DNA of 64,000 bases. Origin: Trichocoleus sp. Lineage in GTDB: Bacteria; Cyanobacteriota; Cyanobacteriia; Elainellales; Elainellaceae. This document shows, piece after piece, positions 1 to 64,000 of the stretch. The stretch lies in NCBI GenBank assembly GCA_036702865.1, contig DATNQD010000081.1, forward strand, positions 1-64,000. Reading direction: 5' to 3'. Every line of letters starts with the position of its first letter. The stretch's first letter is position 1. The notes beneath the pieces are model-generated. The model saw only the letters and a program-made list of their open reading frames with translations, did not search any database and was not told the DNA's origin. The position numbers and the translations under genes are program-made.

Positions 1-150
1 ATCTGCCCATCGCTCGACATCGTCAGTTGAAATTGGAGTCGCAGTTGTTGCCAGAATAGATTGATATGAAAGCGTCACAAAAAATACTTGTATCTCCTGT
101 TGTATCTCTATTCTAGCCGATCTACAACTGTAGTACTAGGAGGGTTCACC

Positions 151-2799
151 ATGGGAGAATTGCGGCAGAAATGGGTGCGCTTGACGCAAAATGTAAGGAC
201 AGAGAGGATAACCGGAAAAAATCCTCCTGAAGTTGAAAATCAAAATACCACAAACCGTCTCAAGGGTTTTTCAAGTCCGATCGCCCCAGCCTTCTCTTGT
301 CCTATGCCCATTGAACTCAACCCATCCCATTCAGAAATTCTGATCCACCGCCACCAAAGCCTTCAGCGTCTATACCATGGTCTCCGTCCCGGACAGCAGC
401 GTATGGCAGATTGGCAAACTGGCTCTCTCGCAGTTTCTGCTGTTCCTGGTTCTGGCAAATCTACCGGGATGGCAATTGCCGCCGCAATTTTGCTGGCAAA
501 ACGGTATTTGGGGCATCTAGAAGACGCAGGCATGAGGATCGGGGGGCAGGAGACAGAGACCAGCGCCACCACGGAACAGGCTGATTATCCATCACCGAAT
601 TCATCACTGATTAGTGGCGATCGATTCCCCAATTCTCCTGCCCTCCCCGCCGGACAACTGCTGCTTGTCACCTTTACTCGTTCTGCGGTTGCCAACCTGA
701 AAGGAAAAATTCGGCAGTATTTGCGCGAGTTGTCTTTGCCAGCGCAGGGGTTCATGGTTTATACGCTGCATGGATTAGCGTTGAACATCGCGACGCGGCA
801 TCCAGAGCTTTCGGGGCTGAACCTCGATCGCCTCATGCTCGTTTCACCAAACCAGAGCAACCGTTTGATCCGGACTTGTGTAGAACAGTGGATTGGGGCA
901 AATCAGCAGACCTACCAGCGATTGCTGGAGGGACGACAGTTTGACGGCGAGGAAACAGAGCGACTGCGCCGAGAATCTGTCTTGCGAACGGAGGTTTTGC
1001 CAGAACTGGCTTACACCGTAATTCATGAGGCGAAGAGTTCTGGACTGATGCCCGATGACTTGCGCGAACTGAGCCAAAGTGCCCGATCGTTGAGCGATGC
1101 CCAAGATTACGAGGTTTTGTCGATCGCGGCTGGACTGTACGATCGTTATCAAGCTCTGCTGCAATTGCGCGGCTTCATTGACTACGACGACATGATTTTG
1201 GCAGCGCTGCGCGTCCTAGAAAAAGAGAATGCCCGTCAACTTTGGCAATCCCAAATTTACGCCGTTTTTGAAGACGAAGCACAAGACTCCTCTCCTCTGC
1301 AAACCCGCCTGCTGGAAATTCTGGCAGCAAGCCCCGCTGACCCCGATCGATCCCTCAACCTCGTCCGCGTTGGCGACCCCAATCAAGCGATCAACTCCAC
1401 GTTCACACCTGCTGATCCGTCCTTCTTCCGAGAATTTTGCGAACGCTGTGAAACGACCGGACAGCTTGCCGAAATGGATCAAGCCGGACGCAGTAGCCCA
1501 ATCATCATCCGAGCTGCTAACTTTATGCTGGATTGGGTTAATCAGCGGTATGGGCAAGGGTCAGGAGGCAGGAATCAGGGGGCAAAAAATTCTCCGAGTC
1601 TTATTCCCTTCCGCTCTCAGCACATTCACCCTGTCGAACCCGGCGATCCACAGCCTGATGCCAATCCTGCCTCAGAGGGCATGGGGTTAGAGATTCGCTT
1701 TCCAGCAGATACGTATCACACCGTTGATTTAATTGCCCGGCGGGTTGGGTCGTTGCTCACACAATATCCGGACGCAAGAGCAGCGATTTTGGTGCGGGAG
1801 AATCGACAGGGGCGGTTTATTGCAGAACGATTGCGCTATCCGCAGCAATTTGGGGTGGAAACAGACCTGGGGCAGTTAGGCATTCCGGTTTACGACGTGG
1901 GTGAACGCGATCGTCATTCTCACATTCCGGCTGAAGTGCTGTCGCTCTTGCAATTCCTCGATCGTCCTCATTCTCCTGATTCCCTCAAAGCAGCTTTGCA
2001 AGTGTTGGTCGATCGCCAACTCATCCCAACCCAAGACTTAAACCTTTTGGTCAGCTTACCAGAACAGTTTCTCTATCCGGGGCCGCTCGATCTGCCGCAG
2101 ACAGAACCTGTTCTCCAGGCACGTCGCTACTGTACGGGGCTACTGCGGGCAAAGTTAGAACTGCCACATTTCCAGCTCATTCCGTTTTTAGCAATGACCT
2201 TGCAGTATGAACAGGTCGAACTGGCAACTGCCGATAAACTTGCAGAACGGATTGCTCAACAAACCACAGCAAACCCTTCTCTCTCCGCCATGATTGAAGT
2301 GTTAAGCGAAATTGTTCGATCGGAGCGGTTTGAACCCGTCGAAACGGATGACCCGGAAGAACGCTACATTCGCTCCAAGCAACTGACCATTATCACGATG
2401 CACAAAGCCAAGGGGTTGGACTGGGACTTCGTCTTTATTCCTTTTCTACACGAACAGCTCATTCCGGGAAGCCTGCGTACCCTACCCCAATCCAGTTTTT
2501 TAGGAGACTTTACCCTTGCAGAAGTTGCCAGAGCCCAGATTCGATCGAGCATTCACGGCGAATATCCGATTCCAGACATGGTGACAGCCTGGGAACGCGC
2601 CGGACAGCTCAAAGTAGCAGAAGAATTTCGCTTACTCTATGTCGCGATGACTCGTGCCAAACGACTGCTCTGGATGTCTGCCGCCCGTAAAGCCCCGTTT
2701 GTCTGGAGCAAGCCTGACAATTTGCAAGATCAGGTGGCTTGTCCGATATTACCTGCCCTTTGCCGGGAGTTTCCAGCGGCGGTAATGAGTAATGGGTAA
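151..2799 (+). CDS. UvrD/Rep-type superfamily 1A DNA helicase
   Basis: This is an ATP-dependent 3'-5' DNA helicase of the UvrD/PcrA/Rep family, 882 residues, acting in the cytoplasm in DNA repair or replication restart. Visible motifs in order: Walker A (PGSGKST, about residue 100), motif Ia (LVTFTRSAV), Walker B DEAQD (about 375), motif III (GDPNQAI, about 408), motif V (TMHKAKGLDWD, about 750) and motif VI (LLYVAMTRAKR, about 831), so it looks catalytically intact. The ATG at 151 is preceded by AGGAGGG at 138-144, a strong ribosome site; an in-frame upstream start at 88 lacks one. Odd features: about 50 extra residues sit between Walker A and motif Ia, and another low-complexity stretch lies near residues 470-500; both are encoded by G-rich repeat-like DNA. 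The last codons run into a heptad repeat. The family call is secure, the exact orthology is not. Confidence 0.9.
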   Translation: MGELRQKWVRLTQNVRTERITGKNPPEVENQNTTNRLKGFSSPIAPAFSCPMPIELNPSHSEILIHRHQSLQRLYHGLRPGQQRMADWQTGSLAVSAVPGSGKSTGMAIAAAILLAKRYLGHLEDAGMRIGGQETETSATTEQADYPSPNSSLISGDRFPNSPALPAGQLLLVTFTRSAVANLKGKIRQYLRELSLPAQGFMVYTLHGLALNIATRHPELSGLNLDRLMLVSPNQSNRLIRTCVEQWIGANQQTYQRLLEGRQFDGEETERLRRESVLRTEVLPELAYTVIHEAKSSGLMPDDLRELSQSARSLSDAQDYEVLSIAAGLYDRYQALLQLRGFIDYDDMILAALRVLEKENARQLWQSQIYAVFEDEAQDSSPLQTRLLEILAASPADPDRSLNLVRVGDPNQAINSTFTPADPSFFREFCERCETTGQLAEMDQAGRSSPIIIRAANFMLDWVNQRYGQGSGGRNQGAKNSPSLIPFRSQHIHPVEPGDPQPDANPASEGMGLEIRFPADTYHTVDLIARRVGSLLTQYPDARAAILVRENRQGRFIAERLRYPQQFGVETDLGQLGIPVYDVGERDRHSHIPAEVLSLLQFLDRPHSPDSLKAALQVLVDRQLIPTQDLNLLVSLPEQFLYPGPLDLPQTEPVLQARRYCTGLLRAKLELPHFQLIPFLAMTLQYEQVELATADKLAERIAQQTTANPSLSAMIEVLSEIVRSERFEPVETDDPEERYIRSKQLTIITMHKAKGLDWDFVFIPFLHEQLIPGSLRTLPQSSFLGDFTLAEVARAQIRSSIHGEYPIPDMVTAWERAGQLKVAEEFRLLYVAMTRAKRLLWMSAARKAPFVWSKPDNLQDQVACPILPALCREFPAAVMSNG

Positions 2800-2899
2800 T
2801 GGGTAGTGGGGCAGACCTTAACGTCAAGTAACAGATCTCCCATCCCCCGATCGCCCTGATCTAGAGTGGATGCAGTAATGATGCGAGGAGAATTCGATC

Positions 2900-3502
2900 G
2901 TGAAAGACCGAGACTATACATTGATCATCGACAAAAGCGGCAGTATGTCCACGCCTGATCAGAGAGGTGGCAGAACCCGCTGGATTGAAGCACAAGAATC
3001 AACACTGGCACTGGCTCGGAAATGTGAACAGTTTGATCCAGACGGCATCACGGTTTATGTCTTTTCTGGACGCTTCCGCCGCTATGAAGATGTGACTGCC
3101 AGCAAAGTTGAGCAGATTTTTGTGGAAAACGATCCATCTGGCACAACGAATCTGGCAAGCGTGCTGCAAGATGCCACTGAAAATTACTTCAAACGTAAAG
3201 CTGCCGGACAAACGAAACCCCAAGGCGAAACCGTTTTGGTGATCACGGATGGTGAACCGGACGATCGCAAAGCCGTGATGGAAGTCATCGTCAATGCGAC
3301 GCGCAAAATGGAGCGAGACGAAGAACTCGCCATTTCCTTTGTCCAGGTTGGGACAGATGCCCAGGCTACTAAATTTTTGAAAGCTCTGGACGATCAGCTA
3401 ACCAGCGTTGGGGCAAAATTTGATATCTGCGATACAGTGACGATCGATGAAATGGGCGACATGAGCTTGGCGGATGTGTTGCTGAGTGCAATTAGTGACT
3501 GA
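2900..3502 (+). CDS. von Willebrand factor A (VWA) domain protein
   Basis: A 200-residue protein that is almost entirely one VWA domain. The metal-ion-dependent adhesion site is complete: DKSGSMS near residue 11 (the DxSxS motif), a Thr in GTTNLAS near residue 88 and Asp in VITDGEPDD near residue 116. There is no signal peptide or membrane segment, so it should be cytosolic, like the TerY-type VWA proteins that act with phosphatases or AAA chaperones. The start is GTG at 2900 with GAGGAG at 2885-2890. It follows the helicase by 100 bases and precedes the Slr1339-family gene on the same strand. No MoxR-type partner is in the window, so its substrate is unknown. Confidence 0.85.
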   Translation: MKDRDYTLIIDKSGSMSTPDQRGGRTRWIEAQESTLALARKCEQFDPDGITVYVFSGRFRRYEDVTASKVEQIFVENDPSGTTNLASVLQDATENYFKRKAAGQTKPQGETVLVITDGEPDDRKAVMEVIVNATRKMERDEELAISFVQVGTDAQATKFLKALDDQLTSVGAKFDICDTVTIDEMGDMSLADVLLSAISD

Positions 3503-3617
3503 GGGGTATAGTGGCTGAGGGATAAAAGGACGCAACGCAACTTGCAAATTACCCGCTTCCCAATTCATTCAATCTAAGTAATCATGGAATAAGGTAGTTC
3601 AAAGAACTCAACCTGAC

Positions 3618-4193
3618 ATGACAGACTCGATCGATGATCTTTTGGCTCAGGTAAAGGCTCAATATGGTGATGAGGTGAATCAGGTGAAGCAGTCACCGTT
3701 GCCTCAGTCCCTGCCAACTGCGCCTCCGATTCAGTCTGCTGCCCAGGAAACCTCCCAACCATCAGGATCGTCGCCTAAGTCGTTAGATAGCCTTCTGGCT
3801 GAGCTGGAAGGCAAACCTGCTCCTCTGCCTCCATCAGGATCGATGCAGTTGTCTCAACCGGCGATCGATCAAAAAAGTTATTTACCCACACCTTTACCCG
3901 CAACAAATCTGGCTGCTGATCCGTTACTGACACAGCTAAAAGCAAAATATAGCGAACTCGATCGCGCCGCAGAGCTAGAACAGCAAAAACAGCGCGAAGC
4001 AGAGCAACGTCGCCAGGAGAAGCTCCGCCAGCAGCAACAGGCAACTTCCATAAAACGGGCAGAAGAATGGCTTAAAACCCTTGATTCAAAAGGTGGAGAA
4101 GGAGCCTGGTTTGAAGAATTTGCCGCTAAATATTCTTCTCGAATTGAAGCCGCGATCGACTATCTGGGCTTGAATCACGAAAAGCAATCCTGA
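3618..4193 (+). CDS. Slr1339-family salt-stress-associated protein
   Basis: A 191-residue acidic, Gln/Pro-rich protein matching the cyanobacterial family named after Synechocystis Slr1339, described as induced by salt stress. The N-terminus MTDSIDDLLAQVKAQY and the C-terminal block (EEWLKTLD... GAWFEEFAAKY) are the family hallmarks; the middle is low complexity, then a charged coiled coil rich in Glu/Gln/Arg (about residues 112-150). No signal peptide or membrane segment is present. The molecular function of the family is not known. The gene follows the VWA gene by 115 bases and is convergent with the exported protein downstream. Recognition is from memory of the family's ends and architecture. 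Confidence 0.75.
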   Translation: MTDSIDDLLAQVKAQYGDEVNQVKQSPLPQSLPTAPPIQSAAQETSQPSGSSPKSLDSLLAELEGKPAPLPPSGSMQLSQPAIDQKSYLPTPLPATNLAADPLLTQLKAKYSELDRAAELEQQKQREAEQRRQEKLRQQQQATSIKRAEEWLKTLDSKGGEGAWFEEFAAKYSSRIEAAIDYLGLNHEKQS

Positions 4194-4224
4194 TTTGGGT
4201 ATCAGTGAAAGGTTTGAAAGCAAA

Positions 4225-4641
4225 TTATTGGGGTGATTGAGGTAGCACAACGGCTCTTCCCTCAAACGTACAGCCCGATCGCGAACTGACCATCATTTGC
4301 AGCTTAAAATTGCCGTCCGAGTCGAGCGATACCGGAGTTTGGTCATAGGCAACTAAATTCCAAGGTGAAAGCGTTTGCGAGTTAAGGCTGCTTGCTGCTG
4401 TCACGACCCCATCTTGATCCAGGCTCAAAATCGATTGCCCCATCTCATCCACAATTAGCAAGTCTGCTCCCTGCTCACTGGGTTCTAGCAGCGCAAACAA
4501 CATCGATCGACTGTTGCTGTATGAGCCATCTACCGCCGCACAACTGACCGTTCCCACAGATTCGATCGCTTGTGCCGGAGCCGCAACGATTGGCAACACC
4601 AACAGCCCGATCGCTCCAACAGCCCACCACGTCCTAAACAT
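4225..4641 (-). CDS. Exported protein of unknown function
   Basis: About 138 residues starting at ATG 4641, which has GAAGG upstream. The first residues (MFRTWWAVGAIGLLVLPIVA followed by APAQA) form a typical Sec signal peptide with an AxA cleavage site, so the product is periplasmic or thylakoid-lumenal. The mature part, with two cysteines (SCAAVDG near the start and SGCTFEG near the end) that could pair, resembles a small beta-rich domain. I do not recognise the family. It lies directly behind mutY; an in-frame TTG at 4698 would overlap the mutY stop but would put 19 unlikely residues ahead of the signal peptide. Confidence 0.7.
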   Translation of the reverse strand: MFRTWWAVGAIGLLVLPIVAAPAQAIESVGTVSCAAVDGSYSNSRSMLFALLEPSEQGADLLIVDEMGQSILSLDQDGVVTAASSLNSQTLSPWNLVAYDQTPVSLDSDGNFKLQMMVSSRSGCTFEGRAVVLPQSPQ

Positions 4642-4694
4642 ATTCTTCGCCTTCAACGAATTTCTTGTGGAATGGGCATTTTGCCCGCCCTTTA

Positions 4695-5837
4695 TCAAGC
4701 CTGCCCGTTTTGCCGGATTGCGTCAATAATCTGCACATTCGCTTTGGGAAAGGGAAATTGATCGAGTTCTGCAACTTCAACCCAGCGCACTTCATCACAC
4801 TCGATCGGCTGTGGCTCTCCGCTGACATAGCGGCAGTGATGCACATTCAGCGTGACTCGAAAATGGGTGTAGGTATGGTCAATGGTGATTAGCCGATCGC
4901 CTACTGCAATTTCAATGCCAATTTCTTCCTGAATCTCGCGGGCAATGCAGGCTTCTACAGTTTCTCCGGGTTCAATTTTGCCGCCCGGAAATTCCCACAA
5001 TCCACCGAGTAGACCCTGCTGTGGACGGCGATCGATCAAAATCTGCCCCTGCTCATTCCAGATCACAGCCACGCCAATTTGCCTGTGCGGAATGGGGGTA
5101 CGGGTTTCGGAGACAGGGAGTTCGTTTTGCATATGGGTTTGATGAGCGAGACAGTAAGTTCTCCAGGGACAAAGCAGACAAGCCGGATTTTTGGGAGTAC
5201 AAATTGTTGCCCCTAAATCCATAAGTGCCTGATTGAAATCACGCGATTCCTGTGGGTCGAGCAAGTCAGCCGACAATTGCCACAGTTGCTTGAGCGCCCG
5301 ATTCGGAGGAACCTTGAGTGCAGACAATCGCGCCAGCACTCGTTTTACATTACCATCTAGAATCGGTACAGGCAGATTAAACGCCGCACTGAGAATGCCG
5401 CCTGCGGTCGTCTGTCCAATTCCTGGCAAGGACATCGCTGCTGTCAGATCTGCCGGAAACTGACCCTCATACTTTTGCACAATTTCTTGCGCTGCCCGAT
5501 GCAAATTTCTGGCGCGAGCATAATAGCCTAAGCCCTGCCAGGCTTTTAAGACCTGCTGCTGATCGGCTGCCGCTAATGCCACGATCGTCGGAAACAAAGT
5601 CAGCCAGCGATCGTAATAGGGCATCACAGTTTTCACCTGGGTCTGCTGGAGCATAATCTCCGAGATCCAGATAGCATAAGGATCACGAGTGCGTCGCCAG
5701 GGTAGATCGCGCCCCGATTCGCCATACCAGTTCAGCAAAGCCTGACGCAGCTCAGATATAGCAAAACTCGGTAGATTGATCGCCTGATCCACCGAGTCTG
5801 AGTTATGAGTTAGTGTCATCAAATCACTCAAGGGCAC
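4695..5837 (-). CDS. mutY: A/G-specific adenine DNA glycosylase MutY
   Basis: Base-excision repair enzyme that removes adenine mispaired with 8-oxoguanine. The helix-hairpin-helix glycosylase domain comes first, with the catalytic Glu in SEIMLQQTQV, the hairpin LPGIGQTTAGG and the Asp in PILDGNVKRV. A [4Fe-4S] cluster loop of spacing C-x6-C-x2-C-x5-C follows (CTPKNPACLLCPWRTYC). The C-terminal third is a Nudix-like domain with an intact Nudix signature (GGKIEPGE... REIQEEIG), as in full-length MutY proteins. Length, about 380 residues, is normal. The longest start is GTG at 5837; an ATG at 5819 is six codons inside and equally plausible, since neither has a good ribosome site. Confidence 0.95.
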   Translation of the reverse strand: MPLSDLMTLTHNSDSVDQAINLPSFAISELRQALLNWYGESGRDLPWRRTRDPYAIWISEIMLQQTQVKTVMPYYDRWLTLFPTIVALAAADQQQVLKAWQGLGYYARARNLHRAAQEIVQKYEGQFPADLTAAMSLPGIGQTTAGGILSAAFNLPVPILDGNVKRVLARLSALKVPPNRALKQLWQLSADLLDPQESRDFNQALMDLGATICTPKNPACLLCPWRTYCLAHQTHMQNELPVSETRTPIPHRQIGVAVIWNEQGQILIDRRPQQGLLGGLWEFPGGKIEPGETVEACIAREIQEEIGIEIAVGDRLITIDHTYTHFRVTLNVHHCRYVSGEPQPIECDEVRWVEVAELDQFPFPKANVQIIDAIRQNGQA

Positions 5838-5886
5838 TGCTTAATTCAGGGGGAATGTAACCCCCATTGCAGCTTATTGTCACAAA

Positions 5887-6228
5887 TTATTCAGCGTCTA
5901 GAGAGCCTGCATCAGCAGATTGGAGCGATCGTTCCATATGCATCCGCTGCTCTGCAGTTCTCAGGAAATAGCCGCCCATCATGGCAGATGCCAGCAGCCG
6001 ACCCAGATCTTCACGGCTCGTTGTAATGGTTACATCAAAATGATCAGGGGGCAGCCCGCCAAGTAACCCAATAATGTTGCGCTCCATCACCTGAAGCACT
6101 TCAGTAGAGTCTGGTTTTGAGAGATGCGCGACAGTCTCTGGACTCATGGACTGAACATATTGCCACAGCAGATTGTTATTTCCGCTACCTTCAAAAAACT
6201 CTGAAACTCTTCTCGTTGCGTCGTTCAC
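5887..6228 (-). CDS. DUF760 family protein
   Basis: A 113-residue protein of the DUF760 family, found in cyanobacteria and plant plastids. The diagnostic blocks are LLWQYVQSMSPETVAHL, VMERNIIGLLGGLP and LGRLLASAMMGGYFLRTAEQR. It is soluble, probably all-helical, with no signal peptide. The start is GTG at 6228, supported by GAGGT 9-13 bases upstream; the ATG at 6258 lacks this. Function is unknown; some plant members are linked to chloroplast regulation, which I would not transfer. It is followed on the same strand by mutY. Confidence 0.8.
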   Translation of the reverse strand: MNDATRRVSEFFEGSGNNNLLWQYVQSMSPETVAHLSKPDSTEVLQVMERNIIGLLGGLPPDHFDVTITTSREDLGRLLASAMMGGYFLRTAEQRMHMERSLQSADAGSLDAE

Positions 6229-6520
6229 GTTGAGAACCTCGCTCAAACAGCAATTCAATTTGCTCGATGTCCCTAATGTAACAAGCTCTACACGATTGGT
6301 GGAGTGGGCAGAACCGAACTAAGGGGATGAGGTTTCTCACCTGATCTACTCTATAGCGTATAGCGGCTCTATAACGAGTCAGAAGGATGAGCGATGCAAG
6401 AACTTTATTCAGCAATACCTCTGGACGACGTTCAAGGAAACCAAAATCTTCTGGGCAAAGGTTCTAGAGTGGAGATATTGCAGTAGCTCAACTTATCCTC
6501 ACTCCCTCCCCCCCTGCTCT

Positions 6521-6748
6521 ATGTCTGAGTTTCATCATCACATCGTCCCAATCCCCCAAGCCGATGTTGCCGAAATCTTCACGGTCTACCAGACCAGCCA
6601 TGCCTTTTATGAGGAAGTTCAATCGCGCCAAGCCTGGGAAGACCATTGTGCCTGGTATGCCGAACTTGCAGAGCAACACCGCCGAGATCTCGCAAAAATG
6701 CAACGAGAAATCAATATTATTAGCTGGTTCTACGGTAGAAAACGGTGA
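6521..6748 (+). CDS. Small conserved-looking hypothetical protein
   Basis: A 75-residue reading frame rich in aromatic and charged residues (FYEEVQSRQAWEDHCAWYAEL, then a helix-forming EQHRRDLAKMQREI and the end WFYGRKR). Composition and codon use look like real coding DNA, and the predicted fold is a pair of amphipathic helices. There is no convincing ribosome site ahead of the ATG (CCCCTGCTCT). I do not recognise a family. It stands alone between the DUF760 gene and the solute-binding-protein relic. Confidence 0.55.
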   Translation: MSEFHHHIVPIPQADVAEIFTVYQTSHAFYEEVQSRQAWEDHCAWYAELAEQHRRDLAKMQREINIISWFYGRKR

Positions 6749-6762
6749 GCCTACTTGTAAGC

Positions 6763-7026
6763 CTAGTTGGTTCGCTGCCACAGTCGTAGAATTTCGCCCA
6801 ACGCTTGGCGATCGGGTGTTGGCATGACTTTAGGCGGAATTACGATTGCACTCGGAACATTACTGGCTCCAGGGATTCCCTGCAACAGTTCGCAGATCAA
6901 TCGAGGCATTGACCGGGCGCAAGCCATATTGCACGAAGACCGTTTGCTGCTCTGGTTCGGTCAGAAATGCGAGAAATTTCCGCGCTGCTTCTGCTGTGCC
7001 AACCCCCAAGGAATAGCTTCACTTCA
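6763..7026 (-). pseudogene. Relic of the C-terminus of an extracellular solute-binding protein
   Basis: On the minus strand directly behind the cysS stop, one frame reads SYSLGVGTAEAARKFLAFL, then TEPEQQTVFVQYGLRPVN and ASIDLRTVAGNPWSQ before a stop; shifting frame at that point gives GIPGASNVPSAIVIPPK and PDRQALGEILRLWQRTN before TAG at 6763-6765. Together these match the last 80 or so residues of ABC-type periplasmic solute-binding proteins (helix AARKFLxFL, EQQ, YGLRPVN, final LGEIxRLWQR). There is no start codon, a frameshift breaks it, and a stop lies in frame at the upstream end. I read it as a decayed gene remnant rather than a functional CDS. Confidence 0.7.
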
Positions 7027-7037
7027 GCCAATCTGGA

Positions 7038-8519
7038 TTAATCGCGAATCCATTCTGTCACGCCGCCTGCTTTATCGATCAGCAAAATTCCCTGTGCCTT
7101 TAGCTCCTCACGAATGCGATCGGCTTCGGCAAAGTTTTTTGCCTTTTTTGCGTCCTGACGCTGCTGAATAAAAGCCTCAATTTCGGCATCGCTAACTCCG
7201 ATCGCGTTGGCTTCAGCTTCCGGTTTGGCTTCCAGCCCAAGCACCTGCGCTAAGCAGACTAGCGTTTGCCACTGTTCACGTAGAGTTTGAGCCTCGCCTA
7301 CAATCTTGCCTTCATGCGTCAGACGGTTTCCCTCTTTTTGCAGGTCTTTCGCCAGATCAAATAAAACTGCCAACGCGCCAGAGGTATTAACGTCATCATC
7401 CATTGCTATCTGGAACTGCTTGACCGCCTCACTATCCGAAGGGATTCGCATTGCTGCTGGATCACCAAACGACGAGTCTGCGGTATCTGTCCAGCCAAGC
7501 TGCTGACCGTACTTATAGCCAAACAGTAGCCCTTCAGTCAGGGTCTTCCAGGCATTCTCCGCTGAAATTAAGCCCTCTTCGGTAAAGTCAAGCGGTTTAC
7601 GATATTGTGCCTGCAATAGAAACAGCCGCACTGCCATTGGATCAGGCGCATTCGGCGAATCCAGAAGCGATCGAACCGTCGTAAAGTTACCCAGCGACTT
7701 CGACATCTTTTCGCCGCTGACGTTGAGCATCCCGTTATGCAGCCAATATCGTGCTAGAGGATGCCCGGTGACTGCCTCTGACTGAGCAATCTCGTTTTCA
7801 TGATGGGGGAAAATTAAATCTGCACCACCCATGTGAATGTCGATCGTCTCTCCCAGTCCATCGCGCACCATTGCCGAGCATTCAATGTGCCAACCAGGAC
7901 GCCCTGATCCCCAGTCAGATTCCCAGGCAGGTTCTCCCGGCTTCGCTGCTTTCCAGAGCGCAAAGTCAAACGGATCTTTTTTCTTTTGAGCATCGGGGTC
8001 AGCTTCAACCCGACCACTTGCGCCCGCCTGCATCTCTTCTAGCCTGCGTCCAGACAACTTGCCATATTGGGAAAAGTTTCGCACGCTGTAGTAGACATCG
8101 CCTTCGGCAGCATAGGCAAAGCCTTTTTGCTCTAGTTCATGAATCAGTCGCTTGATCCCGTCTAGGGTATGGGTCGCACGCGGATACTCGTCTGCATCCA
8201 GAATATTGAGCCGCCGCATGTCCTCAAAGTAGGCATCAGTATAGCGATCGGCAACCGCTTGCATGGTCGAGCCTTCTTCTCGCGCTTTGTTGAGAATCTT
8301 GTCGTCGATGTCGGTGAAGTTCTGCACGTACCGCACTTCATAGCCGCGCCAGCGCAAATATCGTCGTAGGGTGTCCCAGACAACATAGGTTCGCGCATGA
8401 CCCAGGTGGCTGTAGTTATACACCGTGACACCGCAGCAATACATCTTCACCTTACCGGGTTCGATCGGCTCAAAGGGTTCCTTCTGTCGAGTGAGAGTGT
8501 TGTACAGCGATAGAGTCAT
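7038..8519 (-). CDS. cysS: Cysteine--tRNA ligase
   Basis: Cytosolic class I aminoacyl-tRNA synthetase that charges tRNA-Cys. The 493-residue length is normal. The HIGH-type motif is HLGH in NYSHLGHARTYVVWD; zinc ligands are present in MYCCGV, WHIECSAM and FPHHENE; the KMSKS loop is EKMSKSLGN. The C-terminal anticodon-binding region ends in KAQGILLIDKAGG. The ATG at 8519 opens the canonical MTLSLYNTLTRQKE. The gene runs alone and is followed by a decayed solute-binding-protein fragment. Confidence 0.97.
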   Translation of the reverse strand: MTLSLYNTLTRQKEPFEPIEPGKVKMYCCGVTVYNYSHLGHARTYVVWDTLRRYLRWRGYEVRYVQNFTDIDDKILNKAREEGSTMQAVADRYTDAYFEDMRRLNILDADEYPRATHTLDGIKRLIHELEQKGFAYAAEGDVYYSVRNFSQYGKLSGRRLEEMQAGASGRVEADPDAQKKKDPFDFALWKAAKPGEPAWESDWGSGRPGWHIECSAMVRDGLGETIDIHMGGADLIFPHHENEIAQSEAVTGHPLARYWLHNGMLNVSGEKMSKSLGNFTTVRSLLDSPNAPDPMAVRLFLLQAQYRKPLDFTEEGLISAENAWKTLTEGLLFGYKYGQQLGWTDTADSSFGDPAAMRIPSDSEAVKQFQIAMDDDVNTSGALAVLFDLAKDLQKEGNRLTHEGKIVGEAQTLREQWQTLVCLAQVLGLEAKPEAEANAIGVSDAEIEAFIQQRQDAKKAKNFAEADRIREELKAQGILLIDKAGGVTEWIRD

Positions 8520-8727
8520 GGGTTTGCCAGGGATGAAGAGTCAGCAATCAGAGGTGAGGAAACGGCACAAAAGATCATCAAACTTTCATCCTTCATCTTT
8601 TGTCCCTCATCCTTCCTTAAGAAATCAGCAATAATAGGGATCAATACCACGCGCAACAGCCAGCATTCCAGAAAGGGATGCCGCTTTGCAACCCCTCTCT
8701 CTATTCTGACGTTTTCTCTTACGGGCT

Positions 8728-9870
8728 ATGACATCAGCAGTCACTTCCAATGCCACCTCAACAATGGACAATGCCAAGCATGGGCTTCCAGTTACAATCA
8801 TCACGGGTTTTTTGGGAAGCGGTAAAACAACCCTGCTCAACCACATTCTGACGAATCAGGAAGGACTGAAGACAGCGGTTCTGGTCAACGAATTTGGTGA
8901 AATTGGCATCGATAACGAACTGCTGATCACGCTGGATAACAATGACGACAACATGGTGGAACTCAGCAATGGCTGTATTTGCTGCACCATCAACAACGAC
9001 CTGGTGGAAGCTGTCTATCGGGTTTTAGAACGGCGCGATCAAATCGATTATCTGGTGGTCGAAACAACCGGATTAGCTGACCCACTACCGATCGCCCTTA
9101 CCTTCCTGGGCACTGAACTGCGCGACCTAACGCGACTGGATTCGATCGTGACGGTGGTTGATTCAGAAAACTACAGCCTCGATTTGTTCAACAGCCAGGC
9201 TGCTCATAATCAGGTGCTCTACGGCGATATTATCCTGCTCAACAAAGCCGATCTAGTTGATGAAGCCGACCTTGATCTGCTGGAAGTCAAGATCCGCGAT
9301 GTCAAGGATGGTGCCAGAATTCTCCGTACAACCAAGGCAAATGTGCCTCTGCCGCTGATTCTGAGTGTGGGTCTGTTTGAGTCCGACAAATACTTCGAGA
9401 CTGAGGACGAAGGGCACGATCACCACGATCACGACCATGAGCATGAGCATGACCACCATAATCATGCTGATTGCGATCACGATCATGGGCAATGCGTCCA
9501 CGATCACGACCATGCTCACGAGCATCACCATCACCATTCGGATCATTTGGCGATCGACGGCTTCACCTCACTTTCCTTTGGGAGCGACAAACCCTTTGCC
9601 ATCAAGAAGTTCCAGAACTTCCTCGACAATCAGCTACCTGCGTCGGTTTTCCGGGCAAAAGGCATCCTCTGGTTTGACGAAAGCCCCAAACGCCACATCT
9701 TCCATCTCAGCGGCAAGCGGTTCTCGCTCGATGATGAAGAGTGGAACGATCGCCCCCGCAAGAACCAACTGGTGCTAATTGGTCAAAACCTTGATCACGC
9801 TACCCTGAGACAGCAAATTCAGGACTGTGTCTGCGTCCCCTCCCATCGTGGCAAAGGTTTCGGTAGATAA
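8728..9870 (+). CDS. CobW/P47K-family GTPase with His-rich metal-binding loop
   Basis: A G3E-family GTPase of the CobW/COG0523 group, typically a metallochaperone for zinc or cobalt. Residues from about 20 show the P-loop GFLGSGKTTLLN, then NEFGEIGIDNELL, the metal-binding CxCC in NGCICCTINND, the Walker B region VVETTGLADP and the guanine motif LNKADLVD. Between the GTPase and the C-terminal CobW_C domain lies a loop of about 50 residues dominated by His and Asp with two Cys (HDHHDHDHEHEHDHH and similar), a likely metal sponge. Length 380. The upstream 200 bases show no clear Zur box. A strong terminator follows at 9902-9932. The family is certain, the metal is not. Confidence 0.92.
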   Translation: MTSAVTSNATSTMDNAKHGLPVTIITGFLGSGKTTLLNHILTNQEGLKTAVLVNEFGEIGIDNELLITLDNNDDNMVELSNGCICCTINNDLVEAVYRVLERRDQIDYLVVETTGLADPLPIALTFLGTELRDLTRLDSIVTVVDSENYSLDLFNSQAAHNQVLYGDIILLNKADLVDEADLDLLEVKIRDVKDGARILRTTKANVPLPLILSVGLFESDKYFETEDEGHDHHDHDHEHEHDHHNHADCDHDHGQCVHDHDHAHEHHHHHSDHLAIDGFTSLSFGSDKPFAIKKFQNFLDNQLPASVFRAKGILWFDESPKRHIFHLSGKRFSLDDEEWNDRPRKNQLVLIGQNLDHATLRQQIQDCVCVPSHRGKGFGR

Positions 9871-9901
9871 GTTTGCTTTCGGTTCATCGCTAAACTTCTG
9901 G

Positions 9902-9932
9902 TGGGGCGAGCATCCTGGCTCCCCCATTTTTT
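9902..9932 (+). terminator. Intrinsic terminator after the CobW-family gene
   Basis: TGGGG-C-GAGC, loop ATCCTG, then GCTC-CCCCA followed by six T. The stem has nine pairs with one bulged C. It sits 32 bases after the CobW-family stop and 24 bases before the dtd start, so it should separate the two transcripts. Confidence 0.85.
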
Positions 9933-9955
9933 AATGCTCCCTATTGTCTGACCTC

Positions 9956-10411
9956 ATGCGCGTCATCATTCAGCGAGTTAAATCCTCACAAGTGACCGTC
10001 AACGACGAAGTGATTGGCTCGATCGAGCGAGGGCTGAATCTTTTAGTTGGCATTGCCGAAACCGATACAGAAGCCGAACTCGACTGGATGGCGCGAAAAT
10101 GCCTCGATCTGCGGCTCTTCCCAGGTGAGGCAGGCGATAAGTTCGATCGCTCCGTTCTGGAGATTCAGGGGGAACTGCTGGTGATCAGCCAATTTACGCT
10201 CTATGGCGACTGTCGGAAAGGCCGTCGTCCTTCGTTCGATCGAGCAGCAGCTCCGGCTTCTGCGGAGAAATATTACGAACTTTTCGTCCAAAAGTTACGT
10301 CAGAGTAAGCTGAAAGTTGAAACAGGGCAGTTTGGCGCAATGATGCAAGTCCTCATTGAAAATGACGGTCCTGTTACAATCTTGCTAGAACGAGAAGCAA
10401 CCAGCTCGTAA
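9956..10411 (+). CDS. dtd: D-aminoacyl-tRNA deacylase
   Basis: Hydrolyses D-aminoacyl-tRNA (and glycyl-tRNA-Ala), keeping D-residues out of proteins; cytosolic homodimer. The 151 residues contain both family signatures: [17 protein letters not shown] and the Gly-cisPro motif [10 protein letters not shown] near the C-terminus. The ATG at 9956 gives the canonical opening [15 protein letters not shown]; an earlier TTG at 9944 is not needed. It lies directly behind the CobW-gene terminator. Confidence 0.96.
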
Positions 10412-10495
10412 GGTCTTCAGGAATTAGCACCTTCATTCTTCAAAAACTGTATCTATTGATATAAAATATCCTAATTTGAATTCTGCTTGTAGCAG

Positions 10496-10525
10496 TTGAC
10501 ACCTTATCAAACCACTTGTTAATGT
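10496..10525 (+). promoter_or_regulatory. Possible sigma70 promoter for the HAD gene
   Basis: A perfect -35 hexamer TTGACA at 10496-10501 is followed after 18 bases by TAATGT at 10520-10525, a weak -10. It lies 43 bases before the chosen ATG of the HAD hydrolase. The -35 is convincing, the -10 is marginal. Confidence 0.4.
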
Positions 10526-10567
10526 GAACAAACGTTACATTTGTCCCTCTTGACTCGGTTAACATTT

Positions 10568-11371
10568 ATGGCAGGAATTGCCACTTCAATGCCTCACCAA
10601 AGCGTTCGATCGGGCTATGCTCCTTATCGTCGCATGACTGCTCCACTGACTGTTTTCTGTGACTTTGATGGTCCTATCGTCAATGTGTCTGAGCGGTACT
10701 ACAACACCTACCTGATGGGGTTAGCAGAGGTTCAGGCAGCTTATGCAGCCCAAGGAACAATGTTGCCGATTCAAGCCTTGAGCAAGGGGCAGTTTTGGCG
10801 CATGAAGCAGGAACGGACGCCCGACCCAGAAATTGCGATGCGATCTGGCCTGCAAGGTGAGCAAATTGACTACTTTTTGCATCGAGTGAGCGAAATCGTC
10901 AATCAATCGAATCTGCTCCACCAGGACTCCCTGCAACCTGGAGTACGCCATGCTCTTTCCCTGCTGCATAATCAGGGCGTGCGGCTAATTCTAGTGACAC
11001 TAAGACAACAAAAACAGGCGTCTGATTGGCTTGAAAGCAACGGCTTAGCCCATCTATTTAGCCGAATCTGCGGCACATCAGACGATTCCTTTGCTTATGC
11101 GAACTTGGCCCAACACAAAACCGAACTCCTGGCAGCAGTAGTATCGGAATGCTCCTGGCAAAATCCCTACGCGATCGGTTCTTCTGCCTGGATGGTAGGC
11201 GACACCGAAGCCGATGTTTTAGCAGGACAAGCTGCCGGTATTCCGACGATCGCCCTCACTTGCGGTATCCGTAGCCAAGCCTACCTGCAAAGGTACCAGC
11301 CCACTCGCATGTATTCAAATCTAATCGCTGCTGTATACGATCTGCTCTACGTCGAGCAAAGATCCATCTAG
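10568..11371 (+). CDS. HAD-superfamily hydrolase
   Basis: A haloacid-dehalogenase-type phosphatase of about 267 residues. Motif I is FCDFDGP (nucleophile Asp followed by acid-base Asp), motif II is LVTLR, a Lys follows in HKTELL, and motif IV is MVGDTEADVLAGQAAG, with a helical cap domain between motifs I and II. This is the layout of the phosphoglycolate-phosphatase-like subgroup, but the substrate cannot be read from sequence. The start is uncertain: TTG 10541, ATG 10568 or ATG 10634 (MTAPLTVFCDFDG) are all in frame and none has a clear ribosome site. It ends 29 bases before the convergent mreD stop. Confidence 0.8.
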   Translation: MAGIATSMPHQSVRSGYAPYRRMTAPLTVFCDFDGPIVNVSERYYNTYLMGLAEVQAAYAAQGTMLPIQALSKGQFWRMKQERTPDPEIAMRSGLQGEQIDYFLHRVSEIVNQSNLLHQDSLQPGVRHALSLLHNQGVRLILVTLRQQKQASDWLESNGLAHLFSRICGTSDDSFAYANLAQHKTELLAAVVSECSWQNPYAIGSSAWMVGDTEADVLAGQAAGIPTIALTCGIRSQAYLQRYQPTRMYSNLIAAVYDLLYVEQRSI

Positions 11372-11399
11372 TCTCTGCTTTCCTACTGATTGCCGCCTA

Positions 11400-11972
11400 C
11401 TAACTCTGCGGTTCAACGCTCTGCATCCACTCCCACCACCGATTCAATGGGTAATAGACTGCAGGTGCCCATAAGCTACTGAGGATAGCGGAACTCAATG
11501 CAATTTTTTGATGATATTCCCAAATTTCGCCTAACGTCCGGCGTGGTGTCTCACTGGCGCTTAAATCAGTCCAGCTGAACTGGAGGGCAGTAATTGTCTC
11601 TGCTAGCACTGCCATACCAAATACAATCAGCGCGATTGAAATAAAGTCTTCTGTAACGTAGCGCTGCTTTTGTAGACGAGCCGTAAGAACGCCGACAATA
11701 ATTAAACCTAGTGCGTGAGTCGGCTGGGGAGACGTCATGCCGTCTTGAATTAATCCCAGGACTAAACCTGCAAGCGCACCTTGAAACATCGATCGCTTAA
11801 CGCTCCAGGCAACGACCCAGATCAGCAACCAGTTTGGGCCAACTGACAATAGCTCCATTCCTGGGAAGCGAGTCGGTAGAATCAGCAGACAAAAAAGGAC
11901 AGAGGCGATCGTCACTGCCCAGTTTAATCCCTGCCGAGCGTAAGGATGCCAGCGCAACAAATTCGTTGTCAA
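11400..11972 (-). CDS. mreD: Rod shape-determining protein MreD
   Basis: A 190-residue polytopic inner-membrane protein with about five hydrophobic segments, the normal MreD size and pattern. It belongs to the elongasome that links MreB filaments to peptidoglycan synthesis. It is third in the order mreB-mreC-mreD. The start is TTG at 11972, overlapping the mreC TGA by one dinucleotide step (TTGA) and preceded by GGAGGGG with eight bases spacing, which argues for translational coupling. Confidence 0.85.
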   Translation of the reverse strand: MTTNLLRWHPYARQGLNWAVTIASVLFCLLILPTRFPGMELLSVGPNWLLIWVVAWSVKRSMFQGALAGLVLGLIQDGMTSPQPTHALGLIIVGVLTARLQKQRYVTEDFISIALIVFGMAVLAETITALQFSWTDLSASETPRRTLGEIWEYHQKIALSSAILSSLWAPAVYYPLNRWWEWMQSVEPQS

Positions 11973-12829
11973 AAGTTTGACCCCTCCGACTCTGAACCCG
12001 AATTCTCAGTTTGGGGTGTGATGCGATTGAGCGGATTATTTTTCTGCGATTCTTGCAGTAGTTCTTCCTCGGTTAGATCTGCAGCTCCCGTTTTAGGGTT
12101 GGGATAAACAACCACCCATTCCAGGTGGCTAATCGGTGCAGACAAAGCGACAACAGCTTCAGGCGCAGGGCTTTTATTAAGGTTCACTGACTCAACTACA
12201 CCAATGGGTAGCCCTGCCGGAAAAAGCTGACTGTAAGAGGACGTCGCAACAACATCACCCGAACGCACATCTGGGACTTTATCAAAAAATTCCATCACGA
12301 CCCGATTTGCAGCCTGTCCTCGGATATAACCCATGTTGCGAGAACGGCTAATGACTACACCCGCCTGACTGGTCGGATCACTAATCAACAAAACGCGACT
12401 TGTATGATCAGTCACTTGCACCACTCGCCCAACAACGCCGCCATTTCCAGACGCGATCGACCCAACCTTGATGCCATCCTGACTACCCCGCCCGATCGTG
12501 ATGAGCTGCCACCAATGGTCAGCACTCCGACCAATCACCGGAGACACCACACCCTGTTTAGGGCTTTGCTTAACGTAGCCCAAAAGCTCCTGTAGCTGCC
12601 GATTTTGGCTCTCCAGTTCAGTCACCCGCTGCTGAAGTTCCTGAGTACGAGCATCTGCGATCGGGTCAGTTTTCGCTGCCTGACTACCAAAAGGCTGTGC
12701 TAAAGCCCGATAAATTTCAAAGACAAATGCACCCTGAGTCTGACGAATTGCCCATGCTCCACCCAAGACTAGAGCAATTAACCCTAGCCTTATTCCATTT
12801 CGATCCCACCAGCGGCGTAATGCGTACAT
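11969..12829 (-). CDS. mreC: Rod shape-determining protein MreC
   Basis: Bitopic inner-membrane protein of the elongasome, 286 residues. One N-terminal transmembrane segment (LGLIALVLGGAWAI), a periplasmic coiled coil (about residues 58-85, LQQRVTELESQNRQLQELL) and then the beta-rich MreC core with the typical blocks GRSADHWWQLITIGRGSQDG, GVVGRVVQV and SRVLLISDPTSQAGVVI. The C-terminal 40 residues are disordered. It follows mreB after a 170-base gap and overlaps mreD. Confidence 0.95.
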   Translation of the reverse strand: MYALRRWWDRNGIRLGLIALVLGGAWAIRQTQGAFVFEIYRALAQPFGSQAAKTDPIADARTQELQQRVTELESQNRQLQELLGYVKQSPKQGVVSPVIGRSADHWWQLITIGRGSQDGIKVGSIASGNGGVVGRVVQVTDHTSRVLLISDPTSQAGVVISRSRNMGYIRGQAANRVVMEFFDKVPDVRSGDVVATSSYSQLFPAGLPIGVVESVNLNKSPAPEAVVALSAPISHLEWVVVYPNPKTGAADLTEEELLQESQKNNPLNRITPQTENSGSESEGSNF

Positions 12830-12999
12830 CCAGTCTTGGACAGTTCAATACTTTAACGATTCGCGAATCACAGTTCCTCAGTCACAGTGCAAGATACATC
12901 TGCTGACTGTCCTGTGCCATCTGATCATACCGAGTTCCGGTCATGAAATTAGCTCAAAGTAGCCTCATTCAGGCTTCACCTCACGAAAAGGTTTTCTCG

Positions 13000-14043
13000 T
13001 TAGAAGTTGCGAGAGCGACCGCTGAATACACGCTCCAACTGCTTAAAGTTTTCGAGAACTCGACCTGTACCCAACACAACACAGCTCAGCGGATCAGCCG
13101 CAACATGCACGACAATTCCAGTTTCATGACTGATGAGCGTATCTAGCCCTTTCAAGAGCGCGCCCCCACCTGCCAGCATAATACCGCGATCGATAATATC
13201 CGCTGCGAGTTCGGGCGGAGTTCGTTCCAGGGTTCGCTTCACGGCTTCAATAATGACCGATAGCGGCTCCGACATAGCCTCACGAATTTCGGGACCTTTT
13301 ACAGTCACGGTTCGCGGCAAGCCAGACAGCAGATGCAAGCCTCGCACATCCATAATCACATCATTGTCGTCATCCATCGGATAAGCGGAGCCGACCACAA
13401 TTTTGATCTCCTCAGCCGTCCGTTCCCCAATAACGAGGTTATGGACTTTCTTCATGTAGTTCAGGATGGCTTCGCTGAGTTCGTCCCCCGCGACCCGCAC
13501 TGATTCACTCAGTACAGTCCCCTGCAAACTGAGGACAGCAACTTCGGTTGTCCCACCACCAATGTCAATGATCATGTTTCCGGTAGGTTCTGCGACTGGC
13601 AACCCTGCCCCGATCGCTGCTGCCACTGGTTCATCAATCAAATAAACGTCTCTTGCACCCGCCTGAGAAGCAGCTTCCATCACTGCGCGACGCTCGACAC
13701 CTGTGACACCACTTGGAATGCCGATAACAATGCGTGGAGAAACTAGAGTTCGCCCCTCATGAACTCGACGAATAAAGTGCTTGAGCATGAGTTCAGCAGT
13801 ATCGAAGTCTGCGATCACACCATCTCTCAAGGGACGCAAAGCAACTACGTTTCCTGGTGTGCGTCCCAACATTTTCTTAGCGTCTTCCCCAACCGCCAGC
13901 GGCACTTTTAGATCTTGATCCATTGCCACCACAGAGGGTTCTTGCAGAACGATACCTTTGCCTGAGACATAAACCAGCGTGTTTGCAGTACCCAGATCGA
14001 TACCCATGTCACGCGAGAATGAGAAGCGATTGATGAAACCCAC
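13000..14043 (-). CDS. mreB: Rod shape-determining protein MreB
   Basis: Bacterial actin homologue, 347 residues, that directs sidewall peptidoglycan synthesis. Visible actin-fold motifs are phosphate 1 ([14 protein letters not shown]), phosphate 2 ([15 protein letters not shown]) and the adenosine motif ([14 protein letters not shown]). The putative start is GTG at 14043 with a purine-rich stretch upstream, giving MGFINRFSF. It is divergent from ssb across a 469-base spacer. Confidence 0.97.
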
Positions 14044-14512
14044 TAGCTCTCTAAGCTCCCAATATTCAGATGCCTTGGTCTGAAACTACACCATGACCGA
14101 ATTACATGGTGGATTTTATTATGTTTTCTTGCGAACGTCTAGTCAGAATTGTTCTAGCTGCTCGATCTGCTCTTTGAAAATAAACTTTAATGAATGAAGG
14201 TAACTATCGTAGCAGTAAAGAGAGGATGCAGCAAAGCACTTGGGAATACAGCTCATTCGTCTTTATTCTACAAGAGACATAGTAAGGTTGTTGTGAAACT
14301 CCCAAGGAGAGTGAACTCCTTACTCCAGACCTTGCTGTTTCAATCCAGAGAAAATAGCTATAATAGTACAAATATACTGAAATATTGCGACAGGTTATGT
14401 TTCCGGAAACGGCTTCTTTAGAGTCTAATTTCTGGTGTCATTTACTTTTCACTGTCGCTACACTGGATGGCACATTCTTTGCACAAAACTGAGTCAATTT
14501 GGTGAGGGCATT
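14044..14512. other. Divergent spacer between mreB and ssb
   Basis: No credible gene is present; a 75-codon frame at 14194-14421 has no ribosome site and poor composition. The spacer must hold both promoters. TATAAT occurs at 14359-14364 on the plus strand without a good -35 at 17 bases. A perfect hairpin AAGGAG-AGTGAA-CTCCTT lies at 14304-14321. Confidence 0.5.
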
Positions 14513-14878
14513 ATGAGTTTAAATGTCGTGACCTTGGTAGGTCGGGTTGGTCGTGACCCAGAAGTTAAGTATTTTGAGTCGGGCAGTGTGGTTTGCAAGC
14601 TCACATTGGCTGTCGATCGTCGCCGCAAAAACAATGATGAGCCGGATTGGTTCAACCTGGAAATGTGGGGTAGAACGGCGGAAGTTGCTGCAAACTATGT
14701 CCGCAAGGGCAGCCAAATTGGAGTCAGTGGCTCACTCAAGTTCGATCGCTGGCAAGACCGTGGTTCAGGCGCAGAGCGAACTAGCCCCGTCATTCGAGTG
14801 GAGCGGCTAGAGCTGTTGGGTTCTCGTCGAGATGCTGAGGGTGGAGCAGGCGGCGGCTATCCTGACGAAGAGTTTTAA
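14513..14878 (+). CDS. ssb: Single-stranded DNA-binding protein
   Basis: A 121-residue SSB with one OB fold (MSLNVVTLVGRVGRDPEVKY, WFNLEMWGRTAEVAANYV, GSLKFDRWQD). It is short: after the OB fold only a Gly-rich tail remains, ending YPDEEF, an acidic tip resembling but not identical to the usual DDDIPF partner-binding tail. The ATG at 14513 follows GGTGAGGG. Cyanobacteria often have this short form. Confidence 0.93.
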   Translation: MSLNVVTLVGRVGRDPEVKYFESGSVVCKLTLAVDRRRKNNDEPDWFNLEMWGRTAEVAANYVRKGSQIGVSGSLKFDRWQDRGSGAERTSPVIRVERLELLGSRRDAEGGAGGGYPDEEF

Positions 14879-14910
14879 TCAGTAGAAAAAATTTGCTGCT
14901 GACTGCCAAT

Positions 14911-15375
14911 TCAAAAGGATTCGCAAAAGGAAAGAAACTGCTCTGGTACGAGCCGCAGTTCACCAGAGCGGAATCGATCGATTTCAATCCACTCAGCTTT
15001 GAAAGTATTGCTCCCTTCATAACCCATCAGATAGGGCTGCTGATAAAGCTGAGCATCAACAAAATTACACTGATAAAGCTGGATGATCTCATGTCCAGGT
15101 TTTCCTTCCAGCGTGAATAGATTCTCCAGGCAACCCAGGTATTGAATGTTTGTTAATTCTGCCTGCAATTCCTCCCAAAATTCTCGCTGTAGCGCAGCTA
15201 AACTGGTTTCGCCAAACTCTATACCGCCACCCAAGGCACGGTAGTAATCCGTTTGCTTAACCGAATCCTGCCCCACTGCAACGAGTAAGCGCGTTTGATA
15301 TCGAATTAAGCCCAGAACAGTGGCACGAATCACAGGGGATGGGAGATATTTTTGGATTGGATTCTGTTGATTCAC
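14911..15375 (-). CDS. Nudix hydrolase
   Basis: A 154-residue Nudix-fold pyrophosphohydrolase. The Nudix box is GGGIEFGETSLAALQREFW then EEL, with the two metal-binding Glu of the REFWEE core intact; the usual Gly after EE is replaced by Gln. No targeting signal is visible. Substrate is unknown. The start is GTG at 15375, 12 bases after the DUF3531 gene stop, so the two probably share a transcript. Confidence 0.85.
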   Translation of the reverse strand: MNQQNPIQKYLPSPVIRATVLGLIRYQTRLLVAVGQDSVKQTDYYRALGGGIEFGETSLAALQREFWEELQAELTNIQYLGCLENLFTLEGKPGHEIIQLYQCNFVDAQLYQQPYLMGYEGSNTFKAEWIEIDRFRSGELRLVPEQFLSFCESF

Positions 15376-15387
15376 AGACTATCAAGC

Positions 15388-15846
15388 TCACGATTCATCT
15401 TCTGGATCAACAAAGTCTGATCGCTTGCTTCCGGGAATTTTCCAATCCTCGTTTTCGCCGCCAATCACAATTTGTTTGATCGTGACGTAATCCTTGCTCA
15501 GCTGCTCCAGGGCATTAATCAAAACATCGAGCGCAATCGCATCTGCTGTACCTAAATCAAACCAGCAGCGCCCCCAGGTTCCCTGATATTCAAACTCACT
15601 CGTGTTGTGCATCAGTGCCATAAAGCTATTGCTAGCCGTTTCCAAGTCATAGCTTAGATAGCTAATATCGGTTCCTGCTTCTTGCACTTGCAAATTTTCG
15701 GCATTAAAACCGCCGAGTTTGCCTAACAAAAACCAGGAGCTAAATACCTCTTCAACGTATTGTTGCTCCATCGGAGAAGGCATTGTCTCAAACTCAAGCC
15801 AGATCCAGAGATCAAAGAAGTTACATTCGCGGAATTCAACGTTCAT
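15388..15846 (-). CDS. DUF3531 family protein
   Basis: About 152 residues matching the cyanobacterial/plastid DUF3531 family. Diagnostic blocks are FFDLWIWLEFETMPS, EEVFSSWFLLGKLGGFNAEN and GRCWFDLGTADAI. Homologues begin near MxVxFREx, so ATG 15846 (MNVEFREC) is chosen over a longer frame to 15918. It is soluble, with an acidic C-terminus (DFVDPEDES). Function is unknown. It lies between pyrD and the Nudix gene in one minus-strand run. Confidence 0.8.
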   Translation of the reverse strand: MNVEFRECNFFDLWIWLEFETMPSPMEQQYVEEVFSSWFLLGKLGGFNAENLQVQEAGTDISYLSYDLETASNSFMALMHNTSEFEYQGTWGRCWFDLGTADAIALDVLINALEQLSKDYVTIKQIVIGGENEDWKIPGSKRSDFVDPEDES

Positions 15847-15924
15847 AGATTGTTTTAGGCGATCGGCTTCAGCTTTAGGATATCGTATGGAGAAAAAGGA
15901 GGGGAGGACGACGGGCAAAAGGGA

Positions 15925-17112
15925 TTAGGGTTGAGATTGCATACCAATTGCGGCTTGAATGGACGGAAGGTTTTGGGCTTGGAGTTTTTGAGCCAGTTCT
16001 CTGAGGAGGCGTTTCAGCATCCAGGGTCCTTCGTAGATCCAGCCCGTGTAGATTTGAACCAGCGTCGCACCAGCCGTTATTTTTTCCCAAACATCATCCG
16101 CTGTGAAAATGCCACCAACGCCAATAATTGGCAGGGTTCCTTGAGTTTGACGGTAGATGAAGCGGATAATTTCGGTCGATCGCGCTTTCACAGGTGCACC
16201 ACTGATCCCACCTGCTTCTTCAGTAATGGGTTTGCCAGTTGCACCGATTACCTGAGTATTTAAGTCACTGCGGCTAATGGTGGTGTTTGTTGCAATGATT
16301 CCTGCCAGATGATGCTTTTGTGCCAGCTCAATGACTGCCTCGATTTCCTCCCACCCTAGATCCGGGGCGATCTTAATTAGCAAAGGTTTTTGTGCCTGAT
16401 TTTCCTGCTGGAGCATCGCCAGAATGGGAGACAGTTGTTCAGTTGCCTGAAGCGATCGAAGCCCTGGCGTGTTAGGTGACGAAACATTCACCACAAAGTA
16501 ATCACCCAACTCTTTTAGCAACTGAAAACTCGCTAAATAGTCTTTGGCAGCCTCTTCTAACGGCGTAATTTTTGATTTGCCCAAATTGATCCCTAGCGGA
16601 ATCGAGGTCTGAAAATCGTTTCCTTGCTCTGCGTTCCCGCGTCCTCCCTTCCTCGCGTCCCGCTTCTGCCGCAGGCGCCCTGCCAAAACCGCCGCCCCCT
16701 GGTTATTAAAGCCCATTCGGTTTAGAATTGCCTGGTCTTGAGGCAAGCGAAAAAGTCGAGGTTGGGGATTTCCGGGCTGGGCATGAAATGTGACTGTACC
16801 CAGTTCAGCAAAGCCGAAACCTAGGTCAGACCAGACGCTTGAGGCAACACCATCCTTATCGAACCCGGCAGCCAGTCCGATCGGATTGGGAAACTCTAAA
16901 CCCCAGAGCGTTTGACTCAAGACAGGATGGCGATAGCAGCAAGACTGAGCGAGCGATCGGCGCAAAAGCCCATTTCCAGACTGACCTTCTTGCTGATCCA
17001 GCCATTGGAGCAGGTGAATTGCTAAATGATGAAGCTGCTCTGGATCGCCAACTGCACCAGAGAATATTAAAGGGCGAATGCTTGCTTTGTAGAGATCGAG
17101 GGAAATGTTCAA
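15925..17112 (-). CDS. pyrD: Dihydroorotate dehydrogenase (quinone), class 2
   Basis: Membrane-associated flavoenzyme that oxidises dihydroorotate to orotate in pyrimidine synthesis. The class 2 N-terminal helix is present ([13 protein letters not shown]). Core motifs are [44 protein letters not shown] with the catalytic Ser, and [16 protein letters not shown]. The start appears to be TTG at 17112, without a clear ribosome site. Odd feature: about 18 residues ([18 protein letters not shown]) are inserted just before PLGINLGKS, encoded by GC-rich repeat-like DNA at about 16624-16685. At 395 residues it is a little longer than usual. Confidence 0.95.
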
Positions 17113-17316
17113 GGTTTCAGATGATATTGAGATTTCAAAAAAAGATTGCTACTTTCCAGATTAGCGAGCAAAGGCAACATAGAGTTGGCTGAGGTGAAAC
17201 GATAGCAGCACCATGATTTAAGGGCACTCTAGAGAGAAGGGGTAGGTATTTTCTTCCTTATTTTTCCTTCAAGTCATTGTTAAACGCAGCCTGTGTAGTG
17301 CAGGAGTAGGAAAGGC

Positions 17317-20130
17317 ATGGGTTTGCAGAAAGAGCCATCCAATTATGAAAGACAGCTTGTTGCTCTAGGACGGACGTTACAAGCGTTACGTGAAGAGCAA
17401 ACTGTCGATGGCTTAATTAAAATCGCGCTGGACTACCTTCAGACTGAGTTTAACTATGCTCTCGTTTGGATTGGGCAATACGATCGGGTTGAGCATCAGC
17501 TCGCAGGTAAGGGTGGGATTCTGCCAGGGAACGTAGATGCTGCTTTTCTAAGACAGCGACAGAGCCTTAACCCAGGCGATTTGCTAGAACAGGTCGTTAT
17601 TCAACAGCGTCCGATCGGTGTACCTGACTTACGCGAAGAACCCAGAGCCGGGGAGTGGCGTAAAGCTGCTCAAAAATTTGGCGTCCAGGGCACAATTATT
17701 TTTCCAATTCGCCACAAAGATCAATGCTTTGGTGTGGTGATACTGGGTGCATTACTCTGGGGCACATCGCCTCACGTTGACGAAAAAGCCCGCCTCTCCA
17801 TGATCTTGGGCGCACTCGCAGATGCCCTCTACCAGATTGAGGTTGAAGTACAGCGCAAACAAGCTAAACGTCCTGAAGAGCCACTGTTTAGCCTGCTGGC
17901 GAAGCTCCGATCGCTCTCCAGCCTGAAGAAACGCTTGGAAGCTGTGATTGACGAGACACACCGCTTTATTGCTCCCGATCGCACCAATATCTATTGGTAT
18001 GAGCGAGAACGCCGCTATTTTTGGCGACGCATCGGCAACCGCACATCAGGCTTAGCAGAAGCTCAATCTGATTTGGGCATTCCTGTCCAGGAAGTCAGCG
18101 GATTCTATCAAGCCTTAACGGCAGATCAGCTTGTTTGCATTGGTGAAGCTCGGAGTTCGCTTAAGTCAGACATTACAGGACGGCTGATGCAGCAGATTGA
18201 CGCTCGATCGCTCATTGCTGCTCCAATTTTGTTTCAGGGAGAGTTGCGGGGCTTTCTCACCGTCGAGGGTAACGAAGCCCGGATTTGGACAGAGGAAGAG
18301 AAAAACTATGTGCGGAGTGCAGCCCATCTTGTCGCACTCACTGCTCCCCTGGAGGAGATGGAGGAAACCGTCCAGCAGATCAAGCAAGACCAGGCACTCA
18401 CTGCTGAAGTCACTCATGCCCTCTACAGCGAAGATGACTGGCGTAACACTTTAAAGCGCTGTGCCGAGCAGATCTGTAACCGTTTACAGGTCGAGCGTTT
18501 TTTGGTTTTGCTCTATGACAAAGATCAGAAAAAATTTGAGATCTGTTTTCAGCACCATCCCAGCAACCGTCGCCCACTCGCAGGTTTTTTAGAGAATCTT
18601 AATCCCGTGGACTGGCAGATGCTAGAGCGCAGTGCAGAAGCAGTCGGGATTGAAAACCTGGACGAAGATCTGAAGCTCCTGGCATGGCGACAGGCATTTC
18701 TTGATCTAGAAGTTCGATCGCTCCTGGTTTGCAGCAGCTCCATTGGCAAGCCGATCGAGGGGATGCTTGTCGTGGGACATGAAGCAACAAGAAGCTGGAA
18801 TCGAACCGATCGGGATCTGCTGCGCGTCGTGAGTCAACAAGTTGGGCTTTTATTGCACCAGTTTCAGCTGCAAAGACAGACTGACCAATTGCAAAAAACT
18901 TACCAGGCAGTGCAGTGGGGGTTCACAACCATGCAGCAAGCCAGCCAACTGGAAACCCTGGAGCGATCGACCCTTCAGCACATCGCTCAACTCCTGCAAG
19001 CTCCCCTCGCAACCCTCATTACCTGGGAACCAGGACGCAGCACTGCTCAGGTGCCCGTGGCGATTGTTGGGAAACCAAGCTTTGGCATTGCTCATGATCT
19101 GCCAATCCCCGTGTACACCGATGATTTGATTCAATGGGCACTGCAAGCCGATGGACTTCTGCCGCTCAGCATCGATGATGTTACTCCCGAAACAAGGCAG
19201 TGGCTCAATGGCGTAGATCTGGGACAACTGCTCGTTTTAACGCTGCGAACCGCGCCTGAACATGAGCCAACCGGAATTGTCATTTTGGGCGATCGACGCG
19301 ATCGGTTCTGGACAGAGAGCCAGCTGACAGCATTTGGGACATTGATGAGCCATCTTGCCTGGTGTCGGCGTTACCTTCTGCTATCAGAGACATTGCTCAC
19401 CCAAAAGCAAACCCTCGAACAACTCAATTGGTATAAGCTACGGCGGATTGAGGAGCTTTACCGAATTCTGGGGGTTGGAGTACGACGGCTGAACGAATTG
19501 AGCCACCAAAAAGACGCAACTTCTTCAATGCGCTATCAGCAGATTTTGCGACACTTGGGCAACACCCTTACTGCCCTCACCCCTGTACTCAAATATGAAC
19601 GCTGGCAGTTTCACAGCGAGTATGAAACAATTCCGCTTGCAAGTCTGCTGAAACGGGCACTAGAACGAGTGGACAGCCTGATCAAACAGCGGCAACTCTG
19701 GTCCCAGGTTCACAACGATGCCAGTCTGAGCATTGGCGGCGATATTCCTAAAATTGAGTTTGTTTTGTACGAAATGCTGAGTGCTGCCTGTACTCGTTCT
19801 CAAGTCGGTGGCAGGCTTGATATTTGGTGCCGCCAGATGGATACGCGCTGGCTCGAAATTTCAATTACCGATAATGGCGTCATTGAGCAGCGATTGGTTG
19901 AAGAGATGGCAGCAGGTAAAACGATCGATCTCCTGGCTCCTTCAACGCTCAATCAGCCTCCTGGTTTACATCTTGCCATTTGTCAGGCAGTCATGCAGCG
20001 GCTCGGCGGTGAGTTTGGGCTGTATAAGCTAGAAGATGAGCGGGTTCTCAGCCGACTCATTATCCCGATCGCAACGACTGTGCCTTCCAATCAGTCGAGT
20101 CGAGGAGATGGAATGAGTACGTTTTTCTAA
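17317..20130 (+). CDS. Multi-GAF sensor protein with degenerate histidine-kinase-like end
   Basis: A 937-residue soluble protein. It contains about four GAF-like domains in series (roughly residues 20-170, 195-345, 365-515 and 535-700), linked by helices, then a helical segment and a GHKL-ATPase-like domain (about 770-925). No H-box of the type SHELRTPL is found. In the ATPase-like part the N-box Asn is missing (YEMLSAACTRS), the G1 box is ITDNGVIEQ instead of DxGxG, and the G2 box is PPGLHLAI instead of GxGLGL. It therefore probably senses ligands but does not bind ATP or autophosphorylate. The ATG has a good upstream GGAGTAGGAAAGG. No response regulator is adjacent. Confidence 0.85.
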   Translation: MGLQKEPSNYERQLVALGRTLQALREEQTVDGLIKIALDYLQTEFNYALVWIGQYDRVEHQLAGKGGILPGNVDAAFLRQRQSLNPGDLLEQVVIQQRPIGVPDLREEPRAGEWRKAAQKFGVQGTIIFPIRHKDQCFGVVILGALLWGTSPHVDEKARLSMILGALADALYQIEVEVQRKQAKRPEEPLFSLLAKLRSLSSLKKRLEAVIDETHRFIAPDRTNIYWYERERRYFWRRIGNRTSGLAEAQSDLGIPVQEVSGFYQALTADQLVCIGEARSSLKSDITGRLMQQIDARSLIAAPILFQGELRGFLTVEGNEARIWTEEEKNYVRSAAHLVALTAPLEEMEETVQQIKQDQALTAEVTHALYSEDDWRNTLKRCAEQICNRLQVERFLVLLYDKDQKKFEICFQHHPSNRRPLAGFLENLNPVDWQMLERSAEAVGIENLDEDLKLLAWRQAFLDLEVRSLLVCSSSIGKPIEGMLVVGHEATRSWNRTDRDLLRVVSQQVGLLLHQFQLQRQTDQLQKTYQAVQWGFTTMQQASQLETLERSTLQHIAQLLQAPLATLITWEPGRSTAQVPVAIVGKPSFGIAHDLPIPVYTDDLIQWALQADGLLPLSIDDVTPETRQWLNGVDLGQLLVLTLRTAPEHEPTGIVILGDRRDRFWTESQLTAFGTLMSHLAWCRRYLLLSETLLTQKQTLEQLNWYKLRRIEELYRILGVGVRRLNELSHQKDATSSMRYQQILRHLGNTLTALTPVLKYERWQFHSEYETIPLASLLKRALERVDSLIKQRQLWSQVHNDASLSIGGDIPKIEFVLYEMLSAACTRSQVGGRLDIWCRQMDTRWLEISITDNGVIEQRLVEEMAAGKTIDLLAPSTLNQPPGLHLAICQAVMQRLGGEFGLYKLEDERVLSRLIIPIATTVPSNQSSRGDGMSTFF

Positions 20131-20216
20131 ACCAGTACCGATCGTCAGACTCGCTCAAAAAAGCAAAATCAGCCTAATCCCCTCAGGTTCACAAGCCTCT
20201 ATCTCTTGATCCCCGT

Positions 20217-20245
20217 AAAAAAATCCCCCGCAAAAGCAGGGGAGA
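20217..20245 (-). terminator. Intrinsic terminator after the sugar transferase gene
   Basis: Read on the minus strand: CCCCTGC, loop TTTT, GCGGGGG, then A and seven T. It lies 74 bases after the stop of the sugar transferase gene and also blocks read-through towards the GAF gene, whose own stop is at 20130. Confidence 0.85.
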
Positions 20246-20318
20246 ACTTCATCGAGGTTATGGGAACTCACTCTAGCCGCAACTCTGTAATCTGCAACAC
20301 CTGAATTTCTAAATTCTT

Positions 20319-21062
20319 TTAGTAAGCACCGCTCTTTGCAAAGACTGCTTTGAGGGTTTTGAAGATCAGGAGTAGGTCATAGAAGACAGACCATTTGCGC
20401 TGATAAGCAATATCCATTGCCACAATCTGTTCAAAATCTTCTACCTGAGAGCGACCGTTTGCCTGCCACTCGCCTGTGATCCCAGGCTTAACCAAGAGCC
20501 GCTGAAAATGATGCTTTTCATATTTCATCACTTCATCAACCGTTGGTGGACGGGTTCCTACCAGGCTCATCTCTCCCTTCAACACATTCCAAAACTGGGG
20601 GAACTCATCAAGGCTTGTCCGTCGAATGAAACGACCCACTTTGGTAATCCGGGGATCATTGCGGTTCTTAAAAATATTTCCTTTCGCTTCATTGCTGACT
20701 AGGTGCTTCAGACGCTCTGCACCAACGACCATTGAACGGAACTTCCAAATTCGGAAGGTGCGACCATTCAAACCGCAGCGAAGCTGACTATAGAAAATCG
20801 GACCAGGGTTATCCAACTGGATGGCAACCGCCAGCGGAATCAAGAACATGGCAGTGACGGTTAGCCCAATCAAAGCACCTGCAATATCAATTAGACGTTT
20901 AATTCTGTTGGTCGCAGAAGGATGGCTCTGCGATGGCATAAAAATTTCGTGAGAAGAAGCTAACATAAACTGGTCTTCAGGTACAGACGTTAGAAACTCA
21001 GGAGTAGCTATCACAGTTCCGAATCGCTCCTTTACAGGTGAACCATCATTGGGGCTAGTCAT
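20319..21062 (-). CDS. Undecaprenyl-phosphate sugar phosphotransferase (WcaJ/RfbP-type)
   Basis: An exopolysaccharide-initiating sugar transferase of the bacterial sugar transferase family, 247 residues. After a 50-residue N-terminus comes the membrane helix (IDIAGALIGLTVTAMFLIPL), then the family motifs DNPGPIFYSQLRCGLNGR, IWKFRSMVVGAE, IGRFIRRTSLDEFPQFWNVL, GEMSLVGTRPP and KPGITGEWQANGRS. It lacks the long N-terminal polytopic half of full WcaJ, as in many cyanobacterial members. ATG 21062 is used. It is divergent from the GHL10-like gene. Confidence 0.92.
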   Translation of the reverse strand: MTSPNDGSPVKERFGTVIATPEFLTSVPEDQFMLASSHEIFMPSQSHPSATNRIKRLIDIAGALIGLTVTAMFLIPLAVAIQLDNPGPIFYSQLRCGLNGRTFRIWKFRSMVVGAERLKHLVSNEAKGNIFKNRNDPRITKVGRFIRRTSLDEFPQFWNVLKGEMSLVGTRPPTVDEVMKYEKHHFQRLLVKPGITGEWQANGRSQVEDFEQIVAMDIAYQRKWSVFYDLLLIFKTLKAVFAKSGAY

Positions 21063-21584
21063 CAATACTGAAACTATAGAAGCCTTTGACCGGGGTGAGC
21101 AGTAGATCTGCGGAGAGTTTGCCTAATCTTTGAACTGAAGAACAGTTTTATAAAGTTCCAGTTTAAGTATCCGATGATACCCGTAAGAATAAGGGGTTTT
21201 TTCAGGGATATCTTGTGAGACTCAACAGCGAGTGACGTAATTAAGTGCGATCGACTTACTTGTCACAAACAGGCTGTAATCTCGTTAAACTCTCCAGAAA
21301 CAGCAGTTTCTTGAAGTCAGGCAAGCAGAATGCCTCTCCCTAAGAACTCTGAGGTTGGTTGTAGAATTGCCTAACCTCATAACTTAAAATTGCGTAACTT
21401 AATAGCAGGCAGCAAGGTCTCAGCGAAAAGTTCTCTCTTTAGAGTGAAAATTTTGCTGTAACATGCATCATCTATTGTTTGCTATGCGACAATTCCGCGT
21501 TAAGCGACGATAAACGTTTAGAAAAACCGTCAAGGTTTCCCCTATCTTTTCTTAAAATCGCGGAGTGGTGTCCGGCAGAGATTT
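21063..21584. other. Divergent spacer of 522 bases
   Basis: No gene is credible here. The DNA is AT-rich and must carry promoters for the sugar transferase and the GHL10-like gene. An imperfect hairpin (GAGGTT ... AACCTC, 21350-21377) is the only structure noted. Nothing else stands out. Confidence 0.4.
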
Positions 21585-23147
21585 ATGCAAGGTTCAAGAA
21601 CGCAGCAAGTTATGGTACGTCCAAATCAGCCCAACACCTTACGATTTCAGCAAAAACTTCGCCAAAACGGGCAGTGGCTCTGCCGAAGTCTCAGCACAAC
21701 CCTTCTCATCAGCCTGCTCCTGCCATCCGGTTGGAATCAATCCGCCCAGGCTCAAACTGCTCCCTATTGCCAGCTTGCCTCTACCGAGATTGGGGAGACA
21801 ACCCAGGTTCATCAGGCTGCCCTCAAAGGTGATAAAGACGCACAGCGCCGCTACAAAACGCTAATTCAAGACCACGCCGATCGTTTGATTCGCTGTCGGA
21901 GTCAAAGCTGGCTCAAAACTCAGGCAATCTGGTTACGGCTCTATCCCTGTGATGTGCTGGATGGAGTTCTAGAAGAAGTGCTCGATCGCATTGTCAGCCG
22001 AGGCTATAACGCGGTTTACGTGGAAGTATTTTATAACGGGCAAGTTTTGCTTCCAGCAGCCCAAAATCGCACAGTTTGGCCCTCTGTGATTCGGACTCCC
22101 GGCTATGAGAATCGAGATTTACTGGCAGAGGCGATCGCCAAAGGGCGCGAACGAGGACTCAAAGTTTACGCCTGGATGTTTACGCTCAATTTTGGCTATA
22201 CCTATAGTCAGCGTCCTCAATCTCAAGATGTGCTGGCACGAAATGGTCGAGGCGATACAAGCTTGACGTCTCGATCGGCTGGCTCTGATGTCGGGGAAGT
22301 CACTTCAGATGAAGCCTTCGTTGACCCTTACAGCCTGCAAGCTAAACAGGATTACAACAGTCTTGTCCAAGCCATTCTTCAGCGCCGTCCAGACGGCATG
22401 TTGTTTGACTATGTGCGCTATCCGAGAGGGACAGGTGCCGCATCGGTTGCGGGTGGGGTGAAGGATCTGTGGATCTACGGTCCTGCTGCTCAGCAAGCGC
22501 TCTTAGGACGTGCCCTCAACCAGAAAGGACAAGAACTGATTCGCCGCTTTCTCACCCAGGGTTATCTCAATACAGGCGATCTATCAGCAGTGAATTCGCT
22601 TTACCCGCAAGAAGGGGTTCCGCTCTGGCAGGGACGTAGCCCCAGCGATGCAACCAACAACCGACCGATCGCGGGTTTGCAGTCTGAACTGTGGCGACTG
22701 AGCGTTGCCCATGCGATTCAAGGAGTGCTGGACTTTTTAGCTACTGCGCTACTCCCCGTCCAGCAACGCGGTATTCCTGCTGGAGCCGTCTTTTTTCCAG
22801 ATGGCAATCAGCCTGTTGGTACTCAGGGCTACGATTCTCGCCTGCAACCCTGGGATCGCTTCCCCAATACGATCGAGTGGCATCCGATGGCTTACGGCAC
22901 CTGTGGCACAGTTGATTGTGTAGTGCAGCAAGTCCAACGAGTTGTGTCACTGGCTCCTGCTGGCACAAAGATTCAACCTGCACTTGCTGGAACCTGGAGC
23001 CAGTCCATTAATGGTCGCCCTTCTCTAGAAGCACAGACTCAGGCAATTCATCAAGCGAGCCCTCAAATTAATGCAGTAAGCCACTTTGCTTTCTCCTGGC
23101 AAGAGCCACAATATGACCGCGATCGAAAGTTCTGTCGGCTACAGTAA
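21585..23147 (+). CDS. Exported family 10-like glycosyl hydrolase (GHL10/DUF187 type)
   Basis: A 520-residue secreted protein with a long N-region, a hydrophobic stretch (STTLLISLLLPSGW) and an AQA cleavage site near residue 54. The mature part is a TIM-barrel of the glycosyl-hydrolase-like GHL10 family: QAIWLRLYPCDVL, RGYNAVYVEVFYNGQ, ERGLKVYAWMFTLNFGY, DPYSLQAKQDY, GMLFDYVRYPRG and EWHPMAYGTCG. Family members are thought to act on cell-wall or exopolysaccharide glycans; the substrate is not known. ATG 21612 is an alternative start. It is next to an exopolysaccharide sugar transferase, which fits an envelope role but is only circumstantial. Confidence 0.85.
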   Translation: MQGSRTQQVMVRPNQPNTLRFQQKLRQNGQWLCRSLSTTLLISLLLPSGWNQSAQAQTAPYCQLASTEIGETTQVHQAALKGDKDAQRRYKTLIQDHADRLIRCRSQSWLKTQAIWLRLYPCDVLDGVLEEVLDRIVSRGYNAVYVEVFYNGQVLLPAAQNRTVWPSVIRTPGYENRDLLAEAIAKGRERGLKVYAWMFTLNFGYTYSQRPQSQDVLARNGRGDTSLTSRSAGSDVGEVTSDEAFVDPYSLQAKQDYNSLVQAILQRRPDGMLFDYVRYPRGTGAASVAGGVKDLWIYGPAAQQALLGRALNQKGQELIRRFLTQGYLNTGDLSAVNSLYPQEGVPLWQGRSPSDATNNRPIAGLQSELWRLSVAHAIQGVLDFLATALLPVQQRGIPAGAVFFPDGNQPVGTQGYDSRLQPWDRFPNTIEWHPMAYGTCGTVDCVVQQVQRVVSLAPAGTKIQPALAGTWSQSINGRPSLEAQTQAIHQASPQINAVSHFAFSWQEPQYDRDRKFCRLQ

Positions 23148-23160
23148 TTTTGGCGGACGG

Positions 23161-23206
23161 GATAGGAGTCAGAGTGCAGGAGTCAGAGAAGTCAGGCAGG
23201 AATCGG
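23161..23206 (+). repeat. G-rich low-complexity tandem repeat
   Basis: Units of about 14 bases built on AGGAGTCAGAG, followed by the degenerate copy TCAGGCAGGAATCGG. Similar G-rich words occur inside the helicase gene (1557-1592), near 2783-2815, 37845-37870, 32838-32885 and 61950-61980. Confidence 0.7.
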
Positions 23207-23309
23207 CAATTACACAGACTAGCAAACTGTATAACGTTTAGTTAGTAGGGACTTGAGCCTGGATAATGGGATGACCACTCAGGCAGCACTAGCCTAAAAC
23301 TGATGGCTC

Positions 23310-24155
23310 ATGAAGGATTGGGGGCATTCTAAGGGTGATCCTTTCGGACAAGTTGCTATGAAAGCAGATGCTTCGCCCCTCTCTGCCTACATTGCCCGAA
23401 TCTTGAAGCTCACTGGCAGCATCTTGATTTTGGGTACGATCGTCGATTGCTTATTGCTGATGATCCCGCCGAACTTTATGGACAATGAGTGGCTGTCTAG
23501 CTTGATTCGGGAGTGGGTCAATCGGGGAGTGCTGCCATTGATTGGGGTAGCAGTGCTGCTTTTAGGAGTCTGGGCTGCACCCCATCAAAAAGAAACGTCC
23601 GGCAAGAAGAAACCGGGACAGGGCTGGGTGACTGGAGCGATCGGGTTAGCAATGAGCCTTGGCATCCTGTTCTTGCTCGCGGCTCCTTTGTACTTCAATA
23701 GCAGTCGTCTTGCCAGTGCCGATGCAACTCGACAAATTAATGACCAGGCGGCTCAAGCCCAGCAACAGCTCAACACCCAACTGGCGCAGCGTCAGGCTCA
23801 AGTAAAAGCACTCCTATCGAATCCAGAGCAGGTCGATCAACTGCAAACAGCACTAGCAAATGCTTCATCTTCCGGAGACCAAAAAGCAGAACTACAGCAA
23901 ATTCAAGATCTGCTCAAACAGGCACAGAACGATCCAAAGGTGATCGATCAGCAGGTGGCAACAGCCCGTCAAGCTGGAACAGAGCAGATTCAACAACAGC
24001 AGCAGCAAGCGCGGGATCAACTGACGCTCAACACCCGCAAGCTAAGAATTCACACGATTCTAACGAGTCTTTTGCTGGCGATCGGCTATCTCCTGGTTGC
24101 CTGGACGGGAATTTCCAGCCCTAAGCCGAAATTAACCCGGCAGAAAGCCCGCTAG
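23310..24155 (+). CDS. HpsJ-family membrane protein
   Basis: A 281-residue inner-membrane protein. Three hydrophobic segments lie in the first 130 residues (LTGSILILGTIVDCLLLMIP, LPLIGVAVLLLGVWAA and AIGLAMSLGILFLLAAPLYF), then a Gln-rich coiled coil of about 100 residues, and a final segment near the C-terminus (ILTSLLLAIGYLLVAW). This topology matches HpsJ-like proteins, named from the hormogonium polysaccharide locus of Nostoc; the match is by architecture. ATG 23358 is an alternative start. Its stop codon overlaps that of the convergent (p)ppGpp enzyme gene in CTAG at 24152-24155. Confidence 0.65.
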   Translation: MKDWGHSKGDPFGQVAMKADASPLSAYIARILKLTGSILILGTIVDCLLLMIPPNFMDNEWLSSLIREWVNRGVLPLIGVAVLLLGVWAAPHQKETSGKKKPGQGWVTGAIGLAMSLGILFLLAAPLYFNSSRLASADATRQINDQAAQAQQQLNTQLAQRQAQVKALLSNPEQVDQLQTALANASSSGDQKAELQQIQDLLKQAQNDPKVIDQQVATARQAGTEQIQQQQQQARDQLTLNTRKLRIHTILTSLLLAIGYLLVAWTGISSPKPKLTRQKAR

Positions 24156-26440
24156 GGGACACTGCTTTCCTCAACTTCACTGACCCGGCGCAGCTTCAGG
24201 ACATCGCTCATCTTGCGAATCTGAGTGAAAATTCGCTCTAGCTGGGCATGGTCTACAATATCGATTCCCAGATTGATGATTGCTGTTTGTCCAGGGTTCG
24301 TTTTCACCTGAGCACTGCGAACGTTGATGTTGTAATCACTCAACCGAGACAGGATATCTTTCAGCACCCCAACCCGATCGATAACCTCAATCTGGATTTC
24401 AACAGGATAGGTCTGTAAGCGGCTCTGGCGATCATCAATGGGATTCCAGCTCACCGGGATCAGTCGATCGCCCGGTACATTGTCTGTATTGGTGCAACCT
24501 TGACGGTGGATCGAAATACCTCGACTGCCCATCGTCACAACGCCAATGATTGGTTCACCTGGAACAGGGTTACAGCACTTAGCTAACGCGTGCAACAGCC
24601 CTTCCACCCCCGCAATCGGAGATCCTTTCCCCCGAGCATTCGCCTGAGCAGCCGAGGCCGTAGGGGTTGAGGGCAGCAGGATAGCCTCAGTCTGATCGTT
24701 TGCCGGGGCAGGCGCGATCGGTTGACGAGCTTTGATCGCTTCTCGCAAACGGTTTACTGCCAGGTTCAGCGTCACTTCACCGTACCCTAGAGCTGCCAGC
24801 AAATCTTCTGCACTTTGATAATTACAGCGTTCAGCCGCAGCTTGCATCGGTTCAGATTTAAGCAGGGCTTCAAATCCACTCTTGCCAAGCTCTTTTTCCA
24901 GCATTTCACGACCGCGCTGAAGATTTTCGTCCCGGTGCGATCGCTTATACCATTGCCGAATCCGGTTTCTCGCCCCCGGTGTGACAACAAAGTTAAGCCA
25001 GTCGAGGCTGGGATGAGAGTTTTTCTGCGTAATAATTTCGACAATATCGCCATTTTTAAGCGGCGTATCCAGCGTCACCATCCGCTCATTGACTCTTGCC
25101 CCAGCACAGTGATTGCCGATTTCAGTATGGATTCGATAAGCAAAATCAACTGTCGTTGCGCCCTGCCCCAAAACGACGACGTCACCGCCGGGAGTAAACA
25201 CGTAAACATCATCCGCAAACAGATTATCTTTGACGCTCTCTAGATATTCCTGGGCATCTTTGAGGTCGCTCTGCCATTCCAGCAGCTGACGCAGCCAGGT
25301 AAATTTCTCGTCGTCTGTAGAAAGCTTGCTGTGGCTATTGCCTGCTTCCTTATATTTCCAGTGAGCTGCAATCCCATACTCGGCAATATGATGCATTTCC
25401 AGGGTGCGAATCTGCACCTCGATCGGTTTACCTGCGCTACCGATCACAACGGTATGTAAGGATTGATACCTATTCGGCTTGGGTAACCCAATATAATCTT
25501 TAAAGCGACCTGGAATCGGGCGAAAGGCATCATGAACAACGGCGAGGGCACGATAGCACTCATCGTTTGTCTCAACAATGACGCGAATTGCAGCGACATC
25601 ATAAATCTCTTGAAAGCTCTTTTGCTGCCGACGCATCTTCTGATAGATCCCATACAGATGCTTCGGACGACCGCTAATGTCGTAGCAGTGGATGCCAAGT
25701 TGATCCAGCCGATCGCGCAGAGTTGCAGCAACCACTTCCAGACGAGTTTCTCGATCGGTTCGCTTATCTGCAACAAGCTGCTTGGTCTGTTGGTAGGCTT
25801 CTGGTTCTAAATATTTGAACGAGAGATCTTCAAGCTCCCACTTAAAGCGACCGATCCCCAGACGATTCGCCAGAGGAGCAAAGATTTCGCGAGTTTCCAG
25901 GGCAATACGACAACGCTTATCATCGGGCAAATGCTCCAACGTCCGCATATTATGCAGGCGATCGGCAAGTTTGACGACAATCACCCGAATGTCCTGAGCC
26001 ATCGCCAGGAACATTCGCCGAAAATTTTCTGCCTGTCGCTCTGTCTTGCTGGAGAAATTGAACTTTGAGAGCTTGGTTACCCCTTCAACAAGCCGCCGGA
26101 CTTCGACCCCAAACCGCTGCTCAATATCGTCTCCCGTAACGTCTGTGTCTTCAATGATATCGTGCAAAAAGCCTGCCGCAATCATGGCAGAACTGCCGCC
26201 CAGATCACGCAACAGCCCAGCAACGGCAACGGGATGAGCAATATAGGGTTCGCCAGAGGCGCGATTTTGCCCCTGATGTAAGCAATAAGCAAATTCAAAT
26301 GCCTGACAAACCAGCGAGACATCACTGGGCGTGGGATCAGGACTGGCACAGGCAAGAGGCGATCGCTGGTCGAGCAAACATTCCTGAAGCCAGGTTGGGA
26401 GGGAGATGTCAGTCGGGAGAGTGGCTGCTGCTACATTCAT
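24152..26440 (-). CDS. Bifunctional (p)ppGpp synthetase/hydrolase (Rel/SpoT)
   Basis: Stringent-response enzyme of 762 residues that both makes and degrades (p)ppGpp. Order of domains: HD hydrolase (HPVAVAGLLRDLGG, AAGFLHDIIEDTD), synthetase (RFKDYIGLPKPNRYQSLHT, EVQIRTLEMHHIAEYG), TGS (VYVFTPGGDVVVLGQGAT), a zinc-finger/helical region (LAKCCNPVPGEPIIG) and C-terminal ACT (VEIQIEVIDRVGVLKDIL). The RFKD motif is the type linked to bifunctional enzymes and the HD residues are intact, so both activities are expected. ATG 26440. Cyanobacteria usually carry a single long Rel. Confidence 0.95.
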   Translation of the reverse strand: MNVAAATLPTDISLPTWLQECLLDQRSPLACASPDPTPSDVSLVCQAFEFAYCLHQGQNRASGEPYIAHPVAVAGLLRDLGGSSAMIAAGFLHDIIEDTDVTGDDIEQRFGVEVRRLVEGVTKLSKFNFSSKTERQAENFRRMFLAMAQDIRVIVVKLADRLHNMRTLEHLPDDKRCRIALETREIFAPLANRLGIGRFKWELEDLSFKYLEPEAYQQTKQLVADKRTDRETRLEVVAATLRDRLDQLGIHCYDISGRPKHLYGIYQKMRRQQKSFQEIYDVAAIRVIVETNDECYRALAVVHDAFRPIPGRFKDYIGLPKPNRYQSLHTVVIGSAGKPIEVQIRTLEMHHIAEYGIAAHWKYKEAGNSHSKLSTDDEKFTWLRQLLEWQSDLKDAQEYLESVKDNLFADDVYVFTPGGDVVVLGQGATTVDFAYRIHTEIGNHCAGARVNERMVTLDTPLKNGDIVEIITQKNSHPSLDWLNFVVTPGARNRIRQWYKRSHRDENLQRGREMLEKELGKSGFEALLKSEPMQAAAERCNYQSAEDLLAALGYGEVTLNLAVNRLREAIKARQPIAPAPANDQTEAILLPSTPTASAAQANARGKGSPIAGVEGLLHALAKCCNPVPGEPIIGVVTMGSRGISIHRQGCTNTDNVPGDRLIPVSWNPIDDRQSRLQTYPVEIQIEVIDRVGVLKDILSRLSDYNINVRSAQVKTNPGQTAIINLGIDIVDHAQLERIFTQIRKMSDVLKLRRVSEVEESSVP

Positions 26441-26854
26441 GGGGTAAGCCCAAAAGTGCGAGTAAGGGGCTGGGAAAAGTTGGGTTTGATTGTACGGGAT
26501 AGCACTCGTACAGGAATAAAAAGGTGTCTCAAAGCGAAGCCTCTTGCTTTATTCCGAGACGCTTGTCAAAGTTAAAAATGCTTTCTTAAAGCAAACTTAG
26601 ATTGAAATATTATTTCCTTGCCGTAAGTGAGGTTCAAGATTTGGGATCAGAATTCCCAGTCTTCCCTCACGATTGACCTGAGAGCAGCAATGGTTACGGC
26701 TTCCCTCAAGATACTTATCCTAGAAATAAACTTTACGTTTATTTTCACCTAAATAAAAGCAGCTGAAGCTCAAAGATATCAGTATTCTTAACACTACTTT
26801 AACCTATAAAGATATACATTGTTTCACCTTAACTTCTATCCCAGTGCAGATACG
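26441..26854. other. Divergent spacer between rel and the patD-like gene
   Basis: AT-rich spacer without a credible gene. It contains an elaborate hairpin at 26627-26670 and an imperfect inverted repeat near 26525-26567 (GTCTC, AAAGC ... GCTTT, GAGAC). It should hold both promoters and, probably, a long rel leader. Confidence 0.5.
26627..26670. repeat. Extended imperfect hairpin
   Basis: GTGAGG, AAGA and TGGGA on the left pair with TCCCA, TCTT and CCTCAC on the right around the loop TCAGAAT; unpaired TTC, TT and G form internal bulges. Fifteen pairs in 44 bases are more than expected by chance in AT-rich DNA. No T-run follows on either strand, so it is not a standard terminator. Confidence 0.5.
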
Positions 26855-27217
26855 ATGATGTTGCCCGACTTATACCAGCAGTGCTATCAAGAATTTCGCC
26901 AGAGACTTGAGCACCTTCAAAATACTCCGCCTGAGCCGAGAGCATCTTTCCCAGAAGACTTTCACGCACTCCAGCAATTCTTCCAGCAAACAATTCTCTC
27001 TCTCGACCTTGATGCCCTCGATCCAGGTACCGCTACCCAGATTCAATCTGTCCAAATTGAAATCAACAAGCAACTTCGCCTGCTTGGCACTGACATTCCC
27101 TTCCTGCAAGCCGCCCGCCAGTCTGCCACAACCCAGCAACGACAGACTCAAATCCGGGATCGAATCACGCTGTTGCTGCGCTACTGTGACATGCTGCTGG
27201 CAAAAGATGAGGCATGA
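26855..27217 (+). CDS. patD: PatD-like protein (heterocyst frequency control family)
   Basis: About 120 residues, all-helical, soluble. The blocks ALQQFFQQTILSLD, IQSVQIEINKQLRLLGTD, FLQAARQSATTQQRQTQI and LLLRYCDMLL match the cyanobacterial family named PatD, which in Anabaena limits heterocyst frequency and interacts with division proteins. The family also occurs in strains without heterocysts, so the gene does not prove that this organism differentiates. Two adjacent ATG codons (26855 and 26858) are possible starts. The assignment rests on remembered family motifs. Confidence 0.65.
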   Translation: MMLPDLYQQCYQEFRQRLEHLQNTPPEPRASFPEDFHALQQFFQQTILSLDLDALDPGTATQIQSVQIEINKQLRLLGTDIPFLQAARQSATTQQRQTQIRDRITLLLRYCDMLLAKDEA

Positions 27218-27348
27218 GGAGGAATGTATCGAGAATGCAGCAATAAACCATCCTTGAAGTAGAGATTTTGGGGTAGCCTATTTGATGCAATGCTTTGGGC
27301 AGCCGTTCATTGCTTCAGTGAATTTATCTCGCAAATGCACCCATTGTT

Positions 27349-27966
27349 ATGACTCAGCCAACGATCGTCTCAGACGCTATTTCTCTCGTTACACAAGCCG
27401 ATCTGCCCACTGTGCGGCAGTATCTATTAGACCTGCTCTGTGAATGTGCTTATCGAGAAGGGGATTTTCTCCTGTCTTCCGGACAGCGCAGCACCTATTA
27501 CATTAACGGCAAGCAAGTAACGCTCCATCCTCAAGGCGGTGTGGCAGTGGGGCGAATCATGCTGTCCATGATCCCCGAAAGAACGATCGCGGTGGCAGGG
27601 CTGACATTAGGGGCTGATCCCCTCGTTACAGCGACCAGTGTTGCAGCAGCCTATGCCGGACGATCGCTGTCGCCGCTGATCGTGCGAAAGGAAGCCAAAG
27701 GACATGGCACGCAGGCATATATTGAAGGGCTAACTTTGCCAGCAGGGAGTCCCGTTGCTGTACTAGAAGATGTGGTGACAACTGGACAATCGGCATTGAA
27801 GGCAGTAGAGCGACTTCAGGCGGCAGGTTATCAGGTGACTCAAATCATTGCACTTGTCGATCGGCAGCAGGGTGGTGCGGAACTCTACCAGCAGCAGGGG
27901 CTTCAGTTTCAACCGATCTTTTCGATCGACGACCTCAAAAAACGATGGGCAGAGCGACAGGCTTAG
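27349..27966 (+). CDS. pyrE: Orotate phosphoribosyltransferase
   Basis: Transfers ribose-phosphate from PRPP to orotate to form OMP. The 205 residues show SSGQRSTYYINGKQVTLHP, AGLTLGADPLVTA, the Lys-bearing catalytic loop RKEAKGHGT and the PRPP-binding motif VAVLEDVVTTGQSAL. ATG 27349. It precedes the conserved unknown gene by 75 bases; pyrD is about 10 kb away, so there is no pyr operon here. Confidence 0.96.
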   Translation: MTQPTIVSDAISLVTQADLPTVRQYLLDLLCECAYREGDFLLSSGQRSTYYINGKQVTLHPQGGVAVGRIMLSMIPERTIAVAGLTLGADPLVTATSVAAAYAGRSLSPLIVRKEAKGHGTQAYIEGLTLPAGSPVAVLEDVVTTGQSALKAVERLQAAGYQVTQIIALVDRQQGGAELYQQQGLQFQPIFSIDDLKKRWAERQA

Positions 27967-28041
27967 GCTAGGCAACTGCTCAGATGATGCAGTGAAACTC
28001 GCGTTGGGAACAATAGCGGTATCTCGTTTGCACCCCCGCTT

Positions 28042-28827
28042 ATGACTGAACCGCGTGATTGGTCGCTTGCATCTTTCGGGAATATTGACACAATTCTGGG
28101 TAAGCTGCCCACAGAGGCAAGAAATTGGGTTGAAAGTTTATCCTGGCAAAAGCGGCGGTATGTGCTGTCGCTCTGTCATCTAATTTGTGCTGCACCGCCA
28201 GAGATTCAGGCTGAATTTTTGGACGATTACACAGCAGATGGCGTTGTCTCTAAAAAATTGGAAGACCAGGAAACGAAACAGCGAGTCAAACAATATCTCA
28301 AAGATTTTCGCATTCCAACAGAACTGACAGAAGCGGTTTTACGCAGTTATATCAAACAGTTCTACATTCACTCCGCCCAAGACGCTCGAACTCAACCCGA
28401 CCTCTATTTACAATCTGCATTGAAGCTTGTCTTAAACACTGAGGAAGGTAATACTGTCTTTAATTACATCCTGGGCTTTGAACTGCTAAAAATGATGTTT
28501 CAAATGAGTTGGTATCAGCATGAGCGGCTATACCGACTGCAAAAAAACCAGGAAGAATTTATTAACACCTACATTAAACCGATCCAACATGCTCATCGGC
28601 TTAATGGGATCATTGTTCCCAAGGATGCTAGCGTTTTCTTTGCAAAGCGCAACTACTTTGTGCAACGCCCAGAGATTCCAGCCAGAAAACTAATTGAGCT
28701 TGTGATCGCTACCTTTACAACTGAAGTTACATCCGAGTTTGGTTTCACCATCATTCGGCATCCCAACTCGCTCAACTTTGATTACGACTATGTTTTTGAG
28801 CAGGAAACCGACATTATCTTTTCCTGA
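28042..28827 (+). CDS. Conserved cyanobacterial protein of unknown function
   Basis: A 261-residue soluble protein. Recognisable conserved blocks are NWVESLSWQKRRYVLSLCH, LRSYIKQFYIHSAQDART, NYILGFELLKMMFQMSWYQH and FIKPI-like TYIKPIQHAHRLNGIIVPKD. I recall the family being called cobyrinic acid a,c-diamide synthase in some cyanobacterial genomes; nothing here supports that, since there is no P-loop and no amidotransferase triad. No function is assigned. The upstream gene pyrE lies 75 bases away on the same strand. Confidence 0.75.
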   Translation: MTEPRDWSLASFGNIDTILGKLPTEARNWVESLSWQKRRYVLSLCHLICAAPPEIQAEFLDDYTADGVVSKKLEDQETKQRVKQYLKDFRIPTELTEAVLRSYIKQFYIHSAQDARTQPDLYLQSALKLVLNTEEGNTVFNYILGFELLKMMFQMSWYQHERLYRLQKNQEEFINTYIKPIQHAHRLNGIIVPKDASVFFAKRNYFVQRPEIPARKLIELVIATFTTEVTSEFGFTIIRHPNSLNFDYDYVFEQETDIIFS

Positions 28828-28892
28828 TTTCCATTGCCTTTAGCAGTTGTCGCCAAGGCTCAGAAAACGCGATCGATCAAAGCTAATCTTTC

Positions 28893-29756
28893 TTATGACA
28901 GCAAGGCATTAATCATCTGGTTTGCTTGAGATTGATAGCTACCGCCAAACAAATTGAAGTGGTTGATAATGTGATAAAGGTTGTAAAGAATCTTGCGTTT
29001 TTTATAGCCTGATTCTAACGGAAAAGCCTCATTGTAAGCGCTATAAAAATGAGTCGGAAAACTGCCAAATAGCTGACTCATTGCCAAATCAACTTCTCGA
29101 TCGCCATAGTAAAGGGCTGGATCAAAAACAATAGGCTCACCGTTTTGCGTCACAGCAGCATTTCCAGTCCATAAATCACCATGAACTAGGGCAGGCTGCG
29201 GCGAATATCCTGATAGAATTTCTGGCACTGCCGCTAATAGACGATCGGCTTGCGGGAATCGTCCACCCTGGCGCTGCGCTAACTGCAACTGATAGCCCAA
29301 TCGATGCTGCACAAAAAAATCAGTCCAGTTATCAGTCCAGGTATTGATTTGGGGAGTCGCGCCGATCGTGTTAGTTTGTCCCCATCCAAAGCCCCGATCG
29401 CTTGTGACCCGGTGCATTGCTGCTAAGTTGCGCCCCATTGCCTCCCAGGACTGGTGATCGCCGTAGCCCAAATCAAACCACTCCAGCACGATATAAGCCG
29501 AATTGCCGGCGATGCCCCAGGCGATCGGCTCAGGCACACGGATCGTTTTGGTTTGCCATATTTCCCTTAGCCCCAGCGCTTCTGCCTCAAACATTGCCAC
29601 CCGGCTGGCCTGATTCAGCTTTACAAAGTAAGCCCGATCGCCATCGGAAACCACATAAGCCTGATTAATGCTGCCTCCGCCGACCGATCGATGATGCTTT
29701 GCCTCAAAAGGCTGACCTGTCGTCTGAGTAATGTGGGTGGCAATTTCGTTCCACAT
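28893..29756 (-). CDS. Fructosamine kinase family protein
   Basis: About 287 residues of the fructosamine/ketosamine-3-kinase family, an aminoglycoside-phosphotransferase-like fold thought to phosphorylate glycation adducts for their removal. Motifs: SVGGGSINQAYVV (nucleotide loop), AYFVKLNQ with the ATP-contacting Lys, PALVHGDLWTGNAA (catalytic Asp) and PIVFDPALYYGDREVDLAM (metal-binding Asp). The ATG at 29756 (MWNEIATHI) is favoured over a TTG at 29783. Same-strand upstream neighbour is the M16 peptidase. Confidence 0.9.
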   Translation of the reverse strand: MWNEIATHITQTTGQPFEAKHHRSVGGGSINQAYVVSDGDRAYFVKLNQASRVAMFEAEALGLREIWQTKTIRVPEPIAWGIAGNSAYIVLEWFDLGYGDHQSWEAMGRNLAAMHRVTSDRGFGWGQTNTIGATPQINTWTDNWTDFFVQHRLGYQLQLAQRQGGRFPQADRLLAAVPEILSGYSPQPALVHGDLWTGNAAVTQNGEPIVFDPALYYGDREVDLAMSQLFGSFPTHFYSAYNEAFPLESGYKKRKILYNLYHIINHFNLFGGSYQSQANQMINALLS

Positions 29757-29809
29757 ATTTAAGTTGGATGAAGGAAGATGCAAGGAGGGGAATGCAGGAA
29801 CGCGCGGAG

Positions 29810-31111
29810 TTAAGGGCTGGGTTTGAGGATAACTGCCCGATAAGCATCTGGGGAGAGGTAGCGTTGGGCGGTAGTTTGCAAGTCGATCGCGTCGAGCTGC
29901 TGGATCTGCGCTGGGTAGTTCAGAGCAGGAGTGAGGTCGCCAACCACTGCCTGATAGTAGCCATAAACGCTGCCTCGATCGCTGGGGGTTTCATTACCAA
30001 AGATGTAGCGATTGGCGACTAGAGTGCGGACTCGCTCAATTTCTAATTCGCTGATCAGTTCGGTTTGGAGAGCGCGAATATGTTGGACGATCGCCGCTTC
30101 GACCACTGCTAAATTCTCGACGGGCAATTGAGCCGAGATATAAAACAAGCCTTGCTGCGTGTAGGTCATATTGCTGACCGAAATATTGGAAACTAGCCCC
30201 CGCTCTTCTCTCAAATCACGAATCAGCCGAGCAGTGCGTCCTCTTGCTAGAACAGAGGACAGAACATCAAGAGGGTAGGTTTGAGCCAGATCAACCATAC
30301 CTGGAACACGCCACATCATCACCAGTCTTGCCTGTTGCAGACTCTCATCCACAAACTCTTGACGGCTAATGTCTGTGAAAGGAGCTTCTGGACTGAAGTC
30401 AGGAAAATCAGGTCGATGATTAGGACGTAGTTCTGCCCGAGCCGACTCCGCCTTGGCAAAGCCATCTGCCACAATTTGAATCAACTCCTCAACAGGCAAA
30501 TTGCCAACTGCAACTGCCGTGATCGACTGAGGACGGTACCACATTGCATGAAAATCTCGCATCTGCTGTGGCTTGAGATGTTCGATGACGCTGGTTGGTC
30601 CAAGTACAGGACGACGATAAGGCAAATGCTCAAATCCAGCTTCGATCGATCGAGAAAATGTCCGGCGGCGGGGGTTATCGTCTGAGCGGCGGATTTCTTC
30701 TAACACCACTAGCCTTTCTCGCTCAAAGGCTTCGTCTGGAATCGCGGCATTTAGAACAACCTCAATCTGGAGAGGAGCCAGTTCTGCAAAATCTTGGGGG
30801 GCAGTTGTGATGTAGTAGTAGGTGTAATCTTGGCTGGTTGCAGCATTGGTGACGGCTCCGCGCTGCTCGATCTGTCGCTCAAATTCACCGTTTTCAAGCT
30901 GGGCAGTGCCTTTGAAGATCATGTGTTCAAGGAAGTGAGCCATGCCGTTGATCTCATCTGTCTCAATTGCAGAACCAACGCCCAGCCATAAACTCAAATT
31001 AACGGCATCAACAGGCATTTGCTCGGCAATGATGGTCAAACCATTCGGCAAACGATGAATGGTTGGGTCATTGAGACAGAAAGCGGAGGAACCGATCAAA
31101 GTTGAGGTCAT
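29810..31111 (-). CDS. M16-family zinc peptidase
   Basis: About 433 residues of the pitrilysin/processing-peptidase family. The inverted zinc motif is HFLEH in NGMAHFLEHMIFKGT, and the distal Glu ligand lies in the following helix (ERERLVVLEEIRRSD). The second half-domain carries the family R/Y region (DLREERGLVSNIS). ATG 31111 is taken; a longer frame to 31234 encodes unlike sequence. No signal peptide is evident. Unlike many bacteria it is a single gene rather than a tandem pair of active and inactive subunits. Confidence 0.93.
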   Translation of the reverse strand: MTSTLIGSSAFCLNDPTIHRLPNGLTIIAEQMPVDAVNLSLWLGVGSAIETDEINGMAHFLEHMIFKGTAQLENGEFERQIEQRGAVTNAATSQDYTYYYITTAPQDFAELAPLQIEVVLNAAIPDEAFERERLVVLEEIRRSDDNPRRRTFSRSIEAGFEHLPYRRPVLGPTSVIEHLKPQQMRDFHAMWYRPQSITAVAVGNLPVEELIQIVADGFAKAESARAELRPNHRPDFPDFSPEAPFTDISRQEFVDESLQQARLVMMWRVPGMVDLAQTYPLDVLSSVLARGRTARLIRDLREERGLVSNISVSNMTYTQQGLFYISAQLPVENLAVVEAAIVQHIRALQTELISELEIERVRTLVANRYIFGNETPSDRGSVYGYYQAVVGDLTPALNYPAQIQQLDAIDLQTTAQRYLSPDAYRAVILKPSP

Positions 31112-31287
31112 GAAGTGCTTTACGTCCGTTGATACGTCTTCATCTATCTTAACCAGCGTTAGAAGGCACAAGGGATTTAGGTCGGTGATCTGACCTAATA
31201 ACAAGCTTCCGCACCAGGGAAGGCATTGAACCAATCAGACAATGCCATACTGTACGCTGAAGAACCTGCGCCTTACGGACACTTTAT

Positions 31288-32079
31288 TTAATCTACCCAA
31301 CCCATGTCTGTATCCGAAAGCTTCTTCTCTTGCTCTTTTTCTTTAATAGCATCAGAAGACATTGGGGGAACTGCGCTCGGACGAGTCGGATGATCGAGAA
31401 TGCGGCGTAGTTCTTGTTGATATTTTGGTGGGTTGCCCGGTACTAATTTCCCATCTGCACCCGTAGGTTGATCGAGCTTGATCCGAGAGGCTTCTAGTTC
31501 AGGTTCAGCGGACTGAGCAGACGGAGGCTTCATGGGAGAGAGGGCGATCGGCTGGTAGGAAGAAGGCGCAGAAACCGCTGGAGCCGCTGGAGCCGCTGGA
31601 GCCGGCTTGGCATTCGCTTGAGACAGCTGCAAAATCATTTGCTTTGCTTCTTCTAGCTCTTTTTTTAGCGATTGCGCCTGCTGCACCTCTGTCTGGAGTT
31701 TTTCAATTAGGCTTTGCTGATCTTGCAAACTTGCTTGCAGCGTGGTGATCTGCTGGTTCAAAGCATCTTCCTGCTGCTGTGTCGTTTGTCGCGATGCTGC
31801 CAAAGCCGCTTTTAGTTCAGCAACCAGACCTTCTAATTCCACTTTCGTCGGGCTGGATTTCCGCTGGTGAGAGGGTTCTTCTGGAGAAGCTTCTGGCTCT
31901 ACTGGCTGCGCTGCCTCGGGTGGCTCTGCTTCGGGGGCTGCCTTTGCTGGCTCATTTGCTTTTTCAGCCGCAGGCGCGATCGTTCCTTCAGTCTGCTGAT
32001 TTTCGCTTTGCTCTGAAGCAGCCTCACCCGACTTTTGCGCTTCTTCCCGTAATAGATCTGATAACCGCTTTTTAACCAT
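31288..32079 (-). CDS. Disordered Gln-rich coiled-coil protein, possible McdB (type 2)
   Basis: A 264-residue protein starting at ATG 32079 with GGAGG five bases upstream. Order: a short basic N-terminus (MVKKRLSDLLREEAQKS), a long Ala/Pro/Glu-rich disordered stretch (to about 80), a Gln-rich coiled coil (about 80-160), a Pro/Ala-rich linker with AAP repeats, and a charged C-terminus ending DTDMGWVD. It follows a ParA-type ATPase by 59 bases. Established knowledge: McdB proteins that position carboxysomes are disordered, Gln-rich coiled-coil partners of a ParA-like McdA and keep a C-terminal Trp. All these traits are present, but the call is by architecture only; an unrelated ParA partner is possible. 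Confidence 0.5.
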   Translation of the reverse strand: MVKKRLSDLLREEAQKSGEAASEQSENQQTEGTIAPAAEKANEPAKAAPEAEPPEAAQPVEPEASPEEPSHQRKSSPTKVELEGLVAELKAALAASRQTTQQQEDALNQQITTLQASLQDQQSLIEKLQTEVQQAQSLKKELEEAKQMILQLSQANAKPAPAAPAAPAVSAPSSYQPIALSPMKPPSAQSAEPELEASRIKLDQPTGADGKLVPGNPPKYQQELRRILDHPTRPSAVPPMSSDAIKEKEQEKKLSDTDMGWVD

Positions 32080-32138
32080 GCCTACCTCCAATCCCTCCAA
32101 ATTCTAGCCTTTCCCATCACCGAACACTCAAACCCCAA

Positions 32139-32783
32139 TCACCAATCTCGCTGGATTTCTTCTGCAACCCGCCGATAATCTGCCTCGGCTTCGCGCCCGT
32201 TTCTACCGCGCCACTGAATCATCGACTGTCCTTCTAGCACAGCTCGCTCATGCGCCTTATATGCTCGGATAAAGGCGTGGCAGGCAGGAATTCCCATACT
32301 AAGCAGCGTATTTTGGGCTTCCAGTGCTTCACCCAAACTTCTCGGATCGACGCGCGTTAGTAAAACTCGGTGGCTGACGCCAGAAGGAATGACAGCTTGC
32401 TTCACGGTTTCAATTAAAGCTGATAAATCCATAGGAGCAGGCGGCGTTGGCAACAGCAAATAGTCGGCGGCTGGGATGACCGCAGCAAGTGCTTCAGAAT
32501 TGAGGGCAGGCGGCGTGTCTACTACAACTAGGTCATAGTCTTTTACCTGACGCAACTCTCCCAACAAAGTCGGGTCATTCTCTTGAGCTACATCAAACCC
32601 CAGCCCCCGATCGCTCCGTTCTGCCCACCAGCTTGCTGAACCCTGTGGATCGGCATCAACCAACAGCACACGATAGGTTTCGGCAAAAATTGCGGCTAAG
32701 TTTATGGTCGTCGTCGTTTTGCCCACTCCCCCTTTTCCGTTGAGCACAACCAAGACTTTCGGTGGAGCAGATGACGACTTCAC
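32139..32783 (-). CDS. ParA/MinD-type ATPase, possible McdA (type 2)
   Basis: A 214-residue ParA-family P-loop ATPase. The deviant Walker A is [15 protein letters not shown], with the signature lysine, followed by [16 protein letters not shown] (Walker A') and [12 protein letters not shown] (Walker B). It lacks the N-terminal helix-turn-helix of large plasmid ParA proteins. Start is GTG at 32783 with AGGAAAGG upstream. The next gene on the strand encodes a disordered coiled-coil protein, as in ParA-type cargo-positioning modules. No parB or parS-like sites are nearby, which argues against chromosome partition and for a cargo such as carboxysomes; no carboxysome genes are in the window to confirm it. 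Confidence 0.85.
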
Positions 32784-32885
32784 AGTACCTTTCCTCGATC
32801 GGACAAATGCGAATTCAACTCACCCTAACCTTACCATGTGGGGGGTTCGGAGTTAGGACGGGAAGCAGGGGAGGTGCGGAGCAGG

Positions 32886-33773
32886 TTAACTGGCAATAAA
32901 GTCCTGAATATAGAATGCGGTCAGGTTTGCCTGCTCTAAATGTGGGACATGACCCGCTTTCTGAACCCAAACTAAACGGCTATTGGGAATGGCTTGCTCA
33001 AATCGGGGCGCGTCTTTGATGCCGAGAATTCGATCGTTTTCTCCCCATAGAATTAGCGTTGGCTGCTGTAGCTCAGCGAGTTGCCGCTTGAAGGAACCAT
33101 AGCCACCACTTTGAGTAAAAGCAATCAGCGCATCCTGCCAACGAGGGTGATCTAAATGAAGTGCTGCACAGCAAGCCGCATCTTCAGAGGCAAAGGTCGG
33201 ATCGTGATATGCCTTCACTGCGATGTTCTGCCGCACTTTTGGGCTTCGCAAAAAATTCGTTGCTCGCTTGCCAATCAGCGGAATGAGATATTTGGCGATC
33301 GGCAATCCGACGGTATACCCGGCACTATCAAGCAGCACCAGCTTTTGCACCGCTTCCGGATAAGTCAGGGCAAAATCGATCGCGGCAGCGCCACCCATTG
33401 AAGCCCCCACCAGCACCATCGGCTGACCGATCCAGGTCTTCCAGCAGTAGTACAGATGCGTTTTAATCGCCAGCGGGCTGAAGCCAATCTGAGCCGGACG
33501 ATCGGTAAAGCCAAACCCCAACAAATCGATCGCCCAGGTTTCTTGATGTTCTGCTACCAGAGGCAACAGCCGCCGGAACTCAAGCACGGAGCTATCAAAT
33601 CCATGCAGCAATACAACAGGCGGACTACCCGTCCCTTTGCGCACAAAGGCTGTGGCGATCGGTTCTTCGCTCAGAGAAGTTTGAATATCCTGACACTGAA
33701 GGTTTTGTGCCAGTGCGATCGAGGTGGCTTCAGCCAGCCGGGTGATAGGGATGTTGAGCGATCGAGTAGTCAT
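32886..33773 (-). CDS. Alpha/beta hydrolase
   Basis: About 295 residues with the full alpha/beta-hydrolase fold. Motifs: oxyanion region VVLLHGFDSS, nucleophile elbow GASMGGAAA (Ser), acid in ILWGENDRI and His in AGHVPHLEQ. The pattern resembles esterases and C-C hydrolases; substrate is unknown. No signal peptide. ATG 33773 is chosen; GAGG lies close upstream. It ends about 100 bases from the ParA-like gene, separated by G-rich repeat DNA. Confidence 0.9.
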   Translation of the reverse strand: MTTRSLNIPITRLAEATSIALAQNLQCQDIQTSLSEEPIATAFVRKGTGSPPVVLLHGFDSSVLEFRRLLPLVAEHQETWAIDLLGFGFTDRPAQIGFSPLAIKTHLYYCWKTWIGQPMVLVGASMGGAAAIDFALTYPEAVQKLVLLDSAGYTVGLPIAKYLIPLIGKRATNFLRSPKVRQNIAVKAYHDPTFASEDAACCAALHLDHPRWQDALIAFTQSGGYGSFKRQLAELQQPTLILWGENDRILGIKDAPRFEQAIPNSRLVWVQKAGHVPHLEQANLTAFYIQDFIAS

Positions 33774-35431
<1,658 letters not shown>

Positions 35432-35534
35432 AGGCGGGATGAGGGATGAAGGTATTCCGATTCGGATGCTGAGTTCTTGACTGGAGTCCGCAAGTTTTGT
35501 TCAAAGTTTAGAAGGTTGTAGAAGCGAAGTTACT

Positions 35535-36122
35535 ATGGAACTCACGATCGAAGGTAAAAAGCGTCCTGAAGGGAGCAAGCCCAATGCCCTGCGTCGGGAA
35601 GGACATCTCCCTGCGGTTCTGTACGGACATAATGGTGCAGAATCAGTTTCTTTGGTGCTGAATAAGAAAGAGGCTGAAACCCTCGTTAAGAAGGCATCTT
35701 TGAACAACACACTGATCCAGCTTAACGTCGCAGACTTGTCCTGGAACGGCAAGGCGCTGCTGCGAGAAGTACAAAAGCATCCCTGGAAAGGCAGCATTTA
35801 TCATCTCAGTTTCTTTTCAGTGAGTGAGCAAGCGAGTCTGCAAGTCACTGTACCGCTGCATTTCGTTGGCGTTCCAGTTGGCGTGAAGCAGGACGGCGGT
35901 TCATTAGACACCGTACTGAACGGGTTGGAGATTGCCTGTGCCCCCAACCGCATTCCTGAGTTCATTGAAGTGGATGTGTCCAATCTTCGTTCTGGTGATT
36001 CACTCCACGTCAATCAACTGAATCTGCCCGAAGGCGCAACAGTGATGGGTGAACCCGATCGGGTTGTGGCAATTGTTCTGGGTGGAGCTGCTGGAGCAGG
36101 TGACGAATCTGCTGAGGCTTAA
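35535..36122 (+). CDS. rplY: 50S ribosomal protein L25/general stress protein Ctc
   Basis: A 195-residue L25 of the long Ctc form: an N-terminal 5S-rRNA-binding domain (KKRPEGSKPNALRREGHLPA, VLYGHNGAE) and a C-terminal TL5-type beta domain (LSFFSVSEQASLQVTVPLHF, LNLPEGATVM), ending in a Gly/Ala/Glu tail. ATG 35535. It follows purA on the same strand and ends in a strong terminator at 36163-36186. Confidence 0.95.
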   Translation: MELTIEGKKRPEGSKPNALRREGHLPAVLYGHNGAESVSLVLNKKEAETLVKKASLNNTLIQLNVADLSWNGKALLREVQKHPWKGSIYHLSFFSVSEQASLQVTVPLHFVGVPVGVKQDGGSLDTVLNGLEIACAPNRIPEFIEVDVSNLRSGDSLHVNQLNLPEGATVMGEPDRVVAIVLGGAAGAGDESAEA

Positions 36123-36162
36123 AAATATTTTGTTCACTGAATTCGTTCATTGAATCAATGAA

Positions 36163-36186
36163 GCCAGGAGCAACTCCTGGTTTTTC
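36163..36186 (+). terminator. Intrinsic terminator after rplY
   Basis: CCAGGAG-CAA-CTCCTGG, a perfect seven-pair stem, followed by five T. It lies 41 bases after the rplY stop. Confidence 0.92.
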
Positions 36187-36316
36187 TGCTTTAAAGTGAG
36201 AAATTTGTGAGGCAGAACAAGGCATCGATCGCGCTCAACTGATAGGATCTTTGGCTGTATTGCTCTGCATTACCCGCTGACTCAAATCGCTCAATCTAAC
36301 CACTGCTTCGGAGCCA

Positions 36317-37864
36317 ATGACTGAAACCACACTGCCTGCACTGATTCAACAGATGCTGCAACCGGAGTTCTATCCTCATCCGGTACAGACACCGATCCAA
36401 TTGATCCAAACTCACGTTTCGTATGTCTTTCTCACGGGAGACTATGCCTACAAGGTGAAGAAGCCGGTCAACTTTGGCTTTTTAGATTACTCCACTCTAG
36501 AGAAGCGGCATTTTTTCTGTCAGGAGGAGTTGCGGCTCAACCAGCGTGGCGCAGCAGAACTGTACTTGGAGGTGTTACCCGTCAGTCAAACTGAGCATGG
36601 ATTTGAGTTTGGCAACGCAGAGCCGATCGACTATGTGGTGAAAATGCGCCAGTTTCCCCAGGAGGCTTTGCTGACTGAACTGTACGATCGGGGCGAGCTG
36701 ACAGAAGCACTGCTGCAAGATCTGGCCACAACGATCGCTCAGTTTCATGCCAATTCCGTAACAAACGAGTATATTCGCCGTTTTGGGGAAGTCGGGCAAG
36801 TGCGGCAGGCATTTGATGAAAACTACGCCCAAACCGAGCACTATATCGGCGGCCCTCAGACCCAGACTCAGTTTGATGAAACTCGTGCCTATACCGATCG
36901 CTTCTTCTCAGAGCAGCAAGACTTGTTTGCCAGCCGCATTCAGCAGGATCGAATTCGAGAATGCCACGGTGACTTACACCTGCGAAACATCGCTCTTTGG
37001 CAGGACAAGCTCTGGCTGTTTGACTGCATCGAGTTCAACGAGCCATTCCGCTTTGTTGATGTCATGTTTGACATAGCTTATATCGTCATGGATTTGGAGG
37101 CGCGACAGCGGCCTGATCTCAGCACACTCTTTCTCAACACTTATGCAGAGCAAACAGGCGATTGGGAAGGGCTGGCAGTGCTGCCGATTTATGTGAGTCG
37201 TCAAACTTATGTGCGGGCAAAAGTAACTTCTTTTCTATTAGATGATCCGGGCATTCCGGCGACCGAAAAAGACAAAGCCAAAGAAACAGCAGCGCTCTAT
37301 TACCATCTGGCATGGCAGTATTCTCAGCCCCGTCAAGGAAATCTGATCCTGATGAGTGGTTTGTCGGGTTCTGGAAAAAGCACAACGGCTCGACAATTAG
37401 CGAAGAAACTTGGCGCAATTCATCTGCGATCGGATGCAGTGCGAAAGCATTTAGGCGGCATTCCCCTAAATCAGCGAGGTGGTGATGATCTGTATACCCC
37501 AGAGATGACCCAAAAAACCTACGATCGGCTTTTGGCATTGGGCATAATGCTGGCAAATCAAGGCTACCCCGTCATTCTCGATGCAAAGTACGACCGCCAA
37601 GCCTTACGTCAGCCTGTCATCGCTCAAGCTCAAGCCCATCAGCTGCCGCTCCAGATTTGCCACTGCAATGCCCCACTTGAGGTACTACGCGATCGACTCC
37701 AGCAGCGCACAGGCGATATTGCCGATGCCACGGCTGATCTTCTACCCCAGCAATCCTTCGAGCCTTTCACAGCGCAAGAGCAGGACTATGTGAAAGCGAT
37801 CGACACGACCCAGGACGTCGAGACGCAATTGGTGGATTTTGGTAGGGTAGGGGGTAATGGGTAA
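36317..37864 (+). CDS. Fusion of an aminoglycoside-phosphotransferase-like domain and a P-loop kinase
   Basis: A 515-residue two-domain protein. The first 330 residues have the APH kinase fold with the catalytic CHGDLHLRNI (about 215) and metal-binding LFDCIEFNE (about 235). The last 170 are a separate P-loop kinase of the zeta-toxin/gluconate-kinase type: GLSGSGKSTTARQLA (about 350), HLRSDAVRKHLGG and VILDAKYDRQALR. This fused family is widespread in bacteria and its substrate is unknown. The last residues (FGRVGGNG) are encoded by a G-rich heptad repeat that also provides the stop, so the natural C-terminus may have been replaced. Confidence 0.85.
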   Translation: MTETTLPALIQQMLQPEFYPHPVQTPIQLIQTHVSYVFLTGDYAYKVKKPVNFGFLDYSTLEKRHFFCQEELRLNQRGAAELYLEVLPVSQTEHGFEFGNAEPIDYVVKMRQFPQEALLTELYDRGELTEALLQDLATTIAQFHANSVTNEYIRRFGEVGQVRQAFDENYAQTEHYIGGPQTQTQFDETRAYTDRFFSEQQDLFASRIQQDRIRECHGDLHLRNIALWQDKLWLFDCIEFNEPFRFVDVMFDIAYIVMDLEARQRPDLSTLFLNTYAEQTGDWEGLAVLPIYVSRQTYVRAKVTSFLLDDPGIPATEKDKAKETAALYYHLAWQYSQPRQGNLILMSGLSGSGKSTTARQLAKKLGAIHLRSDAVRKHLGGIPLNQRGGDDLYTPEMTQKTYDRLLALGIMLANQGYPVILDAKYDRQALRQPVIAQAQAHQLPLQICHCNAPLEVLRDRLQQRTGDIADATADLLPQQSFEPFTAQEQDYVKAIDTTQDVETQLVDFGRVGGNG

Positions 37865-37882
37865 TCGGAAGTTGGTGAGTTA

Positions 37883-38200
37883 ATGTATCGCTTTCCGGGT
37901 GATATTGGCTTCCAGGCTGGGCTGCGCGTCTGGATCGTTTTTATCCTGCTGTTCTGGCTGTTGCGGTTCCGAGCAGAGCTTGCCATTTTGTTAGGAGCCG
38001 TTGCAGGGTTGGCAGTGGGCTACATTGTCACTTACTGGAACGCTCAAAAACTGCCTGATACACCCAGCAAGCCTGTCGAGACGCCTGATAACCCGCTGTT
38101 TCGGCAGGTGACGAGCCGCCTAACCCAGCAATTTCGCCGATCGCCCGTCAAGAAGCCGTCTTTTATGAAGCGAAAACCTCCCAAACGGCTGGGAAAATAG
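37883..38200 (+). CDS. Small membrane protein of unknown function
   Basis: A 105-residue protein with two adjacent hydrophobic segments (VWIVFILLFWLLRF and LAILLGAVAGLAVGYIVTYW) forming a hairpin, then a basic, Pro-rich cytosolic tail ending KRKPPKRLGK. ATG 37883 lies 18 bases behind the upstream kinase fusion, so they may be co-transcribed. No family recognised. Confidence 0.65.
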   Translation: MYRFPGDIGFQAGLRVWIVFILLFWLLRFRAELAILLGAVAGLAVGYIVTYWNAQKLPDTPSKPVETPDNPLFRQVTSRLTQQFRRSPVKKPSFMKRKPPKRLGK

Positions 38201-38232
38201 GGAAATCGCAAATTTGGCTTCAGGTTTGGGTA

Positions 38233-39153
38233 TTAAGAATCAGCTTGAGCAATGGGTTCAGCGATCGGGCTGGATAGCGTGATTTGATTCAGGCGTCCAC
38301 CATGCTGAAGTTCGTGGAGCTTGACCCCAATCTGATATTCATATTGGCTCAGGAGACGGGCATAGATATATCCAGCTTTGCCATCCAAAAAGCCCAAGCG
38401 AATGACATAGCAGAGCAAAAATCGCAGTAGCGGTTTGAAAGGCAATCGTACCCAGATCTTTTTCAAAAACCGTTTGCGTTGGACTGCGTCACCCAACAAG
38501 TTTGCGCCGATCGTTCCACTTTCCCCCATGCCAGTTAGCAGGTTGTAATACACTCTGGCTTCCCAGTTGGAATAGCGGTTGTGGCGTTCCAGCCAGTGAA
38601 AGATATCGCGGAAGTCAATGTGCAGCATGTCATTCTGCAAATAACCAACCTTACCGTCTAGCAAAACATGCTCATGAACTTCGTTATCTCCGGTGTTGCG
38701 GATTTCCTCAGTATGAAGATTCTCGTAGCGTCCTTGAGCGTGGCGAAACAGGCGCAGATTCCAGTCGGGATACTTGCCGCCATAGCGAATCCACTGCCCT
38801 AAAAAGTAAACCCGCCGATTCAGGTAATAGCCATTAAATTCAGAATTTTGAATTGCCAGTTCAATCTCATCCCATAGCTCCGGTGTAATGCGCTCATCGC
38901 AATCGACAATTAACACCCACTCGTTGCGGAAGGGCAGATTTTCGAGCGACCAATTTTTCTTTTTGGGCCAGCGTCCATTGAAATGAAACTGGACGACTTC
39001 TGCTCCATATCGCTCGGCAATTTCAACGGTGCGATCGTTGCTCTGAGAATCCACCACAAACACCTGATCTGCCCTTGCGACACTCGCAAGACAAGCAGAG
39101 AGATTTTCTTGTTCGTTTTTCGCTGGAATGAGAACAGAGATAGGAAGAGACAT
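38233..39153 (-). CDS. Family 2 glycosyltransferase (WaaE/KdtX-like)
   Basis: A 306-residue GT-A-fold glycosyltransferase. Motifs: SVLIPAKNEQENLSACLAS (nucleotide-binding N-terminus), QVFVVDSQSNDRTVEIA, and the metal-binding VLIVDCDERITPEL. The later blocks GGKYPDWNLRLFRH and EIRNTGDNEVHEHVLL resemble the WaaE/KdtX beta-glucosyltransferase group. No strong membrane segment is evident. The acceptor, lipopolysaccharide or exopolysaccharide, is not known. A second GT2 gene lies upstream on the same strand, separated by a structured repeat. Confidence 0.88.
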   Translation of the reverse strand: MSLPISVLIPAKNEQENLSACLASVARADQVFVVDSQSNDRTVEIAERYGAEVVQFHFNGRWPKKKNWSLENLPFRNEWVLIVDCDERITPELWDEIELAIQNSEFNGYYLNRRVYFLGQWIRYGGKYPDWNLRLFRHAQGRYENLHTEEIRNTGDNEVHEHVLLDGKVGYLQNDMLHIDFRDIFHWLERHNRYSNWEARVYYNLLTGMGESGTIGANLLGDAVQRKRFLKKIWVRLPFKPLLRFLLCYVIRLGFLDGKAGYIYARLLSQYEYQIGVKLHELQHGGRLNQITLSSPIAEPIAQADS

Positions 39154-39292
39154 GAGGGGTATCAGTGAGCGGGTGATTAGTTGGTTGTTTAGAAATAGAA
39201 ACTAAGCAAACTGCAATTTTGTAGGATTGCCTGGATGTAAGAGCTATTTTTGGCGTTGCTGAAAGAAGTGTGGAGTTGCAGATTGAGTTCCT

Positions 39293-39360
39293 GCATTGCT
39301 CCTAAATCCTCCAAGTTGGGAGGTGAGGGAGAGGCAAATCATCCTCGAATTTAGCAATGC
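39293..39360. repeat. Palindrome-bounded dispersed repeat
   Basis: Left arm GCATTGCT-cc-TAAAT (39293-39307) pairs with right arm ATTTAGCAATGC (39349-39360); an inner hairpin CCTCC-AAGTTG-GGAGG lies at 39308-39323. The wording CTCCTAAATCC...GGAGG resembles a family of interspersed repeats common in cyanobacterial genomes. It sits between two glycosyltransferase genes and contains no gene. Confidence 0.6.
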
Positions 39361-39380
39361 TCTATTGCTCCGTATCCTCT

Positions 39381-40310
39381 TCATCTTTCCTCCTTCCCAC
39401 TTAGCATTCCCTGAATCGCGGCTTTCAAATACCCAATTTGCCCATAGGCGTAGGTAAAGTTGTCGAAACTTTGTGCAGGATTAGGGAGATTTTTGAGCGA
39501 TTGATAGAGCCCGCGCAGCAGACGTTCGCTGCCTCTGGTCAGTTGGGCAATTCCCGCGCATCCAGCAATCTGCTCGCGATAGCACTCACTAATCCCCTGC
39601 CACCAACCGCGGCTGAGAAACCAGGTAGGGTAGAGACGATCGGGGGCAACATGATGAGCGACCAGAGCCTGCGGCAGATAGGTAACTTGCCAGCCTTGCT
39701 CTAAGGCGAGTTCAGTCATGCGGAGTTCTTCGTTTGACAGGAGCGACTTGCCAACACGACCCAGGTTCAAATCAAATCCGCCGACCTGTTCTAGAAAAGT
39801 GCGCCGAATCGAGTAGTTTAAGCCTCGCGGGGTCAGACCAGGGCGATCGATGTTGATCACTTCATTACCCAAGTCATACGCGCCTAAGTTTCCGGTTAAT
39901 CCTTCTGAGAGCCACCAGGGGCGAATCGTTCCAGATGCCCACAGCAGCGTCACCTTTCCGCCTGCAATTGCCAGCTTCTCATTTTGTTGATAAGCATCCC
40001 AGAGGACTTGGAGCCAAGTAGGACTAGCAACAGCATCATCATCCAGGTAGGCAAGAATAGGGCTTTGAGCGGCTTTCGCGCCAGTGTTGCGGGCAACGGA
40101 GAGCCCGGTGATGGGTTCATAGCAGTAGCGCAGGCAAGGATGGGAACGAGATTCAACCACTTCACGGGTGCGATCGGTTGAGGCATTATCAACGACAATC
40201 ACCTCAAATTCTCCCGCAAAAGCTTGAGCGAGCAGGCTATCGATCGCTTTTCCCAGGTAAGCCTCGCGGTTATGGGTGCAGATAATTGCTGAGATCTGCG
40301 GATTGGGCAT
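39381..40310 (-). CDS. Family 2 glycosyltransferase
   Basis: About 309 residues of GT-A-fold transferase. Motifs: SAIICTHNREAYLGKAIDSL, EVIVVDNASTDRTREVV, the DxD in LAYLDDDAVASPTWL, and a catalytic-base region LLSNEELRMTELALEQGW. A C-terminal extension of about 90 residues follows. ATG 40310 (MPNPQISAI) is preferred to a GTG at 40340. With the neighbouring GT2 gene it suggests a small surface-glycan locus, but no transporter or polymerase is adjacent. Confidence 0.88.
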   Translation of the reverse strand: MPNPQISAIICTHNREAYLGKAIDSLLAQAFAGEFEVIVVDNASTDRTREVVESRSHPCLRYCYEPITGLSVARNTGAKAAQSPILAYLDDDAVASPTWLQVLWDAYQQNEKLAIAGGKVTLLWASGTIRPWWLSEGLTGNLGAYDLGNEVINIDRPGLTPRGLNYSIRRTFLEQVGGFDLNLGRVGKSLLSNEELRMTELALEQGWQVTYLPQALVAHHVAPDRLYPTWFLSRGWWQGISECYREQIAGCAGIAQLTRGSERLLRGLYQSLKNLPNPAQSFDNFTYAYGQIGYLKAAIQGMLSGKEER

Positions 40311-40413
40311 AGATGGCACATCAAACGGGCAGGTCTTCACCCGCTAGAATGCCCAAACTTCTGCTGAACTAACGATCGGCTGAATGAGCAACCCTCGATC
40401 CAGGTTTGTGCAG

Positions 40414-40824
40414 CTAGGGCACGATCAAAACTGGACAGGGAGAGAGGTTAATTACGCGACTGGTAACACTATCAGCTGAGCCTTCTTCAGTGAGCCCTAA
40501 ACCCCGGCAACCCATAATAATGAGATCGGCGTTAATTTCATCTGCCACATCACAAATGATAAACGCGGGCTTCCCCTGGCGTTCAATCACCTCGGATTCA
40601 ATGCCCTGGTCTTGAAATAGCGTTTTAGCAGTGGTTAAGAGTTCAGCAATTGCCTCCGGTGAAGTCATGGTGCGATCGATCGGGGCTTCTGCTTCGTCTG
40701 GCGATTCCACCACTGACAGCAGCAATAAACGACTGCCATATGTTTTAACGACATTAGCGACCGTATCGGCAGCTTCACGTGATTCTCGACTCGTATCGAT
40801 CGGGAATAGTACAGTTTTGAACAT
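40414..40824 (-). CDS. Universal stress protein (UspA family)
   Basis: A 136-residue single-domain Usp. N-terminal MFKTVLFPIDTS and C-terminal LIIMGCRGLGLTEEGSADSV with the GxxG...S ATP-binding loop, then PCPVLIVP. ATP binding is likely because that loop is intact. ATG 40824 has GGGAGG seven bases upstream, a textbook site, so the longer frame is rejected. It is divergent from pgk over 203 bases. Confidence 0.93.
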   Translation of the reverse strand: MFKTVLFPIDTSRESREAADTVANVVKTYGSRLLLLSVVESPDEAEAPIDRTMTSPEAIAELLTTAKTLFQDQGIESEVIERQGKPAFIICDVADEINADLIIMGCRGLGLTEEGSADSVTSRVINLSPCPVLIVP

Positions 40825-41027
40825 GACAAGCCTCCCTCTTCCAGGTTTGCGGACTGAACGCAAGTGCACTGAAATGATAGCGAAGTCCTGCCTATAGTGT
40901 ACTAGAGTCCTAGGCTACAGATTTTTTTGAAAAAACAGGTAAAAGAATCTGCTGATGATTCTCATAAATGATCCACAAGACTTTACAATATCAGTAGGTA
41001 AAAAGACTCATTTAGGGAGTTCAAGCG

Positions 41028-42233
41028 GTGGCAAAGAAAGCTCTGAATCGTTTATCGGCTGCGGATCTGTCAGGAAAGCGCGTGTTTGTACGGGTAGACT
41101 TCAACGTGCCGCTCGATGAGCAAGGCAACATCACAGACGATACCCGGATTCGTGCCGCTCTACCGACCATTCAATACCTCACGTCCAATGGTGCAAAGGT
41201 AATTCTGGCAAGCCATTTTGGTCGTCCCAAGGGCAAGGTCGTAGAAAGTATGCGGTTGACTCCGGTCGCAAATCGGCTCTCTGAACTACTCGGTCAACCT
41301 GTTACTAAAACAGATGATTGTATCGGTGATGCAGTTGCCAGCACAGTTGCCGGACTAAACAATGGCGATGTAGTACTGCTGGAAAACGTCCGGTTCTACG
41401 CCGAAGAAGAAAAGAACGATCCTGAGTTTTCTAAGAAGCTGGCTTCCGTTGCTGATCTTTACGTCAATGATGCGTTCGGAACTGCTCACCGCGCCCATGC
41501 TTCTACAGAAGGGGTTACCCACTATCTCTCGCCCAGCGTGGCAGGCTTTTTGATCGAGAAAGAATTGCAGTATCTTCAGGGGGCGATCGAAAATCCTCAG
41601 CGTCCTCTAGCAGCAATCATCGGTGGCTCGAAGGTGTCCAGCAAAATTACCGTGATCGAAACCCTGCTGGAGAAGGTCGATAAGTTGCTGATTGGCGGCG
41701 GCATGATCTTCACCTTTTATAAAGCACGCGGCTTAAGCGTTGGGAAATCTCTGGTAGAAGACGAATATTTGGAACTGGCGAAGACACTCGAGGCAAAGGC
41801 AAAAGAAAGGGGCGTTGAACTCGTCCTGCCAACAGATGTAGTCGTTGCAGATAACTTTGCGCCTGATGCAAATGCTCAAACGGTCAGCGTTGAGAATATT
41901 CCAGAAGGCTGGATGGGCTTGGATATTGGACCTGATTCGATCAAGAAATTTGAGTCAGTTCTGGCTGATGCGAAGACGGTGATCTGGAACGGGCCGATGG
42001 GCGTGTTTGAGTTCGACAAATTTGCTCAGGGCACTGAGGCGATCGCTAAGACAATGGCATCTTTGACTGAGAAAGGAGCCAGCACGATCGTCGGTGGCGG
42101 TGACTCTGTGGCAGCCGTAGAGAAAGTTGGATTGGCAGATAAAATGAGCCATATTTCAACGGGCGGTGGTGCCAGCCTCGAATTGTTGGAAGGTAAAGTG
42201 CTTCCTGGTATCGCAGCGCTCAACGATGCTTAA
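41028..42233 (+). CDS. pgk: Phosphoglycerate kinase
   Basis: Glycolysis and Calvin-cycle enzyme that interconverts 1,3-bisphosphoglycerate and 3-phosphoglycerate. 401 residues, normal. Motifs: [49 protein letters not shown] and the nucleotide loop [13 protein letters not shown] with [13 protein letters not shown]. The start is GTG at 41028, with AGGGAG upstream. It ends in a terminator and is monocistronic. Confidence 0.98.
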
Positions 42234-42568
42234 CTAAAACGGCATTCATCCTGTAGATCAAGAGAAACGATCGGCTGAGTGGGGTTATCCTGCTCAGTCT
42301 TTTTTTTACAAAACTGGCAGCCAGAAGCCTTCTAAGTCCATTGTTTGCTCCCTGCTTCTCCCCGTTTCTCTACCTCCTGCCCCACTTGCTGCCATCTCTG
42401 ACCTAAGCACGACGACATTTTGCTCCCTCTTTTTATACTCTAGCGACGAGAAGGTAATCAGGTACAGTGAGAAGAAGGAGCGACAAAGGAGCAAAACAAT
42501 TGAGTCAAGATTGAGTCAAGAAGTTTGCGGCGATGTGAAGAGTGACGAGTAGACAAGGAGAATCAAAA
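42234..42568. other. Spacer after pgk with terminator and repeat-like DNA
   Basis: The spacer begins with the pgk terminator (42272-42307). From about 42335 to 42400 it is C/T-rich, the complement of the G-rich low-complexity repeats seen elsewhere in this window. An AAGGAG ribosome site for the next gene lies at 42555-42560. Confidence 0.5.
42272..42307 (+). terminator. Intrinsic terminator after pgk
   Basis: CTGAG at 42275-42279 pairs with CTCAG at 42293-42297, with extra GG/CC pairing inside, followed by TCTTTTTTTT. It lies 40 bases after the pgk stop. Confidence 0.75.
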
Positions 42569-42799
42569 ATGAACCCCACACAAATTGACTGTTCTAAAGC
42601 TTGTGTGAATGGATGTCTATTAGGCGATCAATGCCCGAACACAGAGTACCGTGAGCAAGCATCTAAGTTCATTCAAGAGAAATCCCTCGATCAAATGCTA
42701 GAAATAGCAGAAGCTGCTCTCCGTCGCCGCGCGACCGAAACGCCAAAATGGGTCTTTCCTGAAGATGGAATTAAGCCCGATCAAGAAAGCTCACTGTAA
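42569..42799 (+). CDS. Small Cys-rich protein of unknown function
   Basis: A 76-residue protein with four cysteines near the N-terminus in the spacing C-x3-C-x3-C-x5-C (DCSKACVNGCLLGDQCPN), followed by an amphipathic helix (ASKFIQEKSLDQMLEIAEAA) and a short tail. The Cys cluster could bind zinc or iron-sulfur. ATG 42569 has AAGGAG eight bases upstream, a strong site. Similar small proteins occur in other cyanobacteria as far as I recall; no function is known. It stands alone. Confidence 0.75.
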   Translation: MNPTQIDCSKACVNGCLLGDQCPNTEYREQASKFIQEKSLDQMLEIAEAALRRRATETPKWVFPEDGIKPDQESSL

Positions 42800-42824
42800 A
42801 GCCCACTATCTTTTGGGCAAAGCT

Positions 42825-43691
42825 CTACTGCTCTGGCGGCAACTCTAGTGGGATCGCGCCTAAAATACCTTTGCGGAAATCATTTAGGATCTGCCGCGCT
42901 GATTTTTCCTTGTCGTCCTGATATCGTATTTCTGCTAGCGTTGCAACATAGCTTTCACCGGTGAGTGAATCTAGCGGCAGCCCATAGCGATCGACCAAAC
43001 CCTGATGCGGGAAGAACTGCGGAGCCTGAGCTGAAATCTTCTGAAAGCGATCGACCAAAGCAGCCGCAACTCGCTGATTATCGTAGGCAGCTTCTCCAAT
43101 GTCATCGCAGATGGCTAAATTGAGGGCAGCATCCTGGTCGTTCAACCGGGACGGCAAGACGCCAGGTGCATCTAACAAATCGAGTTCATCAGAGATACGA
43201 ACCCACCTCAATTGGCGAGTCACCCCCGGACGACGGGCACTTTCCACAACTCGACGATTCACCAAACGATTGATTAATGCTGATTTTCCAACATTGGGGA
43301 AGCCAATCACTACGGCTCGAACCGGACGCGGCAACATGCCTCGATCGCGCCGTCGCTGATTAATTTTTGCTCCAACCCCTTTTGCCGCCTGTGCCACGAC
43401 CGGAATCCCCTGCCCCTGATTTGCATTGGTAAAGCAAGGCTGTTCTTCCTGTTGCTTGAACCATCTTGTCCAGGCTTGCTGCACTTGGGGTGGAATCATA
43501 TCAACCCGATTCAAGACCAGGATGCGCTCCTTGTTGCCAATCCATTGGGCAATTTGCGGGTGGCGGGTTGACAGCGGGATACGGGCATCTCGGACTTCCA
43601 ACACCACGTCTACTTTTTTAAGCTGTTCCTGCAACGCTCTTTCAGCTTTCGCAATATGTCCTGGATACCACTGAATTGGCGGCGAAACCAT
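42825..43691 (-). CDS. rbgA: Ribosome biogenesis GTPase YlqF/RbgA
   Basis: A circularly permuted GTPase, 288 residues, needed for late 50S assembly. The G4 motif (LVLNRVDM) precedes G1 (GFPNVGKSALINRL) and G3 (DAPGVL), the mark of the YlqF/YawG group. N-terminal WYPGHIAKAERALQEQLKK is the family opening. ATG 43691 lies 27 bases behind the DUF4230 gene, so both may be co-transcribed. Confidence 0.95.
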   Translation of the reverse strand: MVSPPIQWYPGHIAKAERALQEQLKKVDVVLEVRDARIPLSTRHPQIAQWIGNKERILVLNRVDMIPPQVQQAWTRWFKQQEEQPCFTNANQGQGIPVVAQAAKGVGAKINQRRRDRGMLPRPVRAVVIGFPNVGKSALINRLVNRRVVESARRPGVTRQLRWVRISDELDLLDAPGVLPSRLNDQDAALNLAICDDIGEAAYDNQRVAAALVDRFQKISAQAPQFFPHQGLVDRYGLPLDSLTGESYVATLAEIRYQDDKEKSARQILNDFRKGILGAIPLELPPEQ

Positions 43692-43718
43692 AGATCTGCA
43701 ACGAGGGGGAGAAGCCTG

Positions 43719-44552
43719 TTAAGGGGCGGGTGGGCTGTCTGATTGTAACGCTTGTGCAGGCGGAACCGCAGCAGGAGTTGCGGCAGGTGGACAGGCATTT
43801 GGTAATGGTGGCTGAGTTGCGATCGTCACCTGACCATAGCCAGCCGTATTCAAGAGTTCACCCACTGCCAGCTTGGCGCGATCGTTTGCTGTTTGCAGCA
43901 GGTTTCCAGTGCAGGCAGATTGCAGCAGACGCTCCAGCGTTGTTCGTTGAGCCAGTTCTTGCAGTTCGGGCGCCACATCCGGACCTAAGCCCATGAAACC
44001 GCGATCGTAGTCATACACCTTCGATCGATTCACATCAATTTTGCTGTCTAGAATTTGAGGCGGCGGCAAGCGCAGCACTACCGAATTTCCATTGACCTGA
44101 ACATCAGCAGCAGTCAAGCTGGCTAAATTCACTCCGGCGCGAACTTCACCATAAGCAATATAAAGCAGCGTTGTTTTGCCAATCTCAAAGCCGCCAATGG
44201 TTCGTTCTCGGCTCGTCGGCACCACTGTTTCCATTGCAAAAACAGCAGTGGTCAGTTCACTCACCCCCTGTACCTTATGCACAATCATCGATCGCACATC
44301 CACTTTTGCTTGCGGTTGAGGTGAGGTAAACAGAGCCGTTAGATTGTTGAAAAACTGCGTTCCTGATCGTCCAATGCCAAATAGCAGAAATAAAGCAGCG
44401 AGACCTATACTCCCCGTACCGATCAAAGCCAAACTGTTGATCATCTTTCCGAACCCAGAAGCCCCTCGATCGCGTTTCCATCGGCTCGATCGGGATGATA
44501 CAACTGCCGAATTATCTGCCCAGCCTCGATCCTGTGGTTTATCGCCAGCCAT
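43719..44552 (-). CDS. DUF4230 membrane-anchored protein
   Basis: A 277-residue protein with a charged N-terminus, one transmembrane segment (SLALIGTGSIGLAALFLLFGI, about residues 39-59) and an extracytoplasmic DUF4230 domain (VQGVSELTTAVFAMETVV, LLYIAYGEVRAGVNLASL, VVLRLPPPQILDSKID, YDYDRGFMGLGPD). The C-terminus is Pro/Ala-rich. Function unknown. Its promoter region holds short tandem repeats. rbgA follows closely. Confidence 0.8.
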   Translation of the reverse strand: MAGDKPQDRGWADNSAVVSSRSSRWKRDRGASGFGKMINSLALIGTGSIGLAALFLLFGIGRSGTQFFNNLTALFTSPQPQAKVDVRSMIVHKVQGVSELTTAVFAMETVVPTSRERTIGGFEIGKTTLLYIAYGEVRAGVNLASLTAADVQVNGNSVVLRLPPPQILDSKIDVNRSKVYDYDRGFMGLGPDVAPELQELAQRTTLERLLQSACTGNLLQTANDRAKLAVGELLNTAGYGQVTIATQPPLPNACPPAATPAAVPPAQALQSDSPPAP

Positions 44553-44864
44553 TGCTTATGTATTAGGTGTCCCGCTTATTTCTTGCCCATTGTAATGAAC
44601 TCGCAATGAACTTGTAATGAACTGCGTTATGAACTGTTTATACCAAAACTGTTTATACCAACCCCCACCTCTTGTATCTCTGACCATACAAGAAATTATT
44701 GATTGAAACGATAAGGAATGCGAAAGGAGAGAGGCAGAATTGCTTAAGCTCTTACCAGCTCTAAATCACAGAGATTTTTTTATTGGAAAAACAGCCAGCT
44801 TGCCTGCGATCGTCCCTGTCCTGCCTGTAAGATATCGTTATAAACTCCCATTGAGTCCTGGCTT
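44553..44864. other. Divergent spacer between the DUF4230 gene and ndhM
   Basis: No gene. It contains four scattered copies of AATGAACT or ATGAACT (44592-44635) and a perfect 15-base tandem duplication at 44632-44661. Promoters of both genes should lie here. Confidence 0.5.
44632..44661. repeat. Perfect 15-base tandem duplication
   Basis: The unit AACTGTTTATACCAA occurs at 44632-44646 and again at 44647-44661 without mismatch. It follows several spaced copies of AATGAACT. Confidence 0.85.
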
Positions 44865-45227
44865 ATGCTGCTCAAGTGTACAACTCGCCATATCCGCATC
44901 TTCACGGCTGAGGTGCAAAACGACGAATTAACTCCCTCTGAGGACTTGCTCACGCTGGATGTTGATCCAGATAATGAGTTCCTATGGAATGATGAAGCAC
45001 TCCAGCAGGTCTATCGCCGATTTGAAGAACTTGTCGCTGCTGCTGAAGGCGAAGATTTGACGAACTATAACCTGCGTCGCATCGGTTCTGATCTGGAACA
45101 CTTTATTCGATCGCTCCTCATGGCAGGCAAGGTTTCTTACAACCTGACTAGCCGGGTGCAAAACTTCAGTCTGGGCTTGCCGCGCTACTCGGATGAGGAA
45201 GCCGACAACCATCTGGCAATCAAATAA
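44865..45227 (+). CDS. ndhM: NAD(P)H-quinone oxidoreductase subunit M
   Basis: Peripheral NDH-1 subunit specific to oxygenic phototrophs, on the cytoplasmic arm of the thylakoid complex used in cyclic electron flow and respiration. The 120 residues start with the typical [17 protein letters not shown] and include [15 protein letters not shown] and [19 protein letters not shown]. It is separate from the ndhA-I-G-E cluster at 62-64 kb, as usual in cyanobacteria. A terminator follows. Confidence 0.95.
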
Positions 45228-45271
45228 GCCTTTCTAATTCCTTGCGTCGGTGAAACTCAAACCTCTGGTTG

Positions 45272-45296
45272 GGTGGGCAGCTTGTCCGCCTTTTTT
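45272..45296 (+). terminator. Intrinsic terminator after ndhM
   Basis: GGTGGGC-AGCTT-GTCCGCC, seven pairs including G-T pairs, followed by six T. It sits 45 bases after the ndhM stop and also lies before the convergent DUF4350 stop. Confidence 0.8.
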
Positions 45297-45310
45297 CGCT
45301 GTATTTGGGT

Positions 45311-46420
45311 TTATCTGGCTGAATTCGCCTGCCGAACCGTTTGAACCTTTTTCAACCAGTCTTGCAGCTCTCGCTCACTCCATTTTTGTTGATGCAAGGC
45401 AGCTAAAACCTGTCGCAATTCCGTTGCCGATCGTCCTGTTTGTTCTGTCCAAGCGGCAATAACGATTTCAGGGTCAAGTAATTCTTTGCCCAACCTCAAT
45501 GATTGCTGTATCTGTATCTGTTCTGCCCGACCGATCGTCTGCACCACAAAGTCGTGACTGTTTGCCTTGCGAAGCACACCTGCTAATGCCTGAATATAAG
45601 CTTCACTATTATCAAGCTGTGGTTCCAGAAGGGCGATCGGTTGTCCTAGCCGCTGATTCAATCCCCAAATCAATATCAATAAAACAAGGCTAGATTGAAC
45701 AACCAGCAGGACGATCGGGGTTTTCGCTAAGTAACCTATTACAGTCTGAGCGCCTTCCTGAGCAATAATATTGGCGTCTTTATGCCCATGCAAATATTCA
45801 TCAACCCAGATGGGATACCCTGGCTGTCTCACCAGTTGCGCTAAAAACTTGAAGTTGCCAGGTTCATCCTGGTAGGCGTTCGCGGCAAGAAAGGAAGTTG
45901 AGGCAGATACTACCCGTCCCACCCCGATCGCTTCTTCCCAGACAATTGCTCCCTGCGCGTCCCGCAATAAAGCTTTGCCCTGCTGGCTTGTTTCCCGCCG
46001 ACTCGTCTCCACTTTGACACCACCCACAGGACTCTGAATCATCGAACTAAAAGGGGCATCAGTAGCAGGAACCGGGACGCCTAGCTGCACAAGAATGTTG
46101 CCTTGTCTCACCCAATCCCTCGAAAAGCTAGTAGTTTCCCCTCTGCTGCCTCCAATCCGCAGTAAAACGATCGGGCGGCTGGGCTGGGACAACCCTTCGA
46201 CACCAGCAGAATTCCACAACTGATCAGGGGGTTTTTGCCACCGCTGAATTGGCGTACCCTGCTGTTGCATTTCAGCATACCAGGCACCATAACCCCCTGG
46301 AGCACGGCTATAGGTAGAACCCTGCTGTAAGTTATTCGAGCGAGGCGCAAGGAAAAAACTCAACAGCACCAGCACCAGGAAAGCAAACCCAATTCCCCAC
46401 CACTGATTTCTCCGGTTCAT
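45311..46420 (-). CDS. DUF4350 domain membrane protein
   Basis: A 369-residue protein with an N-terminal membrane segment (WGIGFAFLVLVLLSFFLAP), a DUF4350 domain (SRAPGGYGAWYAEMQQQG, PIVLLRIGGS), a second hydrophobic segment (TPIVLLVVQSSLVLLILIWG) and a cytosolic helical tail ending in an Arg-rich stretch. DUF4350 proteins are predicted glutamine-amidotransferase-like periplasmic domains of unknown role. Its ATG overlaps the stop of the DUF4129 gene, so the pair is translationally coupled. Confidence 0.85.
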   Translation of the reverse strand: MNRRNQWWGIGFAFLVLVLLSFFLAPRSNNLQQGSTYSRAPGGYGAWYAEMQQQGTPIQRWQKPPDQLWNSAGVEGLSQPSRPIVLLRIGGSRGETTSFSRDWVRQGNILVQLGVPVPATDAPFSSMIQSPVGGVKVETSRRETSQQGKALLRDAQGAIVWEEAIGVGRVVSASTSFLAANAYQDEPGNFKFLAQLVRQPGYPIWVDEYLHGHKDANIIAQEGAQTVIGYLAKTPIVLLVVQSSLVLLILIWGLNQRLGQPIALLEPQLDNSEAYIQALAGVLRKANSHDFVVQTIGRAEQIQIQQSLRLGKELLDPEIVIAAWTEQTGRSATELRQVLAALHQQKWSERELQDWLKKVQTVRQANSAR

Positions 46421-47001
46421 TAGACCTGTATCTCCTGATACGCCTGCCAGCAGCGATCGAACAACTCCGCAGAAACTGGATTCTCACCAAAACAAGCCTG
46501 TTCATGTGCCTGAATCAGAATCTGATAAGGCTGAGGTCGGTCTAAGGTCTGGACGAGATACGAATATTCTCCGTCAGTACGGCTCACAGATTCAGGAATG
46601 AGCTGACGATCGTCTAATTGCTGCACCATCGCCAGATATAGCATGCGGCAGGCTTCACGGTAGTCTCCTCGCTGTTGCGCCTGACGCGATCGACGCAGCC
46701 ATTGATCAACCGTCTGTACTTCAAGCCCTTTTTCTGAAGCAGCAGCTTGATCAGAAACACGATTGCGAGAAGCGAACCAGTAAGGACGCAAAAAATGATA
46801 ACTCTGCCAGCCTGTCCAACTCAACAGACTAAGCACAACTAGCCAAAATAGAGGCTGCACCAGCCAATCAAAGGATGTCCAATTTGGCAACTGCTGCTGT
46901 GGATTCACTCCAGAAAATACTCGCTCTAGCCACTCTCCAGCCTGCTGCTGCACCTGTTGAATTTGCCAATCCAGGTTGTGCTTCTCGAAATCTCCAGCCA
47001 T
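46420..47001 (-). CDS. DUF4129 domain membrane protein
   Basis: About 193 residues with one membrane segment (LFWLVVLSLLSWTGW) and a C-terminal DUF4129 domain (WLRRSRQAQQRGDYREACR, TDGEYSYLVQ, ACFGENPVSAELFDRCW). DUF4129 and DUF4350 are often adjacent to MoxR and DUF58 genes in other bacteria; here only the two are present. ATG 47001 is used; a GTG at 47013 is possible. It is followed by the overlapping DUF4350 gene. Confidence 0.85.
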   Translation of the reverse strand: MAGDFEKHNLDWQIQQVQQQAGEWLERVFSGVNPQQQLPNWTSFDWLVQPLFWLVVLSLLSWTGWQSYHFLRPYWFASRNRVSDQAAASEKGLEVQTVDQWLRRSRQAQQRGDYREACRMLYLAMVQQLDDRQLIPESVSRTDGEYSYLVQTLDRPQPYQILIQAHEQACFGENPVSAELFDRCWQAYQEIQV

Positions 47002-47043
47002 CAGGGAAAACACGTTGCTATTTTGGAAGCTACAACCCAGAAA

Positions 47044-47694
47044 TTACGCCATGCTGTTCTCGATCGCCCATCTCGCAAGTTCCGTCCGGTTATGCAGACC
47101 CGTCTTGCCCAACATATTGCTGACATGACTTTCGATCGTCCGTTGGCTGACATTCAGCTCTTCTGCAATTTCGCGGTTTGCCATACCACGCGCCACAAAC
47201 TGGACGACTCTTAACTCAGTCGGCGTTAGCTCAACGTCAAAAGGAACCTGGATCTTAGGCGTAGAATCATTACTCTTCTCCTGTCGCTGCATCAGCCGTG
47301 AGGTCTGCTTCAAAGAAGACTCAACCTGAGCCACAAGCTCTTCTGGCTCAAAAGGTTTGACCATATAGACATCAGCGCCCGTATTCAACCCTTTCACTCG
47401 ATCCTGGCTCTGTCCCTTTGCTGAAAGGAACAATACTGGAATCCAGCTAGTGCGCGGGTTTTTTCGGACATGCTCCACGAGAGAATAGCCGTCCATTTGC
47501 GGCATCATCACATCGCAGATAATCATGTCTGGCGTGTCTTTATCAAGAAGCTCCAATGCCTCCTGACCGTTCTCCGCAGTGACGACTTCATATCCTCGAA
47601 ACTCTAAATAATCTTTAACTAGCAAGATCAAGTTAGGGTCATCATCAATGAGCAGAAGCCGCTTATGCTCTCCTACACTGGTTTCTTTACTCAT
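47044..47694 (-). CDS. NarL-type response regulator, Rre1/Ycf29-like
   Basis: A 216-residue response regulator: receiver domain (LLLIDDDPNLILLVKDYLEF with the acidic pocket, phospho-Asp in MIICDVMMPQMDG, KPFEPEEL with the Lys) and a C-terminal LuxR-type HTH (LTPTELRVVQFVARGMANRE, IESHVSNMLGKTGL). The receiver sequence resembles cyanobacterial Rre1 and the plastid Ycf29 protein, which respond to stress through kinases such as Hik34 or Hik2. All receiver residues are intact. No kinase is adjacent. Family certain; the Rre1 orthology is from memory. Confidence 0.88.
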   Translation of the reverse strand: MSKETSVGEHKRLLLIDDDPNLILLVKDYLEFRGYEVVTAENGQEALELLDKDTPDMIICDVMMPQMDGYSLVEHVRKNPRTSWIPVLFLSAKGQSQDRVKGLNTGADVYMVKPFEPEELVAQVESSLKQTSRLMQRQEKSNDSTPKIQVPFDVELTPTELRVVQFVARGMANREIAEELNVSQRTIESHVSNMLGKTGLHNRTELARWAIENSMA

Positions 47695-48033
47695 GCTCTA
47701 CTACTCGCAACGCTCAAAATCAACAGTAAAACCTGCCAACAATGATATCCAGTATATTTACAGAATGCTGCGGACACCTCATATTGCTTTACACGCCCCA
47801 ACTTTAGACTTGAAACGCAACATAGATTGGAAGCATTGCAACTTGAGCTTCACTACCAGCCTGTCCATACCTGAGCAATTCGCGAACCTTGTTCTTGAGA
47901 GCAGAAGCACCGAATCGTCCAGTGGGTAAATGTCGAGACTGACCCTGATCCTATCTTGCTATTCTATAGCGTTTGGTTGGAGTGCAGCGTTTTTCACCTC
48001 AGTTATTTCAATTAGGAAGAACTTTTTTGCTGC
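47695..48033. other. Spacer of 339 bases upstream of the Rre1-like gene
   Basis: No credible gene, repeat or terminator is seen. It should carry the Rre1-like promoter on the minus strand and the 3' end of the ferredoxin-like transcript. Confidence 0.4.
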
Positions 48034-48630
48034 TCATACTATCTGTTCAGAGGGTTCGACAGCAGGCGCAGGTAAGGGATGAACGAGAAAAGCGTAATCC
48101 TCCACCACGCGATTCCCAATTAAATGTTCTTGAATGACCCGCTCAATCACTTCTGGAGTGGCGCTGTGATACCAGACACCATCCGGATAAACCACCATGA
48201 TTGGTCCTCTTTGACAAACGCGCAAACAATTCGCTTTCGTCCGAAATACACAGCTAGGACGATCGGCTGTCGGTCTATCTAATTTCAATTCAACCAGACG
48301 ACGCTTCAAGTAATCCCAAGCTTCGACGCTGACCGCATTATCACAGCACTTCGGTTTACTGGCATCCGCGCAAATAAACACATGCCGCTCAATCTGGGAC
48401 AATCCTAATGCTCGAGAGGAAGCCTGAAGTGCATCTGCTGCCGACATTGTAGAAGCTGATGGCACTGGGGAGACGTTGGGCTTTGTTCCCCTGAAACGAT
48501 TACGGAGCGGTCTGAGCAGCTTTTTGACTTTAGATAGCAACGTCATCCTCCTAACCGAATAAAGAATGTCCTCACCTTGCTGCAAGCTTTCCCAAAAATC
48601 GGTGATATCACTCAAATCAGAAGAACTCAT
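48034..48630 (-). CDS. Thioredoxin-like [2Fe-2S] ferredoxin domain protein
   Basis: A protein of up to 199 residues. The C-terminal half is a thioredoxin-like [2Fe-2S] domain: [10 protein letters not shown] and then [20 protein letters not shown], giving the Cys ligands for the cluster, and [18 protein letters not shown]. The N-terminus is basic and low complexity. The start is uncertain: ATG 48630 is used here, but AGGAGG at about 48547-48552 lies six bases ahead of an in-frame TTG at 48540, which would give a 169-residue protein. Role unknown, probably electron transfer or redox sensing. tgt is upstream on the same strand. Confidence 0.8.
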
Positions 48631-48743
48631 CCGATCGAGGGTCTGCCTCAATCCTAGCCGAACGAGGATGGGACTTTGAAAGTGCCACAAAGACTTTAAA
48701 CTCTAGGCTCGCTGCTCTCACACTTCCTTAATAGAATTTGTTA

Positions 48744-49889
<1,146 letters not shown>

Positions 49890-49928
49890 TCAATAAAAGG
49901 TTTGATTCTGTTGAACTACCAGCCTACC

Positions 49929-50387
49929 TCAGAGCGAGAAGTTTTCTTCATCGTCAATCTGCATATCCCACCCGGCAGAGAGAACTTCTGCAACGACAGC
50001 TTCTAGAGCCGCCGCACTTAAACCGCGTGTTTTTTGTTCTTGCAATGGATTTGAGAGGGGAATGAGCCGCAGTTGACGATTTTCTTGCACTAGCGTGAAG
50101 TAAGTTTCTTGCTCAGCAGAGCGACTCAACTCCAGATAATCGAAACTGTGAACATTGATATAAAGCGTGTGATTCGCCACCAATGTTGATTGACTTGGCT
50201 CTGCAAAAACTTCCAGCACGTAGCCTTCATCTTCACTCAGAAGCCGATCGTCTTGAGTATAGCGGTAGCGAACCCGGCTCAAATCTGCCAGAAGCCTTTG
50301 CATATCTTGCTTGCTGACGATAATGCCAGAATCAACGATACAGGGAGCAGGTAGTTTCGCGTTTCCGGAGAGTTGATCGTGACTCAT
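49929..50387 (-). CDS. Conserved protein of unknown function
   Basis: A 152-residue soluble protein, acidic, with no recognised domain. Sequence shows a predicted alpha-beta fold with blocks SVQDMQRLLADLSRVRYRY-like, EGYVLEVFAEPSQSTLV, YINVHSFDYLELSR and VAEVLSAGWDMQIDDEENFSL. Codon use and length support coding. It lies between tgt and cobS on the minus strand. Confidence 0.7.
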   Translation of the reverse strand: MSHDQLSGNAKLPAPCIVDSGIIVSKQDMQRLLADLSRVRYRYTQDDRLLSEDEGYVLEVFAEPSQSTLVANHTLYINVHSFDYLELSRSAEQETYFTLVQENRQLRLIPLSNPLQEQKTRGLSAAALEAVVAEVLSAGWDMQIDDEENFSL

Positions 50388-51021
50388 ACAAAAAGCCCGT
50401 GGTCTAAATGAGGATTTTGGTTGACCGACGAAGCTGGTGAGCCATCAACTCGTAGAACCCAATCGTTGTGAACCGATCGATTCCAGACAAGAAGACTAAA
50501 ATTCACCAGATCAACCGTTATCAATTTGTCCTAACTGGGGTACACTACTCGCAGCGTCAGCCTGGATTAAATCTTACGCTGAGCACGAGCCGCCACCATC
50601 GGTAGCAGACAGTCTGTAGCAGACAGTTGAGAGATAAAGGAAAAGAAGCTGAGGTGACACAAGATATTGCTAGATGTGTGACCTGAAGATAGCGTCTGAC
50701 CCAATCTTATCTCAGGACTTTGGACTAGCCCTTTGCGGAATATACGGAACTTACTCAAAAATATCCGCTTTGCAGCCCAGTTACCATCAGTGTACCTCTC
50801 CATTATGGCGGCATCTTCCCTCAGTAGATTCAGACAGAATACGGAATCTTTAGTATCAACTGGGTGACTTTCCGTCCTGCTATCGGGTGATTTACGCAGA
50901 ATTCATCACGCTTCTTGACTTTGGCGCACCCCCATAAAGCCCGTAAAGTTTGATTTCGAGGTTGTTTTTGGAGCAGTTTTTGCTTAAGTTGAGCATTTTA
51001 GCCATACGGCGATTAGAATCC
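50388..51021. other. Spacer of 634 bases before cobS
   Basis: No credible gene; a 78-codon minus-strand frame at 50567-50803 lacks a ribosome site and looks random. The direct repeat GTAGCAGACAGT occurs at 50602-50613 and 50616-50627, period 14. I found no cobalamin riboswitch sequence (no conserved B12 box) in the 130 bases before cobS. Confidence 0.45.
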
Positions 51022-51771
51022 ATGCCGCTTCTCCGTCGCTTTATCGCCTCGATCGCCTTCTATACCTGTATCCCCATTCCTTCATTCTGGGCGATTGAGT
51101 TTGGCACGGTAGCGCGATTTGCGCCGATCGTCGGTCTGGGGATTGGGGGAGGTTTAGCCTTACTGGATTGGGGCTTTGGGACAATTGGCATGCCCAATCT
51201 GACGCGTAGTGCCTTACTGGTTGCGCTTTGGATTGCAGTTACGGGAGGGTTACACCTCGATGGAGTCATGGATACAGCAGACGGGTTAGCAGTCACCGAT
51301 CCAAAACGGCGGCTTGAAGTGATGGCAGACAGCCATACTGGGGCATTTGGCGCGATCGCCGCTGTAGTTTTGATTCTGCTTAAAACAGTCGCTCTTGCAG
51401 AAATCCTTAAATGCCGCTGGCTAATCTTGCTTCTTGTTCCGGGATGGGGACGTTGGGCACAGCAGATTGCCATTGCACGATATCCGTACCTGAAGCTGAC
51501 GGGCAAAGGCGCGTTTCACAAACAAGCGATTCGATCGCTCTTCGATACCTTGCCTGCTTTGTTTCTCCTGCTCGGATTAAGCCTTGCCTCCTTTATCCTG
51601 CTCCCTGACACCCGACCATCCATGCTGCTTCTGAGTCTCGGTGGGGCTTCGATCGCCTTGCTCATCCCTGCCTGGTTCAACCGAAAGGTAGGTGGACAAA
51701 CCGGAGATACTTATGGAGCAGCAGTGGAATGGACGGAGGCATTGCTTTTAGTTTTGCTAACCCTTGCTTAA
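51022..51771 (+). CDS. cobS: Adenosylcobinamide-GDP ribazoletransferase
   Basis: Last step of cobalamin assembly, joining alpha-ribazole to adenosylcobinamide-GDP; polytopic inner-membrane enzyme. About 249 residues from ATG 51022 ([20 protein letters not shown]), the usual CobS opening. Motifs: [13 protein letters not shown] (catalytic DGxxDxxDG), [15 protein letters not shown] and [19 protein letters not shown] longer frame to about 50950 adds unlike sequence. No other cob gene is adjacent. Confidence 0.95.
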
Positions 51772-51925
51772 CTGATGCAGCAAGCGGGCTTGTTCTGGCT
51801 TCGGCATTGCGCGAACCGATCGCGACATTAGGTTAGAAGCATTTAAGCGATCGGGGAACTGCTCTAAAGCTCAACAACTGCTATCCTAAAGGAAAGAGGC
51901 TTTACGGAACTTAACAAAATTTCCC

Positions 51926-52795
51926 ATGAAGTGCATCATTAATCGACGGGCAGAGTTCTCGGCAAGTCACCGTTACTGGCTACCAGAACTGAGTGAAGCG
52001 GAGAATCAAGAAAAGTTTGGCTGCTGCGCCCGTTTCCCCGGACATGGGCACAACTACGTTCTTTATGTCTCAATGGTCGGGGAACTTGATGAATATGGGA
52101 TGGTGTTAAATCTCTCAGATGTCAAGCAGACAATTAAGCAGGAAGTGACGAGCCAGCTTGATTTTTCCTATTTAAACGATGCCTGGGAAGAATTTCAGCA
52201 GACCTTACCCACCACTGAAAATATTGCAAAGGTGATCTGGCAGCGGCTTGCTCCTCACCTGCCATTGGTTCGCATTCAGCTTTTTGAACATCCTGAACTC
52301 TGGGCAGAATACGAAGGAAACAACATGGAAGCTTATCTAACGATCAGCACTCACTTTAGCGCGGCTCACCGTCTGGCACTGCCTCACCTGACTCTTGAAC
52401 AAAATTCTGAGATTTATGGTAAGTGTGCTCGCGTCAACGGTCACGGACATAACTACCATCTAGAAGTCACGATTAAGGGCGAGATTGATCCGCGTACAGG
52501 GATGCTCGCTGACCTTGTTGCCTTCCAGAAAGCAGTGGATGATTATGTGGTTGAACCCTTTGATCACACCTTCCTCAACAAAGATATTCCTTATTTTGAG
52601 CAGGTCGTACCAACGGCTGAAAACATTGCCGTTCACATCCGGGACTTACTACAAGCCCCGATCGCCCAAATTGGCGCAAAACTGCATAAGGTCAAACTGA
52701 TTGAAAGCCCTAACAACTCGGCTGAAGTCTATGGGATTGATCCAGAAACCAGCGCACTAGAGCAGCAGCAAGAACCTGCTTTAGCCCGAATCTGA
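51926..52795 (+). CDS. queD: Tandem 6-carboxytetrahydropterin synthase/PTPS-like protein
   Basis: A 289-residue protein made of two PTPS/QueD domains in tandem (about 1-130 and 132-275). Each half has zinc His ligands (FSASHRYWLP and FSAAHRLALP), the Cys with HGHNY (FGCCARFPGHGHNY and YGKCARVNGHGHNY), and Glu near the C-end (TENIAKVIW, PTAENIAVHI). Both therefore look catalytically competent. QueD makes 6-carboxytetrahydropterin for queuosine and folate-like pterins. Most bacterial QueD are single domain; the tandem form is known in cyanobacteria but I cannot judge how widely. tgt in the same region supports a queuosine role. A terminator follows. Confidence 0.9.
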   Translation: MKCIINRRAEFSASHRYWLPELSEAENQEKFGCCARFPGHGHNYVLYVSMVGELDEYGMVLNLSDVKQTIKQEVTSQLDFSYLNDAWEEFQQTLPTTENIAKVIWQRLAPHLPLVRIQLFEHPELWAEYEGNNMEAYLTISTHFSAAHRLALPHLTLEQNSEIYGKCARVNGHGHNYHLEVTIKGEIDPRTGMLADLVAFQKAVDDYVVEPFDHTFLNKDIPYFEQVVPTAENIAVHIRDLLQAPIAQIGAKLHKVKLIESPNNSAEVYGIDPETSALEQQQEPALARI

Positions 52796-52833
52796 ACCTG
52801 CAAGCTTGATGAGAAACCAAATAATTTTTGAGT

Positions 52834-52857
52834 AGGGCGAGGTTGGTTCGCCCTTTT
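52834..52857 (+). terminator. Intrinsic terminator after queD
   Basis: GGGCGA-GGTTGGT-TCGCCC, six perfect pairs, followed by TTTTCT. It lies 39 bases after the queD stop. Confidence 0.8.
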
Positions 52858-52898
52858 CTATTGCTCGTTAAGAAAATTGATGGTGCTTCGCTTGGAAA

Positions 52899-53897
52899 CT
52901 ACCGAACTTTCGCAATCACCGTTCGATGGCGAGGCGTATTACAGGTGACCGTTGGCTGCTCAAAGCCCGCCTCGTAGATCGCTTTTTCGAGATCGAGCGC
53001 AAAGTATTCATCCAGATAAGGCTCTGTACTCTTGAGCAACGTCAGGATGTAGGGCGGCATCTTGGCATAAATTTCCGATCGGGGGTTCATGTCCATAATG
53101 GCAAGATGACCACCCGGACGCAGAAGCCGACGAGCCTCGCGTAAAATGTCGATCGCAGCGGATTGGGGCAGCTCATGAAACAGCAGATGTGCCGAAACGA
53201 GATCACATGAGGCGTCCGGTAGACCAGTGGCTTCAGCAGGGGCATGGAGCCAGGTAGGAGTCATTAGTTGGGCATTGGTAGTTGGGGCAAGCGCTGGTTG
53301 AATCACATAAGTTTCGCCGCGTTGACGCTGTTGAGTCCGATATTGGGCGATCGTTAGAAAATAGGGCGAGAGATCGATCCCCGTAATTTGAGCTTGCGGA
53401 TAAAGGGACTGCAAGGCAAAGGTGCTCATGCCCACACTACAGCCCAAGTCCAAAATGTTTTGCGGTGCTGTGGGAATCTTTTCTTGCAAAACAGTTTGAA
53501 AGCTCTGACGCAGCATCATATCGCCTTTTTCGCCAGAATCTTCCCAGATTCGAGCATGGACAGCATGAGCAGCAACTTCCACCTCCATCGCTGCTTCCCA
53601 ACTGAGGTTTCCCTGCTCGTAGGCGTGGAATGTGCGAAGGTAATAGTCTGGGTAGAGGAGCTGAGCATTTTGAACCTGGGCAAGTTCTTGCTCCCACTCA
53701 GCGGAAAATTCACGGTTGCTGCCGCGTGCTCGTAATGCCTGAACTTCTTGCTTCCAGTAAACGCCGATCGATTCAGCCCGGGCAATCATCATGTTACGTG
53801 CCCGTTGTTTCGCTAGATTCGCGAGCGGCTTGATTGCCAAAATACTGTTAATCAGTTGTGAGGTGAAGCTTGGTGTGGTGTTTACAGCAGCAGTCAT
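52899..53897 (-). CDS. Class I SAM-dependent methyltransferase
   Basis: About 332 residues. The AdoMet-binding motif I is ILDLGCSVGMSTFAL, motif II GIDLSPYFLTIAQY, and a central acidic region DLVSAHLLFHELP with post-motif RLLRPGGHLAIMDMNP. The N-terminal 120 residues are helical and may be substrate-specific. Resembles small-molecule O- or C-methyltransferases; the substrate is unknown. ATG 53897 is chosen over TTG 53927. It is divergent from the hybrid sensor gene. Confidence 0.9.
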   Translation of the reverse strand: MTAAVNTTPSFTSQLINSILAIKPLANLAKQRARNMMIARAESIGVYWKQEVQALRARGSNREFSAEWEQELAQVQNAQLLYPDYYLRTFHAYEQGNLSWEAAMEVEVAAHAVHARIWEDSGEKGDMMLRQSFQTVLQEKIPTAPQNILDLGCSVGMSTFALQSLYPQAQITGIDLSPYFLTIAQYRTQQRQRGETYVIQPALAPTTNAQLMTPTWLHAPAEATGLPDASCDLVSAHLLFHELPQSAAIDILREARRLLRPGGHLAIMDMNPRSEIYAKMPPYILTLLKSTEPYLDEYFALDLEKAIYEAGFEQPTVTCNTPRHRTVIAKVR

Positions 53898-54204
53898 GAT
53901 AATTGCAGATGATAAAGATGAACTCAATTACTTTTTTTGAGAAGATTTAATTTTACTCAAAGGCTCATAAGAATTATCTACCTTATCATTGCCCAGTCAT
54001 AAAGATTTTATTTGAAGTTAGGGATGCCTTGAGATTTACAGGCATGATTAGGATCAAGATTGCTTTTCTGAGTTGGCGCACTGAGTACAATTCTCTCATT
54101 TTCGAGATTTGCTTCATGAGCCACTGGGATGCTGCACTGATGCGTGCGATTTGCCTAACCGCTGCGACAAGCTTACAGGCAGAGCATCCGCTCAGAGGAA
54201 TGGT
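53898..54204. other. Divergent spacer before the hybrid sensor kinase
   Basis: AT-rich. Nothing beyond the expected promoters is seen. The purine-rich AGAGGA ahead of 54205 is the ribosome site of the kinase. Confidence 0.4.
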
Positions 54205-56571
54205 ATGGGCGAGATTATGTACAGTTCCAATGCCTTGACGCTCAACCAGCCTTTATCGCGCTCCAGGTTCGATCGCCTTCACCAACTGCTTCAGCAAACC
54301 GCTCAACAGGTCGATGGCATTCTCTTAACGGAGGCAGTTTTGCCCTCTCGTTCTAGAACAGGGCGAGCAGTCGATAGAGTTGTTCTGGTTGTTTCTCCAA
54401 CGTTTCGTGTCCTGCTTCAGGGAAGGCTTGCTCCTGACGATGCTGCAACCTCGGAAGCTGTTTATCACATTGATTTAACTTTTGATGCCCTAACGATCGA
54501 CCAGTGGCTTGATCAGTTTCTACCTGCTCTACCCAGTGAGCTATTGCAATCTGTAGCCCAAATCCGGCTGCACGCTCAACCTGACAATGATGCTCATGTA
54601 CAGAGCCAATTTACCCTTGGTCTCATTGCTGCTCTATGCTCAGATACATCGGATACAACAGAGCAAGCGGCGAACAGTCCAGCTCAAAAGGTGGCTCCCA
54701 GTATTGCTTATCGTGCAGTACAGTTCCCGAAACAGGAAGCGCTGCATCAGCAAATCGAGCAAGAGCGCCTCTTAAACCAGGTTACGGCTCAAATCCGTCA
54801 AAGTCTGGACTTGCCCGTAATTCTGCAAACGGCAGTGGAACAAGTCAGAAATTTTTTGCAGGTCGATCGCCTCGTCATCTACTACATGAATCCAGAGGCA
54901 ACTTCTACCGCCACAGAAATTACCAGTGATATCTACACTGAATGCTTGTTCAACAACCTGCCAGACAGTACAGTCGGTGGACATGACCCCAGAGGCAGCG
55001 TTGTTTTTGAGTCGAGAGCATCCAGCCACATTCCTTCTGTCCTCTACTTTTCTGATGTTCATTGCTTCCTGCAAAACCTGCGACAGCACGATCGTCAAAC
55101 TTGGCAGTTTCCCCTGGTTGTTGAAGATGTAGAAGCACAGTACGCTCACTCTCTGCCCTGTTTATTAGAGTTTCTGCGGCAGGCACAAGTTCGAGCCAAA
55201 TTAATTGCGCCGATCTGGCTTGACGATCGATTGTGGGGTTTGCTGATTGCTCACGACTGCTCTCGTCCCCGACAGTGGCAAGCAAACGAACAGCGATTTC
55301 TCCAGCAGATTGCAGAGCATTTAGCAATTGCAGTCCAGCAAGCTCATCTCTACCAGCAGCTTCAGCAGCAGAAGCAAACGCTAGAGCAGCGGGTGATCGA
55401 GCGGACTCAAGCTCTTGAGGATACGATGCTGGCAGCACAGGCAGCCGATCGCGCCAAGAATGAATTTCTGGCAACGGTGAGCCATGAGCTCCGAACCCCG
55501 CTCGCCTGTATCATTGGTATGTCCACGACGCTACAGCGCTGGTCTGGGCATCTCCTCGACGATCGGCAGCGTCATTTCCTACAGATTATTCATGACAGCG
55601 GTGAACAGCTGTTAAATCTGATTAACGATATTCTCGATTTGTCTCAGGTCGAGGCAGGTAAAGGAGTGCTTAACCTATGCGAATTCTCGCTCTCTCACCT
55701 GGCGCAACAGACCCTCAAAACTTTTGAAACGCAAGCAAGGCTCCACCAGATCGAACTTGAACCGGATCTGCACATCGCACCTGAACGCGATCGGTTCATC
55801 GCTGATCCTCGTCGAGTTCGCCAAGTTTTATACAATCTGCTTGCCAATGCGGTTAAATTTACGGCTCAGCAGGGTCGAGTGACACTACAAGTGTTTGCTG
55901 AGGCAGACCAGGTCATTTTCAGGGTTAAAGATACAGGAATTGGCATCCCAGCCGAACAGATTCCCTTACTCTTTAAAAAGTTTCAGCAGCTTGATGCGGG
56001 CTACCATCGGCAATATTCGGGAACGGGTCTCGGATTAGCACTGACGAAGCAACTGGTTGAATTACAAGGCGGTTGGATTGAGGTTGACTCTACCGTTGGC
56101 ATGGGTTCTGTATTCACCGTTCGACTGCCAGTACAGCAGCCATCCGTTGCTGTGACCAACCGAGACAGAAGTACGCTCATTTCTCAGCAGCCTCAAGGAC
56201 GAATTGTTTTAATTGAGCATGTTGAAGAAACCGCTCACTTAATCTGCGACCTGCTCACAACTGCTGGATATCAGGTCGTTTGGATGCTAGAAAGTTCAAG
56301 GGCAATCAGCCAAATTGAGGTGCTGCGTCCCCTAGTGGTGATTGTTGAGATGGCTCTCCCTGATATTGATGGGCAGACTCTCATTCAGTCGCTTCGCTGC
56401 AATCCAGCAACAAAACCTGTGAAAGTCATTGCGCTCTCTTCAGAAGCTGTTGTGCTAGAAGATTGGCAAACGATCGGCGCTGATGCGTTGTTGCACAACC
56501 CGATTCATCCAGAAGAGTTGCTGCAAAAAGTAATTGCCTTAGCAGCTACACCCTACTCTCTCCCTACCTGA
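54205..56571 (+). CDS. GAF-HisKA-HATPase hybrid sensor kinase with pseudo-receiver
   Basis: A 789-residue soluble kinase. An unassigned N-terminal domain (about 1-150) is followed by a GAF domain (about 210-395) with phytochrome-like wording (QHDRQTWQFPL), a coiled coil, the H-box SHELRTPLACI (His about 427), the N-box LYNLLANAVKFT, G1 DTGIGIP and G2 GTGLGLAL, and a C-terminal receiver-like domain. In that domain the phospho-Asp position is Glu (VVIVEMALPDIDG, about 715), the acidic pair is weak (IEHVEE) and the conserved Lys is replaced by Asn (LLHNPIHP). Kinase activity looks intact, receiver phosphorylation does not. ATG 54205 has AGAGGA upstream. No regulator gene adjoins it. Confidence 0.88.
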   Translation: MGEIMYSSNALTLNQPLSRSRFDRLHQLLQQTAQQVDGILLTEAVLPSRSRTGRAVDRVVLVVSPTFRVLLQGRLAPDDAATSEAVYHIDLTFDALTIDQWLDQFLPALPSELLQSVAQIRLHAQPDNDAHVQSQFTLGLIAALCSDTSDTTEQAANSPAQKVAPSIAYRAVQFPKQEALHQQIEQERLLNQVTAQIRQSLDLPVILQTAVEQVRNFLQVDRLVIYYMNPEATSTATEITSDIYTECLFNNLPDSTVGGHDPRGSVVFESRASSHIPSVLYFSDVHCFLQNLRQHDRQTWQFPLVVEDVEAQYAHSLPCLLEFLRQAQVRAKLIAPIWLDDRLWGLLIAHDCSRPRQWQANEQRFLQQIAEHLAIAVQQAHLYQQLQQQKQTLEQRVIERTQALEDTMLAAQAADRAKNEFLATVSHELRTPLACIIGMSTTLQRWSGHLLDDRQRHFLQIIHDSGEQLLNLINDILDLSQVEAGKGVLNLCEFSLSHLAQQTLKTFETQARLHQIELEPDLHIAPERDRFIADPRRVRQVLYNLLANAVKFTAQQGRVTLQVFAEADQVIFRVKDTGIGIPAEQIPLLFKKFQQLDAGYHRQYSGTGLGLALTKQLVELQGGWIEVDSTVGMGSVFTVRLPVQQPSVAVTNRDRSTLISQQPQGRIVLIEHVEETAHLICDLLTTAGYQVVWMLESSRAISQIEVLRPLVVIVEMALPDIDGQTLIQSLRCNPATKPVKVIALSSEAVVLEDWQTIGADALLHNPIHPEELLQKVIALAATPYSLPT

Positions 56572-56709
56572 ACGCTACTCTCACCTAACACCGAGCGATC
56601 GAATTTCTCTAAAATCAAATCCTTCTCAATCTGGCTCACAACACAACATTGCCCCCAGCATTAGAGGCTCTGAGGAACCCCTACCACCGCGGGCAATAGA
56701 GTATTTTGA

Positions 56710-56762
56710 TTTCCCTTCGTGTCAGATTTCGTGAAAATCAGGACGGTTTTAACGAAGGGAAA
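56710..56762. repeat. Perfect 11-base inverted repeat with nested hairpin
   Basis: TTTCCCTTCGT at 56710-56720 is the exact reverse complement of ACGAAGGGAAA at 56752-56762; inside the 31-base loop GATTT-CGTGA-AAATC forms a second hairpin. It lies in the convergent spacer between the hybrid kinase and the RRM gene. No T-run follows, so it may be a bidirectional stem or an insertion relic. Confidence 0.6.
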
Positions 56763-56789
56763 GAACTTGGCATGGAACAAAGCAATAGA

Positions 56790-57251
56790 CTAAGGATTTG
56801 CCGCTTGAGCTGCCAATAGCTGCTTCAGCTTTTCCAAGTCTTGTGCCCAACGAGGATCAGGCTGAACTGAGTCAGGGTCAGTTGAGGTTGTCGTCTTCCG
56901 TGTCTTGTTGTTGTTGTTATTGCCGCCTTTATTCCGGCGATTCCCTGGTGCTGCACTTGGTGCACTGGTAGGCTGCTCAACACCCTCTTCAGACTTGCCC
57001 TTCGAGCGTGGCAGTGCCTTCTCGATTTTGATTTCGCTGTCCTTCAGCATGAAACCGTTGAATTTTTCGATCAGCTGATCTGCCTGTTCGTCATTTTTGA
57101 CAGTGACAAAGCCGAACCCCCGGCATTTTCCTGTCTTGCGATCGGTAATCACCTTTGTAGAGACAGAATCATCAAACTCAGCGAATACCGCTTCCAACTC
57201 TTGACGCTCCAAATCTTTGGGCAAATTGCCCACATATAGGCGAATTGACAT
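56790..57251 (-). CDS. RRM-type RNA-binding protein
   Basis: A 153-residue protein. The single RRM (about 1-80) has RNP2 (RLYVGNLPKD) and RNP1 (KCRGFGFVTV). The C-terminal half is low complexity, with Gly/Asn/Lys (NRRNKGGNNNNNK) and a final helix (WAQDLEKLKQLLAAQAA). This is the cyanobacterial Rbp family, often cold-induced through a long leader. ATG 57251 has GGAGG seven bases upstream. A long spacer, with a possible small RNA, lies upstream. Confidence 0.92.
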   Translation of the reverse strand: MSIRLYVGNLPKDLERQELEAVFAEFDDSVSTKVITDRKTGKCRGFGFVTVKNDEQADQLIEKFNGFMLKDSEIKIEKALPRSKGKSEEGVEQPTSAPSAAPGNRRNKGGNNNNNKTRKTTTSTDPDSVQPDPRWAQDLEKLKQLLAAQAANP

Positions 57252-57686
57252 GAAAAAACCTCCAGAGGCTCAAAAAATAAACGATTTGAAAACTTTTACT
57301 TCAATACCGCTCGAATAATAGATAAGCTCATCTAAAATCCCGCAGTAACCTGTTCAACTCCCGCCAAACTTCAGTCTGTCTCTTACAACTTAATGAATGC
57401 ACTTATAAATGCTAACAATATATTCGACAAAATATCTGGCTCAGCATCCATAATTTCAGGCAAGAAAATGACACGCGAATTTATGAATCGGTATTATTTT
57501 TTCTCAACCCTGAATTGTGATAAAGAGTCGCTTGACATAAATGCAGAGGCAGCAATTTAATTACGCCATTCATTAACTTATCACGCAGTTGAACGGGGAG
57601 CTAGTTTGCGGTAAGAATTTCATCAAAGATTCTATCGCCTGCAATTTCAACTAGTAGTCATCCATAGGAGAGAGAGTCAATTTACT

Positions 57687-57713
57687 AAATAAAAGCCAGC
57701 TCATTGGCTGGCT
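57687..57713 (-). terminator. Intrinsic terminator downstream of smpB or the candidate sRNA
   Basis: On the minus strand, AGCCAGC (57713-57707), loop CAATGA, GCTGGCT (57700-57694), then TTTATTT. The stem has seven perfect pairs; the T-run has one A. Confidence 0.75.
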
Positions 57714-57827
57714 AGACTCGCTGTGTTGGGAGGAGATAACCCGATACCTCTGGCACATCCTGCCGTCGTGGTGCAAAAACAGACCCCACTGGCTGACCTG
57801 ATGCGGAATGAACCCAAGATCGTGTGT
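57688..57827 (-). ncRNA. Candidate small RNA with CU-rich core
   Basis: On the minus strand a promoter-like pair, TTGCAG (57858-57863) and TAATAT (57834-57839), separated by 18 bases, precedes about 140 bases ending in a terminator hairpin AGCCAGC-CAATGA-GCTGGCT with TTTATTT (57687-57713). Just before the terminator lies an apparently unpaired TCTCCTCCCAACAC (57723-57736), the complement of Shine-Dalgarno sequences, and GGCA-GGATG-TGCC forms a small hairpin upstream of it. The layout recalls the cyanobacterial sRNA Yfr1, whose unpaired core is ACUCCUCACAC, but the core differs. It may instead be an smpB 3' UTR. Confidence 0.4.
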
Positions 57828-57886
57828 AAAGAAATATTACCATGATGCTTGAAACTGCTGCAATCTTTCTTTACAAACCTTGCGAA

Positions 57887-58357
57887 CTAGTTGAAGTTTT
57901 TCATTGCCCGTTGGATCTCGCGTTTTTCTTGCTTTCGCTTTAAATCTTCTCGTTTGTCATGGAGCTTTTTACCGCGAACCAGGCCCAGGCTTAGTTTCAC
58001 CCAGCCCCGCTTCATATACATCTTCAAAGGAACGAGTGTCAAGCCCTTCTGTTCAACAGACCCAATCAACTTGCGGATTTCTTGAGCATGAAGCAGTAGC
58101 TTCCGGGTACGGCGTGGATCATGGTTATAAACCTGATTGGTCGTTTCGTGAGGAGAAATATGGACATTGTGAAGCCAAACCTCACTGTTGCGAACCAGGG
58201 CATACCCGTCCCGCAGGTTAACTTTTCCTTGGCGGATCGACTTTACCTCTGTTCCCAGTAATTCAATCCCTGTTTCGTAAGTTTCTAGAATTTCATACTG
58301 ATACCGAGCTTCTCGGTTATCCGACACAATCTTAAAACCGTCACTGCTATCACTCAT
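57887..58357 (-). CDS. smpB: SsrA-binding protein
   Basis: Binds tmRNA and delivers it to stalled ribosomes in trans-translation. 156 residues, normal. Motifs: NREARYQYEILETYETGIEL, GTEVKSIRQGKVNLRDGYAL, PHETTNQVYNHDPRRTRKLL, with the basic C-terminal tail RGKKLHDKREDLKRKQEKRE that reaches into the ribosome. ATG 58357 lies nine bases behind the YciI stop, so they form one transcript. Confidence 0.97.
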   Translation of the reverse strand: MSDSSDGFKIVSDNREARYQYEILETYETGIELLGTEVKSIRQGKVNLRDGYALVRNSEVWLHNVHISPHETTNQVYNHDPRRTRKLLLHAQEIRKLIGSVEQKGLTLVPLKMYMKRGWVKLSLGLVRGKKLHDKREDLKRKQEKREIQRAMKNFN

Positions 58358-58366
58358 TTCTTCTAC

Positions 58367-58633
58367 TTACTCCACCACAATTCGCCACTCATGAAGCTGA
58401 TAGTCCACACAGCCATTTTGAATGAGTGGGTCTTGAGCAACAATGGTCTTGGCTTCTTCTAAGGTCGTTGCTTGAAAGAGCATCATGCCGCCGCCTCGTT
58501 CACCCCAGTATCCCGTTTTTGCCTGATAACCTTGAAGAATCAGGCTTTGAACGTATTCCTTATGCGCCGGAACAAACTGGTCAAAGGTAGACTTGTCAAC
58601 AATCCCTCTCTCAATTTTGACAAACCAAGGCAT
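58367..58633 (-). CDS. YciI family protein
   Basis: An 88-residue single-domain YciI protein. The typical HxxxL-type region is PAHKEYVQSLILQGYQAKTG, then GGGMMLFQATTLEEAKTIVA and DPLIQNGCVDYQLHEW. The conserved His-Asp pair of YciI is present in part (PAHKEY, QDPLIQNG). Biochemical role of the family is not known; members include dehydrochlorinase-like enzymes. Start ATG 58633; smpB follows nine bases after the stop. Confidence 0.85.
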   Translation of the reverse strand: MPWFVKIERGIVDKSTFDQFVPAHKEYVQSLILQGYQAKTGYWGERGGGMMLFQATTLEEAKTIVAQDPLIQNGCVDYQLHEWRIVVE

Positions 58634-58782
58634 GAATACACTCCAATCGATCGGAATTCTAGGATAGCTTGAATTGCTGAGGCTGGTTTGCTAAGGGGTG
58701 TTGAGAAGAATGAAGGGATGAGGTTTAAGCCGCAACTTAGAATTCCTGATTTCTGGTCTCATTGCTGAATTGACTATTTTTT

Positions 58783-60378
58783 ATGAGTAGAAGTGCTTTC
58801 ATTCGATTACTTCAGAAGGTTTATCAAATTGCTTCACTTTCAACAGCAACTCAGATGCCCGCCGCGGAAGCCGAGGCATGGCTACAGGCAAAGGTCGATC
58901 GCAGACAGTTTTTAGGCGGAATGGCATTAACCGGAGCGATCGGCGTTGTGCCTGAGTTGGGTCAGGCGGGAATTCGGGGTCATCAGAGCAAGAGTAAGGG
59001 GTTCGGTAACGATTCCAAAGTACTGATTGTGGGAGCAGGGATTGCCGGATTAACAGCAGCCTATCGGTTGCAGCAGGCAGGTGTCCCTGTAGATATCATC
59101 GAGGCAAATTCTCGTGTTGGTGGACGGCTGGTGAGTTTGTCTCGGTTGCCTGCCTATTCTGGGCTTGTGGAGTTGGGCGGTGAGTTTATTGATTCTCGCC
59201 ATACTACTGTTCGATCGCTGGCAGCTGAACTGGGTTTAGAGATGGCAGACCTCCGAGCTGCGGATGTCGGCTTAGAACCAGAAATTCTTTACTTTCAGGG
59301 GCAGAAGGTTCGTCATGAGCAGGTTGCTGAAGCATTTATTCCACTGGCTCAAAAAATTGCGATGGATTTGCAGCAGCTTGGCAGCCGAGATATCACTTAT
59401 GAAAATGCCAGCCCCCACGCAATTCAGCTCGATCAGCTTTCGTTAGCAGATTATTTAGCGGCAGCAGATGTCAGTCCGTTGATTGAACAACTTGTGCGAG
59501 TCGCATATATCACGGAATTTGGTCGGGATGCAGAATCGCAGTCTTGCCTGAATATGCTCTTTTTGATCGGCGCGGAGGTGGGTCAGTGGAGCACCTATGG
59601 TTTGAGTGATGAACGATGGCATGTGATCGGCGGGAATGATCAGATTCCCAAACGGCTTGCCGGATGCCTCAACAGCGCTATTGAAACCGAAACTGTGCTG
59701 GAGTCGATCCGCATGACCCCCGGAGGTAGATACCAGGTGAGCCTTCGGCAAAATGCCACTGCTCAAGAGCGCATCTACGATCGAGTCTTGCTTACTGTGC
59801 CGTTTAGCGTATTACGGCAGATAAACCTGGCGATCGAGATGCCACCTTTACAGCGATCGGCGATCGAGCATCTAGGCTATGGCACTGGCACAAAACTGAC
59901 TTTTCCCTTAAAAGAACGGATTTGGCGAACGCGCTACGGTAGCACAATTAGTATTTACACTGATAGAGCGTTTCAAAATACCTGGGAGAGTGCTCGTTAT
60001 TCGCCTGGGACAGGTGGATGGGTTACAGATTTACGGGGCGGTCAGGCAGGGTTAGCCCTGGGTAGCGGCAGTACCGAGAAGCAGGCAGAGGGCTTGCTCC
60101 AGGACTTAGACGCCATCTTTCCAGGGATTCATCAAGTAGAGCGTGGGTCGGCTGTTCGAGCAGTCTGGGCTAGGGAACCTTATGCGCTCGGTACATATTC
60201 CTGTTATCTACCGGGACAGTGGACGAAGTTTAGAGGAGTGGAGGGCAATCGAGTTGGCAATCTGTGGTTTGCTGGCGAACATTGTTCACTCAGTTCTCAG
60301 GGCTTTATGAACGGAGCCTGTGAAACTGCGGAAGCTGCGGCACGAAGTATTTTGCAAGATTTAGGGGTGAGGGTGTAA
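58783..60378 (+). CDS. Tat-exported flavin amine oxidase/L-amino acid oxidase-like protein
   Basis: A 531-residue FAD enzyme. After about 45 residues comes a twin-arginine motif (DRRQFLGGMALTGAIG), suggesting Tat export with cofactor bound. Then the FAD-binding Rossmann fold VLIVGAGIAGLTAAYRL, the ADP-ribose segment VDIIEANSRVGGRL, and the C-terminal FAD signature NLWFAGEHCSLSSQGFMNGA. This is the monoamine/L-amino acid oxidase family. The long N-terminus before the Tat motif is unusual but seen in some cyanobacterial members. Substrate is unknown. Start ATG 58783. Confidence 0.9.
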   Translation: MSRSAFIRLLQKVYQIASLSTATQMPAAEAEAWLQAKVDRRQFLGGMALTGAIGVVPELGQAGIRGHQSKSKGFGNDSKVLIVGAGIAGLTAAYRLQQAGVPVDIIEANSRVGGRLVSLSRLPAYSGLVELGGEFIDSRHTTVRSLAAELGLEMADLRAADVGLEPEILYFQGQKVRHEQVAEAFIPLAQKIAMDLQQLGSRDITYENASPHAIQLDQLSLADYLAAADVSPLIEQLVRVAYITEFGRDAESQSCLNMLFLIGAEVGQWSTYGLSDERWHVIGGNDQIPKRLAGCLNSAIETETVLESIRMTPGGRYQVSLRQNATAQERIYDRVLLTVPFSVLRQINLAIEMPPLQRSAIEHLGYGTGTKLTFPLKERIWRTRYGSTISIYTDRAFQNTWESARYSPGTGGWVTDLRGGQAGLALGSGSTEKQAEGLLQDLDAIFPGIHQVERGSAVRAVWAREPYALGTYSCYLPGQWTKFRGVEGNRVGNLWFAGEHCSLSSQGFMNGACETAEAAARSILQDLGVRV

Positions 60379-60445
60379 TTTTCGCATGGGTGCTGTCGCC
60401 TCAAATGGAGCGAGGGACGACAGCCGCTCAGCAAGAATTGCTATC

Positions 60446-60471
60446 AAAAATGAGCATATAAAGATATGCTC
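60446..60471 (-). terminator. Intrinsic terminator after tRNA-Lys
   Basis: Eight-pair perfect hairpin GAGCATAT-CTTT-ATATGCTC (minus strand) followed by ATTTTTG. It is 47 bases beyond the tRNA 3' end. On the plus strand the same hairpin follows the amine oxidase gene, so it may serve both. Confidence 0.7.
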
Positions 60472-60517
60472 GCAATTTCTCAATTAAATAAAGTTAGGTT
60501 GCCTTTTACTGACTTTA

Positions 60518-60589
60518 TGGGTCGCCTGGGATTCGAACCCAGGACCAATCGGTTAAAAGCCGAGTGCTCTACCGCTGAGCTAGCGACCC
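60518..60589 (-). tRNA. tRNA-Lys (anticodon TTT)
   Basis: The minus strand reads GGGTCGC at the 5' acceptor end, GCGACCC at the 3' end and a discriminator A. The D-arm (GCTC AGCGGTA GAGC), anticodon loop CTTTTAA with anticodon TTT, and T-arm (CTGGG TTCGAAT CCCAG) are complete. CCA is not encoded. The first anticodon-stem pair is C-T mismatched. Confidence 0.97.
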
Positions 60590-60691
60590 GTTTTTTGTGT
60601 GCTGCACACAGTTTCTTAATTTAACAAGGACTGGGGCAATCTGCAACTCTTTTCTAAAATTTATTTAGAGCCGCAAACTTTTTCGTCCCCC

Positions 60692-61612
60692 TTAGTTGTG
60701 ATGATTCGTGGTGTGGCGCACGATCGCTCCTGCCCACTGCAGCTTTTCGCGTAAGGTTTGATAGTAAGAATAGTTTTCGCGCAGGATGATAAACTCAGCC
60801 GGACGGTCTGCCATCCGAATATCGACCCGCTGACCCGGCCAGATGGGAGTTGCTAAGACACCATCCATCCAGAGCTTTGTGTTGAGATCGCGATCGGCAA
60901 GGGGCCAAATGCTGACCACCGAACCAGGAGGCAAAACGATCGTGCGGCTAGACAAGCTCAAAGGACAGATGGGCGTAATGATCATCGCTTCCATCCCAGG
61001 ATGGACAATGGGGCCACCTGCTGCAACGGTATAACAGGTTGAGCCTGTGGGGGTGGAGACAAGCAGCCCATCTCCCTGATACTGGTCAACAATTGCCCCG
61101 TCGATCTCGACTTCCAAAAAAGAAGTGATCATGCGGTCGGCAGAGGCAGGCTTGACGCACATCTCATTCAGCGCCAAGTATCGATCGCTCATTGGTTCCA
61201 GGTTAGTGCGATCGCCTTCAAAGGTCATTGCTTGCAGCATCATCCGCCGCTGTACTGCAAACCGATCCTCAAGTAACCGCTCCCAAAGGAGAGCAGAATC
61301 TTGAAGCTCATCAGCAGATTCTGTCAAAAACCCCAGATGCCCCCCAACATTGATTGCCAAAATGGGGATACCTTCTGGGGCAAGATGTCGAGCAGCAGCC
61401 AGGGCAGTGCCATCACCGCCAAGAACGACAGCTAGGTCGATCGGTTGCTGTACAGATGCCAGAAAAACTGGATAGGGGTTATCCTTCGGACCACTGGGTC
61501 CAATTAAGACGCGACATTGATGAGCTTCTAACTGCTTCGCACACTTCTCTGCCCAGCGTTGACTTAGGGGATCCCCCGCTTTATATGCGACGATAACTTG
61601 CTGTAACTGCAA
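60692..61612 (-). CDS. nadK: NAD kinase
   Basis: Phosphorylates NAD to NADP. 306 residues. Motifs: VVLGGDGTALAAARHL (the GGDGT motif), NVGGHLGFLTE, ALNEMCVKPAS and the glycine-rich STPTGSTCYTVAAGGPIVHP. The start is TTG at 61612 (MQLQQVIVAYKAG). It lies 21 bases behind ndhE and probably belongs to the ndh operon transcript; cyanobacteria carry two NAD kinases and this is the type with the KAGDP N-terminus. Confidence 0.95.
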   Translation of the reverse strand: MQLQQVIVAYKAGDPLSQRWAEKCAKQLEAHQCRVLIGPSGPKDNPYPVFLASVQQPIDLAVVLGGDGTALAAARHLAPEGIPILAINVGGHLGFLTESADELQDSALLWERLLEDRFAVQRRMMLQAMTFEGDRTNLEPMSDRYLALNEMCVKPASADRMITSFLEVEIDGAIVDQYQGDGLLVSTPTGSTCYTVAAGGPIVHPGMEAMIITPICPLSLSSRTIVLPPGSVVSIWPLADRDLNTKLWMDGVLATPIWPGQRVDIRMADRPAEFIILRENYSYYQTLREKLQWAGAIVRHTTNHHN

Positions 61613-61633
61613 TCCTTTACCGCTACCTATGCA

Positions 61634-61939
61634 TTACCACTTCAGCAAATTGAATTGCTCCATATCTACTGTATCGCGGTTGCGGTAGATGGAAAGCACG
61701 ATCGCCAAACCAACAGCAGCTTCAGCGGCAGCAATGGTAATGACAAACACAGTAAAGACCTGTCCCCGAATTGTCTGAGGGTCGAGGTAGTTAGAAAACG
61801 CCATCAGGTTGAGGTTCACGGCGTTGAGTAAAAGTTCGATCGACATCAACACGCGAATGGCATTGCGGCTGGTCACTAAACCATAAATGCCAATACAAAA
61901 CAGCGCCGCAGCAAGAAGGAGAAAGTATTGAAGTTGCAT
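61634..61939 (-). CDS. ndhE: NAD(P)H-quinone oxidoreductase subunit 4L
   Basis: Small polytopic membrane subunit of NDH-1, equivalent to NuoK. 101 residues with three hydrophobic helices ([36 protein letters not shown], and [20 protein letters not shown]) and the conserved Glu in the second and third helices. Fourth in the ndhA-I-G-E order. The 120-base gap to ndhG carries repeat-like DNA. Confidence 0.96.
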
Positions 61940-62059
61940 ATTTAGGAAGTAGGTGATGGGGGGGTAGGGAGTAGGGTCAGAGGATAAATTTCAGGGGGAA
62001 GGCTGTCCTCCGCGTCTCTGCGTTCTTTCCTTCGTCCCGATATCCTTCATCCCTCCACT

Positions 62060-62662
62060 CTATTTTTTACTGCCAGGGATCAGCTCACGAGGACGCTCCG
62101 GTAGCGTCAGGGCATCTGACTGGATCTGGTTTTGAGCTAGTTCATCGGGCAGGAAGTCACGGCGAGCCAGCACGATCGCCCCAATCATTGCCATCAGCAG
62201 CAGTACGGAAGCGAGTTCAAAAGGCAGCAGGAAATCGGTAAAGAAGTGTTTGCCAATCACAACGATCGCCTGATCACCTGCGGGCATCGCAGCAGAAATT
62301 GCCCAGGGAGTCGCCAGAATCATTGCACCAAGCAGCGCAAACAAACCCAAACAAACAGCAGCCGTTGTAACTTTACCCAGCCAAGCATTTTTGACCGGAA
62401 CGAAGTCTTGCCGCTTATTGACCAGCATGATCCCAAACAGAATCAAGACGTTGACGGCTCCAACGTAAATCAGCACTTGAGCAGCAGCTACAAATCCGGC
62501 ATTCAACAGGATATAAAGCCCAGCAATACTGATAAACACTAAGCCCAACAGAAAGGCAGAGTAAACAATATTTTGAAGCAGGACAACACCCAGGGCTGCC
62601 CCAATCATGAGCGCGACTAATATCCCAAAAGAAACGAGTTGAACCCCATCTGCAAGCGTCAC
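62060..62662 (-). CDS. ndhG: NAD(P)H-quinone oxidoreductase subunit 6
   Basis: Polytopic subunit of NDH-1, equivalent to NuoJ, 200 residues with five hydrophobic segments. Motifs: SAFLLGLVFISIAGLYILL, AAQVLIYVGAVNVLILFGIM and FELASVLLLMAMIGAIVLA. The start is GTG at 62662 with GGGAGG upstream. Third in ndhA-I-G-E. Confidence 0.95.
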   Translation of the reverse strand: MTLADGVQLVSFGILVALMIGAALGVVLLQNIVYSAFLLGLVFISIAGLYILLNAGFVAAAQVLIYVGAVNVLILFGIMLVNKRQDFVPVKNAWLGKVTTAAVCLGLFALLGAMILATPWAISAAMPAGDQAIVVIGKHFFTDFLLPFELASVLLLMAMIGAIVLARRDFLPDELAQNQIQSDALTLPERPRELIPGSKK

Positions 62663-62776
62663 GTTATCAGCCTCCCAGTATCACGGTTAGTCTAAAGGTA
62701 CGAAATGAGATACGCAATTATAGAAGCCAGGGGAGCGAGAAGCCTTCATTTTGTCTGGCTTATTCTCCCCAATTGT

Positions 62777-63364
62777 CTACTTTGCTTCGGTTTCTTCCAG
62801 AATTTCGGCGGGTAATTTTCCAGCACGACGGGAGTTCTCTGGAAGTCCATGAGGGTCAACAACGCCTTTGGGCAGGTAAGCCAATTCGCGCAGCGGCGTC
62901 ACCATCGGGTCTTCGCTGATGTTAAACGGCAAGCGACCAAGTGCCACGTTGTCAAAGTTGAGTTCGTGACGATCGTAGGTGCAGAGTTCATACTCTTCGG
63001 TCATCGAGAGGCAGTTGGTGGGGCAATATTCAACGCAGTTGCCGCAGAAAATACAAACCCCAAAGTCAATACTGTAGTGGTTCAGCTTTTTCTTCTTGGT
63101 TTCTTTGTTGAACTCCCAATCCACCACGGGCAGGTTAATGGGACAAACGCGAACGCAAACTTCACAGGAAATGCACTTATCAAACTCAAAGTGAATCCGT
63201 CCCCGAAATCGTTCGGAGGGAATCAGCTTTTCGTAGGGGTATTGCACAGTAATAGGACGGCGCTGCATGTGGTCGAAGGTAACAGACAAACCCTGACCAA
63301 TATACTTTGCTGCCTGGACTGCTTCCTTGGTGTAGTCGCTTACTTGCTTAAGAAACTTCAGCAT
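62777..63364 (-). CDS. ndhI: NAD(P)H-quinone oxidoreductase subunit I
   Basis: Iron-sulfur subunit of NDH-1, equivalent to NuoI, 195 residues from ATG 63364 ([16 protein letters not shown]). Two [4Fe-4S] ferredoxin motifs: [12 protein letters not shown] and [12 protein letters not shown], both complete. It carries electrons to the N2 cluster region. The frame can be read further to 63445 but that adds unlike residues. Confidence 0.97.
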
Positions 63365-63476
63365 AATTTTCGGCTCTGAGTTTCGAGAATGAATTCTAAG
63401 TTCTATGGTTTGTGTCAGCCCTGAGCCAGCAATCACGCGACGCAAGCTGACACTTTAGAGACAGGCGATCTGGCAC

Positions 63477-64000
63477 CTACCCACCAAACGCCATTGGAAA
63501 GGCAAGCTTTAAGCCAGCGGTTAGCAGTAGGTTCACCAAACCGATCGGCAGAAGGAACTTCCAACCCAGGTCGAGCAGTTGGTCAATTCGGACGCGAGGC
63601 ACTGTCCAGCGCAGGAGGATTGCCAGGAAAACGAGCAGATATGCCTTGAAGACCGTCATCACAATTCCCAGCGCTCCGGTTAGCACTTGTAGCCAAGGCG
63701 TTGCTTCACTCACTCCAATCCAGTCAGCGATGACATGAACCGGAATAATGAATTCCCAACCACCCAGATAAAGGACGGCAAACAGCAGCGCCGAGAGAAC
63801 TAGGTTGACATAGGAGCCAAGGTAGAAGAGACCAAACTTAATGCCTGCGTACTCGGTTTGGTAGCCTGCAACCAGTTCTTCTTCTGCTTCGGGCAAGTCA
63901 AACGGCAAGCGCTCACATTCTGCCAGAGCAGCGATCCAAAAAATCAAAAAGCCGATTGGCTGTCGCCAAATATTCCAGCCCAAGATCCCATAGCCTGCCT
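63477..64000 (-). CDS. ndhA: NAD(P)H-quinone oxidoreductase subunit 1 (partial)
   Basis: C-terminal part of NdhA (NuoH-like), the membrane subunit next to the quinone site. Visible: [56 protein letters not shown] and [22 protein letters not shown]. The 5' half lies beyond the right edge. It leads the ndhA-I-G-E cluster, the standard cyanobacterial order. Confidence 0.96.

Follow-up and report, generated by a model that had tools for sequence, protein, structure and literature searches.

Two adjacent minus-strand genes at positions 31288 to 32783 of the window, the 64,000-nucleotide stretch of Trichocoleus sp. DNA that we analysed, very probably encode a type 2 beta-McdAB carboxysome-positioning system, in which a ParA-family ATPase (McdA) acts with a partner protein (McdB), its positioning role in this organism being read across from experiments in other species. 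The pair is another member of a known, widespread system, and its relatives provide a natural experiment on the role of McdB without McdA. The genes and motifs concerned are the following:

29810 to 31111, minus strand: M16 peptidase directly downstream of mcdB; a syntenic neighbour outside the system that stays beside orphan mcdB in genomes G002, G006 and G017
31288 to 32079, minus strand: mcdB (assigned to beta type 2), 263 aa, starting at an ATG preceded by GGAGG, with 59 bases between it and the upstream mcdA
31291 to 31320, minus strand: McdB C-terminal motif LSDTDMGWVD with Trp261; putative carboxysome binding, a role taken from PMC11321042
31609 to 31845, minus strand: McdB central Gln-rich coiled-coil helix, residues 79-157, from pLDDT, Gln content and heptad register
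32032 to 32064, minus strand: McdB N-terminal helix, residues 6-16, within MVKKRLSDLLREEAQK, from the AlphaFold2 model; putative McdA-docking motif by analogy with residues 1-20 of Halothiobacillus neapolitanus McdB (PMC12204374)
32139 to 32783, minus strand: mcdA (assigned to beta type 2), ParA-family ATPase of 214 aa, Pfam ParA superfamily, GTG start at 32783 and stop at 32139
32709 to 32741, minus strand: deviant Walker motif of McdA, residues 15-25, with signature lysine K17, invariant in a 15-row McdA alignment
32886 to 33794, minus strand: alpha/beta hydrolase directly upstream of mcdA; a syntenic neighbour outside the system

Type 2 McdA has been defined as keeping the signature lysine and having no mid-protein extension, and type 2 McdB as a protein encoded downstream of McdA with a charged N-terminus, a central Gln-rich region and coiled coil, disorder, and a C-terminal tryptophan with aspartate enrichment (PMC8262871 and PMC11321042, each available to us in part). 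A first-pass annotation of this DNA had proposed that a ParA ATPase keeping the signature lysine precedes, by 59 bases, a disordered, Gln-rich coiled-coil partner ending DTDMGWVD, and had read the two as candidate type 2 McdAB; our analysis upholds these elements and adds the strand, minus for both genes. The lysine is K17 of the deviant Walker motif, mcdB lies directly downstream of mcdA on the same strand, and the gap from the mcdA stop to the mcdB start is 59 bases when the partner is read from the ATG at 32079. The mechanical open reading frame opens further upstream, at a TTG at 32100, and the ATG has GGAGGTAGGC before it and opens the conserved MVKKRLSDLLREEA; on these sequence features the longer start is unlikely. 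The large mid-protein extension of type 1 is absent from McdA, which has 214 residues, aligns in 15 rows without a large insertion and has a ParF-sized fold (AlphaFold2 model, pLDDT 80.9).

The partner carries each of the corresponding features. Its N-terminus, MVKKRLSDLLREEAQK, holds five basic and four acidic residues among the first 20, and its C-terminus, LSDTDMGWVD, holds the tryptophan with three aspartates in the last 10 residues. Glutamine accounts for 23% of residues 86-160, against 11% of the protein overall, and the a/d hydrophobicity is 0.5 in the best heptad register. The AlphaFold2 model, built on an alignment of 37 McdB proteins, predicts a helix at residues 6-16 and a single long helix at 79-157, with ten-residue block means of pLDDT of 94-98 over residues 81-150, and is of low confidence elsewhere; pLDDT, taken as a proxy for disorder, falls below 70 in 169 of the 263 residues. 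The published mean disorder of type 2 McdB is 64% by PONDR (PMC8262871, in part). Searched against the PDB, the McdB profile returned generic coiled coils only (best E 2.7e-4).

By analogy with Synechococcus elongatus and H. neapolitanus (PMC6328274; preprint PMC12204374; both available in part), McdA, as a ParF-like ParA ATPase, would bind the nucleoid as an ATP dimer. The C-terminal Trp motif of McdB would let it coat carboxysomes, the central coiled coil would mediate its oligomerisation, and the basic N-terminal helix would touch McdA, stimulating it to hydrolyse ATP and leave the DNA. Carboxysomes would then travel towards higher McdA levels and become evenly distributed over the nucleoid by a Brownian ratchet.

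A search of the same genome for a clearer McdAB pair, the presence of which the first-pass annotation had named as refuting its reading, returned none, with one match to the McdA profile (E <= 1e-40) and one to the McdB profile (E <= 0.01). The other refuting result that it had named, a better match of the partner to another ParA partner family, did not appear either: nothing was above cut-off in Pfam or NCBIfam, where McdB has sub-threshold matches only. The annotation's remark that no ParB lies nearby can be extended to the genome, in which no ParB_N match reaches the Pfam cut-off and one sub-threshold match lies on another contig. With all testable type 2 sequence features present and no second candidate pair, the type 2 reading is supported. 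The pair, on contig C81, sits outside the carboxysome operon: the genome has six BMC-domain matches, and the shell genes are on contigs C84 and C36. A search of this genome for CsoS2, the alpha-carboxysome marker, gave no match, and from this absence, taken with the six BMC-domain matches, the carboxysomes of the host would be of the beta type. A second ParA in the genome (L002, G000:C59:381564-382157; E 1.1e-15; Walker A KGGCSKST) was considered as a rival McdA and rejected, being 31% identical to McdA and having no McdB-like neighbour; by eye, the gene after it encodes a pentapeptide-repeat protein and no partner is obvious.

Across the class, McdA orthologs were found in 191 of 388 sampled genomes (profile, E <= 1e-40) and McdB-profile matches in 231 (E <= 0.01); coiled-coil noise accounts for several of the weakest. 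In a smaller search of 30 genomes that included the genome at hand, McdB was found at E <= 0.01 in 22, which argues that the partner is conserved more than chance would allow, and McdA orthologs at E 1.4e-90 or better were present in this genome and 15 of its 29 relatives. A phylum-wide draw of 116 genomes, for which the share from other classes is not given, produced 23 matches to McdA, none of them outside this class. CsoS2 occurs in 87 of the 388 genomes, all of family f2, and no f2 genome was seen among the McdA or McdB profile matches to those 388, an absence that counts as one event because f2 is one clade. We also searched named genomes with a profile from alignment A3, whose first row is the G165 candidate McdA, and kept the best 80 of at least 431 stretches encoding a relative. 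Picosynechococcus sp. PCC 7117 heads these matches at 100% identity to the G165 McdA, so G165 carries the same protein, and the pair described here is orthologous to that of PCC 7117, which we take to be a relative of PCC 7002. The McdB of PCC 7002 is a type 2 protein that has been studied in vitro (PMC8262871, in part).

Among the best 80 of at least 431 named loci, an ORF with tryptophan in its last seven residues lies right after McdA in 75, under a picking rule that favoured Trp-ending ORFs; at the other five, three have a candidate lacking the tryptophan (one running into Ns) and two have none in range. The McdB alignment (A4) was assembled from proteins picked for the residue, so its Trp column is bound to be invariant. 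McdB-profile matches chosen independently of tryptophan nonetheless carry it within their last four residues in 34 of 34 cases. Two genomes of family f1, genus g17 (G016 and G218, 99% and 95% complete), match neither McdA nor McdB. In family f25, genus g46, loci L156 and L157 have McdA with no McdB detected beside it. In G059, also of g46, the McdB match lies about 0.4 Mb from McdA, indicating that the pair can come apart.

The ATPase considered alone would also suit a DNA-segregation ParA, of chromosome or plasmid partition, working with an unusual ParB-like partner. In a fold search the nearest solved structures to the McdA model are the plasmid or chromosome ParAs 3cwq, ParF and TP228 ParA, and among the 25 best NCBIfam families none exceeds its cut-off, the best being ParA_partition at 134.2 bits against 180. 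A ParA of genome G005 that is 51% identical to McdA (L063, G005:C88:29452-30072) lies by an IS240-type transposase, and the very next gene encodes a ParB_N domain (E 1.4e-12); it appears to be a partition relative of McdA with a different partner, and it shows that the cargo cannot be read from the ATPase alone. It is the partner that makes partition very improbable here: the adjacent gene lacks the ParB_N domain of a ParABS system and any ParB or DNA-binding family match above cut-off, its product is predicted as disorder with one coiled coil, the genome offers no ParB_N match over cut-off, and a Trp-ended partner that persists in genomes lacking the ATPase would be left unexplained by a ParB.

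We give as little credence to a ParA system that positions a different protein cargo, like PomXYZ or those of motility and chemotaxis clusters, and resembles McdAB by convergence. Basic N-termini are general among ParA partners (PMC12204374, in part) and would be expected under such a reading, but convergence sits poorly with the near-terminal tryptophan of all 34 independently chosen McdB matches, with orthology to the PCC 7117 pair, and with the lack of any match in the 87 sampled CsoS2-bearing genomes, though these are one clade. More improbable still is that the genes correspond to the plasmid-type 'McdA/McdB-like' pair of Cyanothece PCC 7424 (PDB 6non, 6noo, 6nop) and not to the type 2 chromosomal system; that ATPase is of the same superfamily and 6noo is named McdA in the PDB, but it matches the McdA profile at E 1.2e-11, more weakly than several plasmid ParAs do, and is 18-21% identical in the fold search. 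We retain the type 2 beta-McdAB reading, and turn to what its relatives suggest about McdB.

Several McdA-less genomes of family f1 still encode McdB. The order hydrolase-McdA-McdB-M16 peptidase is found at 7 of 11 examined loci of McdA-bearing f1 genomes, the exceptions including G004, with the peptidase about 4 kb further on, and G202, with McdA on another contig. At eight McdA-less f1 loci neither the hydrolase nor McdA occurs in the stretch covered, and McdB followed by the M16 peptidase is kept in three (G002, G006 and G017), with G014 cut at the contig start. On a 12-row tree of the M16 peptidase, a single gene whose deep forks are weak, G002 pairs with the McdA-bearing G010 (support 98/94) and G017 with the McdA-bearing G011 (92/90). 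Because the three orphans do not form one group on this tree, it suggests that McdA was lost more than once within f1. Orphan McdB is not itself a new observation, and we rejected that claim: numerous orphans were already reported by MacCready 2020 and in the 2021 alpha-McdAB paper, according to the available part of PMC8406218.

We scored the N-terminal helix with a matrix derived from 27 unique 14-mers of named McdA-bearing proteins that do not end in WLxD. The 37 McdB proteins from McdA-bearing genomes, at least two of which are also in the training set (L160 = L163, L147 = L211), score from 7.1 to 46.4 (median 38.7), and the 22 from McdA-less genomes outside family f31 from -20.9 to -1.3 (median -12.3); shuffled proteins reach 1.1 at the 99th percentile. 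Outside f31, the helix thus appears to go with the presence of McdA, the 37 being separated from the 22. The 42 named WLxD-type proteins with McdA, which were held out of the matrix, have a median of 30.0; one WLxD-type protein with McdA and an uncertain start, L185, scores -2.2, inside the orphan range, and the next lowest scores 7.1. The 22 helix-less orphans fall in families f1, f16, f23, f13 and f4, each of which has McdA-bearing members too, implying at least five losses of McdA if inheritance was vertical. Each of the 22 has the ending (G/S)W(V/F/M/A)D, which was required in ORF picking.

The assignment of genomes to the two states is bounded as follows. In the 37 McdA-less genomes used, with all first-look ParA candidates scored, the best ParA reaches E 1.0e-38; nearly all McdA matches are at E 1e-80 or better, with G082, G155, G263 and G339 weaker, and G319, whose McdA is split over two contigs, was counted as McdA-bearing. 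Ten McdB matches around which no ORF ends in the Trp motif were omitted (G080, G323, G220, G357, G386, G039, G291, G118, G022 and G327); most are probably chance coiled-coil matches, and that of G327 may be a real McdB cut short. Also omitted were G062 (a run of N), G279 (N-terminal part broken by a stop), G014 (N-terminus missing at the contig start) and the weak McdB matches of G025, G036, G094 and G255. At L269 (G080, family f5), a 159-aa McdB-profile match ends PPYLLD, with tyrosine at the expected place of the tryptophan; it may be an orphan that uses a different aromatic residue, or a chance coiled-coil match. The f16 g80 orphans L134, L138, L139, L263, L266 and L268 share a different basic N-terminus, MATQRQRKTP, and in this group pN/pS is 0.29 over the first codons and 0.26 in the rest.

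The Nostocaceae-like family f31, so identified by comparison with named loci, departs from the pattern. The N-terminal helix is kept in all 15 McdA-less f31 genomes scored, with a median of 24.0 against 30.0 in McdA-bearing proteins of the same WLxD type (rank test p 0.024), and in a sixteenth case outside those 15, G139, which scores 22.1. In G349, G371 and G383 McdB is immediately preceded by two decayed pieces of McdA, which lack its middle and in two of these genomes contain stops, so that the loss looks recent there; a remnant search that spanned six f31 genomes found none in the stretch covered in G105, G361 and G388. In L136, L137 and L141, of f31 genus g151, the Walker A end and the C-terminal end are all that remain of McdA (about 2736-2998 in each), and the McdB right after these remnants looks intact. 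Values of pN/pS come from small samples, are suggestive only and do not all favour the adaptor reading proposed below: over alignment columns 2-18 they are 0.23-0.33 in f31 orphans and 0.30 in Nostoc-type proteins with McdA, consistent with continued constraint on the orphan helix, perhaps by another ATPase, and over the last 12 columns they are 0.09 in g93 orphans, 0.20 in g151, 0.29 in other f31 orphans, 0.33 in f16 g80 orphans and 0.14 in Nostoc-type proteins with McdA. These last figures are suggestive of constraint on the C-terminal end in all groups, which in f16 g80 is not tighter than in the rest of the protein (0.26). Retention of the helix in f31 would agree with a motif wholly dependent on McdA only if the losses happened recently or there is another partner.

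Taking these comparisons together, we lean towards a reading of McdB as an adaptor with two ends, each evolving on its own. At the N-terminal end, the (L/I)xDLLREEA helix would be a dedicated McdA-docking motif that vanishes with McdA, and the C-terminal Trp motif would serve an McdA-independent carboxysome function kept by selection. McdA itself would have disappeared from at least five families, more than once within f1; in the f16 g80 orphans the MATQRQRKTP tail would have replaced the helix, and in the Nostocaceae-like family either the losses would be recent or the helix would serve another ATPase. A published parallel exists on the alpha side, where orphan alpha-McdB of type 2 lacks the charged N-terminus (PMC8262871, in part). 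In the literature searched, which was available in part and lay outside MacCready 2020 itself, we found no statement connecting the loss of the N-terminal helix with that of McdA, and the helix loss in McdB of McdA-less genomes may be a new result. Helix-less orphans that keep the putative carboxysome-binding end would constitute ready-made separation-of-function variants, and, if the adaptor reading is true, a present or erased helix would provide a quick sequence test for McdB acting with McdA, for which the f31 exception needs explaining first.

Among known systems, the pair most directly invites comparison with the type 2 pair of Picosynechococcus PCC 7117 (L163), with which it shares gene order, an McdA that is 64% identical, and an McdB with an N-terminal LSDLLR(Q/E)EA, a coiled-coil middle and a C-terminal GW(F/V)D, the PCC 7117 protein having MASSKQNLSDLLRQEA at its N-terminal end and EEIGWFD at its C-terminal end; the McdB middles, in contrast, cannot be aligned in detail, and the proteins are 25% identical, with 191 aa in PCC 7117 against 263 aa here. 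McdA has the same fold as ParF and TP228 ParA of plasmid partition (TM-score 0.78-0.83 on the query), ATPases that, unlike McdAB, work with a ParB-type DNA-binding partner on a DNA cargo. Like the type 1 system of S. elongatus PCC 7942, the locus has two genes and an McdB with a C-terminal tryptophan and a coiled coil (PMC6328274 and PMC8262871, in part), whereas type 1 McdA lacks the signature lysine and carries a large mid-protein extension, where here K17 is present in a protein of 214 aa, and the coiled coil of type 1 McdB is C-terminal, the tryptophan of the S. elongatus protein being the last residue (PMC8262871 and PMC11321042, in part). Although alpha-McdB is short, monomeric and without a coiled coil, ends R(V/I)WPD and serves alpha-carboxysomes (PMC8262871 and PMC11321042, in part), the alpha-McdAB system of H. 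neapolitanus shares with the pair described here the signature lysine of McdA, the basic N-terminal helix of McdB and a tryptophan near its C-terminus.
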